Source of the DNA: Erysipelotrichaceae bacterium
Lineage (GTDB): Bacteria; Bacillota_I; Bacilli_A; Erysipelotrichales; Erysipelotrichaceae
NCBI GenBank assembly: GCA_017539025.1
Contig: JAFYHT010000071.1
Span: 310,001 to 374,000, forward strand
Reading direction: 5' to 3'
DNA length: 64,000 bases
Shown: in pieces, positions 1-64,000 of the stretch
How the letters are laid out: every line of letters begins with the position of its first letter
Position numbering within the stretch: the first letter of the stretch is position 1
Notes under the pieces: model-generated
Database searches by the model: none
Seen by the model: the letters and a program-made list of their open reading frames with translations, nothing else
What the model was told of the DNA's origin: nothing
Translations under genes and position numbers: made by a program

Positions 1-140
1 GTGCGAAAGCCGACCCTTTCCTTGTTTTGAAGGATCTCTTTCGTATAGAAGCCGGCACAGTTATCCTTTCCGAGAAGGTGGATGAGAGTGTTGATGGCGG
101 TTGATTTTCCGGTATTCGGTTTTCCTATGAGAAGTATCAT
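1..140 (-). CDS. THEP1-like nucleoside-triphosphatase, 5' part only
   Basis: The reverse strand encodes an open frame starting at the ATG at 140-138 and running off the left edge (about 46 codons visible). It begins MILLIGKPNTGKST, a Walker A P-loop at residues 5-13, and continues with GFYTKEI and RVGFR. This pairing of an N-terminal P-loop with a GFYT..E....R.GF segment is typical of the THEP1/NTPase_1 family, small NTPases that hydrolyse several nucleoside triphosphates. The Walker B and C-terminal parts lie outside the window, so the assignment rests on the N-terminus alone. The gene is divergent from the nucleoside-transport operon on the right. It could also be another small P-loop NTPase. 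Confidence 0.6.
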   Translation of the reverse strand, partial: MILLIGKPNTGKSTAINTLIHLLGKDNCAGFYTKEILQNKERVGFR

Positions 141-170
141 AATCTCATTGTATAACAGCACATAATGGCG

Positions 171-198
171 TTGTATTGTGAAAGTTGTGTGATAAAAT
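171..198 (+). promoter_or_regulatory. Probable promoter of the first BMP/catabolic operon
   Basis: A -35-like TTGTAT (171-176) is followed after 16 bp by TAAAAT (193-198), which carries an extended -10 TGA just before it (190-192). Transcription would start near 205, giving a leader of about 335 nt before the first gene at 542. Inferred from motif match only. Confidence 0.45.
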
Positions 199-204
199 TA
201 TATT

Positions 205-541
205 AACGAAAGGTTCGTTTTTTCGAACTCTGTCAGAATTGGTCTCAACTGTCATTAAGACAGTCAGATATGGCGATCATTGCCAATGTGTTTCAGATCT
301 GAGAGTTTATGCCTTTGCGCTTGGATCTGCACACAGGATCATTCCCCATCATTGATGAAGAATGAGATGCAGGAAGAGAAACAGAAACATGTCATCTGGA
401 TATCGACCTGTAAATGGATTTGATCCCATCCGGTATGAAAGCGCTAACAGCTTCATATCCAATACAAAGGCGGATGATTAAGAAAGGAAAAAAAGATGTA
501 TAAACGTTGTGACATGAAGCGTTTATGATCTGAAGGAGAAA
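205..541 (+). other. Long structured 5' leader, possible cis-regulatory RNA
   Basis: There is no gene in this stretch. The sequence can form many hairpins: AACGAA/TTCGTT (205-210/214-219) competing with GGTTCG/CGAACT (212-217/224-229); ACTGTC/GACAGT (248-253/259-264) inside ATTGG/CCAAT (238-242/283-287), which competes with TGGC/GCCA (271-274/282-285); CAGATC/GATCTG (294-299/324-329); CATCCG/CGGATG (427-432/471-476) enclosing GGTATGAA/TTCATATCC (432-439/452-460); and ATAAACG/CGTTTAT (500-506/520-526) just upstream of the ribosome binding site AAGGAG (about 532-537). It does not match the purine aptamer seen at 44099 or another riboswitch class I recognise. Nested and competing helices are what a riboswitch or attenuator would show, but chance pairing in 337 nt cannot be excluded by eye. 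Confidence 0.4.
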
Positions 542-1696
542 ATGAAGAAATTTTTAACTTTATTACTTGCTGTCCTGATGGTCCTCACTCTTGCCGGATG
601 TGGCGGAAAAGAAGAACCAGCACCTGCACCTGAAGAGGAAGTAGTTGATCTGACTGGCAAACCTCTCAGAATCTTACAGTTCGTATCTCAGACTCTGGGT
701 AGCTTGTCATGTGAAGACCTCGTTTACGAAGGTATTCAGAAGTTCTGTGCTGAAACAGGTTCTACTGTTGACACATTCGAACTGAACTATGATGATACTC
801 ACACAGCTTCTTCTCTTGCTGAACTGTGCTCATCAGGCAAATACGATGTAGTCGTAACTGGTTACTGGTCAATCGAGGAATATGTTGAGCAGGCTGCTCA
901 GGATTTCCCGAACATCAAGTTCATGGTATTCGACTGCACGATCGATTTCGATTCTTATCCTGAAATCAAGCAGAACGTTTCATCTTACCTCTGCAAGCAG
1001 AACACTCTGGCATTCGCAGCTGGTGCTTTAGGTGCATTGATCACTGAATCTGATATGGAACTGGCTAACCCTGACAAGACGATTGGTTTCGTTGGTGGTG
1101 GTATGATCACTGCTATCGATGACTTCCTCATCGGTTACATCCAGGGTGCTCACTACATTGATCCAGAAGTCAAAGTCTTATATTCCTATGTAGGTAACTG
1201 GGAAGACTCAGGTAAGGCTCATGACCTGGCTCATGACCAGTATGTCAACGGCGCTGACGTAAGCTTCGGCGTTTGTGCACCTGCTTCATTCGGTGTATGT
1301 CAGGCTGCTTACGAAGACAAGAGATATGCATTCGGTGTTGATACTGACCACTCCGGCCAGCTGGCAATCAGCCATCCGGAACAGGCAGAATACACTGTTT
1401 CATCAGCTGTCAAACAGTTCGGTTACGCTATCTATGATGGTCTGAAGAGCATCTATGACGGCACGATCGTTTGGGGTTCAAACAACTCATTCGACTTTGA
1501 CTCAGGTTATCTTGAGATGATCGAGACTGACGTCTTCAACAAGCTGATCAAGGAAGGCAAGCCAGAACTCTATGCTGCATACGAGGAAGTTGTTGCTGAT
1601 CTGTTAGCCGGCAAGATCGAAGTCGGTACAGCTGTCGGTGCTACAACTGAATACGTAGAAGCTGAAAAGGCAAAAGCAGACCCTGCTAATAACTAA
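542..1696 (+). CDS. BMP-family nucleoside-binding lipoprotein
   Basis: Extracytoplasmic substrate-binding lipoprotein of an ABC importer, 384 residues. The N-terminus MKKFLTLLLAVLMVLTLAGC is a lipoprotein signal with lipobox LAGC, so the mature protein starts at Cys20 and is lipid-anchored. A Gly/Glu/Pro/Ala-rich linker follows. The body carries features of the BmpA/Med family: an early segment with FVSQTLGSLSCEDLVYEG, VVVTGYW, FMVFDCTID and AYEDKRYAFGVDTDHSG, which line the nucleoside-binding cleft in relatives. BMP proteins with this transporter type bind purine nucleosides. It is the first gene of a long operon, separated from the ATPase gene by a hairpin that could raise its expression over the membrane parts. 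The exact substrate is unknown; a nucleoside hydrolase gene downstream supports nucleosides. Confidence 0.85.
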   Translation: MKKFLTLLLAVLMVLTLAGCGGKEEPAPAPEEEVVDLTGKPLRILQFVSQTLGSLSCEDLVYEGIQKFCAETGSTVDTFELNYDDTHTASSLAELCSSGKYDVVVTGYWSIEEYVEQAAQDFPNIKFMVFDCTIDFDSYPEIKQNVSSYLCKQNTLAFAAGALGALITESDMELANPDKTIGFVGGGMITAIDDFLIGYIQGAHYIDPEVKVLYSYVGNWEDSGKAHDLAHDQYVNGADVSFGVCAPASFGVCQAAYEDKRYAFGVDTDHSGQLAISHPEQAEYTVSSAVKQFGYAIYDGLKSIYDGTIVWGSNNSFDFDSGYLEMIETDVFNKLIKEGKPELYAAYEEVVADLLAGKIEVGTAVGATTEYVEAEKAKADPANN

Positions 1697-1718
1697 TTAA
1701 TTTTCGATTTTAGTGATG

Positions 1719-1750
1719 CAAGATAGCCGGGAAACTGGCTATCTTGTTTT
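1719..1750 (+). terminator. Intra-operon hairpin after the binding-protein gene
   Basis: CAAGATAGCC (1719-1728) pairs with GGCTATCTTG (1737-1746) around an 8-nt loop, followed by TTTT. It is probably a partial terminator or 3'-end stabiliser giving more binding protein than ATPase and permease. The second BMP operon has the same arrangement at 45599-45641. Confidence 0.75.
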
Positions 1751-1778
1751 ATTGTGTTAACGTATTCGGAGAAAGAAT

Positions 1779-3374
1779 ATGAGCGAATTAGCAAACAATA
1801 TTGAAAACAATGATGTCATCCTGAAAATGGAGAACATCACCAAGATCTACAGCAACGGTTTCATTGCCAACAAGGACGTAAATCTTGAACTGAAAAGAGG
1901 AGAGATCCACGGTCTTGTCGGTGAAAACGGTGCCGGTAAAACTACTTTGATGAAAGTCCTTTTCGGTCATGAGAGACCGGAAGAAGGACGCATCCTTTTC
2001 GAAGGCAAGGAAGTCCAGATCACTGACCCGACCCACGCTCTTGAGTTAGGTATCGGTATGGTCCACCAGCACTTCATGCTGGTAGATACACTGTCTGTCG
2101 CTGACAACATGGTCCTTGGTGCCGAGCCATCCAAGGGTATCGTCTACGACAAGAAACGTGCGATCGAAATGACCAATGAGACGGCTGCCAAGTACAATCT
2201 TCCGGTCGATCCAAACGCATTGATCAAAGATCTGTCAGTCGGTTACAGACAAAGAGTCGAGATCCTGAAGGTATTGCTCAGAGGCGTCAAGGTACTGATC
2301 CTTGATGAGCCTACGGCCGTCCTTACTCCTCAGGAAACAGAGGAACTTTTCGTTCAGCTGATCAACCTGAAGAAGCAGGGATTCACGATCGTCTTCATCA
2401 GCCACAAGCTGCAGGAAGTCAAGCAGATCTGCGACCGTATCACAGTCTTAAGACTTGGCCGTGTAACAGGTCACGCAAATATCGAGGATGTCGAGATCGC
2501 CGATATTTCAAGGATGATGGTCGGCAGAGACGTTGACCTTGAGATCGAAAAGGATAAACCGAATGTTGGAAAACCAGTTCTGAAAGTAAGAGATTTGGAA
2601 CATATCGATAAATACGGCGTCAAGACGATCGACGGAATGTCCTTCGATGTCCGTGAGGGCGAGATCCTTGGCGTTGCCGGTGTTGAAGGAAACGGTCAGA
2701 GTGAACTATCTGATACGATCTGCGGACTTCTTCCGCTCCAGCATGGCACGATCACGATCGATGGTCAGTCCATTGCCGACAAGGGTATCGACAAGATCAG
2801 AGCGATGAACGTATCCATGATGCACGAAGACCGTACGATCTACGGTGCTTCAAGGAATCAGTCCATTGAAGAAAACGTCATGGCTGACAGATACTTCAAT
2901 GCGCCTTATTCGAAAAACGGCATACTGAATCACAAGGAGATCACCGAGAAGACAAAAGAACTGATCAAGGACTTCGTCGTCAAATGTGACGGACCGGATG
3001 CCTTGGTTAAGACGCTTTCCGGCGGTAACGTCCAGAAGGTCGTTGCGGCAAGAGAGTTCTCTTCTACGCCTAGACTTCTGGTTGCGAGCCATCCGACCAG
3101 AGGTATCGACGTCGGTGCTACCGATCTGATCAGAAGAAAGATCGTCGACTTAAGAGACAAATACAATTCAGCAGTCCTGCTGTTCTCGGCAGACCTGAAT
3201 GAGCTGATCAATGTCTCCGACAGCATCATCGTCATGTATGACGGGCAGATCGTTGCCTACTTCCCTGAACTTACAGGTGTCACACCGAGCGTTCTGGGTG
3301 AATACATGTTGGGTGTCAAGAGGATGTCGGATGAAGAAATTGCAGCAGTCATGCATGAAAAGGAGGATCAATAA
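1779..3374 (+). CDS. Nucleoside ABC transporter ATP-binding protein (two ATPase domains)
   Basis: Energising subunit of the importer, 531 residues with two ABC domains in one chain, as in NupO/YufO and sugar RbsA-like ATPases. Domain 1 (about 15-245) has Walker A GENGAGKTT, a Q-loop region, a signature variant LSVGYRQ, and Walker B ILDEPTAVL. Domain 2 (about 265-505) has a degenerate Walker A (GVEGNGQSE), signature LSGGNVQ, and ASHPTRGIDVG in place of the usual Walker B/E region. This asymmetry is usual for the family. The stop codon overlaps the ATG of the next gene by one base, indicating translational coupling. It sits on the cytoplasmic face bound to the two permeases encoded next. Confidence 0.92.
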   Translation: MSELANNIENNDVILKMENITKIYSNGFIANKDVNLELKRGEIHGLVGENGAGKTTLMKVLFGHERPEEGRILFEGKEVQITDPTHALELGIGMVHQHFMLVDTLSVADNMVLGAEPSKGIVYDKKRAIEMTNETAAKYNLPVDPNALIKDLSVGYRQRVEILKVLLRGVKVLILDEPTAVLTPQETEELFVQLINLKKQGFTIVFISHKLQEVKQICDRITVLRLGRVTGHANIEDVEIADISRMMVGRDVDLEIEKDKPNVGKPVLKVRDLEHIDKYGVKTIDGMSFDVREGEILGVAGVEGNGQSELSDTICGLLPLQHGTITIDGQSIADKGIDKIRAMNVSMMHEDRTIYGASRNQSIEENVMADRYFNAPYSKNGILNHKEITEKTKELIKDFVVKCDGPDALVKTLSGGNVQKVVAAREFSSTPRLLVASHPTRGIDVGATDLIRRKIVDLRDKYNSAVLLFSADLNELINVSDSIIVMYDGQIVAYFPELTGVTPSVLGEYMLGVKRMSDEEIAAVMHEKEDQ

Positions 3375-4525
3375 TGGCTAAGAAAAAGGGTTATACATCA
3401 ACCACCCAGATCGAACAGCGCTTTACGATCATTCGTGCAGTGCTGGCGATCGCCGTTTCTCTTCTTTTCTGTTTTGTCCTGATCTTCATTTCCAGTGACA
3501 AACCATTCTCAGATATCCTGACATTCATCATTGCACCGCTCACTTCAAAGAGCCGTTTCGCACTGTTATTGATCAGAATGAGCCCACTATTGTTCACATC
3601 TCTGGCAATGTGTGTCCTGTTCTCCGCAAACACTGCGAACCTGGCTGTTGAGGGTGCCTTCTATATGGCGGCTTTCTCTTCTGCTGCCATCAGCGTTCTG
3701 GAAAACTTCCTTCCGGCACCGTTCCACTTCATCGTGGCTGCCGCAGCCGGATGTGTCGGCGCAATCCTCGTATTGCTGATACCGGCGGTTCTGGAACTGA
3801 AATTCAATGCCAACATCGTCGTATGTTCATTGATGCTCAACTATATCCTGAACTCATTGGGCAACTATCTGATCACAGGTCCGATGAGAGATAACGGTTA
3901 TTCCAAGGAGGCAACAAAGGTCATCGCACAGAGTGCGAAACTGCCGATCATCTACAACGTCGGCGGACAGAAAGTCCACCTGGGCCTGATCATCGGTATC
4001 ATATGCTGTGTCATCGGCTGGTTCCTCATCTACAAGACGAACTTCGGTTATGAGGCAAGAACAGTCGGTCAGAACCCGGAATTCGCAAAATTCTCTGGAA
4101 TCAATGTCGGCAAGGTCGTCGTCATGGGTTCCGTCGTCGCTGCGATCTTCTGCGGTATCGGCGCTACTTCCGAGATCAACGGTTACTATCGAAGGATGGA
4201 ATGGGATGTTCCTACCGGCTATGGATGGGACGGTATCATGATCTCCATCCTGGCAGGCAATAACCCATTACTTTGTATCCCTGGTGCAGCGTTCCTGGCT
4301 TACATCCGTACTTCAGCCGATGTCCTGAACATGACTTCGAACATTCCGGTTGAAATCGTCAATGTCGTTCAGCAGGTCGTCATCATCATGATCGCTGCGA
4401 AGGGTCTTCTGGCAGGTCCTCAGCAGAGGGCTGTCGTTGCTAACGCAAAGCGAAATGCAGAACTGCAGGCACAGGAGGCAGCTGCTCAAGGAAATGGTCC
4501 TTCTGACAAGGAGGTACAGGCATGA
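3374..4525 (+). CDS. Nucleoside ABC transporter permease, first subunit
   Basis: Integral membrane subunit of the BMP-type importer, 383 residues with about eight to ten hydrophobic segments. The stretch NLAVEGAFYMAAFS and the later GYEARTVGQNPEFAKFSGIN, the cytoplasmic coupling loop, are characteristic of the BPD_transp_2 family that includes NupP/YufP. The C-terminus is an Ala/Gln-rich cytoplasmic tail (AELQAQEAAAQ). It starts one base inside the stop of the ATPase gene and overlaps the second permease by 4 nt (ATGA). It would pair with the next gene product to form the heterodimeric channel. Confidence 0.9.
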   Translation: MAKKKGYTSTTQIEQRFTIIRAVLAIAVSLLFCFVLIFISSDKPFSDILTFIIAPLTSKSRFALLLIRMSPLLFTSLAMCVLFSANTANLAVEGAFYMAAFSSAAISVLENFLPAPFHFIVAAAAGCVGAILVLLIPAVLELKFNANIVVCSLMLNYILNSLGNYLITGPMRDNGYSKEATKVIAQSAKLPIIYNVGGQKVHLGLIIGIICCVIGWFLIYKTNFGYEARTVGQNPEFAKFSGINVGKVVVMGSVVAAIFCGIGATSEINGYYRRMEWDVPTGYGWDGIMISILAGNNPLLCIPGAAFLAYIRTSADVLNMTSNIPVEIVNVVQQVVIIMIAAKGLLAGPQQRAVVANAKRNAELQAQEAAAQGNGPSDKEVQA

Positions 4526-5490
4526 ATTTATTCAGACAGTTATTACCGCTGATCTTCAGCGCAAACTTCCTTTCGACGGTCATCCGTGTTGCGACTCCAT
4601 TGATCCTTTGTGCCATGGCTGCCTGCATCGGTAAACAGGCCAATGTTCAGACCATCACGTATGAAGGTATGATGCTGTTTGCAGCACTTGCCGGAACACT
4701 TGGTACTTCCTATACCAATTCATTAGTCGGTGGCATCATCACCGGTATCATTGCCAGTGTGCTGATCGCTGCGATCTATGGTTACTTCAATATCTATCTG
4801 GATACCTATGATACCTTGCTGGGTATCGCTATGAACAACTTCTCGAACTACTTCACGATCTTCTTACTCTTCGTATTGATTGGCAGAAAGGCTGACTCGA
4901 GTACAGTTGTTTCCTACAACTATCCGATCATCAATATTCCGATCATCAAGGATATCCCGGTCATCGGAACGATCCTTTCCGGTCAGAGTTTAGTTACCTG
5001 GTTTGCGATCATTTCAGTCTTCGTGGCTCACTTCATCGTATATAAGAGCACACTGGGCTTAAGGATCCGTTCGGTAGGACGTTCTCCGGAAGCTGCTTCT
5101 TCACTGGGAATCGACGTCAGAAAGACGAAGATGATCGCCATGCTGATATCAGGTGTCTTTGCCGGTCTGGCAGGCGAGTTCATGTCCATGTCCTACATTT
5201 CGTTCTTCACCAAGAACATGGTCGCAGGCCGTGGCTTCATCGGTATCGCTGCTTCAAACCTGGCCTTAGGTAGGCCGCTATATGGCTTGCTGTATGCCTT
5301 GATGTTTGCGGTATCGCAGGTCATCGCCAACCAGCTGCAGATGCTGCAGTTCACTTATCAGTTTGCCAACATGATCCCTTATATCATCACGATCATTGGC
5401 TTGTGTATCACCGGTTCTGCCGAGATGAGAAAAGAAAAGCTCGGCGGTAAGGCGAAAGACGATAAGAAAAAAGAAACAAAAACAGAATAA
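4522..5490 (+). CDS. Nucleoside ABC transporter permease, second subunit
   Basis: Second BPD_transp_2-type permease, 322 residues and strongly hydrophobic. NVQTITYEGMMLFAALAG near the N-terminus matches the 'N.G.EG.ML.GA' segment of this family, and LRIRSVGRSPEAASSLGID is the coupling loop that touches the ATPase. The C-terminal tail is Lys-rich (GGKAKDDKKKETKTE). It overlaps the preceding permease by ATGA. Together with genes from 542 on it makes a complete binding protein/ATPase/two-permease importer. A gap of 51 nt without a clear terminator separates it from the downstream enzyme genes, so co-transcription is likely. Confidence 0.9.
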   Translation: MNLFRQLLPLIFSANFLSTVIRVATPLILCAMAACIGKQANVQTITYEGMMLFAALAGTLGTSYTNSLVGGIITGIIASVLIAAIYGYFNIYLDTYDTLLGIAMNNFSNYFTIFLLFVLIGRKADSSTVVSYNYPIINIPIIKDIPVIGTILSGQSLVTWFAIISVFVAHFIVYKSTLGLRIRSVGRSPEAASSLGIDVRKTKMIAMLISGVFAGLAGEFMSMSYISFFTKNMVAGRGFIGIAASNLALGRPLYGLLYALMFAVSQVIANQLQMLQFTYQFANMIPYIITIIGLCITGSAEMRKEKLGGKAKDDKKKETKTE

Positions 5491-5541
5491 GGAAATAAAA
5501 ACATAATCAATCAATAAAAGTCATCAAAGAAAGGTTCGCAT

Positions 5542-6558
5542 ATGAAATATATCGCAGACGGAGCTACTATTACCAACAGATTGTTATTCTTAGATGGAAG
5601 AGTCAAAGACAAGATCATGGGAGGAGGTGGTTTCTACGCATATACCGCATTGCGGATGTGTACTGACGATTGCCTGTATCTCTCGTCAGTAGGCAAAGAC
5701 TTTGATGACTTTTATGGTGCCTGGTTCGACGCAAACAAGTGCAGTCGTGACGGGCTTTTCGTCAGAACGGAAAAGACGATGTTCAATGATCTGAAGTACT
5801 TCCCGGATGGAAGCTATATCGAGTATTCCATCTATGGAAGGAAATATACGGATGAGGAACTTGCGGATCTGAGAAGATCCGGCATCATGTATCTGCCGGT
5901 CGAAGATCCGGATGAACAGCGAAGACACTATCTGACGATGGAAGACCTGCTTCCGTTCATGGATGAGGCAAAAGGCATGTATACCAGTCAGGCTCTCACA
6001 GATCACAACAGTGAGCTGATGATGGAACACAAGAAGAACGGATGCCAGATCATGTGGGAGATCCCGGCAACAAGCGTCGAGGTCGCTCACCAGAAATACA
6101 AGGAAGGCGGGATCGAGGGGATGAAACATTACCTCAGAGCCATCGACATCCTTTCGATCAACCGCAATGAATGTGCGATCATTTTTGAAAAGCAGACGGA
6201 TGATGAGATCATTCCATTGTTGAAACAGCTGGAACTGCCTGTCTATTACCGTGTCGGTACAGACGGCGCCTATATGATCGCAGAGCACAAGGATTATTTC
6301 GTTCCGATGATCTCGACCGTAGAAAAAGAAAAGGAGATCGACCCGACAGGCTGCGGCAATTCTTCCACAGGAGCTGCCTTATGGGCGTGGTGTGAAGGAT
6401 ACGATCCGCTGATGACCTGCGTCATCGGCAATGTCGTTGCCTCATACAACGTCAGACAGTACGGTCCTTTCCTTGACATGAGTGAAGAAAACAGAGCGCA
6501 GATGATGAGTATCTGCAATGAGATATATGAAAAACTGAAAGGAGGACAGCCTCTTTGA
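5542..6558 (+). CDS. PfkB-family carbohydrate kinase with altered GAGD motif
   Basis: A 338-residue protein with the PfkB/ribokinase fold: a GGGGFYAYTAL substrate-side glycine motif near residue 28, a central sheet region (IDILSINRNECAIIF, the usual 'N..E' segment) and the C-terminal anion-hole motif, here DPTGCGNSSTGAAL near residue 272. In active family members this motif ends GAGD, where Asp is the catalytic base; here Asp is replaced by Asn (GCGN). The protein may therefore have low kinase activity, use another base, or act in binding. By context it handles a sugar or nucleoside brought in by the adjacent transporter. It overlaps the next gene by 4 nt. Confidence 0.75.
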   Translation: MKYIADGATITNRLLFLDGRVKDKIMGGGGFYAYTALRMCTDDCLYLSSVGKDFDDFYGAWFDANKCSRDGLFVRTEKTMFNDLKYFPDGSYIEYSIYGRKYTDEELADLRRSGIMYLPVEDPDEQRRHYLTMEDLLPFMDEAKGMYTSQALTDHNSELMMEHKKNGCQIMWEIPATSVEVAHQKYKEGGIEGMKHYLRAIDILSINRNECAIIFEKQTDDEIIPLLKQLELPVYYRVGTDGAYMIAEHKDYFVPMISTVEKEKEIDPTGCGNSSTGAALWAWCEGYDPLMTCVIGNVVASYNVRQYGPFLDMSEENRAQMMSICNEIYEKLKGGQPL

Positions 6559-7700
6559 ACAGAGCCGATTATGACAACTCTCTTGCCAGACAGGCAAGAA
6601 GGGTGAACGAATACGCAAAAATCGTCTATGACAAGATCCTTCCGCAATTGAAACAGTTGCCGGTCAAAGAGATCTGGGACGCCCAGAAGGTCTTTATCAG
6701 CGGCTGCGGTGACAGCTGGCTGGCAGGCATTGCCGCCAAACCGGCATTTGAATCGGTCACGAAGATCGAGACCAACGTCATGAGGGCCGTTGAATTCTCA
6801 AGGATCTTATCAAACAAGAATCTCGGTTATTCGCCAAATACGCCACTGGTGATACTGATCTCTTATTCAGGCGGTGCCTCAAGAGTCGTGGAATGCGCAA
6901 AGCGGGCATCCAGGTACGGCGCCAACACGATTGCCATCACCAATAACCCGGATTCTCCTCTGGCGAAGGAGTGCCGTTATCTGATCCATGTCGGTCTACC
7001 GGAAGGTGATGAATATCAGCCGGGATTGATCACATACAACGCATCGATGATCGCATTATTCCTGATCGCCTTGAGGATGGGCAGAGTCAGAAACAAGATC
7101 ACGTCGCTTGAATATGATGACATGCACAAGGAACTTTTGAACTTCATATCAAAGTCTCAGGAAAGATATGAAGAGTATGAAGAAAGAGCTTTTGAGATCG
7201 CACAGAAGTGGAAAGATCTCAAGGCAGAAGACTTCATCGGTGATTACAGCGATTATGCGACAGCCTTCTTTGGTTCTGCCAAGGTCATTGAAACATTCGG
7301 CGGATATACGACCTATGATGATTCGGAAGACTGGTGCCATATCAACTATTTCCTGGCAGATCCCGAGAAGATCGGCAGAATCGTCATCACTAATAAGCAG
7401 ATGCCTTCTTATGAAAGGATGTTGGAAACGATCGATGCGATCAAGATTTTGAAGAGCCCTTGTCTGATCGTATCCGATCAGGAAAAGGAAGCCTTCCCTG
7501 AGGGCATGGAAGTATTCACAACACCTCAGGCAAAATACTTCTGGATGAATCCGCTTGTTCAGCATATCCCGTTTGATTTCGTTGCGGGATATATCGCTGA
7601 ATTAAAAGGAGAAAAAGGATTCAGAGCAGATGATGAAAGATACAACAGCGATATATGCAAGAGCCGTCTGAAAGACGGGACGAAGATCGTCATCGAATAG
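6555..7700 (+). CDS. SIS-domain sugar-phosphate isomerase/deglycase-like protein, copy 1
   Basis: A 381-residue protein with two SIS lobes. Start is TTG at 6555, fixed by a strong AAAGGAGG 8 nt upstream and a 4-nt TTGA overlap with the kinase gene. Lobe 1 shows ISGCGDSWLAG (about 49-59), the sugar-phosphate loop of GlmS/FrlB-type proteins, then LISYSGGASRVVECAK and AITNNPDSPLAKEC. Lobe 2 contains the block FFGSAKVIETFGG and SEDWCHIN, where Glu and His occupy the place of the GlmS/AgaS catalytic E..H region. Relatives isomerise or deaminate amino-sugar phosphates, or split fructosamine 6-phosphates (FrlB). The substrate is unknown. A second copy lies at 8126; each copy is followed by a YjbQ gene. 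Confidence 0.75.
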   Translation: MNRADYDNSLARQARRVNEYAKIVYDKILPQLKQLPVKEIWDAQKVFISGCGDSWLAGIAAKPAFESVTKIETNVMRAVEFSRILSNKNLGYSPNTPLVILISYSGGASRVVECAKRASRYGANTIAITNNPDSPLAKECRYLIHVGLPEGDEYQPGLITYNASMIALFLIALRMGRVRNKITSLEYDDMHKELLNFISKSQERYEEYEERAFEIAQKWKDLKAEDFIGDYSDYATAFFGSAKVIETFGGYTTYDDSEDWCHINYFLADPEKIGRIVITNKQMPSYERMLETIDAIKILKSPCLIVSDQEKEAFPEGMEVFTTPQAKYFWMNPLVQHIPFDFVAGYIAELKGEKGFRADDERYNSDICKSRLKDGTKIVIE

Positions 7701-7708
7701 GAGGGAAC

Positions 7709-8116
7709 ATGGTATACATCAAAGAATTTAAGATCACTACCTCAAGTAATTCTCTCACAAAGATCTCTGAGCAGGTCAAAGAGACGATCGCAAAAAGCGG
7801 TGTCCGAAACGGAACTGTCGTCGTTGAAACGGCGCATTCCACTGCCGGTATCCTCAAGGTCAACGTGTGCGGCAATGAGATACTCGATGACATCGTCAAA
7901 GAGATGAGAAGGGTCATCCCTTCCAGGATCAATTTCTATCATCAGGATGGTCCGGAGAATGCATCCGGACACATCAAGAGTTCATTATTCGGAACTTCCG
8001 TTTCTCTGATCGTCAAAGACGGAAAACCGATCTGTGAAGGAAAACAGGATATTTATTTTGCAGAGTATGACGGACCTCGTGAAAGATCCTTTAGTGTCTG
8101 CGTATCGGGAGAATAG
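7709..8116 (+). CDS. YjbQ (UPF0047) family protein, copy 1
   Basis: A 135-residue protein. An in-frame ATG exists further upstream, but 7709 is preferred because GAGGGA precedes it directly. UPF0047 hallmarks are present: AHSTAGI (usual H.TA.I), a central YHQDGPENASGHIKSS (usual H....NA.AH..S), FGTSVSLIVKDGKP and C-terminal EYDGPRERSF (usual E.DGPR.R). E. coli YjbQ has a weak thiamine-phosphate-synthase side activity, and the true role of the family is unsettled. Its placement between two SIS genes suggests it acts on the same phosphorylated intermediate. It lies 8 nt after the first SIS gene and 9 nt before the second. Confidence 0.85.
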   Translation: MVYIKEFKITTSSNSLTKISEQVKETIAKSGVRNGTVVVETAHSTAGILKVNVCGNEILDDIVKEMRRVIPSRINFYHQDGPENASGHIKSSLFGTSVSLIVKDGKPICEGKQDIYFAEYDGPRERSFSVCVSGE

Positions 8117-8125
8117 GAGGGAAGC

Positions 8126-9313
8126 ATGGATCATAAAGATTATACGAGCAGCCTTCTAGAACAGGTCAGAAACAGCGTGAAGGATATCGAAACGATCGCT
8201 GAAAACGAGACTTTTGAGTTCTTTGAAAAATGCTTTCCGAAAGAAGCAGCCAAGGCTGCAGGAAATATTTTTCTGACCGGATGCGGTGACAGCTATTGTG
8301 CATCGATCGCCACCAAGCCGATCTTTGAGAATGCGGAAACTTCCACCAAGACAGGCATGGTACCGGGTATTCCGACAAGTGCCTGCCGCAACATCGATTT
8401 TTCAAGATATCAGTATACCTATACCGGATGGAATCCATTGATCGAAGACAGAAACCTTCTCTGTGCGATCTCGATCTCGGGATCTCCTGCCAGACCAAAT
8501 GAAGCGGCATTACGGATGAAGCAACATGGCGGTACAACCGTTGCCTTCACCGCCAACAAGGAAGGAAAACTTGCGGGAAATTGTGACTATGTCATTCCGA
8601 TGACCTTGCCTCAATATGATCTGGCACCGAATGTCACATCCTATTATTCATCGGTATTCTCACTGATGATGTTTGCCTTCTATATCAACAGAGTCAAGAA
8701 TTCTTTAACAGAGAAACAGGCGGAAGAAAACAGAGACAGCCTATTGAACTATGTCAGATCTTATGACGAGAAAGTCATGGACAGATTATCAAAACAGGCC
8801 TTCGATCTTGCGAAGAAATGGGAAGAAGACGGCGTCGACAATATGGACTTTATTGGTGATGGTGCAGACTATGCGACAGCCTTCTTCGGTTCTGCCAAGA
8901 TGGTCGAGGCCTTTGGAGGATTAACGACCAATGATGATTCGGAAGACTGGTGTCATATCAACTTCTTCATCAAGGACTCCGATCACATCGGTTTATTCGT
9001 GGTAGCCAACGAAGATTCTCCTGCTTTCTCCAGAGAACTGGAAACGATCAAAGTGGCATGTTCGATCAGAAAACATGTCGCAGTCATCACAGAAGCAGAT
9101 GAATCTCTGTTCCCGGAAAACGCAGTGATCTTCAAGGTACCAAAGCCGGAAGCTGTCTGGATGCATCCGCTGATGGAACATATCCCGATGGACTTCGTTG
9201 CCGGATATATCGGATGTTGGCGAGGCAGAGCTCCATTCAGGAATGGAGAGGAACCGTATTGTGAAGACGTCAATGCGGCAAGATTCCGTCAGTCCAAGAT
9301 CGAGATCATATAA
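8126..9313 (+). CDS. SIS-domain sugar-phosphate isomerase/deglycase-like protein, copy 2
   Basis: A 395-residue paralogue of the 6555 product. Shared landmarks are TGCGDSYCAS (about 50-59) in the phosphate loop, AISISGSPARPNEAAL in the position of SYSGGASRVVE, then DYATAFFGSAK and SEDWCHINFF, nearly identical to copy 1. The insert PGIPTSACRNIDFSRYQYT after the first loop is specific to this copy. The duplicated gene may have a different substrate, or the two may form a heteromer. The start ATG has AGGAGGG 6 nt upstream. It is followed by its own YjbQ gene, repeating the SIS-YjbQ order. Confidence 0.75.
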   Translation: MDHKDYTSSLLEQVRNSVKDIETIAENETFEFFEKCFPKEAAKAAGNIFLTGCGDSYCASIATKPIFENAETSTKTGMVPGIPTSACRNIDFSRYQYTYTGWNPLIEDRNLLCAISISGSPARPNEAALRMKQHGGTTVAFTANKEGKLAGNCDYVIPMTLPQYDLAPNVTSYYSSVFSLMMFAFYINRVKNSLTEKQAEENRDSLLNYVRSYDEKVMDRLSKQAFDLAKKWEEDGVDNMDFIGDGADYATAFFGSAKMVEAFGGLTTNDDSEDWCHINFFIKDSDHIGLFVVANEDSPAFSRELETIKVACSIRKHVAVITEADESLFPENAVIFKVPKPEAVWMHPLMEHIPMDFVAGYIGCWRGRAPFRNGEEPYCEDVNAARFRQSKIEII

Positions 9314-9325
9314 AGGAGAATCCTT

Positions 9326-9736
9326 ATGGCATACATGGAAACAGTAAAACTGGAAACAAAATTCGAAGGGATGCATGATGTGACCAAAGAGGTGCAGGAC
9401 GTTGTGAAAAACAGCGGCGTGGAAGAAGGGATCTGTGTCATCAACTGCAATCACACTACCGCCAGTATCATCATCACATCCTTCTGGGATAAGAGAGGTC
9501 ATATCGACTTCCAGGAAGAGTTGGACAAACTGATCCCGATGCGATTTGACTACCGTCATGATTTCGATACCCCGACCGATGCCGCCGGTCACATCAAAAG
9601 TGCGATCTGCGGAACGGCACTGACATTGATCGTCCATGAAGGAAGGGCGATGTTGGGATCATCGCAGGGAGTCGTCTTCTGCGAGTTTGACGGTCCGCGT
9701 TCCAGAAAATTCTTTGTGAAAGTAATACCTGATTAA
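9326..9736 (+). CDS. YjbQ (UPF0047) family protein, copy 2
   Basis: A 136-residue protein of the same family as 7709, closer to the canonical form. It has CNHTTASIII (H.TA.I motif), YRHDFDTPTDAAGHIKSA (H.......DA.AH..S), CGTALTLIVHEGRAMLG and EFDGPRSRKF. The conserved His residues and the DGPR.R motif are retained, so it is probably active. AAAGGAG precedes the ATG. The two YjbQ copies in the operon are clearly diverged from each other, so the duplication is not recent. Function is unproven; see copy 1. Confidence 0.88.
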   Translation: MAYMETVKLETKFEGMHDVTKEVQDVVKNSGVEEGICVINCNHTTASIIITSFWDKRGHIDFQEELDKLIPMRFDYRHDFDTPTDAAGHIKSAICGTALTLIVHEGRAMLGSSQGVVFCEFDGPRSRKFFVKVIPD

Positions 9737-9749
9737 AGGAGAGAAAACT

Positions 9750-10466
9750 ATGGCAAATGTAATAACTCAGATATACGGATGTGAAAACATCATCGATGCG
9801 CAGATCGCTGCAGCATTAGGTGCTGATCATATCGGCTGCGGAATGGGAGAAGTCAAACACCTCGGTCCGAAACAGAAGAGCTGTCTTGAAGCGAAGGCGT
9901 TCTTCGATGCCTTACCGGAAAACGTCGTAAGAGTGGGACTCACGATCGCGACAGATGTCGATGAGATCATCAATGACTTACACATCTATACACCGGATGT
10001 CTTCCATCTTTCCGGCGATATCAGAGATATCTCACCGGAGGGAGTACAAAGGATCAGGGATGCCTTCCCGGGTCTCAAGATCATGCAGGCGATCCCGGTA
10101 TTCTCCGGTGTACCTGTAGAGGAACAGTGGCCGGAAGTTGAAAAACTGATCAGAGCTTACGAGGCAACATCCGATTTCTTCCTGATCGATACCAAGGATC
10201 CGACAAGCACGATCGGTATCGGCGCGACCGGCGCGACTCACGACAGAGAGATCGACAGAAGAATCATCGAATCCACTGATGTCAAATGTATCATTGCCGG
10301 CGGTCTGGACGGTTCGAACGTCGCAGAAGCGATCCATCAGACACACCCTTATGGCGTTGACAGCTGCACGCTGACGACATATCCAAAGTTCTTACAGGAA
10401 ATCACCGGCAGGATCAAGGATCCGGTCAAGATCTGGGAATTCATCGAGGCTGCTAGAAATGCCTGA
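9750..10466 (+). CDS. TrpF-like (phosphoribosylanthranilate isomerase-related) TIM barrel
   Basis: A 238-residue barrel whose landmarks follow TrpF in order: QIYGCENIIDAQ where TrpF has KICGIT..EDA; GADHIGCGMGE; DVFHLSGD for VVQLHGDE; FFLIDTKDP for LLDT; IIAGGLDGSNVAEAI for LSGGLNPENV.EAI; and YGVDSCT for VDVSSGVE. The catalytic Asp of TrpF (LLDT) is kept, but the catalytic Cys position is Tyr and the phosphate-binding SSGVE is changed. No other trp gene is nearby. TrpF performs an Amadori rearrangement of a ribosylamine phosphate, so a related reaction on a different substrate is likely. It overlaps the next gene by 8 nt. Confidence 0.65.
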   Translation: MANVITQIYGCENIIDAQIAAALGADHIGCGMGEVKHLGPKQKSCLEAKAFFDALPENVVRVGLTIATDVDEIINDLHIYTPDVFHLSGDIRDISPEGVQRIRDAFPGLKIMQAIPVFSGVPVEEQWPEVEKLIRAYEATSDFFLIDTKDPTSTIGIGATGATHDREIDRRIIESTDVKCIIAGGLDGSNVAEAIHQTHPYGVDSCTLTTYPKFLQEITGRIKDPVKIWEFIEAARNA

Positions 10467-11436
10467 TCGCTTCGATAAAGCGATCGTCATCGGCGATGCC
10501 TGTGTCGATGTCCATATCCGATTGAATGATCTGATCGAAGGCGATCCAAATAAGACACTCGCCCACGAAACGACATTGGGAGGGACTGGTGCCGGTGCTG
10601 CTGTCATATTGAAAAGACTGGGTGTCGATACGGCCTTTCTGGGAACAGTTGGAAGCGACTATGGTGGAAGATATCTCTTAGACGGTTTCAGGAAAATGGG
10701 GATCGATACCGAAATGGTGATCGAGAAGAAAGAGCTGAATACCGTCAACGTCTTCGCTTTCGTTAATGAATCCGGTGAAAGATATCTCTGGGGCTTCCCA
10801 AGGATCGATCAGGCATATTGTGAACTGGACATGGATCTTGTGGATCTCAATAAGATCAAAACGGCATCCTGGGTCCATTCTTCCGGAATGTCTGTTCTGG
10901 CAAAGGGAAGTTTAAGAAAAGCGCTGCCTGAACTGTTCAGGATCGCTTATGAAGCAGGTGTTCCGACGTCTTTGGATCTCAACACCAGAGTAAATGATCT
11001 CTCGTTACTGGATCCCGATGCGGTGAAAGCGATCAGGGATACTCTTCCTTATGTCAGATATCTCCTGGGGTCGGCAGAAGACGAATTCGTCTCGTTCTTT
11101 CCATGTGAAGATTATAGAGACAGCGTCAGACATTTCGCATCTGATACAAGGACAGTGATCGCCAGGAACGGAAAGAAGGGTTACTTCGTGATATCCGATG
11201 GAATAGAAAAGAGTGCTCCATCCTATGATGTGGAAGTCGTCGATACGACCGGCGCAGGAGACAGTTTCAATGCCGGGATCATATGCAAGATCCTGGAAGG
11301 GAAAGATGTCTTTGAAGCCTGTGAGTTCGCCAATGCGGTATCCGCATCCAAGATCTCAAGCGTAAGCGGTGAGATCACAAAGGAAGAAGTGGAAGAATTC
11401 ATGAAAAGTGCAGTTTTAAGAAACTGTGAAGAATAG
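10459..11436 (+). CDS. PfkB-family sugar kinase
   Basis: A 325-residue kinase of the ribokinase/2-keto-3-deoxygluconate kinase group. It has AIVIGDACVDVHI at the N-terminus, GGTGAGAAVILKRLG (PfkB signature 1 region, about 41-55), FLGTVGSDYGG, a DLNTRVN strand, and intact DTTGAGDSFNAG (about 260), so the catalytic Asp is present, unlike the kinase at 5542. It likely phosphorylates ribose or a related sugar released or imported by this operon. The ATG lies inside the end of the TrpF-like gene (8-nt overlap), indicating coupling. Specificity cannot be read from the sequence. Confidence 0.85.
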   Translation: MPDRFDKAIVIGDACVDVHIRLNDLIEGDPNKTLAHETTLGGTGAGAAVILKRLGVDTAFLGTVGSDYGGRYLLDGFRKMGIDTEMVIEKKELNTVNVFAFVNESGERYLWGFPRIDQAYCELDMDLVDLNKIKTASWVHSSGMSVLAKGSLRKALPELFRIAYEAGVPTSLDLNTRVNDLSLLDPDAVKAIRDTLPYVRYLLGSAEDEFVSFFPCEDYRDSVRHFASDTRTVIARNGKKGYFVISDGIEKSAPSYDVEVVDTTGAGDSFNAGIICKILEGKDVFEACEFANAVSASKISSVSGEITKEEVEEFMKSAVLRNCEE

Positions 11437-11451
11437 AAAGAAGGATTACTT

Positions 11452-12423
11452 ATGAGAAAAGTGATACTTGATTGCGATCCGGGTCATGATGACGCTTTTG
11501 CGATCATGTTGGCAGCGGGAAATCTCGATCTGCTTGGTGTGACGACGGTCGGCGGAAACGGTTATCTGCCAAATGTCACAAGAAACGCTTTGGTCGTACT
11601 GGAGAAGATCGGAAGGACTGATGTCCCTGTCTATCCGGGACATGCGGGACCAAGCACAACGGAACTGATCACCGCTCCAAACGTTCATGGACAAAGCGGA
11701 TTGGATGGTCCTGTCGTAACAGAACCGATCAGAAAGCCGGAAACGAAACACGCAGTCGATTTCATCGTTGAAACGGTCATGAGTACCGATCATGTCACGC
11801 TTTGCGCAACAGGTCCTTTGACCAACATCGCAGCAGCACTCAACAGAGAGCCAAGGATCGCAAAAAGAGTCGATGGTTTGTATATCATGGGCGGCGGTGC
11901 CTATGCGGGCAACTGGACAGCGGCAGCCGAATTCAATATCTATGTCGATGCGGAAGCAGCCTATAAGGTATTCCACAGCGGTATGCCTATCTATATGGTC
12001 GGTGTCAATCTGACAAGACAATGTCCTGTTACCCCTGAATTCAGGGAAAGGCTGAGAAACCTGGGCAATGTTGCCGGAGTATTTGGCGCAGAGCTGCTGG
12101 ATTTCTTTGGGGATGGAAGGCATCTCCACGATCCGTGTGCGATCGCCTGGATCATCGATCCTGATATCATCACCGATGCTTACCTGCATGTTGACATCGA
12201 ACTAAACGGCACTTTGACTCGAGGTATGACAGTCACTGACCTGAGATTCCTTCAGACAGAGGTTCCGGAAAAAGATATCGATCTGGATTCGCCGTTCAGA
12301 TGGGATGATTCACCGGTGGGTTCTCCTTTCAGAGGAAAAGAGCCGAACACACATGTTGCCATGAGACTGGATTTTGAAAAGTTCTGTGATCTGGTCGCTG
12401 ATACTTTAAGCAGATATAACTGA
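11452..12423 (+). CDS. Inosine/uridine-preferring nucleoside hydrolase
   Basis: A 323-residue nucleoside hydrolase, which splits ribonucleosides into base and ribose. The Ca2+-binding N-terminal signature is DCDPGHDDAFA (residues 7-17), followed by GVTTVGGN, LCATGPLTNIAAAL, IMGGGAY, EFNIYVDAEAA (usual EFN...D.EAA) and HLHDPCA, in which the Asp completes the metal site. Length and order match RihA/RihB/YeiK-type enzymes. In context it acts on nucleosides imported by the BMP transporter and would supply ribose to the kinase encoded just upstream. AAGGA-type ribosome binding site, 15 nt after the previous stop. Confidence 0.92.
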   Translation: MRKVILDCDPGHDDAFAIMLAAGNLDLLGVTTVGGNGYLPNVTRNALVVLEKIGRTDVPVYPGHAGPSTTELITAPNVHGQSGLDGPVVTEPIRKPETKHAVDFIVETVMSTDHVTLCATGPLTNIAAALNREPRIAKRVDGLYIMGGGAYAGNWTAAAEFNIYVDAEAAYKVFHSGMPIYMVGVNLTRQCPVTPEFRERLRNLGNVAGVFGAELLDFFGDGRHLHDPCAIAWIIDPDIITDAYLHVDIELNGTLTRGMTVTDLRFLQTEVPEKDIDLDSPFRWDDSPVGSPFRGKEPNTHVAMRLDFEKFCDLVADTLSRYN

Positions 12424-12447
12424 TAATGATCGAAAGGTGGTAGGGGT

Positions 12448-13809
12448 ATGAAAAAAACGAAAATCGTATGTACGATCGGTCCCGCATCCAACAACGAAGA
12501 AACATTGAGAAAGATGATCGAGGCCGGAATGAATGTTGCGAGATTCAATTTCTCGCACGGTTCTCACGAAACACAGAAAGCTAATCTCGATCTGGTGAGA
12601 AAGGTCAGAGAAGAGATGGGCGTTCCGGTTGCGACCATGATGGATACAAAGGGTCCTGAGATCAGATTCAGGGATTTTGAAAACGGAAAGATCACCCTGG
12701 TCAAGGGACAGGAATTCACTTTGTCTCCGGAAGAATTTTTAGGTGACAGCACGAGAGGCTCCATCACTTATGCCGGTCTGGCAGGGGATGTCAAAGTCGG
12801 AAATCTGCTTCTGGTCAATGATGGCCTGATCCAGCTTGAGATCACCGGGATCCAGGGAAAAGAGATCATCACTAAAGTTCTGGTTCCGGGTGACATCGTC
12901 AACCACAAGGGTATCAATGCGCCGGGTGCTGACTTAAAGATGCCGTTTATTTCCGATCAGGATAAGAAAGACATCCTCTTTGGTATCGAACAGGATTATG
13001 ACTATATCGCTCTGTCTTTTGTCAGAACAGCCAAGGATGTCGAGGCTGTCAGGGCCATCCTTGATTTCAATGATTCCAAGATGAAGATCATCGCCAAGAT
13101 CGAATCGACACAGGGCGTTGAAAATCTGGAAGGGATCCTGGCAGCGGCAGATGGCCTGATGGTCGCCAGAGGCGATATGGGTGTCGAGCTTCCGCCGGAA
13201 CAGGTACCATATATCCAGAAGAGGATGATCGATATGACCAATGCGGCAGGTAAGATCTCGATCTGTGCAACACAGATGTTGGAATCGATGACCCACAATC
13301 CGCGTCCGACCAGAGCGGAAGTCGGAGATGTCGCCAACGCAGTCTATGAAGGAACTTCCGCAGTCATGTTGTCAGGTGAATCGGCAGCCGGTGATTATCC
13401 GTTAGAGTCCGTACAGATGATGGCTAAGATCGCCGAGGAAACGGAAAAACACATTAAGGGTGAATACAACCCGAACGACAGATCTCAGCGTTCCATCGTC
13501 GGTAAGGCAGCCTGCGACCTGGCAGATGAACTCAAGGTCGACAAGATCATCGTCTATACCGATACCGGAAGATCTCCTGGTGTCGTATCACAGATCAAGC
13601 CGATCACACCGATCATCGTCATGACCAGGAATGCGAAAGTCTACTACCAGTCAGCTCTGCTTTATGGAGTAGAACCGGTCAGGATCGCCGACATCATCGA
13701 AGAAGAAAACCTGGAGCCAAAGACCAGGGAATATATGAAGGAGGCAGGTATCCATTCCGCTGTCCTTCTCTTCGGTCATGCGATCGATTCCATCAAAGTA
13801 TTGAATTAA
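12448..13809 (+). CDS. pyk: Pyruvate kinase
   Basis: Pyruvate kinase converts phosphoenolpyruvate and ADP to pyruvate and ATP. The 453-residue chain lacks the extra C-terminal PEP-utiliser domain found in many Bacillota enzymes. Landmarks are KIVCTIGPAS at the N-terminus, ARFNFSHGSH, MMDTKGPEIR, the family signature around KIIAKIES (active-site Lys and Glu), MVARGDMGVELP, and ATQMLESM with PTRAE. It is the last gene before a strong terminator and may be read with the operon from 542, although its role is general glycolysis. An internal promoter cannot be excluded; I see no terminator in the 24-nt gap before it. Confidence 0.95.
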   Translation: MKKTKIVCTIGPASNNEETLRKMIEAGMNVARFNFSHGSHETQKANLDLVRKVREEMGVPVATMMDTKGPEIRFRDFENGKITLVKGQEFTLSPEEFLGDSTRGSITYAGLAGDVKVGNLLLVNDGLIQLEITGIQGKEIITKVLVPGDIVNHKGINAPGADLKMPFISDQDKKDILFGIEQDYDYIALSFVRTAKDVEAVRAILDFNDSKMKIIAKIESTQGVENLEGILAAADGLMVARGDMGVELPPEQVPYIQKRMIDMTNAAGKISICATQMLESMTHNPRPTRAEVGDVANAVYEGTSAVMLSGESAAGDYPLESVQMMAKIAEETEKHIKGEYNPNDRSQRSIVGKAACDLADELKVDKIIVYTDTGRSPGVVSQIKPITPIIVMTRNAKVYYQSALLYGVEPVRIADIIEEENLEPKTREYMKEAGIHSAVLLFGHAIDSIKVLN

Positions 13810-13820
13810 TACAAATAAGA

Positions 13821-13873
13821 AAATTGCACATGATGAACAGAAAACGCATCATTCATGTGCAATTTTTTATTTT
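13821..13873 (+). terminator. Strong intrinsic terminator after pyk
   Basis: AAATTGCACATGA (13821-13833) pairs perfectly with TCATGTGCAATTT (13853-13865), and a T-rich run follows. It closes the long operon. Confidence 0.92.
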
Positions 13874-13894
13874 TTACATATAAAAAAAGAAGTG

Positions 13895-13931
13895 TTGACA
13901 GCTGTTATATACTGTTATATACTGTTTATGA
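13895..13931 (+). promoter_or_regulatory. Promoter with tandem 10-bp repeats, likely GntR operator
   Basis: TTGACA (13895-13900) and TATACT (13918-13923) are separated by 17 bp, a near-consensus promoter. Across the spacer and -10 lie three direct 10-bp units, CTGTTATATA, CTGTTATATA and CTGTTTATGA (13902-13931). Repeats in helical phase over a promoter suggest an operator, presumably for the GntR protein encoded at 13942 (autoregulation, inferred). Confidence 0.8.
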
Positions 13932-13941
13932 GGTTTAGAGT

Positions 13942-14316
13942 ATGCGCATTATGATAAACAACAATTCGATGATCCCGATCTATGAACAGGTAGTAAACCA
14001 GGTAAAGGAAGAGATCATCTCCGGTGAACTGAAGGAAGGCGATATCCTGCCATCCGTCAGAGCTCTTGCGTCTGAGTTGAGGATCTCCGCTTTGACAGTC
14101 AAGAAGGCATATGACTTTCTGGAAGAAGAAGACTTTGTGACAACGGTCCACGGAAAGGGAACGTTCGTCAACGCTTCTGACAGACAGATGGCTGCAGAAG
14201 CCAGAAGGAAGTCTGCAGAAGATGATCTTCTTAAAGCGATCGAGAAAGCAGGATCTGCCGGATTAAAAAAGGAGGAGATCAGAGAATTGTTTGAGATTCT
14301 CTTGGAGGATTTATGA
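13942..14316 (+). CDS. GntR-family regulator, YtrA subgroup
   Basis: A 124-residue DNA-binding protein with the GntR winged helix at residues 8-75: MIPIYEQVVNQVKEEIISGE, ILPSVRALASELRIS, TVKKAYDFLEEE and TVHGKGTFV. The C-terminal part is only about 50 residues, lacks a ligand domain, and matches the short YtrA subgroup that controls adjacent ABC transporters. GAGG lies 8 nt before the ATG. It overlaps the ATPase gene by 4 nt (ATGA). It probably represses its own operon; in relatives the trigger is cell-envelope stress or antibiotics. Confidence 0.9.
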   Translation: MRIMINNNSMIPIYEQVVNQVKEEIISGELKEGDILPSVRALASELRISALTVKKAYDFLEEEDFVTTVHGKGTFVNASDRQMAAEARRKSAEDDLLKAIEKAGSAGLKKEEIRELFEILLEDL

Positions 14317-15158
14317 TTACGATCAAAGACCTGAAAAAGGATTATAAAGATTTCCAGCTGGATGTCTCTTTTGAAATACCGGAAGGAAGAGTCAGCGGTC
14401 TGGTCGGAAAAAACGGTGCCGGTAAAAGCACGACGATCAAATCGATACTTGGCCTGATCAGACCGGATTCGGGAGAGATAGAGGTATTTGGAAAATCACC
14501 TGATCAACTGACTTGTGCAGAAAAGGAAATGATCGGTGTTGCCATGTCTGATTCCGGATTCAGCGGATATCTGGATATCGAAATCGTGATCAAGATACTG
14601 AAGAATATGTATCACGATTTTGATGAAGGAAAATTCAGAAGACTGTGTAAGCAACAGGAACTTCCTTTGGATAAGAAGATCAAGGATTTTTCTACAGGCA
14701 TGAAGGCCAAATTACGAGTACTATCTGCATTAAGCCATAAGGCAAAGTTACTGATCATGGACGAGCCGACAGCGGGACTGGATGTGGAAGCCAGGAACGA
14801 TATCCTGGATCTGATCAGAGAATATCTGAGTGAGAATGAGGACTCTTCGATACTGATCTCATCTCATATTTCATCTGATCTGGAAGGCTTATGTGATGAT
14901 GTCTATCTCATTCATAAGGGAAAGATACTGCTTCATGAAGATACGGACAGACTCTTGAGTGAATATGGCATTCTGAAGGTTTCTGAGGAAGAATTTGAAA
15001 GGCTCGATCAGGAGCACATCATTTCCTGTCGTAAAGAAAATTACGGCTATCTGTGCTTTACCGATCAGAAACAGTATTACATGGAAAACTATCCGCAGAT
15101 CATTGTGGAAAACAGCGGGATCGATGACATGATCCTGATGATGGCGAAAGGAAGGTAG
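14313..15158 (+). CDS. ABC transporter ATP-binding protein (YtrB/BcrA-like)
   Basis: A 281-residue ATPase with one ABC domain: Walker A GKNGAGKST (about 32-40), a Q-loop replaced by GVAMSDSGFSGYLD, a signature variant FSTGMKAKLRVLSAL, and Walker B LLIMDEPTAGLD. About 60 extra residues follow the H-loop region (ISSHISSDLE). Paired with the ABC-2 permease encoded 2 nt downstream and the YtrA-type repressor, it resembles export or envelope-protection modules. The cargo is unknown. Confidence 0.9.
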   Translation: MITIKDLKKDYKDFQLDVSFEIPEGRVSGLVGKNGAGKSTTIKSILGLIRPDSGEIEVFGKSPDQLTCAEKEMIGVAMSDSGFSGYLDIEIVIKILKNMYHDFDEGKFRRLCKQQELPLDKKIKDFSTGMKAKLRVLSALSHKAKLLIMDEPTAGLDVEARNDILDLIREYLSENEDSSILISSHISSDLEGLCDDVYLIHKGKILLHEDTDRLLSEYGILKVSEEEFERLDQEHIISCRKENYGYLCFTDQKQYYMENYPQIIVENSGIDDMILMMAKGR

Positions 15159-15159
15159 T

Positions 15160-15801
15160 ATGAAAGGATTACTGATCAAAGATCTTTATCTGATATTTCA
15201 GAAGAAGACCATCCTGATGTATCTTGTCTGCTGCATGTTGATGGGATTCTCGATGGGAGTGACTTATATCGTATCTTATCTGGCGATCATCATGTGCATT
15301 TCCGGGATCGGTACGATCTCCTATGATGAACACGATAACGGATATCCTTTCCTGTTTTCTCTGCCGATCGATCGAAAGACCTATGTGAGAGAAAAATTCG
15401 TATTGTGCCTGTTTATGACATTTGTCGGAGTACTGTTTGGTGCTTTGATCATGACGATTGCTTCATTGACAGGTCTTGATGATCTGACGCTGATCGATAT
15501 CCCGCTCTACCTTCTTCCGATCTGTGCAGGACTCCTGGTGATATGTTCAACGATGATCATGATCGAGATCTGCTTTGGTGCAGAGAAGGGAAGGATCGTC
15601 ATGATGATGATCTATGGAGCAGCCATATTTGTTGTGGTATTGCTTGGAAAGACAGGCTTACTGAAGACTTCTTCGATCGCTTATTTCATCAGCATCATCC
15701 CCGTATGGCTGCTGATCGCGGGCATCGCATTATTCATCGCATTGTTTGTCTATGTGATGTATCTGCTGTGTGTCAGGAAGATGGAAAAGAAAGAATTCTG
15801 A
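15160..15801 (+). CDS. ABC-2 type permease subunit
   Basis: A 213-residue membrane protein starting MKGLLIKDLYLIFQKKTI, a common N-terminus in ABC-2 permeases of GntR-linked transporters, and followed by about six hydrophobic segments. SYDEHDNGYPFLFSLPIDRKTYV matches the extramembrane loop seen in this family ('YDE...W..Y..SLP..R..YV'). It is the partner of the ATPase encoded just upstream, in an operon of three genes closed by a hairpin at 15809. Confidence 0.85.
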   Translation: MKGLLIKDLYLIFQKKTILMYLVCCMLMGFSMGVTYIVSYLAIIMCISGIGTISYDEHDNGYPFLFSLPIDRKTYVREKFVLCLFMTFVGVLFGALIMTIASLTGLDDLTLIDIPLYLLPICAGLLVICSTMIMIEICFGAEKGRIVMMMIYGAAIFVVVLLGKTGLLKTSSIAYFISIIPVWLLIAGIALFIALFVYVMYLLCVRKMEKKEF

Positions 15802-15808
15802 GACATTG

Positions 15809-15840
15809 AAGGATATCCGAAAATCGGATATCCTTTATTT
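15809..15840 (+). terminator. Terminator of the GntR/ABC operon
   Basis: AAGGATATCCGA (15809-15820) and TCGGATATCCTT (15824-15835) form a 12-bp stem with a 3-nt loop, followed by TTTATTT. Confidence 0.9.
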
Positions 15841-15859
15841 ATAAGGATGGTTATAAATA

Positions 15860-16759
15860 ATGAAACTGATGGCTTTTGATGTCGGCGGTACTGAGATCAA
15901 GTATTCGCTGATGGATGATGATCTCAATGTTTATGACAGCGGTTATGTCGATACGCCGCATGACAGTTTTGAACACTTTGCCCAGGTGATCTATGACATC
16001 TATGAACCGCATAAGGACGAATGTGAAGGCATTGCCATGTCGCTTCCGGGATTCATTGATGTCAAGAAAGGCAGATGCAATGGCGGAGGAGCTCTCTTCT
16101 ACAATCACGGAACAGATGTTGCGCCATTGTTAGAGGAAAAGTGCGGATATAAAGTCGTATTGGAAAATGATGGCAAGGCTGCAGCCAAGGCAGAATACTA
16201 TAAGGGTTCTTTGCAGGGATGCAAGAACGCAGCGGTATTCGTCATCGGTACGGCAGTCGGTGGCGGTCTGATTATCGACGGCAAGGTCGTCAAGGGAAGA
16301 CATTTCACAGCCGGCGAATTCTCTTTCCTTTCAACCAGTATCAATGATTTTGAGAACCCGTATTCCCACATGGGAACGGTATGTTCCACAAGAGGGCTGC
16401 TGGAGATGTATAAGAGGGCTAAAGGGCTGGAAGAAGAGATCAATGGCAGACAGTTCTTTGCGTTATTGAATGAAGATGAAACCGCAAAGAAGGTCCTGGA
16501 TGAATTCGCATCCGGGATCGCCAAGCAGATCTACAACCTCTACTGGCTGTTGGATCTTGAAAAGGTCGCGATCGGCGGAGGTATTTCAAGACAGCCGATC
16601 CTGATCGAAAAGGTCAATGAACAGTTCAATCATCTGATCGATGACAGTCCTGTCAAACAGTACCTTCCGGTCATGGAAGTCGATATCGTTGCAGCGCAGT
16701 TTGGCAACGAAGCAAACCAGATCGGTGCCTTCATGACATTCGTGGAAGAAAACGGGTAG
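15860..16759 (+). CDS. ROK-family sugar kinase or regulator-like protein
   Basis: A 299-residue ROK protein. It has LMAFDVGGTEIKYSL (phosphate-binding loop, residues 3-17), GIAMSLPGFID, LENDGKAAAKAEYY (substrate region with the conserved catalytic-type Asp in 'END'), FVIGTAVGGGLIIDG and FTAGEFS. There is no N-terminal HTH, which favours a kinase. The usual ROK zinc motif with several cysteines is not seen, as in a subset of family members. Sugar specificity is unknown. It stands 7 nt before the YhhN gene and is probably co-transcribed with it. Confidence 0.85.
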   Translation: MKLMAFDVGGTEIKYSLMDDDLNVYDSGYVDTPHDSFEHFAQVIYDIYEPHKDECEGIAMSLPGFIDVKKGRCNGGGALFYNHGTDVAPLLEEKCGYKVVLENDGKAAAKAEYYKGSLQGCKNAAVFVIGTAVGGGLIIDGKVVKGRHFTAGEFSFLSTSINDFENPYSHMGTVCSTRGLLEMYKRAKGLEEEINGRQFFALLNEDETAKKVLDEFASGIAKQIYNLYWLLDLEKVAIGGGISRQPILIEKVNEQFNHLIDDSPVKQYLPVMEVDIVAAQFGNEANQIGAFMTFVEENG

Positions 16760-16766
16760 GTGAAAT

Positions 16767-17429
16767 ATGGTCGTATATATTCTTTTATGTCTCTGCTTTG
16801 CGGCATTGTTCATCAATCGGGAATATAAGAAGAAATACGTGGAAGCAGTCATACTGAAAGGTCTGGCTTCACTGTGTTTTGTTCTGTTGGGGAAAAGCAC
16901 CGGAAACGGTTCGCTCATGTCAAGACAGATCCTGATCGGACTGATCCTGGGATGCGTAGCCGATGTCTTACTGAACTTAAGATTTGTCTTTGAAAAGAAA
17001 GGCAAGATCATATTCCTGGTCGGTATCCTTGTCTTTCTCAGCGGACATATCTTCTATCTGGCAGCGATCTTACCGATCTGCAGGTATCCAATGATCTGTG
17101 CTTTGATCGCAGCGGCAGCTACATATCTTCTGATGAAATGGATCTTTACGAAGATCACTGCTCAGAAGGCATTCAAGATCTTCGGCATCTTCTATATCGG
17201 TGCGATCGTTGCGATGAACACTGTTGCCTTGTGCAATCTCATCACGGATCGTTCGATGTTTACGGTCATTTACGCACTAGGTGCAGTGCTGTTCCTGATC
17301 AGTGACATCGTGCTGATCCTGAATACTTTTGGCAAGGAATCGAGATTCTCACTCAGGGTCACCAACTTGTCTCTATACTATTTCGGTCAGATACTGATCG
17401 CATTAAGCCTCTTATATCTTTTGAAGTAA
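16767..17429 (+). CDS. YhhN/TMEM86-family membrane protein, copy 1
   Basis: A 220-residue protein with about eight transmembrane segments. Family features are a Lys before a membrane helix (AVILKGLASLCFVLLG), GLILGCVADVLLN (usual 'S.iGD.lL'), FLSGHIFYLAAI (the conserved His) and GAVLFLISDIVL (usual 'GA.lF..SD'). Eukaryotic relatives are lysoplasmalogenases; the bacterial role is not settled. AGGTGAA precedes the ATG. A second family member is encoded on the reverse strand at 23930. Confidence 0.85.
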   Translation: MVVYILLCLCFAALFINREYKKKYVEAVILKGLASLCFVLLGKSTGNGSLMSRQILIGLILGCVADVLLNLRFVFEKKGKIIFLVGILVFLSGHIFYLAAILPICRYPMICALIAAAATYLLMKWIFTKITAQKAFKIFGIFYIGAIVAMNTVALCNLITDRSMFTVIYALGAVLFLISDIVLILNTFGKESRFSLRVTNLSLYYFGQILIALSLLYLLK

Positions 17430-17432
17430 AAG

Positions 17433-17476
17433 AAAAGAACTTCAGGAGTATCAATATCACTCAGGAAGTTCTTTTT
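17433..17476. terminator. Bidirectional terminator between convergent genes
   Basis: AAAAGAACTTC (17433-17443) pairs with GAAGTTCTTTT (17465-17475). T-rich runs on both strands allow it to serve the YhhN gene on the left and the reverse gene on the right. Confidence 0.85.
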
Positions 17477-17489
17477 ATTATGTAATTTT

Positions 17490-18137
17490 TTAATCAACAG
17501 TGTGATACATGAACTTTCTGATCAGTTCACCGGTCTTTTCCTGTCCGATGATCTTGTTCATGGAATCGACAGCTGCACCGCCTTCGGATAGAAGTCTTTC
17601 GACATAGACCTTGTTCTTTTCTGTTTTTAATACAGGATCGCATACCAGTACCTGATCCAGGAGATCGAGATAGGTATTCAGGCATTCTTTCATCAAAGCT
17701 TCGCCTTTGGCAGTGATCTTCTTTCCTTTCTTGCAGATGCAGGAAGGAAGTTTATAGGAATCATACCAGCGAGGTGCTGTTTCATAATTCTCCAGATCTT
17801 TGTATTTTTCTTTGATCGGATCAAAGTCGGAAAGATCCGTCTGATTGATGCAGGTATCATACATCTCAAACATGTAGGTCTCATTGCCCATGGCTTTGAT
17901 GATGTCGATATTGCAGAAGGAGAGGTCTTTTTCGATCGGCGTCAGGACACAGGTCTCCATCTTCATCAGTCCGAACATCGCTTTCATATTGATGAAAAAG
18001 AGATTGCCGACACCTTTGATCGTATATGCTTCGCAATCGAAGTTGTACATTCCCTTATGGATATTCTTCAGTTCTCCCATATCTCTCTGTTCAAGAGAAT
18101 ATCTGTTTCTTAGTTCATTGATGATGATGTCTTTCAT
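17490..18137 (-). CDS. Unrecognised soluble protein, 215 residues
   Basis: I do not recognise this family with confidence. The protein has no signal peptide or membrane segment. It contains several Cys (NFDCEAY, METCVL, LSFCNID, LPSCICKKGKK, ECLNTY, LVCDPV) and aromatic-rich segments such as ETYMFEMYDTCIN and APRWYDSY. The spacing of 'ME...L.P...DL.F.NIDII' and 'E.YDT' is vaguely like ferredoxin-dependent bilin reductases, too weak to name. GGAGGG precedes the start at 18137. It is divergent from the XRE regulator gene, with a palindrome in the shared intergenic region, so that regulator may control it. Confidence 0.75.
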   Translation of the reverse strand: MKDIIINELRNRYSLEQRDMGELKNIHKGMYNFDCEAYTIKGVGNLFFINMKAMFGLMKMETCVLTPIEKDLSFCNIDIIKAMGNETYMFEMYDTCINQTDLSDFDPIKEKYKDLENYETAPRWYDSYKLPSCICKKGKKITAKGEALMKECLNTYLDLLDQVLVCDPVLKTEKNKVYVERLLSEGGAAVDSMNKIIGQEKTGELIRKFMYHTVD

Positions 18138-18194
18138 AGTATCCCTCCATCAGACGATATATCTTAAATAAATCATAACAGAAACAGAAATAAA

Positions 18195-18232
18195 GTTACA
18201 TAAGGACAAATGTAACATGTCATGTTACATTT
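18195..18232. promoter_or_regulatory. Palindromic operator with three GTTACAT half-sites
   Basis: A perfect 25-bp palindrome AAATGTAACATG-T-CATGTTACATTT lies at 18208-18232. An additional half-site GTTACAT at 18195-18201 makes a second inverted pair with ATGTAAC at 18210-18216. It sits between divergent genes at 18137 (reverse) and 18302 (forward) and is a likely binding site of the XRE regulator. Confidence 0.75.
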
Positions 18233-18248
18233 TGAACAGGAGAATTTC

Positions 18249-18277
18249 TTGTGAGAGCAGCCTGATAACGATAAGAT
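18249..18277 (+). promoter_or_regulatory. Probable promoter of the XRE gene pair
   Basis: TTGTGA (18249-18254) and TAAGAT (18272-18277) are separated by 17 bp, ending 24 nt before the start codon at 18302. The palindrome at 18208-18232 lies just upstream of the -35. Confidence 0.5.
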
Positions 18278-18301
18278 GGAAGTGTAAAAGGAGGAAACAG
18301 T

Positions 18302-18751
18302 ATGAACGAAATGGGAAACAAGATCGCAAAGAAGAGAAAAGATCTGGGAATAACACAGAACGAATTTGCGGAAAAACTGAATGTGACAAGACAGACAGTC
18401 AGCAGATGGGAAGCGGGTTCCGTTCTTCCTGATATCGATAAGATCTCTGATATCGCTTCTATATTGGATGTCACCTGCGATTTCCTTCTGAAGGATGATG
18501 TCAAGGAAGAAAACGATACTCATTCCAATGGGATATTAAGCAGATTGCTGAATGATTCTGTCGGAAAGAAGATCAAGCTGAATTTCTATGAAGATGAAAA
18601 CGACATCGATTTCTATAATAAAGTCTGTGTGATCGATGAATTTGAAGGAAACTGGATGAGGGTCGTAGCAGAAAACGACAGGGAAAGGATCGAAAAGCTG
18701 ATCCCACTTTCTTCCATCAGAAGCATTGAATATGTAAAGGAGAAAGAATAA
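18302..18751 (+). CDS. XRE-family regulator with C-terminal LSm-like domain
   Basis: A 149-residue protein. Residues 6-65 form a Cro/CI-type helix-turn-helix (KIAKKRKDLGITQNEFAEKL, VTRQTVSRWE, PDIDKISDIASILDVTCDFLL). After an acidic linker, residues about 82-149 form a small beta-rich domain (KKIKLNFYEDENDIDFYNK, NWMRVVAENDRERIEKLIPL). That domain resembles the C-terminal domain of the protein encoded next, so regulator and membrane partner share a module. AAAGGAGG precedes the ATG. It likely controls itself and the divergent gene through the palindrome at 18208. Confidence 0.88.
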   Translation: MNEMGNKIAKKRKDLGITQNEFAEKLNVTRQTVSRWEAGSVLPDIDKISDIASILDVTCDFLLKDDVKEENDTHSNGILSRLLNDSVGKKIKLNFYEDENDIDFYNKVCVIDEFEGNWMRVVAENDRERIEKLIPLSSIRSIEYVKEKE

Positions 18752-19113
18752 TGCAATATATCGGATATATATTCGGCATATTCGGGCTGATGGCATACCT
18801 GGAGATGTCTTCATTAAAAAAGAGGATCTCCAATCTGGAGGAACAGCTGTCAAGGATCAACGGCACGAGTTATGCGGAAAACAAGAGGTCATTAAGAAAG
18901 ATCGCTTCAGATCTGATCGGTAAAAATGTTGAGATCAAGCTGAAAGAAGATGATCAGGATATCGATATCACGATGTATGGCAATACGAAATATGGTAGCA
19001 ATACCATCCTGGATGTCGATGAAGAATGGATCCTGGTGAAGATCGTCAGCAAGAACAAGGATATCGAAAAACTGATCCGGCTCAATTCCATATCAACGAT
19101 CAGCGTAAAGTGA
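18751..19113 (+). CDS. Small membrane protein sharing the regulator's C-terminal domain
   Basis: A 120-residue protein whose start overlaps the stop of the XRE gene (TAATG). It has one N-terminal transmembrane helix (YIGYIFGIFGLMAYLEM), a short coiled coil (SLKKRISNLEEQLSRI) and a beta-rich domain (GKNVEIKLKEDDQDIDI, EWILVKIVSKNKDIEKLIRL, NSISTISVK). That domain lines up with GKKIKLNFYEDENDIDF, NWMRVVAENDRERIEKLIPL and SSIRSIEYVK in the upstream regulator. A plausible role is membrane sequestration or tuning of the regulator through domain-domain contact. No family name is offered. Confidence 0.8.
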   Translation: MQYIGYIFGIFGLMAYLEMSSLKKRISNLEEQLSRINGTSYAENKRSLRKIASDLIGKNVEIKLKEDDQDIDITMYGNTKYGSNTILDVDEEWILVKIVSKNKDIEKLIRLNSISTISVK

Positions 19114-19186
19114 TGAAAAACTGTTGAAAAAAGCAGAAAAATAAAGGAAATGTTGCAGATTTGCTGCAAGAAACAGATAAAATATT

Positions 19187-19214
19187 AGGTGAATAGAACT
19201 AATTCACCTTTTTA
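19187..19214 (+). terminator. Terminator after the XRE gene pair
   Basis: AGGTGAAT (19187-19194) pairs with ATTCACCT (19202-19209), followed by TTTTTA. Confidence 0.88.
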
Positions 19215-19253
19215 TATACATTAAACATACAGAGATTAAGTTCGGGGGATCTT

Positions 19254-22200
19254 ATGAATAAACTGTTGAAAACACTGATCACTATCATCATGTGCCTGTT
19301 TTTGTGTACTTCGCAAACTGTTTTGGCAGAAGAATCATTAGGCACATCGATGGCAAGCGTCAGCGCAACATTCATGGGAGAGACCGTTGAAGTAAGCAGA
19401 GAAGTCATGGAGATCGATGGAGGAACGGATGAGCCGATCCACATCAAGGTCAAGATGTATGGCGATACCAGTGGATTGAAATATTCTCTGTGCCAGTATG
19501 ACGGAAAAGATATCAAGTATGCCGTAAATGCATCAAGCCCCGAATTTGATGTCTATGCGACAGACTTAAAGAAAAACGCCCCGATCTATATGGTGATCAG
19601 GGACAGCAAAAATAATCTCATCGTATCCAGACTGATCAACTTAAGGATCAACCAGGGAGAAGCGGAAAAGAAGGTGCCTGCAGACATCGGTTTTGATTTT
19701 GGTAAAGGGATCTTTATCGATATGAGTGATATCCTGCCGGGCATGGAGTTCAATTTCCTGCCTTTCCTGATCCCGGTCACTGCCAAGGCATATTCCGACG
19801 GAAGGTTCGTTGCCGGTATCGGCCTCAATTCTACCGATGTGAAGTTCTGGAATGACGCAAGAAACGGAACTCTGGTCGAGAACATTCAGAATCAGAAAAT
19901 GGAAGATGCCTTCTACGGTAATTCCGAAAACAGGAAGGCTGTCAGCGGAAGCAATATGGGACTGATCGTCATCTGTTCGGGATTCGTTCAGGGTAACATC
20001 TTTACCAACGAACCGATCAGAGGACATATGCAGATGTTTATCGGTACCGGTTTCGATATCGTCGGACAGTATGCGATCCTGACATGGGAAGTCACAGTCA
20101 TTGGTGGTGCTGATGGTTCCTTTGATTTCTCTTTCGTCTATGATGAGGCCAACAGCAAGTATCAGTTCCAGCCTGATGAAGTCCAGATCGGCGTCAAGGG
20201 CATGCTGGAACTTTATGGAGGCTTGGGTCTGGCAAACGTCTTCTCGGTAGGCATTTATGGTGCCGGTTCGGTCGCAGTTCATACTGAGATGTATCCGGAA
20301 GTCGATGTCGATCACATCATCCTTGCCGGAGAATGTGGCTTCAAGGTGAAGCTATTCTCCAAGGCCTTGTTCACATTCAAGTTCATCTCCGGATCTCATG
20401 ACTTCGTTCACAAGAACGGCAATGCCTTAATGAACTTTGCGATGGATTCAAGTGAGGTCAGATCATATCTGTTACAAAACAATTACGGAAATACCGTATC
20501 TGCACCGATCGAAGCGAAAGGCGAGATGAAATGGTACGGCGGCCAGATCGATGAGGATGAAAACAGGAATGCGAACAAGCTGACAGGATATGAGACAGAT
20601 CCGGACTTTGCCCATCTGTTGGCATCGGATATCTATCCCGACAGCAATATCCAGATCGTCAATTCCGGATCAAGTGCTTCGCCGCAGATGACGATGGTCT
20701 TCTTGGGAAGTGACAACAGCAGGATCTCCGGCAACCGTTCAAGACTGATGAGTGCGTACTACAGGTCTTCGACGAGTTATGTTTCCGATCCGTCATACGT
20801 TGATTTTGGATACGAAGATGATATGACTGCCGATTATGATCCATACATTTTCAAGGATGAGATCAACAACAGGACATACCTGATATGGAAGAATGCGACA
20901 AAGCAGATCAGTTCGGATATGTCTTTCTCTGAGATCGCAGCAAATACGGAGATCTGTTTTGCGGAACAAACAACTACGAATTATGCCTTCTATGGCAAGG
21001 TGACTGATTATGCCGGCAGCGGACAGTTTGCGACCGGTGCCAGAGTCGCCAGCGATCAGAATGGCGATCCGGTCGTAGTTTACTATCTCAATGACGTCGA
21101 TGATCCGGCAGGTCTTGATGAGTCAAAAACACACGAAGTCTACCTGGCTTTCCAGGAGCGTATCAGTGATCAGGATAAAGAAGAAGAATCTGTTGAAGAA
21201 AGTCAGATAGTCACCGAAGAGATTCAGGAAGATCTGACAGAAGGTCTGAATGAAGCTGTAGGAGAAGAGGCCTTTGAGGAAACAGATGAGATCGTTACGC
21301 AGGAAATCATAGATGATAAGGCAGATGATCTTTCCTACCAGGAAATATACAGGTGGAGATCCGAGAAGGTAACTGAAGTAGAAGGAAGCATCACCGATGT
21401 CGATACGCAATACTTCATGCATGGACAAAGCCTTGCGTTATCTTATACCAAAGGCGGATCAAAGAAACTTGAGCTCTGGCGGGATGGTGAAAAGATCTGG
21501 GAAAGAAATAATGCCGTCAACGGGAAATTCGTATACTACGGTTACAACTATAAACTGCTCACATGGTTTGAAAACGGCAGACTGTGGGTGATGGATGAGA
21601 GTGGAAATGTCTGGGCGATGACGCCGGAAGACATGATCCTTCCTTCCAGCAATTATCAGCTCTATGGCAAGTTCGGTTCGCAGTCCGTTATGATCGTCGG
21701 AACATCTTCCAACAATTCCAAGGCGGATGCCTATGCAATGTTGAGCGATAATGGCGGTACTTCCTGGTATCGCACGAAGCTGACCAATATCGATGAAAAC
21801 GCACTGGTCGATCACATCGGCGTTGCCTTCACTTATGAAGGTGATCCGATGATCGTATACAGCGTACAGAACTATCAGATCAACTATGATCCGAAAGATA
21901 CGGATGCGCAATACTTCCTGGAGAACGGAGTAGAGGGTGTTACCAATCTTCAGAGCGGACAGCTTTCCGCACTGATGATGGGAGACAGCGATGATCGTTT
22001 CACCGATACCACAGCTGATCTTTACATCAAAGCGAGAAGATCGAACGTCCACGCAACGATTTTATCCGGTGCAGTTATCGATGAGCTCAGTGCTCAATAC
22101 AGGACAGTCGTGCCATCAACATTGAGGATATGTAATGATGGTCTCTATGATCTCGATAAGATCAAGGTCTATCAGGAAGGGATCTTCTTGGAAGAGATCG

Positions 22201-23051
22201 AGGTCGACCTCAAGAGAGGTGAGACCAAGGACATCGAAATCCACCCGATGCTGGTGGGTGCTTCCGATCTCAGCTCAGATCATTTCGATCTGAATCTGGG
22301 CATCTCGATAAGAGACAACGGTGCGATCGAAGATCGCTATACTCTGAGAGTTGGCGAAGGTACCGTTACAACAGATGTTGAACACGTCTTTGTTGAGGGA
22401 CAGGAAAAGATCGAATTCCATCTGGAAAATCACGGCTTCTCGACCAAGAAATATAAGATCCTGGTGAGAGATGAAAAGAATGACAAGACGATCTTTGAAG
22501 ATGCGTTCAGCTTTACCGGTCAGTCTGATCATATTGCGACATTTGCCGCAAAGAATGGATTGTTCACAAAAGACGGATACAAGGATCTTACGATCTATAT
22601 CCTGAAGGATGGCGAAAGTATTGATTCCGATGATGTGATCTCCAGCCGCAAATTCCACTTTGAACCATTGGATGAGATCTATGGCACCGACATCAGTGAA
22701 TTGGTGAAGAAGACCTCGGCCTCTGAAACACCTGTTCACCACAACGACAATGTCGTGGTGCCTCAGGAACCGTATGAATCTCCTCAGGGATACCAGCTTC
22801 CTAACATGCAGGTAGCTCAGGAAGTCAGCAGCAATTATCACAAGGAAGAAAAAGAGGAGAAAGAGCCTGTCGAGATCAAGGATGAAGAAACTCCGATGGC
22901 TGAGTCTCCGGAGCAGCAGAAAGAAGAGATCAGAAAACCATATTCCGATCCGGGATACAGGTTCCTGTATCTGCTGATCGGCATGATCATGATGCTGCTG
23001 ATGCTGATGGTATACTTCCTGTGGAGATTAAGAGAAGACGAAGAATACTAA
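19254..23051 (+). CDS. Large secreted, C-terminally membrane-anchored surface protein
   Basis: A 1265-residue protein exported by an N-terminal signal peptide (LLKTLITIIMCLFLCTSQTV, cleavage near VLA-EES at about residue 25). The ectodomain is beta-rich and divides into parts: a domain at about 30-130, a Gly-rich stretch at about 150-380 (GIFIDMSDILPG, GLGLANVFSVGIYGAGSVAV), a region with sequential 'D.NGDPVV', 'GGTSWYRTKLT' and 'EGDPMIVY' phrases like beta-propeller blades (about 460-900), and Ig-like domains (about 900-1130). An acidic Glu-rich insert interrupts it near 640-700. The end is a charged linker, one transmembrane helix (FLYLLIGMIMMLLMLMVYFL) and RLREDEEY. There is no LPXTG motif. 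GGGGG precedes the ATG. Function is unknown; adhesion or envelope sensing are possible. Confidence 0.85.
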   Translation: MNKLLKTLITIIMCLFLCTSQTVLAEESLGTSMASVSATFMGETVEVSREVMEIDGGTDEPIHIKVKMYGDTSGLKYSLCQYDGKDIKYAVNASSPEFDVYATDLKKNAPIYMVIRDSKNNLIVSRLINLRINQGEAEKKVPADIGFDFGKGIFIDMSDILPGMEFNFLPFLIPVTAKAYSDGRFVAGIGLNSTDVKFWNDARNGTLVENIQNQKMEDAFYGNSENRKAVSGSNMGLIVICSGFVQGNIFTNEPIRGHMQMFIGTGFDIVGQYAILTWEVTVIGGADGSFDFSFVYDEANSKYQFQPDEVQIGVKGMLELYGGLGLANVFSVGIYGAGSVAVHTEMYPEVDVDHIILAGECGFKVKLFSKALFTFKFISGSHDFVHKNGNALMNFAMDSSEVRSYLLQNNYGNTVSAPIEAKGEMKWYGGQIDEDENRNANKLTGYETDPDFAHLLASDIYPDSNIQIVNSGSSASPQMTMVFLGSDNSRISGNRSRLMSAYYRSSTSYVSDPSYVDFGYEDDMTADYDPYIFKDEINNRTYLIWKNATKQISSDMSFSEIAANTEICFAEQTTTNYAFYGKVTDYAGSGQFATGARVASDQNGDPVVVYYLNDVDDPAGLDESKTHEVYLAFQERISDQDKEEESVEESQIVTEEIQEDLTEGLNEAVGEEAFEETDEIVTQEIIDDKADDLSYQEIYRWRSEKVTEVEGSITDVDTQYFMHGQSLALSYTKGGSKKLELWRDGEKIWERNNAVNGKFVYYGYNYKLLTWFENGRLWVMDESGNVWAMTPEDMILPSSNYQLYGKFGSQSVMIVGTSSNNSKADAYAMLSDNGGTSWYRTKLTNIDENALVDHIGVAFTYEGDPMIVYSVQNYQINYDPKDTDAQYFLENGVEGVTNLQSGQLSALMMGDSDDRFTDTTADLYIKARRSNVHATILSGAVIDELSAQYRTVVPSTLRICNDGLYDLDKIKVYQEGIFLEEIEVDLKRGETKDIEIHPMLVGASDLSSDHFDLNLGISIRDNGAIEDRYTLRVGEGTVTTDVEHVFVEGQEKIEFHLENHGFSTKKYKILVRDEKNDKTIFEDAFSFTGQSDHIATFAAKNGLFTKDGYKDLTIYILKDGESIDSDDVISSRKFHFEPLDEIYGTDISELVKKTSASETPVHHNDNVVVPQEPYESPQGYQLPNMQVAQEVSSNYHKEEKEEKEPVEIKDEETPMAESPEQQKEEIRKPYSDPGYRFLYLLIGMIMMLLMLMVYFLWRLREDEEY

Positions 23052-23053
23052 GA

Positions 23054-23086
23054 AAAACGACGATGTTGATACATCGCCGTTTTTAT
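23054..23086. terminator. Bidirectional terminator
   Basis: AAAAACGACGATGT and ACATCGCCGTTTTT pair around TGAT with one A-C mismatch (23054-23085). T tracts on both strands allow it to end the surface-protein gene and the reverse lipid-kinase gene. Confidence 0.85.
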
Positions 23087-23107
23087 AAAAAGGGGAGATT
23101 GCCGAAA

Positions 23108-23920
23108 TCAGATCTCGGCCCAGTATTCTGTTACATCAAGGACGGTATCACCGTCGATCTGTGCAGCGCATGGTCTGGAGAATTTCACGTGGACTTTCTT
23201 TCCTTCGATGACTTTGACCATGTCTGTCTTTTCAATGTGCTTTCCTTCAAAGATGGAAGGGAAGGCCATCAGTGCTTTCAGTTTTGATTTTGACATGTAT
23301 ACGACCACTGTCAGATGATCGGAGAAACGGTCCTGATCCGGAGCGATCTTCATTCCGCCGCCGTAGAACTTTCCTTTCATGGTCGGAGCCAGCCAGACGT
23401 TATCGAATTCGTATGTCTTGGCATCGACTTCGATGCTCGCATGACATGGATTGAAATGGAAGAGAAGCCCCTTGATCGCAATACCTGTATAGTCGATCTT
23501 TTTGTTTGGAGTCTTTTCCTTGATCTTGTCTGCCACTTCACAACAGTATCCGTCAATGCCGAATCCCATGTTGTTGATGAACTTTTTTTTGATGTCTTTG
23601 ACTCTGACAGTCGGAAGGTTGTCAAGGAACCTGTTGAGTTCGATCTCCTTGCCCGGAGTTTCACCGATGTCGTTGAGGAAATCGTTACCGGTGCCGTTGG
23701 CCAAAAGCCATACTTTGTTTTTCAGTTTTGAACAGTCATAGTGATTGACCAGGTGATTGATCGTTCCGTCTCCGCCGATCAGTACGACTTCATCTTCTTC
23801 TTTGAGTTCATCAAAGAACTTTTCAAAGTCGATCTTTGTCGCATCAACGAGTTCAACATTTCCTTCCACTTCGGGTCTGATCCCGTTATTTGCCAATGGA
23901 TTGTAAAGATAGTATTTCAT
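23108..23920 (-). CDS. Diacylglycerol kinase-family lipid kinase
   Basis: A 270-residue protein of the DAGK_cat/LCB5-like family, which phosphorylates lipids such as diacylglycerol using ATP. The nucleotide-binding signature VVLIGGDGTINHLVN is at residues 46-60, followed by WLLANGTGNDFLNDIG, NNMGFGIDG (usual 'N..G.G.DA'), and a C-terminal beta domain with GGGMKIAPDQDRFSDHLTVV and CAAQIDGD. All the usual motifs are intact. GGGGG lies upstream of the ATG and overlaps the stop region of the preceding YhhN gene (9-nt gap), so the two reverse genes form an operon. Confidence 0.9.
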   Translation of the reverse strand: MKYYLYNPLANNGIRPEVEGNVELVDATKIDFEKFFDELKEEDEVVLIGGDGTINHLVNHYDCSKLKNKVWLLANGTGNDFLNDIGETPGKEIELNRFLDNLPTVRVKDIKKKFINNMGFGIDGYCCEVADKIKEKTPNKKIDYTGIAIKGLLFHFNPCHASIEVDAKTYEFDNVWLAPTMKGKFYGGGMKIAPDQDRFSDHLTVVVYMSKSKLKALMAFPSIFEGKHIEKTDMVKVIEGKKVHVKFSRPCAAQIDGDTVLDVTEYWAEI

Positions 23921-23929
23921 TTGTACCCC

Positions 23930-24580
23930 CTATTTCAGAATAAGTCCAAGCACGATCAGGAATTCTCCGATCGAGTATGTCAGCATAACGAGGAAGTGTG
24001 TCTTGAGCCGGCTGTCTTTCTTGAATCTGACGAAGAACAGTGAAGTGTCAGAGATAAAGAAAAGGACAGCGCCGATCAGGGTGATCAGGCAGGCCGTATC
24101 TCTGTTGCACAGATAGCGGAAGATCGCAAAGCAGTTCATCGTTCCGTTGATCAGCAGATACAGATACATCGGATAGAAGAGCTTCTTTGGCAGATATGGC
24201 TTCAGTTTCTTGAAAGTGAGCGATACCTGTACAAAGAAGAAAGTGCCCAAAGCAATGATGATCAATGGATTGATCTGACTGAACGTGATATCTTTCGCAT
24301 AGCTCAGCACGAAAAAGAAGTGCGAGATCATGAAAGAGATGCCGCCGATCGTAAACCATTTGAGTCCCTTCGGGATCAGTAAGACATCGCCGATCCATGA
24401 AAAAATGAGTGCCAGAACGACGACCGCTCTGATCTTTTCTACTGAGAAACAATACCAGCCAAGAAGAGATAAAAGGATGAATGGCTTACTCTTGTCTCTT
24501 AACGGTTTATCTTGTTTCGCAGATGCGAAAAGGTGGATTGAGGTTGACACCAGAAATATGATTAGTGATATGTGCTTCAT
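23930..24580 (-). CDS. YhhN/TMEM86-family membrane protein, copy 2
   Basis: A multi-pass protein of about 216 residues with the same family marks as the gene at 16767: a Lys in KPFILLSLLGWYCF, SWIGDVLLIPKG, FMISHFFFVLSY and GAVLFFISDTSLF. An ATG at 24589 is in frame but overlaps a TATAAT box (24593-24588), so the next ATG at 24580 (MKHISLII), 7 nt beyond the box, is preferred; no Shine-Dalgarno sequence precedes it. It forms an operon with the lipid-kinase gene, which fits a lipid or ether-lipid role (inference). Confidence 0.85.
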   Translation of the reverse strand: MKHISLIIFLVSTSIHLFASAKQDKPLRDKSKPFILLSLLGWYCFSVEKIRAVVVLALIFSWIGDVLLIPKGLKWFTIGGISFMISHFFFVLSYAKDITFSQINPLIIIALGTFFFVQVSLTFKKLKPYLPKKLFYPMYLYLLINGTMNCFAIFRYLCNRDTACLITLIGAVLFFISDTSLFFVRFKKDSRLKTHFLVMLTYSIGEFLIVLGLILK

Positions 24581-24587
24581 TAATTTC

Positions 24588-24623
24588 ATTATAAGACTTT
24601 AAAAGTTCAACAGATGATATAAT
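24588..24623. promoter_or_regulatory. Divergent promoters, both suited to leaderless transcripts
   Basis: Reverse strand: TATAAT at 24593-24588, 7 nt before ATG 24580. Forward strand: extended -10 TGA-TATAAT (TATAAT 24618-24623), 7 nt before ATG 24631. No ribosome binding site is seen on either side. Confidence 0.6.
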
Positions 24624-24630
24624 CGTATTG

Positions 24631-25356
24631 ATGGAAGAAAAAAGATCACTGAGAAATATCCGCATCAAGGTCTTCAATATCGGCTGGTGGTTCTATGTCG
24701 TACTGACGATCCTTTTTTTGTTTCTGATCACATTGCTTTCTTCGGGAATGGATCGTGATACAAAACTGAAAATGATCCTTTACCTTTCGATCTTTGAATA
24801 CATCTTGCTTCGTTTCTACAAGTATTCCTTAAAGGATATCAGAGATGACTACAACTGGTATAACGAGTGGCCCTGTTATCTGTGCAATCAGTCGACGTTG
24901 TTGTGTATCCTCTCAGCCCTGATCGATCATCAGGGGATCATGAGCTATTGTGTGACAGTCGGCACGATCGGTGCTTTACTGGCAATATTCATGCCGGATC
25001 GATACAACAGGGATCAGCTTCTGTTTTCCAGACAGGCGTTTGGTTTCTATGGTTATCACGGTTTACTGGTAGTGACCTGTCTGAGTTTCTATACAACCGG
25101 AGTCTATGAGCCAAGACCGATCCACGCCTTATGGGGAATGGGGATCACATTCGTGTTAGCGGTCATTGCCCATATCATCAATGTCATATTAAGAAAAAGC
25201 GGTCTGAATCCAAAGGCCAATTATGTATATACATGCGATCCGGATAATTTCATCTTTGAGAAACTGTACAAGATCGTTCCGATCAGACTTGTGTATCTGA
25301 TCCCGGTCATGTTGGGATTCGGGATGATCAGCTATATCGCACTGAGCATCATGTAA
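24631..25356 (+). CDS. YwaF-like integral membrane protein (TIGR02206 type)
   Basis: About 241 residues, with roughly six or seven transmembrane segments. The motif EWPCYLCNQSTLLCIL resembles the 'lPL.lCn' signature of the YwaF/TIGR02206 group, and HALWGMGITFVLAVIAHIIN with KANYVYTCDPDN matches the C-terminal part ('N..lgtNY.y...kP'). Function is not known. The ATG at 24631 is preferred over the TTG at 24628 because an extended -10 box ends 7 nt before it, making a leaderless message likely. It is divergent from the YhhN gene. Confidence 0.75.
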   Translation: MEEKRSLRNIRIKVFNIGWWFYVVLTILFLFLITLLSSGMDRDTKLKMILYLSIFEYILLRFYKYSLKDIRDDYNWYNEWPCYLCNQSTLLCILSALIDHQGIMSYCVTVGTIGALLAIFMPDRYNRDQLLFSRQAFGFYGYHGLLVVTCLSFYTTGVYEPRPIHALWGMGITFVLAVIAHIINVILRKSGLNPKANYVYTCDPDNFIFEKLYKIVPIRLVYLIPVMLGFGMISYIALSIM

Positions 25357-25388
25357 TATAATAAAAATATCTTTTCAGGGGGAAATTT

Positions 25389-25988
25389 ATGAGCAAGATC
25401 AATCAGACACCGACACAGAGAGTCACAGTAGACGGGCAGGAATTCCTGAGAGTCACGATGAGCGGGAGAGATTATGACCTGCCATTCAAGGTTTTGGCGG
25501 GAAAGAAAGTCGCATTCTTAGATATCTCGGGACAGGTTTCTTTGAATGAAGCGGCTGCCGACGATATCGTAGATCTTCTCTTGGAAGCCGGAGTTGAATT
25601 CGACACGATCTTAAATCCGGTCGCCAAGTCAAATGCGCTGGCACACGCGATCGCACTTCGCTGGAACAAGGCGAAAGGTACCGATATCTTCAAGACCGTT
25701 GTCGCCAGAAAGAGCGATGGAAACAAGATACAGGCAACTTACCGTTCCGTCACGACACCAAGAGATCAGATCATGTCGCTGACTGATGATGATGCGGAAT
25801 ACTTAAAAGGGAAAAGGATCCTGGTCGTAGATGACGTCTATGGCGGAGGCGGTACCACCAAGGGCCTGATGGAACTGGCTGATAAGGCCGGCGCCATCGT
25901 TGCAGCTCATGCGGTCATCGCCGTTGAAGCGGGTGTAGAACTTCCAAAAGGTATCTTCTACCTCTTCACGCTTCCGTTAGGAGAATAA
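25389..25988 (+). CDS. Phosphoribosyltransferase-domain protein (purine-type)
   Basis: A 199-residue type I phosphoribosyltransferase. The PRPP-binding signature is ILVVDDVYGGGGTTKGLMEL (about residues 142-161), where two acidic residues precede a loop longer in glycine than usual. NPVAKSNALAHAIALRW corresponds to the loop seen in adenine or xanthine phosphoribosyltransferases, and a flexible-loop region (KIQATYRSVTT) lies between. It probably salvages a purine base with PRPP. The base specificity cannot be read. AGGGGG precedes the ATG; a terminator follows. Confidence 0.75.
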   Translation: MSKINQTPTQRVTVDGQEFLRVTMSGRDYDLPFKVLAGKKVAFLDISGQVSLNEAAADDIVDLLLEAGVEFDTILNPVAKSNALAHAIALRWNKAKGTDIFKTVVARKSDGNKIQATYRSVTTPRDQIMSLTDDDAEYLKGKRILVVDDVYGGGGTTKGLMELADKAGAIVAAHAVIAVEAGVELPKGIFYLFTLPLGE

Positions 25989-25995
25989 GGATCAG

Positions 25996-26020
25996 ACAGC
26001 TCGATGAGCTGTTTTTCTTT
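25996..26020 (+). terminator. Terminator after the phosphoribosyltransferase gene
   Basis: ACAGCTC (25996-26002) pairs with GAGCTGT (26006-26012) around GAT, followed by TTTTCTTTT. Confidence 0.9.
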
Positions 26021-26071
26021 TGCCTTGAAGTATCGTGAATACTTTCGTATTTTGATTAAGAGGTGAGAGAA

Positions 26072-26620
26072 ATGTTGGCAGATTATATTGAAAACAAACC
26101 CGTGATAGAAACGAAAAGGCTTCTCCTTCGTCCCTTGAATAAAGACGATATCGATGATCTGAAGGAATGGATGCCTGATCCATCAATGTATACTTACTGG
26201 GGAAAAGGACTATCCAAGGCGGAAAAGGATCCAAGACTTTTGTTTGAGAAAAAAGAAAAAGCTGTCAAAAGCTTTCATCTTGGGATCGCATTAAAAGAGA
26301 GCGACAAGGTGATCGGTGATATCTATGTCTATCTGATCGAGAATGACCGCATGGCTTGCATTGCCTTTCGTATTTCAAGAAAGTATCAGGGAAAGGGATA
26401 CGCAAAAGAAAGCGTATCAGCGATGACGAAATTCTGTTTTGAAAACACTCAACTTCAAAGGATCTGGACGCAGGTCGATGTCAGGAATATCCCGTCCTGG
26501 AAGGTACTTGAAAAATGCGGGTACACAAGAGAAGGATCGATCCGGCAGGGAAAGATGGTCAATACATGGTGTGACTATTATATCTATGCGATATTGAAGG
26601 AAGATTTAGAACAGAGATAA
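26072..26620 (+). CDS. GNAT N-acetyltransferase, RimJ/RimL type
   Basis: A 182-residue acetyltransferase with the RimJ-type N-terminus (VIETKRLLLRPLNKDDIDDL) and GNAT motif A (ISRKYQGKGYAKESVSAM, the acetyl-CoA loop Q.KGYA), then VDVRNIPSWKVLEKCGYTRE (motif B with the typical N..S...LEK.GF). The ATG at 26072 is chosen over an in-frame GTG at 26063 because AGAGGTGAGAGA stands just upstream. The target may be a protein N-terminus or a small amine. Its 3' end overlaps the convergent phosphodiesterase gene by 15 nt. Confidence 0.88.
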   Translation: MLADYIENKPVIETKRLLLRPLNKDDIDDLKEWMPDPSMYTYWGKGLSKAEKDPRLLFEKKEKAVKSFHLGIALKESDKVIGDIYVYLIENDRMACIAFRISRKYQGKGYAKESVSAMTKFCFENTQLQRIWTQVDVRNIPSWKVLEKCGYTREGSIRQGKMVNTWCDYYIYAILKEDLEQR

Positions 26621-28387
26621 AAGGAAATCAAGGAAGACGATCAGGTCTTCTCTTTCGTTGAGTTCCTTTGTCAGATCGATGGCCTGTTGAATATTGTCGG
26701 TGATGATGTAGTCGGCTTGTGAAAGTAAGAAGTGTCTTTGGGCACGATCTTCATTCGGTGTCCATACCATGACTTTTCTGCCACTGTCGTGGATCCTGCT
26801 GATGACGGCTGAGGTTGCCGCTTCTTCTTCCAGACCCAGATAATCGCAGCTGATATTTTCCGTCTTTCCAAAAGATGCGAAAGTCAGATATCCTGTCTGA
26901 ATACCGGGATATGTCTTTTCCGCATAATCGATCAGAGAGTACTTGAGTGAGATCAGAACACACTGATCAGTCATGTCTTTTTCTCTGATCAGTCTGATCG
27001 CATCATCGACCATTTTCTGATCTGCACTGTCACCTTTGAGTTCGATGAAAAGAGTGATCTTTCCTTTTGCGGCATCAAGGATCTCTTCAAATGTCGCAAT
27101 ATCCTGCGGATCATTGGGGTAGTTTGGATCATGGATGACAAGATCCTTTATTTCATCCAGTGTGAGGTCGGACGGTTTGTTTGGATTTTTGCACAGCCTT
27201 GAGAAAGTGCTGTCGTGGTTGACGATGTAGTACCCGTCTTTCGTGCGCTGGATATCGATCTCACTGCCGGCTGCACCAAGTTCGATCGCTTTTTCAATCC
27301 CTTCCACTGTATTTTCAACAGCTTCGCTTCCTCCGGCCCTGTGGGCAATGATCGAAGTGGTGACTTCCCTTGGGAAGACCTTGTCAAAGTTTCTTTCGAT
27401 CTCAAATGCAGAGAAATATGTCAAGGCAATGACAGCCGAAATGATCAGGAGATTGAAGATCCATCTTCTGCCTTTCCTTTCTCTGATGAAAGGAAGTCTT
27501 TCGCCCTTGTATTCATAGTAGAGCTGAGTCATCCGGATCAGATAGAAAGACTGGAAGAAGCTGTTGACGAACAGGAAAGCGATCGCATACAGCAGTAAGA
27601 CGAAATACGCATTGATCTTCAATTCTTGAAGATCTTTTGAAAGATGTGCCAGAACAGCTCCCGGTATGATCAGCACCAGGAGGAACAGGAAGATGTTGAC
27701 GGCAGCAAAACTTAAAATAAAGATAGTGTTCTGCTTGATGAAGTCTTTCCAGTTTTTCTTCATCAGATCTCTGGATTCATCATCCGCTTTATTCACAGGG
27801 AGCCTTCCCAAAAGGATGCCATGCAGGATGAAGATGTGGATGAGGCCAAACAGGAAAAACAGAACGATCAGGATGGTATACAAGGCGTGATACAGAGGCT
27901 TGGATTCGATGACTGAGGAAATGAAGGTCGGGATATAGAGATTTTCCGTCAGCGAGATCGAAAGACCCAGCCCGGCGATCGGCGCGATCAGAGAGATATA
28001 AAGGATGATCCCGATCCCATCCAGAGTGAAGAATTTCGTGATCGAAAGAAGACCTTCTTTCAGACTCTCTATCAGGCTCGCCTGATTATGTAGGAGCTTG
28101 GAAGAATAGATGATCTGGGTATTGAGATCAAAGACGACATAAAGAAAGAGGACAGAAAGTCCGACGATGATCAGCAAAGGTCCCTGCCAGCTTTTGAAAA
28201 GGAAATCAAAATCGCCGGTGGAGATCGCTACCCTGCCGGTCGATCTGATCAGAAACAGTCCAAGCTGGCCAAGGATGACCAGAAACAGCGAGCTGACAGC
28301 AGTACAGAGGATTCGAAAATAGATGATATCGTTCATCGAATATCGGTATGGCCGAAATGATCTGATCCACTGTCTTATTTTTTTCAT
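26606..28387 (-). CDS. Membrane glycerophosphodiester phosphodiesterase
   Basis: A 593-residue protein. Residues about 20-345 hold eight or so transmembrane helices (a GPDPase_memb-type domain), and about 350-585 form the catalytic GDPD TIM barrel: TTSIIAHRAGGSEAVENT (active-site His-Arg), GSEIDIQRTKDGYYIVNHD (metal-binding Glu and Asp, second His), TLFIELKGD and VMVWTPNED. It cleaves glycerophosphodiesters or membrane-derived polymers such as lipoteichoic acid units; the membrane domain suggests the latter. The ATG has TATAAT 6 nt upstream and no Shine-Dalgarno sequence. The gene end overlaps the GNAT gene on the opposite strand. Confidence 0.9.
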   Translation of the reverse strand: MKKIRQWIRSFRPYRYSMNDIIYFRILCTAVSSLFLVILGQLGLFLIRSTGRVAISTGDFDFLFKSWQGPLLIIVGLSVLFLYVVFDLNTQIIYSSKLLHNQASLIESLKEGLLSITKFFTLDGIGIILYISLIAPIAGLGLSISLTENLYIPTFISSVIESKPLYHALYTILIVLFFLFGLIHIFILHGILLGRLPVNKADDESRDLMKKNWKDFIKQNTIFILSFAAVNIFLFLLVLIIPGAVLAHLSKDLQELKINAYFVLLLYAIAFLFVNSFFQSFYLIRMTQLYYEYKGERLPFIRERKGRRWIFNLLIISAVIALTYFSAFEIERNFDKVFPREVTTSIIAHRAGGSEAVENTVEGIEKAIELGAAGSEIDIQRTKDGYYIVNHDSTFSRLCKNPNKPSDLTLDEIKDLVIHDPNYPNDPQDIATFEEILDAAKGKITLFIELKGDSADQKMVDDAIRLIREKDMTDQCVLISLKYSLIDYAEKTYPGIQTGYLTFASFGKTENISCDYLGLEEEAATSAVISRIHDSGRKVMVWTPNEDRAQRHFLLSQADYIITDNIQQAIDLTKELNEREDLIVFLDFLLSLF

Positions 28388-28393
28388 AAATTA

Positions 28394-28403
28394 ATTATAC
28401 AAT
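28394..28403. promoter_or_regulatory. Overlapping divergent -10 elements
   Basis: On the reverse strand TATAAT occupies 28399-28394, 6 nt from the phosphodiesterase ATG. On the forward strand TATACAAT occupies 28396-28403, serving rarA. The two boxes overlap, so the promoters may compete. Confidence 0.5.
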
Positions 28404-28420
28404 TGTTTAGAGAACAGATT

Positions 28421-29746
28421 ATGGAACGAAACAGCTTATTCTACAACGAAATGAATGAACCCCTTGCCGCAAGACTCAGACCGAAATCTCTTGATGAGAT
28501 CATCGGTCAGGAACACCTGATCGGTAAGGGCAAGGTATTGAGAAAGATGGTCGAATCCGACCGCATTTCTTCAATGATCTTCTGGGGTCCTCCGGGCGTT
28601 GGAAAGACGACTTTGGCAAGCGTCATCGCCAGGGTGACCAAGGCCAATTTCATCACCTTTTCCGCTGTGACCAGCGGCATCAAGGAGATCAGGGAAGTCA
28701 TGAAGAAGGCGGAAGAAGATGCGATGTCGGGAGTCAGGACCATCGTTTTCATCGACGAGATCCACCGCTTCAACAAGGCTCAGCAGGACGGTTTTCTGCC
28801 TTTTGTGGAAAAAGGAAGCATCATCCTGATCGGTGCTACGACCGAGAACCCTTCTTTTGAGGTCAACGGTGCCCTCTTATCGAGATGCAGAGTCTTCGTG
28901 TTGAAACAGCTCAAAGCCGAAGACATCGTCGCATTATTGAAAAGAGCGATGAACGATGAAAGAGCCTTTGAAGGAAAAAGGATCAATATCTCCGATGAGG
29001 ATCTCTATTTTATCGCCAACTTCTCCAACGGCGATGCCAGGATGGCTTTATCAACTTTGGAAATGGCTGTCATCAATTCCGATGAAAAGGATAATGAAGT
29101 ATTCGTCGAGAATCAGATCATCGAAGAGATCACTTCCAAGAAGTCTTTCCTTTATGACAAGAAAGGGGAAGAACACTACAACATCATCTCTGCCTTGCAT
29201 AAGTCGATGAGAAACTCCGATCCCGATGCGGCAGTCTATTGGCTGGCAAGGATGCTGGAAGCAGGAGAAGATCCTTTGTATGTCGCAAGAAGAGTGATCC
29301 GCTTTGCGAGCGAAGATGTCGGTCTTGCCGACCCAAGAGCCTTACAGATCGCAGTCGCTGCTTATGAAGCATGTCACTACATCGGGATGCCGGAATGCGT
29401 CGATGCATTAGCTGAAGCTGTCATCTATATGTCGGTGGCCCCAAGATCCAATGCGGTCGATGTCGCTTATGCCTCTGCCAGATCTGATGCGATCGGCATG
29501 CTGGATGAACCGGTACCATTGAATATCAGGAATGCTCCGACGAAGCTGATGAAGGAGCTTGGTTATGGGGAAGGTTATCAGTATGCCCATGACTATGAAG
29601 AAAGGATGACGGCGATGCAATGTCTGCCGGATTCTTTGAAGGACAGAAACTACTATTCTCCGATCGATCAGGGTCTGGAAAGACAGATCTCAGAGAGGCT
29701 CAAACAGATCAGAGACTGGAAAAAGGAACAGTTGAAAAAGAAATAA
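28421..29746 (+). CDS. rarA: Replication-associated recombination ATPase RarA (MgsA)
   Basis: AAA+ ATPase acting at stalled forks, related to clamp loaders and RuvB; 441 residues from the chosen start. Landmarks are LAARLRPKSLDEIIGQEHLIG, Walker A GPPGVGKTTLA, Walker B FIDEIHRFNKAQQD, sensor 1 LIGATTENPSFEV with LLSRCRVF, sensor 2 NGDARMALSTLE, and the tetramerising C-terminal domain (YYSPIDQGLERQI). An upstream TTG at 28403 is in frame, but the family start and the -10 box at 28396 favour ATG 28421. It diverges from the phosphodiesterase gene. Confidence 0.95.
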   Translation: MERNSLFYNEMNEPLAARLRPKSLDEIIGQEHLIGKGKVLRKMVESDRISSMIFWGPPGVGKTTLASVIARVTKANFITFSAVTSGIKEIREVMKKAEEDAMSGVRTIVFIDEIHRFNKAQQDGFLPFVEKGSIILIGATTENPSFEVNGALLSRCRVFVLKQLKAEDIVALLKRAMNDERAFEGKRINISDEDLYFIANFSNGDARMALSTLEMAVINSDEKDNEVFVENQIIEEITSKKSFLYDKKGEEHYNIISALHKSMRNSDPDAAVYWLARMLEAGEDPLYVARRVIRFASEDVGLADPRALQIAVAAYEACHYIGMPECVDALAEAVIYMSVAPRSNAVDVAYASARSDAIGMLDEPVPLNIRNAPTKLMKELGYGEGYQYAHDYEERMTAMQCLPDSLKDRNYYSPIDQGLERQISERLKQIRDWKKEQLKKK

Positions 29747-29747
29747 G

Positions 29748-29771
29748 AGTACAGGTCATCTGTACTTTTTC
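29748..29771 (+). terminator. Terminator after rarA
   Basis: AGTACAG (29748-29754) pairs with CTGTACT (29760-29766), followed by TTTT. Confidence 0.88.
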
Positions 29772-29790
29772 TATACGATGAAATTTACTG

Positions 29791-29806
29791 TGTACAAAGT
29801 TGTACA
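29791..29806. promoter_or_regulatory. Inverted repeat upstream of the YitT-family gene
   Basis: TGTACAA (29791-29797) and TTGTACA (29800-29806) flank a 2-nt centre, 27 nt before the start codon at 29833. It could be an operator; the binding protein is unknown. Confidence 0.35.
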
Positions 29807-29832
29807 ATGGAGGATAAAGAGGCAGAGAACTT

Positions 29833-30696
29833 ATGGAAAAAAGAGACAATAAAAAACTGATCATCATGACAGGAGCAGTGATCCTGTCTGCAATCGTGCA
29901 GGCGTTTTCCCTGACTTCCTTTTCCATTCCGGCAGGCATCTATCCTTCCGGCATCACCGGTTTTTCAAGACTGGTTTCGGATATCTTAAGAGACTATCTA
30001 CATATAAATCTGCCGTTTTTCTATCTGTATCTGGCGATCAATATGGTCCTGGCCGCCATCGTATACAAGGAGATCGGAAAGCTGTTTACGATCTTTTCCG
30101 TCTTGCAGACGACACTGGTCTCTATTCTTTCTTCTTTCATGCCGCCGATGCAGTTTCTGCAGGATCCTTTACTGGTTGCGATTTTCGGCGGTCTGATCAA
30201 CGGTTTTGGTATTTCGATCGCTCTGACCCAGGGTGCTTCCAGCGGCGGTACCGATTTCCTTTCGATCTACTATTCCAACAAGTTCCATCGTTCGATGTGG
30301 GATTATGTCTTTGCCTTCAATGGTGTCATGATCTTTGTGGCAGGACTCTTGTATCACTGGGAGATCGCAGCTTATTCGATCATCTTCCAGTATGTCTCCA
30401 ACCTGATCATCTCCAAGCGTCATAAGAGATATACTCATCAGGCGATCATCATCGTCACAAAAGATCCGGACAAGGTCATCGATACGATCTTAAGCAATGT
30501 CCGTCACGGTATCACCAAGATCTCTGCCCAGGGTGCATACAATGGCGAAGCACAGACGATGCTTTATACAGTCGTCAATACCTATCAGACCAGTGAGGTC
30601 GTCAGGTATGCGCTGGAGGGTGATCCAAAGGCCTTCATTGAAACAAGGAACACATTAAATGTCTACGGCAACTACTATCAGAAGCCGTTAGACTGA
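29833..30696 (+). CDS. YitT-family membrane protein (DUF161/DUF2179)
   Basis: A 287-residue protein: five or so transmembrane helices (residues about 8-195) followed by a soluble DUF2179 domain (about 205-285). Family markers are AFSLTSFSIPAGIYPSGITGFS, GGLINGFGISIALTQGASSGGTD and, in the C-terminal domain, AIIIVTKDPDKVIDTIL with HGITKISAQGAY and TMLYTVV. The transport role of YitT proteins is not settled. It is a single gene with terminators on both sides. Confidence 0.9.
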   Translation: MEKRDNKKLIIMTGAVILSAIVQAFSLTSFSIPAGIYPSGITGFSRLVSDILRDYLHINLPFFYLYLAINMVLAAIVYKEIGKLFTIFSVLQTTLVSILSSFMPPMQFLQDPLLVAIFGGLINGFGISIALTQGASSGGTDFLSIYYSNKFHRSMWDYVFAFNGVMIFVAGLLYHWEIAAYSIIFQYVSNLIISKRHKRYTHQAIIIVTKDPDKVIDTILSNVRHGITKISAQGAYNGEAQTMLYTVVNTYQTSEVVRYALEGDPKAFIETRNTLNVYGNYYQKPLD

Positions 30697-30719
30697 TCCA
30701 TAATCAATATTTCATTTGA

Positions 30720-30746
30720 AAAGCGAATCGTAAGATCCGCTTTTTA
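30720..30746 (+). terminator. Terminator after the YitT-family gene
   Basis: AAAGCGAATC (30720-30729) pairs with GATCCGCTTT (30734-30743) with one A-C mismatch, followed by TTTT. Confidence 0.75.
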
Positions 30747-30814
30747 TATTCAATAGACTTTCTGTTTTTTGGTATCGATAAAAGGTATTGACAGCTTTTC
30801 TATAATTAGAATGT

Positions 30815-31741
30815 ATGATACTTAACACAGGAAGCAGAACAGATATCCCGGCATTTTACAGTGAATGGTTCATGAACAGGATCCGTGAGGGTTTCGTATT
30901 GGTCAGAAATCCCTATTATCCGAAACAGACCACAAGATATGAACTTGATCCTTCTGTGGTGGATGTCCTTGTCTTTTGTACAAAGGATCCTTTCAACATG
31001 TTGAGATACATCGATGAACTGAAGAAATTTCGGATGTACTGGAATGTGACGATCACACCTTATGGAAAGGATATCGAACCAAACTTAAGACAAAAGAAAG
31101 ACATCATGGATTCTTTTATAGAGCTGTCAAAGAAGATCAAAAGCGATCACATCGCCTGGCGCTATGATCCGATCTTTCTTAATGAAAAATACAACAAAGA
31201 ATATCACCTGATGATCTTTGAAAAGATGTGTGCCTATCTGAAAGGATATACGGACACCGTGATCATTTCTTTCATCGATCTCTATGAAAAGACGAAGAAG
31301 AATTTTCCTTCGGTGAAAGAAGTATCCTATGAGGATCAGTGTGATCTGTGTCAGAACTTTACGGATATCGTAAGCAGATACGGTATGAGGATCAAGACCT
31401 GTCTGGAGAATGAAGGTCTGAAAAACTATGGGGCAGATGTTTCCGGTTGTCTTACAAAAGAAACATTAGAGAAGGCAACGGGGCTCGATCTGAATGTGAA
31501 GGATCTCTCCTATGCCAGACAAGGCTGTAAATGTCTATTAGGAAATGACATCGGTGCCTACAACACCTGTATGCATCTTTGTAAGTACTGCTACGCCAAT
31601 TACGACGAAAAGATCGTAAGAGACAATTTTCGAAAACACGATCCGAAGAGTCCTTTACTGATCGGAAATATCGAAGAAGGCGATATCGTGAAGAATGCGA
31701 AACAGATATCATATATCAATGATCAGACTCGGCTTTTCTGA
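30815..31741 (+). CDS. DUF1848 family protein with C-terminal cysteine cluster
   Basis: A 308-residue protein of the DUF1848 type: ILNTGSRTDIPAFYSEWFMNR at the N-terminus, VLVFCTKDPFNM, WNVTITPYG and AWRYDPIFL. The end has a dense Cys group, QGCKCLLGNDIGAYNTC followed by HLCKYCYAN, that could hold an iron-sulfur cluster, reminiscent of radical-SAM-type or ferredoxin-like sites. The biochemical role is unknown. TATAAT at 30801-30806 ends 8 nt before the ATG and no Shine-Dalgarno sequence is seen, so the message may be leaderless. Confidence 0.85.
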   Translation: MILNTGSRTDIPAFYSEWFMNRIREGFVLVRNPYYPKQTTRYELDPSVVDVLVFCTKDPFNMLRYIDELKKFRMYWNVTITPYGKDIEPNLRQKKDIMDSFIELSKKIKSDHIAWRYDPIFLNEKYNKEYHLMIFEKMCAYLKGYTDTVIISFIDLYEKTKKNFPSVKEVSYEDQCDLCQNFTDIVSRYGMRIKTCLENEGLKNYGADVSGCLTKETLEKATGLDLNVKDLSYARQGCKCLLGNDIGAYNTCMHLCKYCYANYDEKIVRDNFRKHDPKSPLLIGNIEEGDIVKNAKQISYINDQTRLF

Positions 31742-31782
31742 TCTCACAGTGTGAAAAAGATTTATAATTGATTTAGGAAAAA

Positions 31783-33464
31783 ATGCCGATCAATCATAGA
31801 GATGACAAAAGAAGATCAGTCCTTGTCATCGATGACGAACTGATCAATCGAGAAATACTGAAGGGTATCCTGCAGGAGGATTATGAAGTGCTTTGTGCCG
31901 GAAACGGGAAAGAGGCGCTTGAGATCATCAGAGAAAACAGGAATACCCTTTCTTTGATTCTGCTGGATCTGATCATGCCTGTACTTTCAGGTAAGGACTT
32001 ACTGAAGATCCTCAAGGAAGACAACGAGACAAAAGATATCCCTGTCATCGTCATGTCCGGCGATCAGAATTCCGAGGTGGAATGTCTGGATATGGGTGCG
32101 ATCGATTTCATCCCCAAGCCTTATCCTTTAAAAGGTGTCATCCTGGCAAGAGCGAGAAGGACCATCCTTCTATCGGAAGACAGGGCGATCATCGAAGAAA
32201 CGGAAAGGGATCCTCTGACCGGTCTATATAACTATCAGTTTTTCAACAGCTACTGTGTCCAATATGATCAGTATCATCCTGAAGATGAGATGGATGCATT
32301 GTTTTTCAATGTGAACCGTTTTGCGATGATCAACGACAGATATGGCAGAAGCTATGCCGATGAAGTATTGATTCAGATCTCCGAATCTTTGAAGAAAGAG
32401 TTTGATGGTGCGATCATCTCCAGACAGGAAGGAGACAGCTTCCTGGTCTATTGTCATCACAGGGATTCCTATGAAAAAGTGATGGAAGATATCGCAGCTT
32501 TCCTTCCGGATAAAGTATCGCTTCGTCTTGGTGTCTGCAGTGACTTCATGAAAGATCTCGACAGCGCAAGGAAGTTCGATCGGGCAAGACAGGCCGCAAA
32601 TCTCGTATGGCACAACATGAACACCAGGATCGCATATTACGATTCAAAGATGTATGAAGAAGAACTGTTTGCCCAGCAGCTGATCGAAGACTTCGATGAC
32701 GGATTAAGAAACGATGAGTTTGAAGTCTGGTATCAGCCCAAGTTCAACATCACGGGAGATCTGCCCGTACTTACTTCTGCAGAGGCTCTGGTGCGCTGGA
32801 ATCATCACGAACAGGGAATGATATCCCCCGGCGTATTCATCCCTCTGTTTGAAGAAAACGGCCTGATACAGAAGCTCGATCTCTATGTCTGGAATACTGC
32901 CGCAAGGAAGATGAAGGAATGGAAGGAAAGACTGAAGATCTCAGTTCCGGTATCGGTCAATGTTTCAAGGCTCGATCTCTATGATCCAAACCTGGTGAAG
33001 AATCTGAGTGATCTGATCAGGGAAGCGGGACTATCGGCAGAAGAACTCTTACTGGAGATCACGGAGTCGGCGTATACCGAAGAGGCCGATCAGATCATTG
33101 AAAAGGTCAAGGAACTCAGAAAGCTTGGTTTCCTGATCGAGATGGATGATTTCGGTACCGGCTATTCAACACTAAACATGGTATCCCGTCTGCCGATCGA
33201 TGCGATGAAGATCGATATGAGATTCGTCAGAGATGCCTTTCAAAAGAAAGGTGATACCAGGATGATCGAGATCATCATCGATATCGCAAGATACCTCGGT
33301 GTACTCACTGTTGCCGAAGGAGTTGAAAACAAGACGCAGCTTGATGCATTGAAAGAACTGGGATGCGATGTCGTACAGGGTTATTATTTCTCAAAGCCGG
33401 TAAATGCAGATGAGTTTGAAAAGTTTCTGGAAGAGAAGATGGAATCTCTTTGTGAGGAGCAGCT

Positions 33465-33468
<4 letters not shown>
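31783..33468 (+). CDS. Receiver-GGDEF(degenerate)-EAL protein, c-di-GMP phosphodiesterase
   Basis: A 561-residue signalling protein. Residues 12-130 are a receiver domain (VLVIDDEL, phospho-Asp in ILLDLIMPV at about residue 63, Lys in IPKPYP). Residues about 145-285 are a GGDEF domain whose active site reads RQEGDSF instead of GGDEF, so cyclase activity is unlikely. Residues about 310-555 are an EAL domain with intact SAEALVRW, NVSRLDL, EITESAY, MDDFGTGYS, AEGVE and QGYYFSKP, predicting active cyclic-di-GMP hydrolysis. It overlaps the hybrid kinase gene by ATGA; the kinase is the obvious phosphodonor. A short leader with AGGA follows TATAAT at 31763-31768. Confidence 0.92.
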
Positions 33469-36275
<2,807 letters not shown>

Positions 36276-36281
36276 TCGTAC

Positions 36282-36312
36282 AGCGGGTTTCAAACCCGCT
36301 TTTCTTCTTTTT
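36282..36312 (+). terminator. Terminator after the hybrid kinase gene
   Basis: AGCGGGTT (36282-36289) pairs with AACCCGCT (36293-36300) around TCA, followed by TTTCTTCTTTTT. Confidence 0.9.
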
Positions 36313-36371
36313 GAATTTACATATGAAAAATGGTAGAATAAAATACAGACAGTAGGTAGGGGACTTTTTAA

Positions 36372-37262
36372 ATGGAAATTAACGACATTAGAGAACAACT
36401 GATTGCTAAGATGGAAGAACTCTTGGCAGAAGAAAATGCGGCTGACGCATTTCTGAGGGCAAAAGACCTCAAGAGAAGATGGCCGCGTGTCAGAGAAGAA
36501 GAAGAATCTCTGGCAGACCAGGAACTGAGCGAGAAGTTCAACAAGATGATGGATGAGCTTTCTGAAAAGGCTGGTGACGTTTACGTCAACACAGAAGAAA
36601 GAAAAGCGCAGATCATCGCTCAGGCAAAAGAGATCCTGGCAAAGAACAACTTCAAAAAAGGTACCGAGCAGATGAAACAGCTGCTTGAAGACTGGAAACA
36701 TGCCGGCCGTATCAATAAAGAAAAGGACGATGAACTCTGGAACGAATTCAGCGCAGTCAGAAGCGAATTCTTTGAGAAGAAGAACGAATACTTCGCAAAC
36801 CTGAAAGAGACTTTCTCCGCAAACAAGGCTTTGAAGGAAGAACTCATTGCCAAGGCTAAGGAAGTAGCCGACATCGTAAACATCAAGGAAGCTGGAAACA
36901 GATCCAACGAACTGATGGAAGAATGGAAGAAAGTCGGCAGCGCAGGACGCAGAGACGATGATGATCTCTGGCAGCAGTTCCTGGCTGAAAGAAAAGCTTT
37001 CTTCGAGAGAAGAGATGCATACTATGATGAGATGAAAGAAACTTATGCCAAGAGAGTCGAGGCTAAGAAGGACATCATCACTCAGGCGAAACTGTTCCTG
37101 GCAAGAAGCGAATTCACCGATGATGAAGTGAATGCGATCAAGGATCTCAGAGCGAAGTGGAAAGAAGTCGGTAATGCCGGCAGAGAACACGAAAACGAGC
37201 TTTGGGAAGAATTCAACGGCATCGTCAACAAGTATTTTGAAAACATGAGATACTACAAGTAA
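36372..37262 (+). CDS. DUF349-repeat coiled-coil protein
   Basis: A 296-residue, highly charged, helical cytosolic protein built of about three DUF349-type repeats. Each contains a variant of 'EWK..G.....D..LW..F...R..FF': LLEDWKHAGRINKEKDDELW, LMEEWKKVGSAGRRDDDDLW and LRAKWKEVGNAGREHENELW, at intervals of about 75 residues. The N-terminal 60 residues are a more diverged unit. The role of DUF349 proteins is unknown. An extended -10 (TGG-TAGAAT, 36334-36339) and GGTAGGGG lie upstream. Terminators flank the gene, so it is monocistronic. Confidence 0.8.
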   Translation: MEINDIREQLIAKMEELLAEENAADAFLRAKDLKRRWPRVREEEESLADQELSEKFNKMMDELSEKAGDVYVNTEERKAQIIAQAKEILAKNNFKKGTEQMKQLLEDWKHAGRINKEKDDELWNEFSAVRSEFFEKKNEYFANLKETFSANKALKEELIAKAKEVADIVNIKEAGNRSNELMEEWKKVGSAGRRDDDDLWQQFLAERKAFFERRDAYYDEMKETYAKRVEAKKDIITQAKLFLARSEFTDDEVNAIKDLRAKWKEVGNAGREHENELWEEFNGIVNKYFENMRYYK

Positions 37263-37285
37263 TCTCAAATCGGAAATCACTTACT

Positions 37286-37313
37286 AACCGCCATATCTGA
37301 TGGCGGTTTTTCT
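37286..37313 (+). terminator. Terminator after the DUF349 gene
   Basis: AACCGCCAT (37286-37294) pairs with ATGGCGGTT (37300-37308), followed by TTTCT. Confidence 0.92.
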
Positions 37314-37330
37314 ATGCTTAAAATGAAAAT

Positions 37331-37385
37331 TCCCTAAATTCCCTAAAAATCCCTAAATTTGCAAAAAATCCCTAAAATCCCTAAA
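37331..37385 (+). repeat. Five copies of TCCCTAAA upstream of the AAA ATPase gene
   Basis: TCCCTAAA occurs at 37331, 37340, 37350, 37369 and 37378, spaced 9, 10, 19 and 9 bp. The missing unit near 37360 is replaced by an A/T-rich stretch. The array ends 23 nt before the ATPase start codon at 37408. Helical-phase spacing suggests an array of protein-binding sites, perhaps an operator. Confidence 0.7.
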
Positions 37386-37407
37386 ATAAGATAAGAGGTG
37401 ATGATAA

Positions 37408-38496
37408 ATGATGAATCCATTTACACCGGTCTTTGGGGCAGTTCCTTTATATCCTGCCGGCAGAGATCGAATATTAAATGATATGCATAAAGCCTTTCTC
37501 AACTGGACAGGAAGTCCGGATATCACAAGTATCCTGATCGGTCCAAGAGGTTCAGGAAAGACCGCTTTACTGTACATGATCGGTGAAGAAGCGAAAAAAG
37601 AAGGATGGATCGTCACCGATACGATCGCCAGAAAAGGGATGTTGGAAGATCTATATCAGGACATCCTGCAGCAGGCAGATTTTCTTGATCCCTATGTCAA
37701 TGCAAGATTGAGTTCATTTGGTGTGGCCAACGTGGAATTTTCTATTGAAAGAAATGAAGAAGAAAAGCTGAACTGGCGTTCCAAGATGAACTCTGTCATG
37801 CAGCAGTTCATGAATCTGGATGCGGGTTTACTGATCCTTGTGGATGAAGTGATCGCAGATCTCGATGAAATGGTGGATCTTGCCGCAACGTATCAGCTTC
37901 TGAGACAGAGATACCCGAAGATCTCTTTAGTCATGGCAGGACTTCCAAGCAATGTCTATGCATTGCTCAACGACAGATCTGTCTCATTCTTGAGAAGAGC
38001 CAGACAGCACAATCTGGAGAGGATATCCGATCAGGATGTCTGGCTGTCGTTCAGAAAGACAGTTGAAAAAGGCGGCAAGCAGATCGATGAAAAATATAAA
38101 GACGAGATCGTAAGTACGATCGATGGTTTTGCCTATATGATGCAGCTGGCAGGCTATTACATCTGGGAAGCAAGCGATGAGAGGAAAGATATCTCCAAGA
38201 CAGACGTCAGAAACGGCATCGAATACGCAAAAAGAGAATTCAGGATCGGAGTACTGGATCACACCTATCTTGAACTTTCTGACATGGATCGGGAATTCCT
38301 GTTTGCGATGCTGAAGGACGAAAGATACAGTAATCTCACCGATATCTCTGAAAGGCTTGGAAAGACAACAGGTTACTGTTCCACTTATAAGAAGAGACTT
38401 CTACAGTCGGGGATCATAGAAGAAAAGTGCGGAAAGAAATTTGAATTTGCGATCCCCTTGTTCCGTGAATATCTCATGGAACAGATCGATGAATAA
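37408..38496 (+). CDS. AAA-family ATPase with C-terminal winged helix
   Basis: A 362-residue protein. Residues about 20-200 are a P-loop ATPase: YPAGRDRIL, Walker A IGPRGSGKTALL, Walker B GLLILVDEVIADL, and a sensor-like ISLVMAGLPSNV. The last 90 residues resemble a winged helix (LTDISERLGKTTGYCSTYKK, LLQSGIIEEKC), as in archaeal-type AAA and Cdc6/Orc1-like proteins. It may act on DNA or as a regulatory ATPase. GAGGTGATGATAA precedes the first of two adjacent ATG codons. The five TCCCTAAA units lie just upstream. Function is not assigned. Confidence 0.8.
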   Translation: MMNPFTPVFGAVPLYPAGRDRILNDMHKAFLNWTGSPDITSILIGPRGSGKTALLYMIGEEAKKEGWIVTDTIARKGMLEDLYQDILQQADFLDPYVNARLSSFGVANVEFSIERNEEEKLNWRSKMNSVMQQFMNLDAGLLILVDEVIADLDEMVDLAATYQLLRQRYPKISLVMAGLPSNVYALLNDRSVSFLRRARQHNLERISDQDVWLSFRKTVEKGGKQIDEKYKDEIVSTIDGFAYMMQLAGYYIWEASDERKDISKTDVRNGIEYAKREFRIGVLDHTYLELSDMDREFLFAMLKDERYSNLTDISERLGKTTGYCSTYKKRLLQSGIIEEKCGKKFEFAIPLFREYLMEQIDE

Positions 38497-38528
38497 ATGA
38501 GTTTTTGTTGATGGTAGAATAAAAGAAG

Positions 38529-39686
38529 ATGAAGACAAGTCTGATCATGGAAGGCGGGGCAATGCGGGGCTTATTCACCTGCGGTGTCATCGATGTCTTA
38601 ATGGAAAACGGAATCGAGTTTGATGGCGGGATCGGTATTTCAGCCGGGGCTGTTTTCGGATGCAACTTCAAGTCCAGACAGATCGGCAGGCCAAGGCGTT
38701 ACAACGAAACATACTGTAAAGACCCGAGATACTGTTCCATCCGTTCCTTGATCACAACGGGCGATCTCTATGGGGTTGATTTCTGCTACAGAGAAGTGCC
38801 TTATGAACTGGATAAATTCGATTCAAAAGCGTTTGCGGAAAATCCGATGAAATTCTATGTCGGTGCGACCGATGTGAAAACAGGAAAGTGCGTCTATCAC
38901 TTATGTAGCGACGGCGGAGAAAACGACAATCAGTGGATGAGAGCTTCCGCGTCCATGCCTCTGGTTTCAAGGATCGTCAAATTGGATGGCTATGAATTAT
39001 TGGATGGAGGCATTGCCGATTCGATCCCTCTGGAGTTCATGGAGAAGGAAGGTTATGATCGCAACGTCGTCGTATTGACGCAGCCTTTGGGTTATACAAA
39101 GAAAAAGAATAGTCTCTTGCCTTTGATCAGGATGAGAATGAGAAATTATCCTTTGATGGTCGAAACGATGGCCAACAGACATATCGTATACAACCATCAG
39201 GTAAGAGATGTATTGAAGAAAGAGAAAAAGGGAGAAGTCTTTGTGATCAGGCCGCCTGAGGATCTGAAGATCGGCAGAGTGGAAAAGGATCCAAAGGAAT
39301 TGGAGAGAGTCTATCAGATCGGCAGAAGAGAAGCCGAAAAGAGACTGGAAGATCTGAAGTACTTCCTTTCTCCTGATTATGAGATCAGAAAGGATGATGA
39401 AGTGAGTAAAGAAACGATCCGTCAGCACATCCGCTTCTTCGGGACCGTCCAGGGTGTCGGTTTCCGTTTTCAGGCGATGATGGCTGCCGATGCGCTTGGA
39501 CTGACGGGCTGGGTGAAGAATGAATCGGATGGTTCTGTCACGATGGAGATACAGGGCAGCAAAGATGAGATCGATGCGGCGATCGAGATGATCGACAACA
39601 GCCGTTTCATCGAGATCGAAAGGATCTTAAGAACGGACATTCCATTGGAAGAACACGAGTCTTCTTTCTCTGCGGATTACTGGTGA
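38529..39686 (+). CDS. Patatin-like phospholipase fused to acylphosphatase
   Basis: A 385-residue fusion. Residues 1-290 are a patatin-like acyl hydrolase of the bacterial RssA/YjjU type: oxyanion loop GGAMRG, nucleophile motif GISAG (about residues 35-39), and catalytic Asp in LLDGGIADSIP. Residues about 300-385 are a complete acylphosphatase domain: RFFGTVQGVGFRFQ (catalytic Arg) and GLTGWVKNESDGSV (catalytic Asn). One enzyme cleaves acyl esters and the other acyl phosphates. An extended -10 (TGG-TAGAAT, 38515-38520) ends 8 nt before the ATG and only a poor AAGAAG precedes it, so translation may be leaderless. Confidence 0.9.
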   Translation: MKTSLIMEGGAMRGLFTCGVIDVLMENGIEFDGGIGISAGAVFGCNFKSRQIGRPRRYNETYCKDPRYCSIRSLITTGDLYGVDFCYREVPYELDKFDSKAFAENPMKFYVGATDVKTGKCVYHLCSDGGENDNQWMRASASMPLVSRIVKLDGYELLDGGIADSIPLEFMEKEGYDRNVVVLTQPLGYTKKKNSLLPLIRMRMRNYPLMVETMANRHIVYNHQVRDVLKKEKKGEVFVIRPPEDLKIGRVEKDPKELERVYQIGRREAEKRLEDLKYFLSPDYEIRKDDEVSKETIRQHIRFFGTVQGVGFRFQAMMAADALGLTGWVKNESDGSVTMEIQGSKDEIDAAIEMIDNSRFIEIERILRTDIPLEEHESSFSADYW

Positions 39687-39687
39687 G

Positions 39688-39711
39688 AAACAGGGTTTAC
39701 CCTGTTTTTTT
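39688..39711 (+). terminator. Terminator after the patatin fusion gene
   Basis: AAACAGGG (39688-39695) pairs with CCCTGTTT (39700-39707) around TTTA, followed by a T run. The T run overlaps the -35 of the next promoter. Confidence 0.9.
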
Positions 39712-39766
39712 GACTTTAACTGAGAACGTGTTATAATTATGTAGCACGCTACATGTAGCATGCTAC
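39710..39766 (+). promoter_or_regulatory. MarR-gene promoter with two palindromic operators
   Basis: TTGACT (39710-39715) and TATAAT (39732-39737) are 16 bp apart. Immediately downstream lie GTAGCACGCTAC (39741-39752, one mismatch) and the perfect palindrome GTAGCATGCTAC (39755-39766), 14 bp centre to centre. They cover the expected transcription start and are the likely operator of the MarR-type protein encoded at 39784. Confidence 0.85.
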
Positions 39767-39783
39767 AGAAATGGAGTAATGCG

Positions 39784-40212
39784 ATGGTTTCTATGGAAAA
39801 GATACTGTTCCTGATCAGACATATTGAAGGAAATCTCAAGAAAGATATCGACATGCAGTTCAGAGAGAATGATCTGACTTTTTCACAGACGCAAGTATTG
39901 TCTCTGATCTTCAGAAACGGAGGAAGTATTTCCCAGAAGAAGCTGCAGGAAGATCTTCAGGTCTCTCATCCGACTGTCGTTGGTCTGGTACAGAGACTGG
40001 AAAAGAGCGGTTTTATCAGTTGCCGCAAAGACGAAAAGGATCAGCGAAATAAAGTGATCTCTCTGACAAAAAGAGCGGAAGACTTCCACAAACAGATGAT
40101 CCAGCACTTTGAAGACAATGACAAGAAGATGCAGAAGGATTTCTCTGATGAAGAGCTGTATGAACTGGAACGCTTACTCAATAAACTCAACGATAATATC
40201 AGCATAGATTAG
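39784..40212 (+). CDS. MarR-family regulator of the adjacent exporter
   Basis: A 142-residue winged-helix regulator. Residues about 38-100 form the DNA-binding part: LTFSQTQVLSLIFRNGG, ISQKKLQEDLQVSHPTVVGL, VQRLEKSGFISCRKDEKDQR and NKVISLTKRAE (the wing). An in-frame ATG at 39760 lies inside the operator; ATG 39784 has GGAG 7 nt upstream and is chosen. It likely represses its own transcript and the two exporter genes that follow, releasing on binding of a toxic ligand. Confidence 0.9.
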   Translation: MVSMEKILFLIRHIEGNLKKDIDMQFRENDLTFSQTQVLSLIFRNGGSISQKKLQEDLQVSHPTVVGLVQRLEKSGFISCRKDEKDQRNKVISLTKRAEDFHKQMIQHFEDNDKKMQKDFSDEELYELERLLNKLNDNISID

Positions 40213-40228
40213 AAAGGAATTTACGCTT

Positions 40229-41971
40229 ATGAATGTCATCAAGATACTGTCAAAGGAAATCGGTGAATACAAGAAGGATACGATCCTGACACCGCTTTTC
40301 ATGATCGGCGAGGTCGCAATGGAATGTCTCATTCCGGCGGTCATGGCAATACTGATCGACCACATGTATACCGAAAGCATTTCGATGGTCGTCAGGTATG
40401 GCCTGATCCTGATCGCGCTGGCACTGATCTCTTTATTTTGCGGTGCCAATTCCGCAAGGGCAGGCGCAAGAGCCGGCGCAGGTTTTGCGAAGAATCTGAG
40501 GAGAGATCTCTTCTATCGCGTCCAGGATTATTCTTTCAAGGATATCGATGAATTCTCATCGGCATCTCTTGTCACAAGACTGACGCACGATGTATCGAGC
40601 GTTCAGAACTCTTTCCAGATGATCATCAGAATGGCTGTCAGAGCTCCTTTGATGCTGATATTCTCAGTCGTCATGGCGATCAGGATCAATTCCGAGATGG
40701 CTTTGATCTTCTTTGCGATCATCCCTGTTCTGGCGATCGGTTTATATCTGATCTTCAACATCTCACACCCGATCTTCCGCAGGATCTTCAAGCGTTATGA
40801 TGCTTTGAACAATTCCGTTCAGGAAAACGTATCGGGTATCAGAGTCGTCAAGTCTTTCGTCAGAGAGGATTATGAGATCGAGAAGTTCAACAAGGCTTCC
40901 GAAGAAGTCAGAAGAGATTTCACCAACGCCGAAAGGATCATCGCTTTGAATAACCCATTGATGATGACCTGTATGTATACGGCAATGTTGCTGGTATCTT
41001 ACCTTGGCGCAAAGATGATCGTCGAAAGCGGCGCGACAAAGCTGACGACCGGTGAACTTTCATCGCTGACCAGCTATGGCATCCAGATCCTTTCTTCACT
41101 GATGATGCTTTCAATGGTCTTCATGATGATCACGTTCTCGGCAGAAGCTGCCAACCGTATCGTTGAAGTCATCAATCACGGCAGCAGCCTGCATTCCCCG
41201 GAAAACGGAATCAAAGAAGTCAAGGATGGAAGTATCGTATTCGATCACGTAACATTCCGTTACAATCCGAAGTCCAAGAGAAGAGCTTTGGCTGATATCA
41301 ACCTGGATATCAAGTCCGGTCAGACCATCGGTATCATCGGTGGTACCGGTACAGGCAAGACGACACTGATCCAGCTCATCCCGCGTCTCTATGATGTTTC
41401 CGAAGGAACATTATATGTCGGCGGTGAGGATGTCAGGAATTACGATCTCAAGGCTTTAAGAGATCAGGTCGCTGTCGTTTTACAGAAAAACGTATTGTTC
41501 TCGGGTACGATCAAAGAGAACCTGAGATGGGGCAATAAGGAAGCTACCGATGAAGAACTTGTCAGAGTATGTAAGCTGGCACAGGCCGATGAATTCATCG
41601 AGCAGTTCCCTGATAAATATGACACGATGCTGACGCAGGGCGGTACCAACGTTTCCGGCGGTCAGAAGCAGAGACTTTGTATCGCAAGAGCTCTGTTAAA
41701 GAAGCCTAAGATCCTGATCCTGGATGACTCGACTTCCGCAGTCGATACCAAGACGGATGCCCTGATCAGAAAGGCATTCAGGCAAGAGATCCCGGATACC
41801 ACCAAGATCATCATTGCACAGCGTGTTTCTTCGATCGAAGATGCCGATCAGATCATCGTACTGGATTCCGGCAAGATCGTCGAGCTGGGCAACCATGAAC
41901 AGCTGATGAAAGAAAACGGTATTTACAAAGAGATCTACGAGACACAGGTCAAGGGAAAGGAGGAAGAGTAA
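40229..41971 (+). CDS. ABC exporter half-transporter, degenerate-site subunit
   Basis: A 580-residue half-transporter with six transmembrane helices (residues about 15-310) and an ABC domain (about 340-575): Walker A IGGTGTGKTTL, Q-loop VVLQKN, signature VSGGQKQRL, Walker B with LILDDSTSAVD and H-loop IIAQRVSSI. The catalytic Glu after Walker B is Asp and the usual His is Gln, marks of the degenerate ATP site in heterodimeric exporters such as BmrC/LmrC. Its partner begins one nucleotide after its stop. The MarR gene upstream suggests a multidrug exporter. Confidence 0.92.
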   Translation: MNVIKILSKEIGEYKKDTILTPLFMIGEVAMECLIPAVMAILIDHMYTESISMVVRYGLILIALALISLFCGANSARAGARAGAGFAKNLRRDLFYRVQDYSFKDIDEFSSASLVTRLTHDVSSVQNSFQMIIRMAVRAPLMLIFSVVMAIRINSEMALIFFAIIPVLAIGLYLIFNISHPIFRRIFKRYDALNNSVQENVSGIRVVKSFVREDYEIEKFNKASEEVRRDFTNAERIIALNNPLMMTCMYTAMLLVSYLGAKMIVESGATKLTTGELSSLTSYGIQILSSLMMLSMVFMMITFSAEAANRIVEVINHGSSLHSPENGIKEVKDGSIVFDHVTFRYNPKSKRRALADINLDIKSGQTIGIIGGTGTGKTTLIQLIPRLYDVSEGTLYVGGEDVRNYDLKALRDQVAVVLQKNVLFSGTIKENLRWGNKEATDEELVRVCKLAQADEFIEQFPDKYDTMLTQGGTNVSGGQKQRLCIARALLKKPKILILDDSTSAVDTKTDALIRKAFRQEIPDTTKIIIAQRVSSIEDADQIIVLDSGKIVELGNHEQLMKENGIYKEIYETQVKGKEEE

Positions 41972-41972
41972 G

Positions 41973-43895
41973 ATGCCACCGATGAGAGGTCCGGTCACCA
42001 ATAAGAAGATCGATCCGAAAAGTCTGATCCGCTTATTGAAGTATGTATTCAAGAAATATAAATTCCATCTGTTCTTCGTGGCGGTCTGTCTGATCGTCAA
42101 CTCCGTTGCCAGTGTCATCGCGGCAACCTTCATGCAGAGACTGATCGATGAAGTCATTTTGCCGGGTATTACATTAGGTATGGATGCAGTCGCATCCGAT
42201 CTCACCAAGATCATCACGACGATGGCTACCATCTATCTGATGGGCTTATTGGGCAACACGATCTACAACCAGATCATGGCAACAGTCGGTCAGGGTACCA
42301 TCAAATCCTTGAGAGACGAGATGTTTGACAACATGGAAACTCTTCCGATCAAGTATTTCGATACCCATCCGCATGGAGAGATCATGTCTACCTATACCAA
42401 TGACGTCGATACATTGAGGATGCTGGTAGGACAGTCCATTCCTTCGTTATTCTCCAGTATACTGTCTCTGGTCTTCGTGGTATTTACGATGCTGAGATAT
42501 TCGATCTGGATGACGATCATCGTCTTTGCGGTCATCTTCACGATGACTAAGATCACTGCCGGCTTCGGCGGCAGATCTGCGCAGTTCATGAAGGATCAGC
42601 AGGCTTCCTTAGCCAAGGAAGAAGGCTTCATTGAAGAGATGATGGAAGGCATGAAGGTCGTCAAGGTCTTCACTCATGAAGAAGAATCAAAGAAGCAGTT
42701 TGATGAGCTCAATGAAAAGCTCTATAACGATACAAGACAGGCAAACGAAAACGCCAACGCGCTGATGCCTATCCTGATGAACGTCGGAAATATCTCTTAC
42801 GTTGTCCTGGCGATCATCGGCGGTCTGATGGCTGTCGCCAAGGTTCCTAACCTTTCCCTAAGAGGATTCAATACCGTATCGATCGGTGTCATCGTTTCCT
42901 TCTTGAGCTTATCCCGTTCATTATCTATGACGGTCTCCCAGATGTCACAGCAGGTTTCTACTGTTGCGATGGCGCTGGCTGGTTCAGATCGAGTCTTCGC
43001 TTTGATCGATGAGAAGTCGGAAGAAGATGACGGCTATGTCATGCTGGTAAGAGCCAATATCGATGAGGATGGAAACATCACTGAGTCCAAGGAATATACC
43101 GGCAAGTGGGCATGGAAACACTACCATGCGCAATCCGATCACACGACGACTTATGTCGAGTTGAAGGGTGATATCCAGATGGTGGATGTCGACTTCGGAT
43201 ACGAGCCTGACAAACAAGTACTGTTTGATGTATCGCTCTACGCTCATCCGGGTCAGAAGATCGCTTTCGTCGGTGCAACAGGTGCCGGCAAGACGACGAT
43301 CACCAACCTGATCAACAGGTTCTACGATATCCCTGATGGCAAGATCAGATATGATGGCATCAACATCAACAAGATCAAAAAGCCTGACTTGAGAAGATCG
43401 TTGGGCATGGTCCTTCAGGATGTCAATCTGTTTACCGGAACGGTCATGGAGAACATCAGGTATGGCAATCTCTATGCATCGGATGAACAGTGTATCGAGG
43501 CTGCAAAACTGGCCAATGCGGATGACTTCATCACAAGACTTCCGGATGGCTACAACACGATGCTGACAAACAACGGTTCGCAGTTATCCCAAGGCCAAAG
43601 ACAGTTACTCTCAATTGCCAGAGCGGCTGTTGCCAACCCGCCAGTCATGATCCTGGATGAGGCTACCTCTTCCATCGATACCAGAACAGAAGCTCTGGTT
43701 CAGAAGGGTATGGATAACCTCATGAAAGGCAGAACAGTATTCGTCATTGCCCACAGATTATCTACTGTCAGAAACTCTGATGCAATCATGGTTCTTGATC
43801 ATGGCCACATCATTGAAAGAGGCACACACGATCAGCTGCTCGAACAGAAGGGCACATATTATCAGCTCTATACCGGTGCATTTGAACTGGAATAA
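41973..43895 (+). CDS. ABC exporter half-transporter, canonical-site subunit
   Basis: A 640-residue partner of the preceding gene. Six transmembrane helices (about 35-345) and an ABC domain (about 395-635) carry Walker A VGATGAGKTTI, signature LSQGQRQLL, Walker B MILDEATSSID with intact catalytic Glu, and H-loop VIAHRLSTV. An insert of about 55 residues (DEKSEEDDGYVMLVRANIDE onward) between membrane part and ATPase matches the larger subunit of LmrD/BmrD-type exporters. The pair forms one asymmetric drug or lipid exporter. Confidence 0.92.
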   Translation: MPPMRGPVTNKKIDPKSLIRLLKYVFKKYKFHLFFVAVCLIVNSVASVIAATFMQRLIDEVILPGITLGMDAVASDLTKIITTMATIYLMGLLGNTIYNQIMATVGQGTIKSLRDEMFDNMETLPIKYFDTHPHGEIMSTYTNDVDTLRMLVGQSIPSLFSSILSLVFVVFTMLRYSIWMTIIVFAVIFTMTKITAGFGGRSAQFMKDQQASLAKEEGFIEEMMEGMKVVKVFTHEEESKKQFDELNEKLYNDTRQANENANALMPILMNVGNISYVVLAIIGGLMAVAKVPNLSLRGFNTVSIGVIVSFLSLSRSLSMTVSQMSQQVSTVAMALAGSDRVFALIDEKSEEDDGYVMLVRANIDEDGNITESKEYTGKWAWKHYHAQSDHTTTYVELKGDIQMVDVDFGYEPDKQVLFDVSLYAHPGQKIAFVGATGAGKTTITNLINRFYDIPDGKIRYDGININKIKKPDLRRSLGMVLQDVNLFTGTVMENIRYGNLYASDEQCIEAAKLANADDFITRLPDGYNTMLTNNGSQLSQGQRQLLSIARAAVANPPVMILDEATSSIDTRTEALVQKGMDNLMKGRTVFVIAHRLSTVRNSDAIMVLDHGHIIERGTHDQLLEQKGTYYQLYTGAFELE

Positions 43896-43912
43896 TTCAC
43901 AAAATTACATTT

Positions 43913-43957
43913 AAAAAGACGTATTTTCTAAATAAAAAGAAATACGTCTTTTTTTGT
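43913..43957 (+). terminator. Terminator of the exporter operon
   Basis: AAAAAGACGTATTT (43913-43926) pairs with AAATACGTCTTTTT (about 43940-43953) and is followed by more T residues. Confidence 0.9.
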
Positions 43958-44057
43958 TTTTGTGTATAAAAAACCACAGTTTTTTCTGTTTTGTGACGGT
44001 TCAAATATAAACAAAATAAAGTAAAACGCTTACAATTTTGTTTTTTGGAAAAAGGTC

Positions 44058-44085
44058 TTTTCAGGCTGTTTATTTGTGGTAAAGT
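44058..44085 (+). promoter_or_regulatory. Probable promoter of the riboswitch-controlled operon
   Basis: TTTTCA (44058-44063) and TAAAGT (44080-44085) are 16 bp apart, with an extended -10 TGG (44077-44079). The start near 44092 would place the aptamer at the very 5' end. The rest of 43958-44098 is A/T-rich and shows nothing else. Confidence 0.5.
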
Positions 44086-44098
44086 AAAGGGGTAAAAA

Positions 44099-44167
44099 TA
44101 TCGTATAATCCCTCAGATATGGTGAGGGAGTCTCTACCCTGGTGCCGTAAATACCAGGACTATGATA
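44099..44167 (+). ncRNA. Purine riboswitch aptamer, guanine class
   Basis: The three-way purine aptamer is complete: P1 TATCGTA (44099-44105) with TATGATA (44161-44167); P2 CCCTC/GAGGG (44110-44114/44124-44128) with loop AGATATGGT; conserved J2/3 TCTCTAC (44131-44137); P3 CCTGGT/ACCAGG (44138-44143/44153-44158) with loop GCCGTAAAT. The base that sets specificity, at the C74 position, is C (44160, within GACTATG), predicting guanine or hypoxanthine rather than adenine. Downstream, GATAGAAT (44164-44171) overlaps P1 and can pair with ATTCTATC (44184-44191), which can instead pair with GATAGGAT (44195-44202); these look like the switching helices. Further hairpins are AGGAGCC/GGTTCCT (44209-44215/44224-44230) and TCTTC/GAAGA (44237-44241/44245-44249). 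It controls the BMP transporter genes from 44334. Confidence 0.95.
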
Positions 44168-44333
44168 GAATTTCCCTTCGGTCATTCTATCTGCGATAGG
44201 ATTACAGAAGGAGCCTACCAATCGGTTCCTGAAAGGTCTTCTTTGAAGATTATGTTTTGTGTTTCATCCATAATTCATAGCTTTTGAAGAAGTGTTTTTT
44301 GTTTTTTTCAAGAAGAAAGGAAGAGATTGAAAA

Positions 44334-45575
44334 ATGAAAAAATTATTAACAGTATTAGTGATGGTGCTCATGATCTTCTCCCTGGTTGGCTGTTCTTCCA
44401 AGAAGGAAGAAACTCCGGCAGAAGAACCAGCAGCAAATGAGCCTAAGGTCGGTGTCATCCTGGTTGGTGACGAAAACGAAGGTTATACCTATGCGCACAT
44501 CTACGGTATCAGAGAAGCTGCCAAGGTATTAGGCATTTCTGATGACAAGATCATCTGGAAGTACAACGTTCCGGAAGATCAGACTACTTATGATATGGCT
44601 GTCGACCTCGTTGAAAACGGTGCGACTCTGGTCATCTCCAACTCTTATGCACATCAGTCATTCATGCAGCAGGCTGCAGGCGAATATCCTGATGTCACAT
44701 TCCTGGCTTGTACAGGTGACAGCGCAGCTGTTTCCGGTCTGCCTAACTTCAAGAACGCATTCCCTCAGACTTATCAGTCAAGATATGTCTCCGGTGTTGT
44801 TGCGGGTATGAAGATCAAGGAACTGGCTGACAACGGTCTGCTGGTTGCTGACAACTTCACTGCTGACGGCAAGGTCAAGGTCGGTTATGTCGGTGCCTTC
44901 CCTTACGCAGAAGTCGTTTCCGGTTACACAGGATTCTTCCTCGGCATCAAGAGCGTTTATCCTGAAATCGAAATGTATGTCAAATATACGAACTCCTGGT
45001 TCGATCTGACAGCTGAAGCTACTGTCGGTGACGATCTGATGTCTCAGGGCTGTGTCATCATCGGCCAGCACGCTGACTCAACAGGTGCTCCTTCTCAGTT
45101 ACAGAAGAACATGGAAGACAACAAGTATGGTTTCACGGCTTACTCTGTAGGTTACAACGTTTCCATGCTGGATGTTGCACCGGATGTCGCTCTGACTTCC
45201 GCTTCCAACGGCTGGGAAAGACTGTATGAATACGTTCTGAAGAACTGGCTCGAAGAAAGTGACATCGTTACTGACTGGACAGCAGGTTATGAAGACAACG
45301 CAGTCATGATCACTGAACTTGGCAAGAGCGTTGCTCCGGGTACTGCAGAAGCAGTCAAGGAAGCTGAGGCTAAGATCATGTCCGGTGAACTTCATGTCTT
45401 CGATGCTTCTACATTCACGATCGACGGCGAAACTCCGACTTCGATCCTGGGTGATGTCGATGCTGACTTCGTTCCTGAAACTGAATGTCTGATCGACGGT
45501 TATTTCCACGAGTCTGAGTTCAGAAGTGCTCCTTACTTTGCAGCAAGGATCGATGGTATCATCGAACTCAACTAA
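44334..45575 (+). CDS. BMP-family purine nucleoside-binding lipoprotein, second system
   Basis: A 413-residue ABC substrate-binding lipoprotein. The signal MKKLLTVLVMVLMIFSLVGC has lipobox LVGC; the mature start is Cys20, followed by a Lys/Glu/Pro/Ala linker. The body shows KVGVILVGDENEGYTYAHI, LVISNSYAHQSFMQ, VTFLACTGDS, a central KVKVGYVGAFPYAEVVSGYTG hinge and CVIIGQHADSTGAPS, all typical of BMP/Med nucleoside receptors. It is diverged from the 542 product, so substrates may differ. Control by a guanine-class riboswitch supports a purine nucleoside or base substrate. Confidence 0.92.
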   Translation: MKKLLTVLVMVLMIFSLVGCSSKKEETPAEEPAANEPKVGVILVGDENEGYTYAHIYGIREAAKVLGISDDKIIWKYNVPEDQTTYDMAVDLVENGATLVISNSYAHQSFMQQAAGEYPDVTFLACTGDSAAVSGLPNFKNAFPQTYQSRYVSGVVAGMKIKELADNGLLVADNFTADGKVKVGYVGAFPYAEVVSGYTGFFLGIKSVYPEIEMYVKYTNSWFDLTAEATVGDDLMSQGCVIIGQHADSTGAPSQLQKNMEDNKYGFTAYSVGYNVSMLDVAPDVALTSASNGWERLYEYVLKNWLEESDIVTDWTAGYEDNAVMITELGKSVAPGTAEAVKEAEAKIMSGELHVFDASTFTIDGETPTSILGDVDADFVPETECLIDGYFHESEFRSAPYFAARIDGIIELN

Positions 45576-45598
45576 AAAACTTATTATTTTGAAGAAGA

Positions 45599-45641
45599 AC
45601 ATTACAGGCTCTTTGTGAGCCTGTAATGTTTTGTATTTTTT
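45599..45641 (+). terminator. Intra-operon hairpin after the second binding-protein gene
   Basis: AACATTACAGGCTC (45599-45612) pairs with GAGCCTGTAATGTT (45617-45630), followed by TTGTATTTTTT. It likely limits read-through into the ATPase and permease genes, as after the first BMP gene. Confidence 0.85.
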
Positions 45642-45651
45642 GGAGGTCAAT

Positions 45652-47175
45652 ATGGGTGAAGCAGCTGTTTCCATGAGAGGGATCACAAAACGTTTCGGCA
45701 AAAAAGTCCTTGCCAACAACAATGTCGATCTGGATATCTATCACGGAGAGATCCTGTCATTATTAGGCGAAAACGGTTCAGGCAAGACAACGCTGATGAA
45801 CATGCTTTCAGGTGTCTATTATCCGGATGAGGGAGAGATCTTTATAGATGGTAAAGAAGTGACCATTGCTTCGCCAAAGGATGCTTTTGATCTTGGCATC
45901 GGTATGATCCACCAGCACTTCAAGCTGATCGATGTCTTTTCCGCATTAGAAAATATCCTGATCGGACTTCCGATCAAGGAAAGCGAAAAGAAGTGCCGCC
46001 AGGAAGTGGAAGAGATCTGTTCGAAGTATGGTTTTGATCTGGATATCGACAAGAAAGTCTATGACATGTCCGTTTCTGAAAAAGAGACTCTTGAGATCGT
46101 CAAGACTTTATACAGAGGTGCGCAGATCCTGATCCTGGATGAACCTACGGCTGTATTGACTCCGCAGGAGATCAGAAAATTATTTACGATCTTACGCAAT
46201 ATGAAAGATGACGGCAAGTCGATCGTCATCATCACGCACAAACTGAATGAGGTCATGGAGATCTCAGACCGCATCAGCGTATTGCGTAAGGGCGAAAACG
46301 TCGGTACTGTCTTAAAGACAGAAACCAATGAACAGCAATTAACAGAATTGATGGTCGGTGAAAAGATCACGCTGGATATCGCAAGAGACTTCGTTGAAGA
46401 CAAGGCAAAGCGTCTGGAAGTCAAGAATCTGACCGTCTTAAATCCGGATGGCAAGAAGGTCGTCGATGACATCACGTTCGATCTGTATTCTGGTGAGATA
46501 CTGGGTATTGCCGGTATTTCCGGTTCCGGACAGAAAGAGATGCTGGAAGCGATCATGGGCTTGCAGAAATGTGAAGATGGCTCTTCTGTCATCTACAATT
46601 CCACCGCTCATGGTGTCCATGAACTGGTCGGTTTAAGCACCAAGGAGATCATCTCTTATGGTCTGCATCTGGCGTTTGTTCCGGAAGATCGACTTGGCAT
46701 GGGCCTTGTTGGCAACATGGGTATGACAGATAACGTCATGCTGAAGAGATACAGAAAAGGAAAAGGTCCTTTCCTTCACAGGAAGAAACCGCAGCAGACA
46801 GCTGAAAAGATCAAAGATGAGCTCGGTGTTCTGACACCGGATCTGGAATATCCGGTCAGAAAGCTCTCGGGCGGCAACGTTCAGAAGATCCTGGTCGGGC
46901 GCGAGATCAACAACAAGCCGACCGTCCTGATGACGGCTTATGCAGTCAGAGGATTGGATATTAATACATCCTATGCGATCTACAATCTCTTGAACGAACA
47001 GAAGAAGAAAGGTGTCGCCGTCATCTATGTCGGTGAAGACCTCGACGTATTACTGGCATTATCCGACAGGATCATGGTCTTATGTTCCGGTAAGCTCAAC
47101 GGCATGCTGGATGGAAGGACGGCTTCCAAGGAAGAAGTCGGTTATCTGATGACACATCTCAAGGAGGAAGCATAA
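45652..47175 (+). CDS. Nucleoside ABC transporter ATP-binding protein, second system
   Basis: About 507 residues with two ABC domains. Domain 1 has GENGSGKTT, the variant signature MSVSEKETLEIV and LILDEPTAVLTPQE. Domain 2 has GISGSGQKEM (degenerate Walker A), LSGGNVQKIL and TAYAVRGLDI in place of the usual PTRGLD. TGGAGG lies before ATG 45652, which is preferred over an in-frame ATG at 45631 inside the terminator T tract. It shares its last base with the next start (TAATG). It pairs with the permeases encoded next to import purine nucleosides. Confidence 0.92.
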   Translation: MGEAAVSMRGITKRFGKKVLANNNVDLDIYHGEILSLLGENGSGKTTLMNMLSGVYYPDEGEIFIDGKEVTIASPKDAFDLGIGMIHQHFKLIDVFSALENILIGLPIKESEKKCRQEVEEICSKYGFDLDIDKKVYDMSVSEKETLEIVKTLYRGAQILILDEPTAVLTPQEIRKLFTILRNMKDDGKSIVIITHKLNEVMEISDRISVLRKGENVGTVLKTETNEQQLTELMVGEKITLDIARDFVEDKAKRLEVKNLTVLNPDGKKVVDDITFDLYSGEILGIAGISGSGQKEMLEAIMGLQKCEDGSSVIYNSTAHGVHELVGLSTKEIISYGLHLAFVPEDRLGMGLVGNMGMTDNVMLKRYRKGKGPFLHRKKPQQTAEKIKDELGVLTPDLEYPVRKLSGGNVQKILVGREINNKPTVLMTAYAVRGLDINTSYAIYNLLNEQKKKGVAVIYVGEDLDVLLALSDRIMVLCSGKLNGMLDGRTASKEEVGYLMTHLKEEA

Positions 47176-48275
47176 TGGAAAAGAATACTCATAAGCAGCC
47201 TCTGATCCACATCACCAGAAAAGATGATCCGTCTCTTCTGGCAAAGTCGATCGTCATCGCCATTTCTATCTTATGTGCCTTATTGATCTCGGCATTATTC
47301 ATCAACTTTGTCACACATCTTGATCCGATCAGTGTCTATACTTCCATGATCAAGGGTGCGTTTGGCACATCAAGAAGAACGTGGATCACGATCAGAGACA
47401 CCTGTCTCTTATTGCTGATCTCATTATCACTTGCTCCGGCATTCCGCATGCGTTTCTGGAACTGCGGTGCGGAAGGTCAGATCCTCATCGGTGGTTTAAC
47501 CACTGCTGCATTGATGATCTACTACGGAAACAAGGTCCCTACGGCATTGTTATTGCTGATCATGATCGTCGTGTCGGCAGCCTGCGGTGCTTTATGGGCA
47601 CTGCTTCCTGCTTTGTTCAAGGCAAAATATGATACCAATGAAACGCTGTTCACACTGATGATGAACTATGTCGCGATTCAGCTGGTTGAATTCTTCGTCG
47701 ATTTCTGGGATAAGAAACAGTCTCACTCTGTCGGCATCATCAACATGAATACGATGGGCGGCTGGTTCCCGAAGATCTTCGGACAGCAGTATACACTGAA
47801 TATCCTGATCGTTCTTGTCGTAACAATCTTCGTCTATATCTATATGCGCTATTCCAAGCACGGCTATGAAGGAGCTGTTGTCGGTGAATCCGTTGCGACT
47901 GCAAGATATGCCGGTATCAACGTTCCTAAGGTCATCAGGAACAATGTCCTGATCTCCGGTGCGATCGCCGGTATAGCTGGCTTTACGGAAGTTGCCGGTA
48001 TCTCGCATACGATCTCCAAGGAGACGGCAGGCGGAAGAGGCTTTACTGCCATCATCGTCTGCTGGCTGGCGAAATTCGATCCGATCGCAATGTCACTGAT
48101 CTCTTTCTTCATCGTATTCCTTGGAAAAGGTGCTTCACAGATCTCAAGTGACTTCGGTCTGAATGAATATGCATCGAACATCATTACCGGTATCATATTG
48201 TTCTTTATCTTGAGTTCTGAGTTCTTCAATAACTACAAGATCAATTTCACGCACAGAAGAAAGGAAGGTGAATAA
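47175..48275 (+). CDS. Nucleoside ABC transporter permease, second system, first subunit
   Basis: A 366-residue membrane protein of the BPD_transp_2 family. After a 25-residue cytosolic N-terminus it has about nine hydrophobic segments. FRMRFWNCGAEGQILIGGL corresponds to the 'FNIGAEGQ.L.G' signature of NupP-type permeases, and GYEGAVVGESVATARYAGIN is the ATPase-coupling loop. It has an LSm-independent cytosolic C-terminus ending RRKEGE. AAGGAGG precedes the start. Translation is coupled to the ATPase gene by a one-base overlap. Confidence 0.92.
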   Translation: MEKNTHKQPLIHITRKDDPSLLAKSIVIAISILCALLISALFINFVTHLDPISVYTSMIKGAFGTSRRTWITIRDTCLLLLISLSLAPAFRMRFWNCGAEGQILIGGLTTAALMIYYGNKVPTALLLLIMIVVSAACGALWALLPALFKAKYDTNETLFTLMMNYVAIQLVEFFVDFWDKKQSHSVGIINMNTMGGWFPKIFGQQYTLNILIVLVVTIFVYIYMRYSKHGYEGAVVGESVATARYAGINVPKVIRNNVLISGAIAGIAGFTEVAGISHTISKETAGGRGFTAIIVCWLAKFDPIAMSLISFFIVFLGKGASQISSDFGLNEYASNIITGIILFFILSSEFFNNYKINFTHRRKEGE

Positions 48276-48276
48276 G

Positions 48277-49308
48277 ATGAGTGTATCCCAATTCATTTCC
48301 TGGTGTGTTGCCGCGATCACATTCGGCACTGTCATCATGTATGGCTGTATCGGTGAGACGATCAATCAGAAGGCCGGAGACCTTAATCTGGGTGTTCCGG
48401 GTGTCATGATGATCGGAGGTATCGCTTCACTTGCTGCAGCGTTCCTGTATGAGAATTCCGTGGCTGACCCGAATCCGTTTATTTCAATGATCATCACGCT
48501 TCTTGCGACGTTGCTTGCTTCGGCACTGGCGGGCTTGCTGTACGCATTCCTGACTGTGACCCAGAAGGTCAATCAGAATGTCACCGGACTGACATTGACG
48601 ATCTTTGGCACAGGTATCGCCAACTTCTTCGGTGGAAACATGATGAAGCTTTCCGGCGGCGTCGGTACGATCTCTGTTTCCAGAACAGCCAATGTCTTCC
48701 GTGCAAAGCTGCCGGGATTATTCGGAAAGTTTGGAACCTTCGGTTCGATCGTCTTCTCTCATGGCTGGATGGTATATATGGCGCTGATCATGGCGTTTGC
48801 GATCCAGTATTTCCTGAATAAGACAAGGACCGGTTTGAACTTGAGAGCAGTCGGTGAAAATCCGGCAACGGCTGATGCAGCCGGCATCAATGTCACAAAG
48901 TATAAATATCTATCAGCTATCATCGGCTGTGCGATCTGCGGACTTGGCGGCTTGTTCTATGTCATGGACTACATCCAGGGTACCTGGGCAAACGATTCAA
49001 CGATCGAAGCCTTAGGCTGGCTGGCAGTGGCTCTTGTCATCTTCACCAGCTGGAAACCGAAGAATGCGACCTGGGGTGCTTATCTGTTCGGTTTATGTTA
49101 CTGGGCATATATCTACATCCCGATCTCAGTTTCAAAGTTCCTGGCAGAAAAGCTGAAGCTGACGAACATCACATACATGCAGAACCTGTATAAGATGCTT
49201 CCATATCTGGTCACGATCGTCGTACTTTGTGTCGTATCCAGAAAGAGAAAGAAAGAAAACCAGGCACCAAGTTCACTGGGTCTGAGTTATTTCAGAGAAG
49301 AAAGATAA
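48277..49308 (+). CDS. Nucleoside ABC transporter permease, second system, second subunit
   Basis: A 343-residue permease of the NupQ type. GCIGETINQKAGDLNLGVPG is the family's 'GE...E+.G..NLG.EG' segment, and GLNLRAVGENPATADAAGIN is the coupling loop. An in-frame GTG at 48268 exists, but ATG 48277 is favoured by AAGGAAGGTGAA just upstream. It lies one base after the first permease gene and ends the riboswitch operon. Confidence 0.92.
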   Translation: MSVSQFISWCVAAITFGTVIMYGCIGETINQKAGDLNLGVPGVMMIGGIASLAAAFLYENSVADPNPFISMIITLLATLLASALAGLLYAFLTVTQKVNQNVTGLTLTIFGTGIANFFGGNMMKLSGGVGTISVSRTANVFRAKLPGLFGKFGTFGSIVFSHGWMVYMALIMAFAIQYFLNKTRTGLNLRAVGENPATADAAGINVTKYKYLSAIIGCAICGLGGLFYVMDYIQGTWANDSTIEALGWLAVALVIFTSWKPKNATWGAYLFGLCYWAYIYIPISVSKFLAEKLKLTNITYMQNLYKMLPYLVTIVVLCVVSRKRKKENQAPSSLGLSYFREER

Positions 49309-49311
49309 GAT

Positions 49312-49341
49312 AACGGTCACTGTTAAAGTGATCGTTTTTTT
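49312..49341 (+). terminator. Terminator of the second BMP operon
   Basis: AACGGTCACT (49312-49321) pairs with AGTGATCGTT (49327-49336) including one G-T pair, followed by TTTTT. Confidence 0.85.
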
Positions 49342-49368
49342 CATACAATATTTCTTGAGGAGTTTATC

Positions 49369-50628
49369 ATGATAGAACAGATCGATAAAGAAATACTGGA
49401 ATTAGCGAACAGATCCGATGAGGATCTCAAAGAAATATATCAGAAACTGGATGAAGTTTCCCTGATCAATTCCGACAGGATATTGTCAGCCTTCATTGAA
49501 AACAGAGTCTCCTATACCGACTTTGCGGATATCAACGGTTATGGCAATTACGACGAAGGAAGAGACAAGCTGGAGAAGATCTTTGCGAGAGTTTTGGGGT
49601 GCGAAGATTCTCTGGTGAGACCTCACATCATGTCAGGGACCAACGCCTTGTATCTGGCTTTCACTTCTTTCCTGAAACACGGGGACATGATGATCTCTCT
49701 GACAGGAACACCATATGATTCTTTACAGGAGATGATCGGACTATGCGGCAATTCTTCTCAATCATTAAAAGCCTATGGCGTGAAATATGAACAGATCGAT
49801 CTGGTGAATGATGAATTTGATACTGAAACGATCATTGAGAGATTGAAAAGAAAAGATGTGAAGCTTGTCGAGATACAGAGATCAAGAGGCTATTCTCACA
49901 GGAAGTCATTGACGATCTCACAGATCGAAGAGCTGATCAAGAAAATTAAAGTAGTCAATGACGAAGTCATCATCATGGTGGACAACTGTTATGGCGAACT
50001 TGTGGAAGAGAGAGAACCGGGTCATGTCGGTGCAGATGTCGTTGTCGGATCTCTGATGAAGAATCTCGGCGGAGGTGTTGCTTCAACAGGCGGTTATATC
50101 GCCGGAAGGAAAGATCTGATCGCCATGGCGGCTGATCGCCTGACGGCTCCGGGTATCGGAAAGGAACAGGGTGCCAACTTCAATCTGAACAACTCTTTCT
50201 TCAAAGGCGTATTCATGGCACCAAAGGCCGTCAAGGAAGCATTGAAGACAGCGATCTTTGCCTCATACATGTTGGAAAAACTGGGATATAAAAATGTATC
50301 TCCGAGATATGATGAATTCCGTACCGATATCATTCAGACGGTAGAACTGGGTGATAAAGAAAGCCTTGTGCGATTTACACAAGGTTTACAGGAATCATCT
50401 CCGATCGATTCTTTCGTCAAGGTATTACCGGCACCGATGCCGGGTTATCCATTCGATGAGGTCATGGCTTGCGGAGCTTTCACTCAGGGAAGCACGATCG
50501 AATTAAGTGCTGATGCGCCAGTCATTGAACCATATACCCTGTATATGCAGGGCGGTCTGTCACTTGAGTATGGGAAGCTTTCGATCATGAAGGCATTATC
50601 GGATCTGAAAAAAATGATCAATATATGA
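49369..50628 (+). CDS. Methionine gamma-lyase-like PLP enzyme (YnbB family)
   Basis: A 419-residue PLP-dependent enzyme of the Met_gamma_lyase family once called aluminium-resistance protein. Landmarks are YGNYDEGRDKLEKIFARVLG, IMSGTNALYLAF (PLP phosphate region), MVDNCYGELVE (Asp that contacts the PLP ring), and the Schiff-base Lys in VVVGSLMKNLGGGVA. The C-terminal half shows the usual GIGKEQGANFN and GYPFDEVMACGAFTQG. The real substrate is uncertain in this family. GAGG precedes the ATG. It stands alone between two terminators. Confidence 0.9.
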   Translation: MIEQIDKEILELANRSDEDLKEIYQKLDEVSLINSDRILSAFIENRVSYTDFADINGYGNYDEGRDKLEKIFARVLGCEDSLVRPHIMSGTNALYLAFTSFLKHGDMMISLTGTPYDSLQEMIGLCGNSSQSLKAYGVKYEQIDLVNDEFDTETIIERLKRKDVKLVEIQRSRGYSHRKSLTISQIEELIKKIKVVNDEVIIMVDNCYGELVEEREPGHVGADVVVGSLMKNLGGGVASTGGYIAGRKDLIAMAADRLTAPGIGKEQGANFNLNNSFFKGVFMAPKAVKEALKTAIFASYMLEKLGYKNVSPRYDEFRTDIIQTVELGDKESLVRFTQGLQESSPIDSFVKVLPAPMPGYPFDEVMACGAFTQGSTIELSADAPVIEPYTLYMQGGLSLEYGKLSIMKALSDLKKMINI

Positions 50629-50655
50629 AAACGGGAAGCTAACAGCTTCCCGTTT
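50629..50655. terminator. Bidirectional terminator between convergent genes
   Basis: AAACGGGAAGCT (50629-50640) pairs perfectly with AGCTTCCCGTTT (50644-50655) around a 3-nt loop. The last codons and the stop of the reverse SDR gene lie inside the hairpin. Confidence 0.9.
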
Positions 50656-51385
50656 GTCCTCCGTCGATCCGGATGATGGTGTTATTGATATAGGATGCTT
50701 CATCACTGATCAGGAACTTTACCAGATGAGCGACTTCTTCCGGTTTACCATATCTCTGCACAAGGATCTTTTCCGTTTCTGTTTTCAGGAAATCCGCATC
50801 ATAGCCATCCAGCTCATTCTCTGTTCCGATGAATCCCGGCGCAATTGCGTTGACGTTGATGTATGGCGCAAACTGCAGGGCCAGATTATGGGTCAGAGAA
50901 TTGAGAGCTGCTTTTGATGCGTCGTAGTCAAAGCACATCGGATAGTAGGTGTTGATACCGTTGGTGGAAGAGATGTTGATGATCCTTCCATACTTCTTAT
51001 CGATCATGTGCTTGGAAACTCTCTTTGCACAATTATAGGCACCAACGACATTGACATCCAGAACTTTCCTGAATTCATCTGCTGTCTTGAGATAGAAGAG
51101 ATTTGGCAGATCGATGCCGGCGTTGTTGATGAGGACATCAACGATACCCAGATCTCTTTCGATCTGATCGATCATCTCATTGACTTCATCTTCTTTTGAG
51201 ACATCAGCCTGAATTGCCAGGCAATTCACGTGGTAGTCTTCGATGATCTTTTTTTGGAGTTCCATAGCCTTGTCTCTGGAATGACAGTAGTTGATGACGA
51301 TGTCATATCCTTCTTTAGCCAGTTCAAGGGCGATGGCTTTTCCTATGCCGGTGGTTGCACCGGTGATCAGTACGATCTTTCTCAT
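50639..51385 (-). CDS. Short-chain dehydrogenase/reductase (FabG-like)
   Basis: A 248-residue NAD(P)-dependent SDR. The cofactor motif is LITGATTGIGKAIA (TGxxxGIG, residues 6-19), with NNAGID, INISSTNG (catalytic Ser), and YDASKAAL (YxxxK). GYGKPEEVA-like RYGKPEEVAHLVKFL and the C-terminal IRIDGGQTG are typical of FabG-like enzymes. The substrate is not known. No good Shine-Dalgarno sequence is seen; the start lies 6 nt after the stem of the efp terminator, so expression probably depends on read-through from efp. Confidence 0.9.
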   Translation of the reverse strand: MRKIVLITGATTGIGKAIALELAKEGYDIVINYCHSRDKAMELQKKIIEDYHVNCLAIQADVSKEDEVNEMIDQIERDLGIVDVLINNAGIDLPNLFYLKTADEFRKVLDVNVVGAYNCAKRVSKHMIDKKYGRIINISSTNGINTYYPMCFDYDASKAALNSLTHNLALQFAPYINVNAIAPGFIGTENELDGYDADFLKTETEKILVQRYGKPEEVAHLVKFLISDEASYINNTIIRIDGGQTGSC

Positions 51386-51410
51386 AGTAAAAAGAGCTTT
51401 TTAAGCTCTT
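51386..51410 (-). terminator. Terminator of efp, directly upstream of the SDR start
   Basis: On the reverse strand AAGAGCTT (51410-51403) pairs with AAGCTCTTT (51399-51391), followed by TTAC and the SDR ATG. The efp stop codon (51403-51401) lies inside the hairpin. Confidence 0.8.
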
Positions 51411-51958
51411 GATACGTACTTGCCTTCGTCTGTCGAAACAGAGATGGTTTCACCCTGTTCGATGAACTGCGGTACTCTGATCGAAAGACCCGTCTCGGTC
51501 ATGGCGTCCTTGGTCTGAGAGCCCGGAGCACCTTTGATCGCCGGAGTCGTGTCAGTGATCGTCAGGTTGACTGTTGCCGGTAAGGATACGTTGAGAACGT
51601 TTCCTTCAAATAACATCAGCGAAACCTGCAGACCGTCAGTGATGAAGTACTTGGAGAAGCCGATGACATCTTCCGGAAGCTCATAGGTCTCAAATGTTTC
51701 CATATCCATGAAATAGTAGACACCATCTGATTCGTATGAGAAGTTGACTGCCTTCTTTTCGATGTTGGCTGCTTCAAATTTGACGTTTGCGTTGAAGTTT
51801 CTTTCCAGAGTATTTCCGGTCTTGAGGTTCTTCATCTTGGTTCTCAAGATAGCGGCACCCTTGCCCGGTTTTACATGCTGGAAATCGATGACCTGCCATG
51901 GGTCACCATCTACGATTAAAGTTAAACCTGTTTTAAAATCTCCTGATTCAATAGCCAT
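51401..51958 (-). CDS. efp: Translation elongation factor P
   Basis: EF-P relieves ribosome stalling at polyproline stretches. The 185-residue protein has the three-domain layout: KOW-like N-domain (DFKTGLTLIVDGDPWQVIDF, HVKPGKGAAILRTKMKNLKTG), the middle OB domain, and the C-terminal OB domain with ITDTTPAIKGAPGSQTKDA and LSIRVPQFIEQGE. The modified loop residue is Lys in HVKPGKGAA, as in many bacteria. AAGGAAG lies 8 nt before the ATG. Confidence 0.97.
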   Translation of the reverse strand: MAIESGDFKTGLTLIVDGDPWQVIDFQHVKPGKGAAILRTKMKNLKTGNTLERNFNANVKFEAANIEKKAVNFSYESDGVYYFMDMETFETYELPEDVIGFSKYFITDGLQVSLMLFEGNVLNVSLPATVNLTITDTTPAIKGAPGSQTKDAMTETGLSIRVPQFIEQGETISVSTDEGKYVSRA

Positions 51959-51985
51959 AATATTTTCTTCCTTTTTTACTTGAAT

Positions 51986-52015
51986 ATTTTACCAGATTTC
52001 CTGTATTCTTATCAA
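51986..52015 (-). promoter_or_regulatory. Probable efp promoter
   Basis: On the reverse strand TTGATA (52015-52010) and an extended -10 TGG-TAAAAT (TAAAAT 51991-51986) are 18 bp apart. The leader to the efp ATG at 51958 is about 20 nt. Confidence 0.6.
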
Positions 52016-52019
52016 TTCT

Positions 52020-53240
52020 TTACAGCAGAGATGCAGCTTCTTCTTTGTGTGTCCTGATATATCTGCTCCACTTGATGTAGCCGTATGTGGTGTTCGTGAA
52101 ATAACCGAGCTTCAATACCAGCAGGACATACTGTCCTGTCAGGATGTTGATAATGGCTTCCAATAAAGCACAGATGTACCATGCGATCCACTGTTCTCGT
52201 AGTCTGAAGAAGATGAATAATCCATTGGCAACACCCACAGCCGAAGCACAGGCATCCAGATACGCGATCAGTACTTCAAGATCTCCGCTGACAAAGTCAG
52301 ATGAGATATCAAGTCCGCTTAAGAAATAACCTATGACAACAGTCCATAAGATGATGCCCAGAATGATCAGCAGTTCCTGATATCCTTTTAATCTACGAAC
52401 GATCGTGAGTTCATCTTCCACATCATCTTTGTGTTTTGTCCAGTTGATGAAACTCAAGATATCGATCGGCAGCCAGAAGAAGAGAGTGGTCGCCATTGTT
52501 GCAAAGCGATACATCAGTACCAGGCAGATCGCGATCTCAGTGATCTCGACCGCAACAGAGACTAAGAAGTTGTATCTGGACTGTTTGGATATCAGCAATT
52601 CACATAAGATATTCAAGAACGTATCCAGCAGGTACAGCAACATGATCACGATGCCGTTGACGCCGTTGGCACTTTCTTCCGGGAAGATGACCGATACGAT
52701 GGTTGCCAGTACCATGATGGACATGAACCATACTTTCTCATATGTTGTAAAGAACCGTGACCAGAATAATACGATGCACAGCGATAACGCAACGATTAGT
52801 AAGCCATTTCCTAAATTGAATATCGGCATCGCTTCTTCCGCCATGATCGTCTGGTATGTGTTATCGATCTCGGATCTTGTTGGATCCTTGTGATCGAAAC
52901 ACATCGATGTACCATCTTGTGTTACATATTGATAAGCCGTGATCTGATTGTTATCCAGTTCAATATACTCTTCATACGGATAGGTCAGGATCAGCTTCTG
53001 ATCACCATTGACATAGATGACATCACATACTGTTGAATCTTCATCATAATCTTCCTCGGAATCATCCCTGATCATCTCGAGTTCTCCCATATAAGAGATC
53101 TCGCCCGGATCGGAATGGACCTTGGAATATCCTCTCATTAATGAGAATCCCGATCCAAGGACAAGGAGTACCAGAAGGATGATCTCAGCCGTTCTTATGG
53201 TTTTGTTTTTCTCAATATATCTGCTTAGTTTTTCAGGCAT
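52020..53240 (-). CDS. PnuC-like transporter with an extra N-terminal extracytoplasmic domain
   Basis: A 406-residue membrane protein. Residues 17-36 are a transmembrane helix; about 40-140 are a polar, acidic extracytoplasmic domain (MIRDDSEEDYDEDST, YVNGDQKLILTYPYEEYIEL); and about 145-400 carry nine or so further helices. The C-terminal part looks like PnuC, the nicotinamide riboside/vitamin facilitator: WLPIDILSFINWTKHKDD and a final LGYFTNTTYGYIKW resembling 'Y..q..YG...W'. PnuC proteins are about 220-250 residues, so the N-terminal 140 are unusual. The start has TATAAT 6 nt upstream and no Shine-Dalgarno sequence. The cargo is uncertain; the PnuC call rests on the C-terminus only. Confidence 0.6.
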   Translation of the reverse strand: MPEKLSRYIEKNKTIRTAEIILLVLLVLGSGFSLMRGYSKVHSDPGEISYMGELEMIRDDSEEDYDEDSTVCDVIYVNGDQKLILTYPYEEYIELDNNQITAYQYVTQDGTSMCFDHKDPTRSEIDNTYQTIMAEEAMPIFNLGNGLLIVALSLCIVLFWSRFFTTYEKVWFMSIMVLATIVSVIFPEESANGVNGIVIMLLYLLDTFLNILCELLISKQSRYNFLVSVAVEITEIAICLVLMYRFATMATTLFFWLPIDILSFINWTKHKDDVEDELTIVRRLKGYQELLIILGIILWTVVIGYFLSGLDISSDFVSGDLEVLIAYLDACASAVGVANGLFIFFRLREQWIAWYICALLEAIINILTGQYVLLVLKLGYFTNTTYGYIKWSRYIRTHKEEAASLL

Positions 53241-53246
53241 ACCAAT

Positions 53247-53252
53247 ATTATA
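53247..53252 (-). promoter_or_regulatory. -10 box placing transcription start on the start codon
   Basis: TATAAT on the reverse strand (53252-53247) lies 6 nt before the ATG at 53240, so the expected start falls on or next to the A of ATG. No ribosome binding site is present. Confidence 0.55.
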
Positions 53253-53340
53253 TATGATGAAATGAACAATGATAGAAAAGACGATTTTCCGAAAGATACA
53301 TTTTCATGAAAACAGAAACAGAATAATAAGATTATGTATG

Positions 53341-53396
53341 GATACAAAAGTATCGAGTTTGTATAAGATTATTTTCTATAAATGTGAGAAAATAAT
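53341..53396 (+). other. Two hairpins in the leader of the first cysteine-repeat gene
   Basis: GATAC-AAAA-GTATC (53341-53354) and a 10-bp stem ATTATTTTCT/AGAAAATAAT (53368-53377/53387-53396) lie in the 175-nt gap before ATG 53416. They could be operators or leader RNA structures. The remaining sequence is A/T-rich and uninformative. Confidence 0.4.
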
Positions 53397-53415
53397 ACTA
53401 TACGGGGTACGCATC

Positions 53416-55131
53416 ATGAAAAAGATAATAATTAAGCTTTTGATCTTTGTTTTAACGTTCAGCGCTTTATCATATGTGGTTTTTCATCAGAATGAGGAAC
53501 ACGATCATTTACATGTTCATGTATATGAGGTAGAAGCGTTGACAGTGAACTGTCCATACTGTGGACAGGCAATGGCTGTGGAATCCGAAGGTGAACCAAC
53601 TTGTACGCAAGGAGTACAGTACTGGGCTTATTGTCAAAATGAAAGCTGCCCTGGACGCGATCCTGTAACACTTGATTATTATGAAACCAGTGGTATTGCA
53701 CCGGCTTTGGGTCACGACTACAACGCAATCATAGAAGTGGAAGCAACTTGTACCGAATCCGGAGTTACAAGATACACCTGTTCAAGATGCGGAGATACAT
53801 ATAGAAGCTATCCTGAAGCTTTAGGTCATGATTACAGATATAAAGTGACTAAGGAAGCCACTTGTACAGAAGATGGTGTCAGAACTTATACGTGTACGAG
53901 GTGCAAGGATAAGTACACCAGAAAGATCACAAAATTAGGTCACGATATCAAACTGGAAGAGAAAGAAGCTACCTGCACAGAGGACGGATACAAGAGAGGC
54001 AAATGTTCCCGTTGCGATGAGGCAATCGATGAATTCTATCCGGCCTTAGGCCATGACATGGTGTATACAGTAACCAAAACTCCGACCTGTACGGAAGATG
54101 GTGAGAGAGAAGGTGTCTGCAGCAGGTGCGGCGAAAAAGTTACTGAGAAAATACTGGCTCCAGGCCACAAGTACCCTGCAGAATGGACCAGAGAAAAAGA
54201 ACCTTCCTATACGGAAGAAGGACTTGAATCAAAAACCTGTTACTACTGTGGTAACAAGATCACTCAACCGATCCCGAAATTGGACGCAACACCGATCGTT
54301 GCGGGAGGTGGAGCTGTAGCTGCTGCAGCCGGAGGTGGTCTGTGGCTGTATCTGAAAAAACTGAGAGCCGCCAAGTATGCGAAACAAGCAATCAAAGGGA
54401 TCAGGAAATTTGAAAAGCCTTCCTTTGAAGACAGATCTGTTATGGTGTCTTCCAAGTTTGAAGATCTGATGAACGTCTTGAAAGAAAAATCATTCCTGGA
54501 AGTCACATCCTGTGAGGATGGAGAGATCGAGGAATCGATCGAAGAAGCAGGACCGGATCTGTTGATCCTTGATGTTTTAAGTGAAGAAAGACTGGAAGAA
54601 CTCTTAAAGCAGAAAGAAGAAGCTTTGGCTGATTATCCGGTTGGCGTTGTGACAACAGAGGAATTCATCGCTGATCACAAGGAACAACTTGATCAACTGG
54701 TGAAAGATAAGAAGATCCTTAACTACATTTCTTATGGCAGTGATGCGAACAAGATCATGTTGAAACTGATCGCTCCAATACTGAAACCGGATATCAAGTC
54801 AGATGAATCATTAGGAAACATCGGTGCAGTAGCTGATTTCATCGGCATCCCTGCAGTTTCAACTCTGATCGATGTCTATGTTTCCGGAAGAGATATCAAA
54901 TCGACTCTGGAGAGTGACGAGATCGGCATGTCCGAAGCAGCAACCATCATTGGTGATCTCGCATCGATACTGGGTTATGATGGAGTCGCTTCTGTTGCCG
55001 GATTGGTAGACGATGTCGATTCTGTCAAGGCAGCTTTGGATAAAGAGGCCGGTGCCTATGAAGGAAAGAACGCCATCAGCGGTGCCAAGGATATTGTTGA
55101 AGTCGTATCGGATATCATAGATAAAGATTAG
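53416..55131 (+). CDS. Transmembrane protein with extracellular cysteine-pair repeats and cytosolic pseudo-receiver, copy 1
   Basis: A 571-residue protein from ATG 53416; longer in-frame starts upstream are not supported, while this one begins MKKIIIKLLIFVLTFSALSY like its paralogue and has GGGG upstream. After the signal segment comes His-rich EEHDHLHVHVYE, then about five repeats of 40-45 residues with pattern 'C(T)E.G...Y.C.RC...Y.....ALGHDY' (about 70-290). They combine TC, CxxC and GH elements that could bind zinc. A transmembrane helix (AVAAAAGGGLWLYL) follows at about 305. The cytosolic part has a receiver-like fold (VMVSSKFEDLMNVL, GPDLLILDVLSEERLEELL, VGVVTTEEF), then a helical C-terminus. 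Function unknown; a sensor is inferred. Confidence 0.8.
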   Translation: MKKIIIKLLIFVLTFSALSYVVFHQNEEHDHLHVHVYEVEALTVNCPYCGQAMAVESEGEPTCTQGVQYWAYCQNESCPGRDPVTLDYYETSGIAPALGHDYNAIIEVEATCTESGVTRYTCSRCGDTYRSYPEALGHDYRYKVTKEATCTEDGVRTYTCTRCKDKYTRKITKLGHDIKLEEKEATCTEDGYKRGKCSRCDEAIDEFYPALGHDMVYTVTKTPTCTEDGEREGVCSRCGEKVTEKILAPGHKYPAEWTREKEPSYTEEGLESKTCYYCGNKITQPIPKLDATPIVAGGGAVAAAAGGGLWLYLKKLRAAKYAKQAIKGIRKFEKPSFEDRSVMVSSKFEDLMNVLKEKSFLEVTSCEDGEIEESIEEAGPDLLILDVLSEERLEELLKQKEEALADYPVGVVTTEEFIADHKEQLDQLVKDKKILNYISYGSDANKIMLKLIAPILKPDIKSDESLGNIGAVADFIGIPAVSTLIDVYVSGRDIKSTLESDEIGMSEAATIIGDLASILGYDGVASVAGLVDDVDSVKAALDKEAGAYEGKNAISGAKDIVEVVSDIIDKD

Positions 55132-55149
55132 TATATTGGAGATTATGTT

Positions 55150-56976
55150 ATGAAGAAAATATTGATAAAAACTTTATTACTCATACTGGTGTTCAGCAGC
55201 TTATCTTTTGCGGTTTTTCGTGATCACGAACAGGAAGAACACGATCACTTACATGTTCATGTTTATGAAACAGAAGCTGCTGATTATGGAAATTGTTCAG
55301 TTTGTGGCAGCGCCATGGAAGGCGGAGTCATTATGGAAGCAACCTGTACAGATGCAGGAGATGCAGAGATTTGGTGTGGAAACAGTTCGTGTTCAGAGTA
55401 TGAAATCACGTATGGTTACACCATTCCTGCTCTTGGCCACGCATATCAGGAAAGTGTAGTTTCTGCTGCCACCTGTACTAATGGTGGAACAAACGTTTAT
55501 ACTTGCAGCAGATGCGGTGAATCATATACCAGAAACACTTCGGCATTGGGTCACGCATATCAGGAAACAGTCGTGACTGCCGCTACATGTACAAAAGGTG
55601 GATTAAATTCTTATAAATGCAGCAGGTGTGAAGATACTTATACAAAAGAGACCGCCGCTCTTGGCCACAACTATAAATCAAAAGTAACAAAAGAAGCCAC
55701 TTGTGAAGAAGATGGCGAAAGAACTTATACCTGCAGCAGGTGTGAAGATAAATATACAAAGAAGATCGAGAAATTAGGCCATGATATCAATCTCGAAGAA
55801 AAGGAAGCAACCTGCACAGAAGACGGATATAAGAAAGGCATATGTAAGAGATGTAATAAAGAAATCAATGAAGTTACTCCTGCTTTAGGTCATGATCTGG
55901 AGTTTGTCGTAACCAAGACCCCGACTTGTACAGACGATGGTGAAAGAGAGGTAGAGTGCAAGAGATGCGGTGAGAAGTTCACTGAGAAGATCCTGGCTTT
56001 CGGTCATAAGTTTCCTAAGGAATGGACTTTAGAGAAAGAGCCTTCCTATACGGAAGAAGGACTGGAATCAAAGACCTGTTACTATTGTGGTGAAAAGATC
56101 ACTCAGGCTATTCCGAAACTTGACGCAACACCGATCATTGCCGGAGGCGGTGCGGGTATTGCGCTGGCCGGTGGTGGCTTATGGATGTGTCTGAAGAAGC
56201 TCAAGGCAAAGAAACTTCTTAAAGAGAAAGTAAAAGATCTTGATATCAGGAAATTCGAGAAGCCTTCCTTTGAAGATAAATCGATCCTGGTCTCATCCAA
56301 GGATGAAGATCTGATGGCGATCTTAAAGAATCAGTCAAAGCTGGAGGTCACATCTTGTGATGATGATCAGATCGAAGAAAAAGTTGAAGAAGATGGACCG
56401 GATCTGTTGATCGTCGATGTCTTGAGCGAAGAAAGACTGGAAGAGCTCTTAAAACAGAAAGAAGAAGCTCTGGCAGAACAGACCATCGCCGTTATGACGA
56501 CAGACGAATTCCTTGAAACTCACAAAGAAAAACTCAAGAAACTGGTCAAGGAAAAGAAGATCCTGAACTATCTTCCATACGCCAGCGAGAAGACACCGAT
56601 CATGATGAAGTTCGTCCTTCCAATATTGAAACCGGATCTCAAGTCGGACGAATCATTAGGCAATATCGGTGCTGTCGCGGACTTCTTGGGAATCCCTGCG
56701 GTATCGACTGTGATCGATCTCTATACTTCCGGAAGAGATATCAAATCTACTTTGGAGAGTGAAGAGATGGGAGTTTCCGAGATCTCTACACTTATCGGAG
56801 ATATCGCTTCAGTATTGGGCTATGATGGAGTCGCTTCCGTGGCAGGACTGGTCGATGACATCGATTCCGTCAAAGCAGCACTGGATAAGGAAGCCGGTGC
56901 CTATGAAGGAAAGAACGCCATCAGTGGTGCAAAGGATATCGTTGAGGTAGTATCGGATATCATAGATAAGGATTAG
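55150..56976 (+). CDS. Transmembrane protein with extracellular cysteine-pair repeats and cytosolic pseudo-receiver, copy 2
   Basis: A 608-residue paralogue encoded 18 nt downstream, with the same order: signal segment (MKKILIKTLLLILVFSSLSF), EEHDHLHVHVYE, about six Cys-pair repeats (one more than copy 1; e.g. TCTKGGLNSYKCSRCEDTY, TCEEDGERTYTCSRCEDKY), transmembrane helix (AGGGAGIALAGGGLWMCL), receiver-like domain (GPDLLIVDVLSEERLEELL) and a C-terminal region. The last 25 residues (EAGAYEGKNAISGAK and on) are identical to copy 1, while the N-terminal repeats differ. That suggests strong constraint or gene conversion on the cytosolic end and variation outside. It ends at a bidirectional terminator. 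Confidence 0.8.
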   Translation: MKKILIKTLLLILVFSSLSFAVFRDHEQEEHDHLHVHVYETEAADYGNCSVCGSAMEGGVIMEATCTDAGDAEIWCGNSSCSEYEITYGYTIPALGHAYQESVVSAATCTNGGTNVYTCSRCGESYTRNTSALGHAYQETVVTAATCTKGGLNSYKCSRCEDTYTKETAALGHNYKSKVTKEATCEEDGERTYTCSRCEDKYTKKIEKLGHDINLEEKEATCTEDGYKKGICKRCNKEINEVTPALGHDLEFVVTKTPTCTDDGEREVECKRCGEKFTEKILAFGHKFPKEWTLEKEPSYTEEGLESKTCYYCGEKITQAIPKLDATPIIAGGGAGIALAGGGLWMCLKKLKAKKLLKEKVKDLDIRKFEKPSFEDKSILVSSKDEDLMAILKNQSKLEVTSCDDDQIEEKVEEDGPDLLIVDVLSEERLEELLKQKEEALAEQTIAVMTTDEFLETHKEKLKKLVKEKKILNYLPYASEKTPIMMKFVLPILKPDLKSDESLGNIGAVADFLGIPAVSTVIDLYTSGRDIKSTLESEEMGVSEISTLIGDIASVLGYDGVASVAGLVDDIDSVKAALDKEAGAYEGKNAISGAKDIVEVVSDIIDKD

Positions 56977-56987
56977 TAAAACATAAG

Positions 56988-57020
56988 AAAAGATCATTCC
57001 TTTAATCGAATGATCTTTTT
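56988..57020. terminator. Bidirectional terminator
   Basis: AAAAGATCATTC (56988-56999) pairs with GAATGATCTTTT (57008-57019), with T runs on both strands, serving the cysteine-repeat genes and the convergent TIR gene. Confidence 0.92.
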
Positions 57021-57026
57021 ATGTGT

Positions 57027-59066
57027 CTATTGATTGACCAGAACGAATCCGCATTGCTTCAACATGAATTCTTTCAGATTGTTGAAGAAGCCGTTTCCGT
57101 CTGATGTATCGATCCTGCCGTTGAACAGCATGACAGGCAAGAATATCATTTCCTTTCTTTCATCTCTTGTGAGATCGCCGATGGAGAAAAGGACTTTTAA
57201 TGGGATGCTTCCCGGATCGGAATAGGATCCGCCATATTCTTTGACTTTCGATACTCTTGTCGTCTTGACGATATCCAGGACTTTGGATCCGACCATAACT
57301 CTGAAGCTGAAGGCAACATCTCTTTCAGCTGCTTTGTCAGGCATCTTGTCGAAACATTTGATGAATCTCTGCAAGAGGAGTTCGATCTCATTGAAATCCA
57401 CTTTCCACAGATTGGATCTCCTGTTGATCATTTCCAGTAATTCAACGTATTCATACCAGGCTTCCTTGTCTCTGAGTTTTGTGATACGCTGCAGATCCCA
57501 GTTATCAAGGTAGAGATTGGCTCCGATCGTTTCGATCTCATCCATGATCTCGCAATTGCCGAAGAATTCGGAGAATGCGTATTGTAATTCATCGATACTG
57601 ACTTCTTTTTCTCCCGATGAGATAAACAGGGAATGTAAGAAGTAGTTTTCCGGACGGATGTCATCCGGTAATAAGGAATCACATTGAAGTGTATGTCCGA
57701 AGATTGAGTTGTAGTAGATATCGATCAGGCGTTTCAGTTCGTGATGGAACGGTTTCTGCGGGTCGAACTTGCAGGAGAAGACCGCATCTTCATCATATCC
57801 GTCTTCTCTTTGAACGATGTAGTTGGAATAGAAGAGCGATCTGCTGTAATCATCGACCTTGTCCTGTGCCTGGGTACCGTTCATATGAGTCTGACAGAAT
57901 GCCTGCATGGATATCGTCTTGAGTGTGATCAGAAATGGGTTGATCTGATCCTCACTCAGATGCATGGCTTGTGCCAGAAGGACGTTGTTGTTGTGGTCCA
58001 TGGCAAGATTGGAAGTGAAGCGTAAGAATTCCTTGGTATGTACATCGGAAGTCGATGACCAGTTTTCTCTGATGCAGTAGATGGATACTTCATCGCATAT
58101 CGCGTTCCATGCTTTATATACTTCTTCCTGGGCTTCTTTTGTCGTGTGGAAATGGATGAACGGAGTCATCTGTTTGTTGTTGAGCAGGACCACGATAGAG
58201 CCGTTGGATAAAAGCTTTTTGAATGCATCCTTGTCTTCGCTCTCATTGACGATCAGCTTCTGGAAATATGGGTCATATAATAGGGTATTCAATTTAATGA
58301 TGACCTGCTTGTACTGGAAGAAGGGATATGCGAAATTCTTCTGCTTGAAAAGGGAAAGAGAGTCTTTCACGTTTTGTGAGACAAAGCCTTCTTTTTCAAA
58401 TTCCTTGTGCAGATCGCTGGTGCTGTCATAGAAGACTTCCGGCAGCCATTGATTATCCAAGGCAAAAGGATAGACTGCTGAAGGAGCCAGGTCAGCTGCG
58501 TATACCTTGTAGTAGATATTGTTTCCCAGGTTATCAAATGCTTTTTCCGGAGTGGAGTTCTGGTTGATGAATCCGTTTTCGTTGTTTGGTCTGTAAAGAT
58601 CGATGCTTCCTTCATCGATTCCCAAGTGGCGGATGACGGAAAGCAGATTCTTCATCGATTCGATCGTGACTTCGCCATAGGCGGAGAGTGGGATGTACTG
58701 GTATTGGGAAAGATACTTTCTGATGGCAGAAACGCTTTCGTCGTCTCTGAACCAGGAAGGATGGATCTGGCCGATGACGACGAAGAAAACGCGGAAGCTG
58801 TCCGTTCCTTCTTCTTCCATCCTTTTCAAAGAGAAGTTGATTTCCTTGAGGACTTCATCTCTTCTCAAGGAAGATGCGGAAAGGATGCCGATGACGACAT
58901 CCGCTTCTTTTAATGCGGTTTCGATGCTGGAGGCCCACTGTTCGCCTAAAGAAAGATTCTGCGAATCGATCCAGACATCGCAGCCGTGACGGGCCAGATA
59001 GCGGGCGATGCCGTGTGCACAGGCACCATCCTGGTGGGAATATGAGATGAATACTTTTTCTGCCAT
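57027..59066 (-). CDS. TIR-domain protein with large C-terminal region
   Basis: A 679-residue protein. The start ATG 59066 has AAAGGAG 8 nt upstream, so the longer frame from 59153 is not used. Residues 1-140 are a TIR domain: KVFISYSHQD (box 1), YLARHGCDVWIDSQNLSLGE, ALKEADVVIGILSASS and RRDEVLKEI, whose Glu is placed like the TIR NAD-cleaving residue; then RVFFVVIGQIHP. Residues about 150-679 match nothing I recognise and are mostly soluble alpha/beta. TIR proteins act as NADases or nucleotide-signal makers in bacterial immunity, or as scaffolds. It diverges from the TM-RyR gene at 59172, suggesting a joint function. Confidence 0.88.
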   Translation of the reverse strand: MAEKVFISYSHQDGACAHGIARYLARHGCDVWIDSQNLSLGEQWASSIETALKEADVVIGILSASSLRRDEVLKEINFSLKRMEEEGTDSFRVFFVVIGQIHPSWFRDDESVSAIRKYLSQYQYIPLSAYGEVTIESMKNLLSVIRHLGIDEGSIDLYRPNNENGFINQNSTPEKAFDNLGNNIYYKVYAADLAPSAVYPFALDNQWLPEVFYDSTSDLHKEFEKEGFVSQNVKDSLSLFKQKNFAYPFFQYKQVIIKLNTLLYDPYFQKLIVNESEDKDAFKKLLSNGSIVVLLNNKQMTPFIHFHTTKEAQEEVYKAWNAICDEVSIYCIRENWSSTSDVHTKEFLRFTSNLAMDHNNNVLLAQAMHLSEDQINPFLITLKTISMQAFCQTHMNGTQAQDKVDDYSRSLFYSNYIVQREDGYDEDAVFSCKFDPQKPFHHELKRLIDIYYNSIFGHTLQCDSLLPDDIRPENYFLHSLFISSGEKEVSIDELQYAFSEFFGNCEIMDEIETIGANLYLDNWDLQRITKLRDKEAWYEYVELLEMINRRSNLWKVDFNEIELLLQRFIKCFDKMPDKAAERDVAFSFRVMVGSKVLDIVKTTRVSKVKEYGGSYSDPGSIPLKVLFSIGDLTRDERKEMIFLPVMLFNGRIDTSDGNGFFNNLKEFMLKQCGFVLVNQ

Positions 59067-59099
59067 AGAAAGACTCCTTTCATGGTTGATCCTATCCTC

Positions 59100-59126
59100 A
59101 TTATATAAGACTGATGAGTGTATAAT
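59100..59126. promoter_or_regulatory. Back-to-back -10 elements of the TIR and TM-RyR genes
   Basis: Reverse strand TATAAT at 59105-59100 (TIR gene, leader about 27 nt) and forward TATAAT at 59121-59126 (TM-RyR gene, leader about 40 nt) lie 15 bp apart. -35 matches are poor on both sides. Confidence 0.55.
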
Positions 59127-59171
59127 AAAGAGTGATATACAGATCAGGATCATACCAGAAGGAGAAGGGCT

Positions 59172-61013
59172 ATGTGGAGATATATAGAAGTGGCTTTGAT
59201 CGTCATACTGTTTGGCTTATGGTACTCATTGAAAAGAAAAGGAGATCTTCGTTCCAAGACGCTGGCGCTTTCAGCTGTTCTTTCTTTTGCGATCTCGATC
59301 CTGGTATTCCCATACTATGACAAGGGAAGCGATCTGCCGATTGCGATCATACAGGCTTTCCGTGCCGGCCTTTCCGGTATTTCAATGGGCGTCAATGGCG
59401 ATATCCCGTATTCCCTGGAGATGTCAAGGAATGAATTCCTGGTCTATCGCTTTTTCCTGTATCTTCTGTATATCATCGGTCCAATGGTCACTTCCTTGTT
59501 CCTGTTTTCTTTGTCTTCTACCGCAAGGACTCTTTTCTCTTTCTTTGGAAATAAGACGTTCCACGTCTTTTCCGCTTTGAATGACAAGACTCTCAAGATC
59601 GCTTCCAGTATCCTTGATGACAGGAAAGGAAACGTCGTCATCTTCTGTTCTACAAAAGATGTAAGTGATTCCCTGGTTAACAAAGCAAAATCCATGAGAG
59701 CCTTGACTGCCAACTTTCCGATCGAAAGGATCCATCTCTATAAGAACAGGGAATATGAATTCTATCTGCTGGAAAAGGATGATCATGAGACGATCGTAAG
59801 AAGTGCAGCATTCTGTGAAGCTCTCATAAAGAATAAGAAATATTGTTCAGAGAATGTCATCGTCAGAGTATTTGCTTCAGATTCACAGAGAGAACTGATC
59901 CTGAATCTGGACAGACAGTATGCGGATAAAGTCTATCTGCGTCACATCGATATCGATCAGTCTCTGGCAATCGATGCGATGACAAAATGTATCGATGATC
60001 TGGCAGTGAAGAAGGACTTGAGTGTCGCAGTCGTTTCAGACAGCGATATCGCGATCCCTTTTATAAAAAACCTCATCTGTTTGATGATCAAGCCGGATGG
60101 AAACAACAGGATCTCTCTGATCTCTCCAAGTGCGGATAAGCTCTATTCAAAACTGAAGAAAGAAGCTCCGGAAGCAGATCACTACGAGATCGATGTCTGT
60201 ACCCTGGCATATGGAAATGAAAGCAGGGCGTTTGATGGAATGGCAAATCCCGATCTGGTGTTCGTATTATATGAAGATGATGAACTTTCCTATGAGACTT
60301 CAATGAGACTCAAGAGAGATCTTTCCGCCAGAAGCGAAGATCTGTCCTGTCCGAAGATCATGTGCCGCATCGAAGACAGCGATCTGCACAAGATCATCAA
60401 GGATGAAGACATCTCTCTGTTTGCGGATCTCAAGGAGATCCTGACCTATTCCAAGCTGGTCAATCCGACGCTGGAGAAGGCTGCAAGCAGAGTCCACCTG
60501 ACTTATCTTTCCATGTATGATGATCTTAAGGGACAGGATCTGGAAAAGGCACTGGAAGAAAGCGGATTCTATCAGTATCAGAATCAGGAGCCTTCTTTTG
60601 CGGAAGCTCTGGCTTTGTGTTTCAAGAAGAAATACATATTGTCGCTAAAGGACGATGATTCTCTTTCCGATGATGAATTCATTGAGAAATGGCTCAGCGA
60701 TGAAGACAATCTTCAGAAGATGGGCGATGCGGAACATGACAGATGGAATGCCTATCAGAGGCTGCATGGCTGGTGTCATGCGGATGAAAGGCAGATCAGG
60801 GCGATCATTGAGAAATACAAAGGAAAACGTGCCAACGATCCAGAACTGAAACTGCATCCGGCGATCGTTTCCAATGAAGAACTGTTCGATCGTGAGTATC
60901 TGATCAACTCGGTGTTGAAAGAGTATGGCAGCGATTACCGCGTCCATTATTGCGATGCGGATAAGGCGATCATCAGAAAGATCACGTATATCCTCAAGGG
61001 AACGGATCTTTAA
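59172..61013 (+). CDS. Membrane protein with Rossmann-like regions and C-terminal RyR-like domain
   Basis: A 613-residue protein. Residues 1-125 hold three or four transmembrane helices (YIEVALIVILFGLWYSL, ALSAVLSFAISILVF, FFLYLLYIIGPMVTSLFLF). Residues about 130-270 and 275-400 look like two Rossmann-type units (KGNVVIFCSTKDVSDSLVNK; DLSVAVVSDSDIAIPFIKNL; PDLVFVLYEDDE), similar in layout to TrkA-N/RCK parts of channel proteins. Residues about 515-600 resemble the ryanodine-receptor RyR repeat: AEHDRWNAYQRLHGW, then LKLHPAIVSNEELFDREYL (usual 'HE.W...+...GW', 'HP.L...eEL'). AGAAGGAGAAGG precedes the ATG. A ligand-gated membrane effector paired with the TIR protein is inferred. Confidence 0.7.
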   Translation: MWRYIEVALIVILFGLWYSLKRKGDLRSKTLALSAVLSFAISILVFPYYDKGSDLPIAIIQAFRAGLSGISMGVNGDIPYSLEMSRNEFLVYRFFLYLLYIIGPMVTSLFLFSLSSTARTLFSFFGNKTFHVFSALNDKTLKIASSILDDRKGNVVIFCSTKDVSDSLVNKAKSMRALTANFPIERIHLYKNREYEFYLLEKDDHETIVRSAAFCEALIKNKKYCSENVIVRVFASDSQRELILNLDRQYADKVYLRHIDIDQSLAIDAMTKCIDDLAVKKDLSVAVVSDSDIAIPFIKNLICLMIKPDGNNRISLISPSADKLYSKLKKEAPEADHYEIDVCTLAYGNESRAFDGMANPDLVFVLYEDDELSYETSMRLKRDLSARSEDLSCPKIMCRIEDSDLHKIIKDEDISLFADLKEILTYSKLVNPTLEKAASRVHLTYLSMYDDLKGQDLEKALEESGFYQYQNQEPSFAEALALCFKKKYILSLKDDDSLSDDEFIEKWLSDEDNLQKMGDAEHDRWNAYQRLHGWCHADERQIRAIIEKYKGKRANDPELKLHPAIVSNEELFDREYLINSVLKEYGSDYRVHYCDADKAIIRKITYILKGTDL

Positions 61014-61059
61014 TAAGATAAGATATAATTGTAATATCAGGAAACAAGGAGGAACAGGT

Positions 61060-62145
61060 ATGAAACTGATGAAGAAAGCATTTCTGATCATTATGATGGC
61101 AATGATGCTTTGTGCATGTACCGGTGGTAAGAAAGAAGAAAACAAGGTTCCAGAGGTGAAGTATGATCTCAAGGGAAAGACTTTCTATAACACCGTTGAT
61201 AATTACGGCAATGAGGATCATTCGAAAGTGTGGTTTGGTTCTGATGGTTCATTTGTCATGATCGATAATTTCTTCAATGGTTCCTATGAGATCAATGGCG
61301 AATGGTCATTGAATGAAAATGTCGTGACACTCAACGTCAAGAATACACAGGTCGGTACCTATTCCAAGATCATCTTTGAAGTACAGGATGAGGATACTTT
61401 AAAGCTTATTACTTCCTTGGAAGGCTCCAAGGATGGCGATACATTCTCAACGACTGAGGTCAAGGGTGCTCATGGCCAGACTTCCAATTCAGAGTTCAAA
61501 TACACGATCTACTACAACGCATCACAGGACAGCAAGAACAAGTCAAATCTTCAGCTGATGAATGATGGTGCAGCGACGATCATCGATCAGAATGATTTCG
61601 GTATCGTAGAGGCAAATGGTACTTTCGAAGTTGAAAACGGATATATGATCTCTGTCAGAAGCTTCCAGGGTGTCAATCCGTTTGATACACCGTATGTTGA
61701 ATTCCAGATCTATGATGAAAACACACTGATCCTGATGACGGATCTTGGCTGTTCAAGAAGCGGAGATGTCTTCTCGACAGATGGAAGCATCCCTGAAGCT
61801 TTGCAGGGTCCGATGGGAGATAGCCTTGGCAACTATCACAGCAAGTGGCGTTTCTCAACGGAAACGGATGTCAATGAACTCTATCTGCCGACTGTAGAAT
61901 TTGATTCGGCAGGCATGTTTACTTTCACTGAGAATGTCTATTCCGGCATGGCTCAGATCATCGGCTGGTATGAGAAGAATCCGGATGGCTTCGTTTGTCA
62001 TGTCGATGACAATCACCAGATGATGGGGTTTGCCGGATATGATGTTGAAACGATCGAATTCAAGAAACAGGATGAAAATACATTGATCCTGAAGACAGAC
62101 ATCTGTATGTGCAGAGCCGGTGATACCTTCGCATTGATGCCATAA
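61060..62145 (+). CDS. Lipoprotein with three lipocalin-like repeats
   Basis: About 361 residues from ATG 61060 (GGAGGAACAGGT upstream; an earlier in-frame start at 60925 would overlap the TM-RyR gene and lacks a signal). MKKAFLIIMMAMMLCAC gives a lipoprotein signal with lipobox LCAC. The mature part has three repeats of about 105 residues, each beta-rich and each ending in a version of 'DE(N/D)TL.L.T......GD.F': DEDTLKLITSLEGSKDGDTF, DENTLILMTDLGCSRSGDVF and DENTLILKTDICMCRAGDTF. The fold is probably a small barrel. The ligand is unknown. It lies 46 nt after the TM-RyR gene and ends at a strong terminator. Confidence 0.8.
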   Translation: MKLMKKAFLIIMMAMMLCACTGGKKEENKVPEVKYDLKGKTFYNTVDNYGNEDHSKVWFGSDGSFVMIDNFFNGSYEINGEWSLNENVVTLNVKNTQVGTYSKIIFEVQDEDTLKLITSLEGSKDGDTFSTTEVKGAHGQTSNSEFKYTIYYNASQDSKNKSNLQLMNDGAATIIDQNDFGIVEANGTFEVENGYMISVRSFQGVNPFDTPYVEFQIYDENTLILMTDLGCSRSGDVFSTDGSIPEALQGPMGDSLGNYHSKWRFSTETDVNELYLPTVEFDSAGMFTFTENVYSGMAQIIGWYEKNPDGFVCHVDDNHQMMGFAGYDVETIEFKKQDENTLILKTDICMCRAGDTFALMP

Positions 62146-62165
62146 AATAAATCTACAGATATATA

Positions 62166-62198
62166 AAAACCCGCAGGAAAGATCCTGCGGGTTTTAAT
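62166..62198 (+). terminator. Terminator after the repeat lipoprotein gene
   Basis: AAAACCCGCAGGA (62166-62178) pairs perfectly with TCCTGCGGGTTTT (62183-62195). Confidence 0.95.
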
Positions 62199-62199
62199 T

Positions 62200-62234
62200 C
62201 AGCTGGGAACAGGAAAAAATCCATTTTCCAGCTG
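62200..62234. repeat. Inverted repeat upstream of the BglG-type gene
   Basis: CAGCTGG (62200-62206) and CCAGCTG (62228-62234) form an inverted repeat with a 21-bp A/T-rich centre; the right arm is itself part of the palindrome TCCAGCTGGA. It lies about 55 bp before the start codon at 62289 and may be an operator. Confidence 0.4.
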
Positions 62235-62288
62235 GATATGAGACGATACAGGTCATTTTATGAAAGCGGAGATTATATAATATAGGAA

Positions 62289-64000
62289 ATGAAGATCGAG
62301 AAGAATCGGCATATCATCATATTTAAAACGCTGATCGAAGGAAATGATCCGGTTACGGCAGAGACTTTGGCAAAGCTAACAAAGTCTTCTTTGCGTACGA
62401 TCAAGAATGATATCGCTCATCTGGATTCTCAATGTGTTAAAGAAGAGATCCTTCATATCCGTTCTTTTAAGGCAAAGGGATATGCGATAGAGATCCTAGA
62501 TGAGAAAAACTATGAAGAGTTCGTACATGACATCACCGTATTGTCTTCTCTTTTTTATGGAAGGAATGTGGAATCGGTCAACAGGCGTCTGTATATCCTG
62601 CAGCGTTTTCTGGTGGATGAGTATGTCAAGATCGAGGATCTTTGCGATGAGCTGTTCCTTTCCCGTTCTTCGATCAGAAAGGATATCACCTGGGCTTCAA
62701 GATTCCTTGCGTCCTATCACATCTCTCTGGAGTCTGTTGTCGGTAAGGGCTATCACATCTATGGCAAGGAACAGGATCTCAGGAGTGCTCTGGTGGAACT
62801 CAGGTGTTCGCAATATCATGAGTTCCAGCCTTTGTATCCGTATGAACCTTTTGATGAACTGTTCCGCAAGGACGGGATCAACTTCTACGCTCCTTTGCGC
62901 AAGGCGTTCTTGGATATACTACGAAGCAGCAGGATCGTCGTTTCCGATATCGAGACCAAGAAGATCGCTTCCCACATCTGTCTGATGTACAAACGTATCA
63001 AAGAGGGGAAACATCCATCTCTTACAGACGAGATCATTGAAGAACTGAAACAGACTTATGACTATGAGGTCGCAAAGCAGATCTTTGCGGATGAAACGAT
63101 CAGAGGATATGTGAATCCCGATGAGATCGAGATCCTGAATTTCGCAAGGATACTGCTGATCAACAGAGAGCTCAATCTCAGGATCACCGGCAGCGAAGAT
63201 CTGCCTGAGAAACTGGTGAAGGAAAACCACAGGATCTTTGAGCAGATCATTGATGCGACGATCGATCCTTCGCATTATTCGATCGCTTCTTCTTTGCATA
63301 AAACGGATATGTTCAAGCTCTACAGCAAGGATCTGGAATCTCTGCAGCTGCAGCTGTATCTGAAACATCACTTCGACTATACCGGAAAGATGCGTTTCGT
63401 CACTTATCAGGAAGGTACTGATGAGCTGATCTCGCCGATCCCGTTGGAGCTGACCAGAGTCATGATCGCCAGACTGCAGCTGCTTCTTGGTGCGCGGATC
63501 TCAGACGCAGTCGTACAGGCTTATGCCGGTGTATATGAACGTCTTTTAAAGAAGGTCGTTTATCCATACAAAAAGCTGAGGCTTGCGGTTTCAACGACAG
63601 ATGGACTGGTATATTCGCAACATGTTGCCGAGAGTTTAAGTGAGCTGTATGGAAGCTATATCGAAAAGGTCGATGTCTTCAATCTCTATGAAATGAGGAA
63701 AGTGAACTTTGATGATTATGATGCCCTGGTTTATTCCGGTGCGATCCTTTATTACAGCTACCCGCTTCCGATCGTTGCGTATCAGGAACTTGACTACAAC
63801 AGGCAAGGCGGAGATATCTTCAACAGACTTTTCATCAACGGCTTTGACAGAAGTGAACTCTATCGGATCAGGGAACTGTTGAATATCTATGAGAATGAAC
63901 GGGTCAGAGAGATCGAGTCTTTTGTAGAGGCTTTGTCTTACAGATACGCAAGAGATCCTTATACCCAGAAGATCCTTTATGATCAGTATGTGGAGAATGA
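62289..64000 (+). CDS. BglG-type multidomain PRD transcriptional regulator, 5' part
   Basis: An open frame of 570 codons runs off the right edge. Residues 5-60 form an HTH_11-type helix-turn-helix (RHIIIFKTLIEGNDPVTAETL, KSSLRTIKNDIAHLD). About 90-150 is a second, Mga-type HTH (VDEYVKIEDLCDELFLSRSS, IRKDITWASRFL). PRD-like regions follow, with IASHICLMYKRIKEGKHP carrying the conserved His and 'R...G'. About 430-500 resembles a PTS IIB-like domain (LRLAVSTTDGLVYSQHVAES). This is the plan of MtlR/LicR-type activators controlled by PTS phosphorylation. The sugar system it controls is not visible. TATAAT at 62276-62281 ends 7 nt before the ATG; AGGAA abuts the start codon. Confidence 0.82.
   Translation, partial: MKIEKNRHIIIFKTLIEGNDPVTAETLAKLTKSSLRTIKNDIAHLDSQCVKEEILHIRSFKAKGYAIEILDEKNYEEFVHDITVLSSLFYGRNVESVNRRLYILQRFLVDEYVKIEDLCDELFLSRSSIRKDITWASRFLASYHISLESVVGKGYHIYGKEQDLRSALVELRCSQYHEFQPLYPYEPFDELFRKDGINFYAPLRKAFLDILRSSRIVVSDIETKKIASHICLMYKRIKEGKHPSLTDEIIEELKQTYDYEVAKQIFADETIRGYVNPDEIEILNFARILLINRELNLRITGSEDLPEKLVKENHRIFEQIIDATIDPSHYSIASSLHKTDMFKLYSKDLESLQLQLYLKHHFDYTGKMRFVTYQEGTDELISPIPLELTRVMIARLQLLLGARISDAVVQAYAGVYERLLKKVVYPYKKLRLAVSTTDGLVYSQHVAESLSELYGSYIEKVDVFNLYEMRKVNFDDYDALVYSGAILYYSYPLPIVAYQELDYNRQGGDIFNRLFINGFDRSELYRIRELLNIYENERVREIESFVEALSYRYARDPYTQKILYDQYVEN

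Follow-up and report, generated by a model that had tools for sequence, protein, structure and literature searches.

Two tandem genes (A and B) encode paralogous single-pass membrane proteins in which a chain of Cys/His repeats, predicted to lie outside the cell, is connected through one membrane helix to a cytosolic domain, which has a predicted receiver fold and a degenerate phosphorylation site, and to a highly conserved C-terminal tail. The best explanation, to which we give about an even chance of being right, is that A and B are kinase-free single-pass receptors that signal via the pseudo-receiver and the tail to a partner, and their relatives suggest an undescribed sensor family. This architecture, an exchange of ectodomains over the same cytosolic part and two recurrent gene neighbourhoods were computed from the genomes compared.

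Arrangement of the gene pair

The genes belong to a 2.35 Mb draft genome and lie in the window, that is, the whole stretch of 64,000 nucleotides that was analysed. A sequence-only reading of this DNA had placed two tandem open reading frames at 53416-56976, and we confirmed both the coordinates and the arrangement, with 18 bp between the stop of A and the start of B and 69% identity between the paralogues as aligned. Neither protein is matched above cut-off by Pfam, NCBIfam or PADLOC, and no RNA families were found near the two genes. The features of the pair are the following:

53416..55131, + strand: gene A, 571 aa single-pass membrane protein (open reading frame)
53416..53490, + strand: A, N-terminal hydrophobic segment (signal peptide or signal anchor; end approximate), hydropathy 2.4, Lys-rich before and acidic after
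53500..53529, + strand: A, HDHLHVHVYE, exact
53749..54168, + strand: A, four exact C-x9-CxxC-x12-H repeats (53749-53829, 53863-53943, 53974-54054, 54088-54168)
54202..54285, + strand: A, degenerate last repeat, CxxC retained, first Cys and His gone
54286..54354, + strand: A, Gly-rich membrane helix, then Lys/Arg (ends approximate)
54415..54786, + strand: A, pseudo-receiver domain, by alignment to the modelled domain of B
54787..55128, + strand: A, conserved helical C-terminal tail
55150..56976, + strand: gene B, 608 aa single-pass membrane protein (open reading frame)
55150..55224, + strand: B, N-terminal hydrophobic segment (end approximate), helix 2-24 in the model
55240..55269, + strand: B, HDHLHVHVYE, exact
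55474..56007, + strand: B, five exact C-x9-CxxC-x12-H repeats (55474-55554, 55588-55668, 55702-55782, 55813-55893, 55927-56007), predicted as beta hairpins (pLDDT ~80)
56041..56124, + strand: B, degenerate last repeat
56125..56193, + strand: B, Gly-rich membrane helix, then Lys/Arg (ends approximate)
56260..56631, + strand: B, pseudo-receiver domain, AlphaFold2 pLDDT ~90-95 over most of it, Z 14.1 to 2qxy; domain Asp53 is encoded at 56416-56418
56632..56973, + strand: B, conserved helical C-terminal tail

The decapeptide HDHLHVHVYE, the N-terminal hydrophobic segment and the single membrane helix are present in both proteins as had been claimed; the helix is Gly-rich and followed by Lys/Arg. 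The "five or six" repeats of the same reading are reached only if the degenerate last repeat is counted, as the exact units number four in A and five in B.

A and B stand closer to one another than either does to the tandem genes of locus L001, which has the same surroundings, and the last stretch of the two genes shows 93% DNA identity; this likeness may reflect gene conversion or separate duplications. Divergent to A lies a gene for a PnuC-type nicotinamide riboside or mononucleotide transporter (PF04973; 52020-53240) with an extra N-terminal part, and this gene order recurs at locus L001.

A predicted cytosolic pseudo-receiver and its tail

The cytosolic part comprises ~240 residues, the first 124 of which were modelled with confidence as a receiver fold (AlphaFold2, 34 cytosolic sequences), with five alternating strands and helices in the (beta-alpha)5 order of receivers and a pLDDT of mostly 90-95. 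The matches listed for this model in a structural alignment were nearly all response regulators (best 2qxy, Z 14.1, rmsd 2.4 A, 114 residues) and the full-length model agrees, so that the receiver-like fold proposed by the sequence-only reading is now predicted with high confidence. The Pfam receiver model PF00072 remained below its cut-off, matching only two of the 34 members (best E 0.03); we therefore claim a receiver-like fold, which rests on predicted structure with weak sequence models, and not membership by sequence. Active-site positions were assigned in the 34 members from the alignment and the model: the acidic pair is replaced in most by S, C or A followed by S or T, the Thr and Lys positions are variable, and the Asp is found in 30. 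A pseudo-receiver has been defined as a receiver without at least one of DD, D, T and K (PMC12632262), and the cytosolic domain of A and B as modelled is a pseudo-receiver by this definition.

The tail, already described as conserved, is the best conserved segment, with a mean column identity of 0.75 compared to 0.55 in the receiver part, which suggests that it may serve as an output or docking surface. Its seven helices are predicted with low to middling confidence and its fold is uncertain. No recognisable output domain follows the pseudo-receiver, making signalling to a partner protein more likely than the one-component signalling suggested by the sequence-only reading, and there is no histidine kinase domain or other kinase family among the Pfam matches of A and B.

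Ectodomain repeats and membrane topology

The C-x9-CxxC-x12-H units have spacings of 9 and mostly 12, and at least two of them were found in 0 of 20,000 shuffles of the residues of B. Each offers four conserved ligand positions at fixed spacing, as zinc-binding repeat proteins do, and structure prediction, proposed for the repeats by the sequence-only reading, gave the beta hairpins listed above. The degenerate last repeat (PSYTEEGLESKTCYYC) is without the first Cys and without the His. This pairing is general among the CxxC units, with first Cys and His both present in 146, both absent in 56 and seven exceptions, although orthologous repeats do not count as independent cases. Such joint retention or loss would be expected of a single four-ligand metal site in each repeat, and most likely each Cys-Cys-Cys-His set binds one Zn2+ for folding. 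For the repeat copies tested, no Pfam or NCBIfam model reached cut-off and weak matches to many zinc-finger models were obtained. A Foldseek search with the full model listed long beta-rich chains, which were taken as generic; no zinc-ribbon was among the matches listed, which excludes nothing.

The repeats were found in 9 of the 85 genera sampled from the phylum. Among the chains read, five repeat-bearing ones from elsewhere start with a lipoprotein-type signal as judged by eye, and another protein of the A/B genome (L010) has one repeat copy near its C-terminus, indicating a general, probably extracellular, module. Unrelated chains of secreted or lipoprotein-like type at L085, L086, L087, L088, L089 and L092 also contain the repeat. 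The charge bias of both hydrophobic segments fits the positive-inside rule for an outside ectodomain and, taken with the repeats in lipoprotein-like chains, leads us to infer strongly that the repeats lie outside the cell, in line with the earlier assignment; the opposite topology was rejected on the same two grounds. No sortase C-terminal sorting signal was recognised, the NCBIfam sorting models being below cut-off in A and B, and the ~240 conserved residues after the membrane helix are unlike such an end-of-chain signal. Of the 33 members with Cys repeats, 28 have an HxH motif close to the N-terminus, and one of the remaining five is truncated at that end; the 4 members with other ectodomains have none (Fisher p 0.001, computed on 27/31 and with shared descent ignored).

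Relatives and ectodomain exchange

The architecture and its conserved neighbours, which the sequence-only reading had proposed to look for, were both found in other genomes. Searching with a profile built on the membrane and cytosolic regions identified members in 28 of the 272 genomes of the bacterial family. The genus of A and B, with 36 genomes, accounts for 24 of these, its own genome being counted, and two further genera account for the other four. Within the bacterial family, the protein family is confined to three genera, and a third of the own genus is without a member. The nearest named relatives of A and B are from Erysipelotrichaceae MAGs from ruminants. Searches of the order, class and phylum (the last two as samples) gave no further genus and viral contigs gave no relative; one extra match in the wider searches (G455) was rejected by eye as part of an SNF2-type helicase. 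At locus L005 a member lies on a contig that was assigned to a Faecalibacterium bin, a genus distant from the host family, through either mis-binning or transfer.

Four members carry another ectodomain over the constant cytosolic module. In L025, L058 and L060, which form one supported clade, the ectodomain is different and Cys-free, and L038 has WG repeats (PF14903, E 2.4e-24) followed by the start of a similar cytosolic domain, cut by the contig end. This swapping is the strongest sign in support of the receptor idea.

Two recurrent neighbourhoods

In the window, B is convergent with a gene for a TIR-domain protein, beyond which lies a divergent membrane-protein gene:

56988..57019, no strand: terminator-like stem between the convergent B and TIR genes (consensus match only)
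57027..59153, - strand: TIR-domain protein, candidate partner (PF13676 E 4.7e-19), adjoining a receptor gene in 8 genomes
59172..61013, + strand: membrane protein whose C-terminus bears an RyR-like motif, encoded divergently to the TIR gene and co-occurring with the TIR protein; the Pfam RyR model matches only below cut-off, in one relative

Receptor and TIR protein occur together in 16 genomes of the genus (at most 100 bp apart in 8, within 6 kb in 3 more, apart in 5); in 8 others of the genus a receptor is encoded but the TIR protein is missing. The outer flanks of the receptor-TIR loci differ between groups, and the linkage is clustered on the cytosolic-domain tree and may have few origins. 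Of the 36 genomes of the genus, 16 encode both the TIR and the RyR-like protein and 3 encode one alone, an almost perfect co-occurrence (p 3e-7), compared to a weaker one of receptor and TIR protein (p 0.006), both uncorrected for descent. Between the relatives aligned the TIR protein is about 70-75% identical, a conservation that is unusual for a defence gene. It has no full-length match among known anti-phage components, as the matches cover the TIR domain alone and fall well short of the NCBIfam cut-offs; the TIR family profile matches AbTIR 8g83 (E 0.004).

Eight other loci, spread over three genera, have a 5'-nucleotidase-type gene (PF02872, PF00149) immediately upstream of the receptor gene, with the adjacency in G129 and G133 taken from coordinates. 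In the six loci measured, the two genes overlap or are at most 2 bp apart in five and 10 bp apart in one. At L045, L047, L052, L054, L055 and L057 the upstream gene abuts or overlaps the receptor gene as if translationally coupled. The TIR protein was found in 0 of the 6 own-genus genomes with the nucleotidase arrangement. Both recurrent neighbours belong to nucleotide-acting families, which is the basis for proposing that such an enzyme, TIR protein or 5'-nucleotidase, is perhaps the receptor's partner.

Discussion

We propose that, outside the cell, small beta-hairpin repeats strung in a chain and holding one putative Zn2+ each would recognise a ligand or surface, and that ligand binding or clustering would be relayed inwards through the Gly-rich membrane helix to the pseudo-receiver. 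The pseudo-receiver would be closed to phosphorylation of the usual kind and act as a binding module; with the helical tail it would dock onto a partner, for which the neighbourhood offers the TIR protein in the own lineage and the 5'-nucleotidase-type phosphoesterase in relatives as candidates. A bolder version, which we regard as unlikely, is that a nucleotide-acting enzyme, the TIR protein in one branch and a coupled 5'-nucleotidase in another, is switched directly by the pseudo-receiver and tail, which are tethered to the membrane and driven by interchangeable ectodomains.

An alternative explanation is that A and B are surface adhesins or structural proteins in which the pseudo-receiver and tail are a mere anchor or scaffold, with no transmembrane signal. 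Repeats of this type are a common module in large surface proteins, and a pseudo-receiver with neither an output domain nor an intact phosphorylation site would suit such a role; however, the cytosolic part is conserved far beyond what an anchor needs and is retained while ectodomains change, which makes this reading rather improbable. The Cys/His repeats and His-rich N-terminus could also form a sensor of the amount of extracellular zinc, as the fixed Cys/His spacing and the association of HxH with Cys-repeat members (28/33 against 0/4) would suggest. Yet the same repeats are found in many other surface proteins, suggesting structural zinc, the recurrent neighbours are not metal-uptake genes, and members with metal-free ectodomains retain the same cytosolic part, so that we consider zinc sensing very unlikely.

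It is also conceivable, though doubtful, that stress or defence is the role of a TIR-based system with the receptor as its sensing arm: on activation by a signal from outside, the TIR protein would consume NAD or produce a nucleotide signal to which the RyR-like membrane protein responds. The convergent TIR gene, adjoining in 8 genomes and near in 3 more, with differing outer flanks, and the TIR/RyR-like co-occurrence (shared descent ignored) argue for it, but the receptor stands without a TIR protein in eight genomes of the genus, relatives have another neighbour, the TIR protein shows a conservation unusual in a defence gene, and known systems give no full-length match. We retain the kinase-free receptor as the best explanation. 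Points against it are the narrow range of the protein family, its absence from a third of the own genus, the 5 of 16 genomes in which the TIR gene lies elsewhere, the uncertain fold of the tail, a receiver relation that rests on predicted structure, and a TIR linkage of perhaps few origins. How pseudo-receivers switch without phosphorylation has been described as a mystery (PMC12632262), and a pseudo-receiver wired directly to a membrane helix makes this question testable, given the ectodomain swaps that occur in nature and the two recurrent neighbourhoods. A and B point to a receptor family unrecognised by current domain libraries, whose interest would grow if the receptor were shown to control the TIR protein or nucleotidase.

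In the literature searched for membrane-bound pseudo-receivers or response regulators we found no precedent, which is not proof of absence. TIR-based systems such as Thoeris share a TIR domain with the neighbour of B, but no listed system matches the TIR protein full-length and none matches A or B. Zinc-ribbon and zinc-finger repeats resemble the Cys-x9-Cys-x2-Cys-x12-His sets in beta-hairpin repeats, whereas the repeats of A and B are predicted to be extracellular and, in the copies tested, have no Pfam model at cut-off. Hybrid sensor histidine kinases likewise combine an outside sensor, a membrane helix and a cytosolic receiver-type domain; A and B differ in being without a kinase domain and in their degenerate receiver. 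Bacterial pseudo-receivers or aspartate-less receivers (PMC12632262, PMC4395418) similarly combine the receiver fold and a degenerate phosphorylation site, whereas the domain of A and B is below the Pfam receiver cut-off, is followed by a helical tail instead of a DNA-binding or enzymatic output, and forms part of a bitopic membrane protein whose ectodomain is large.
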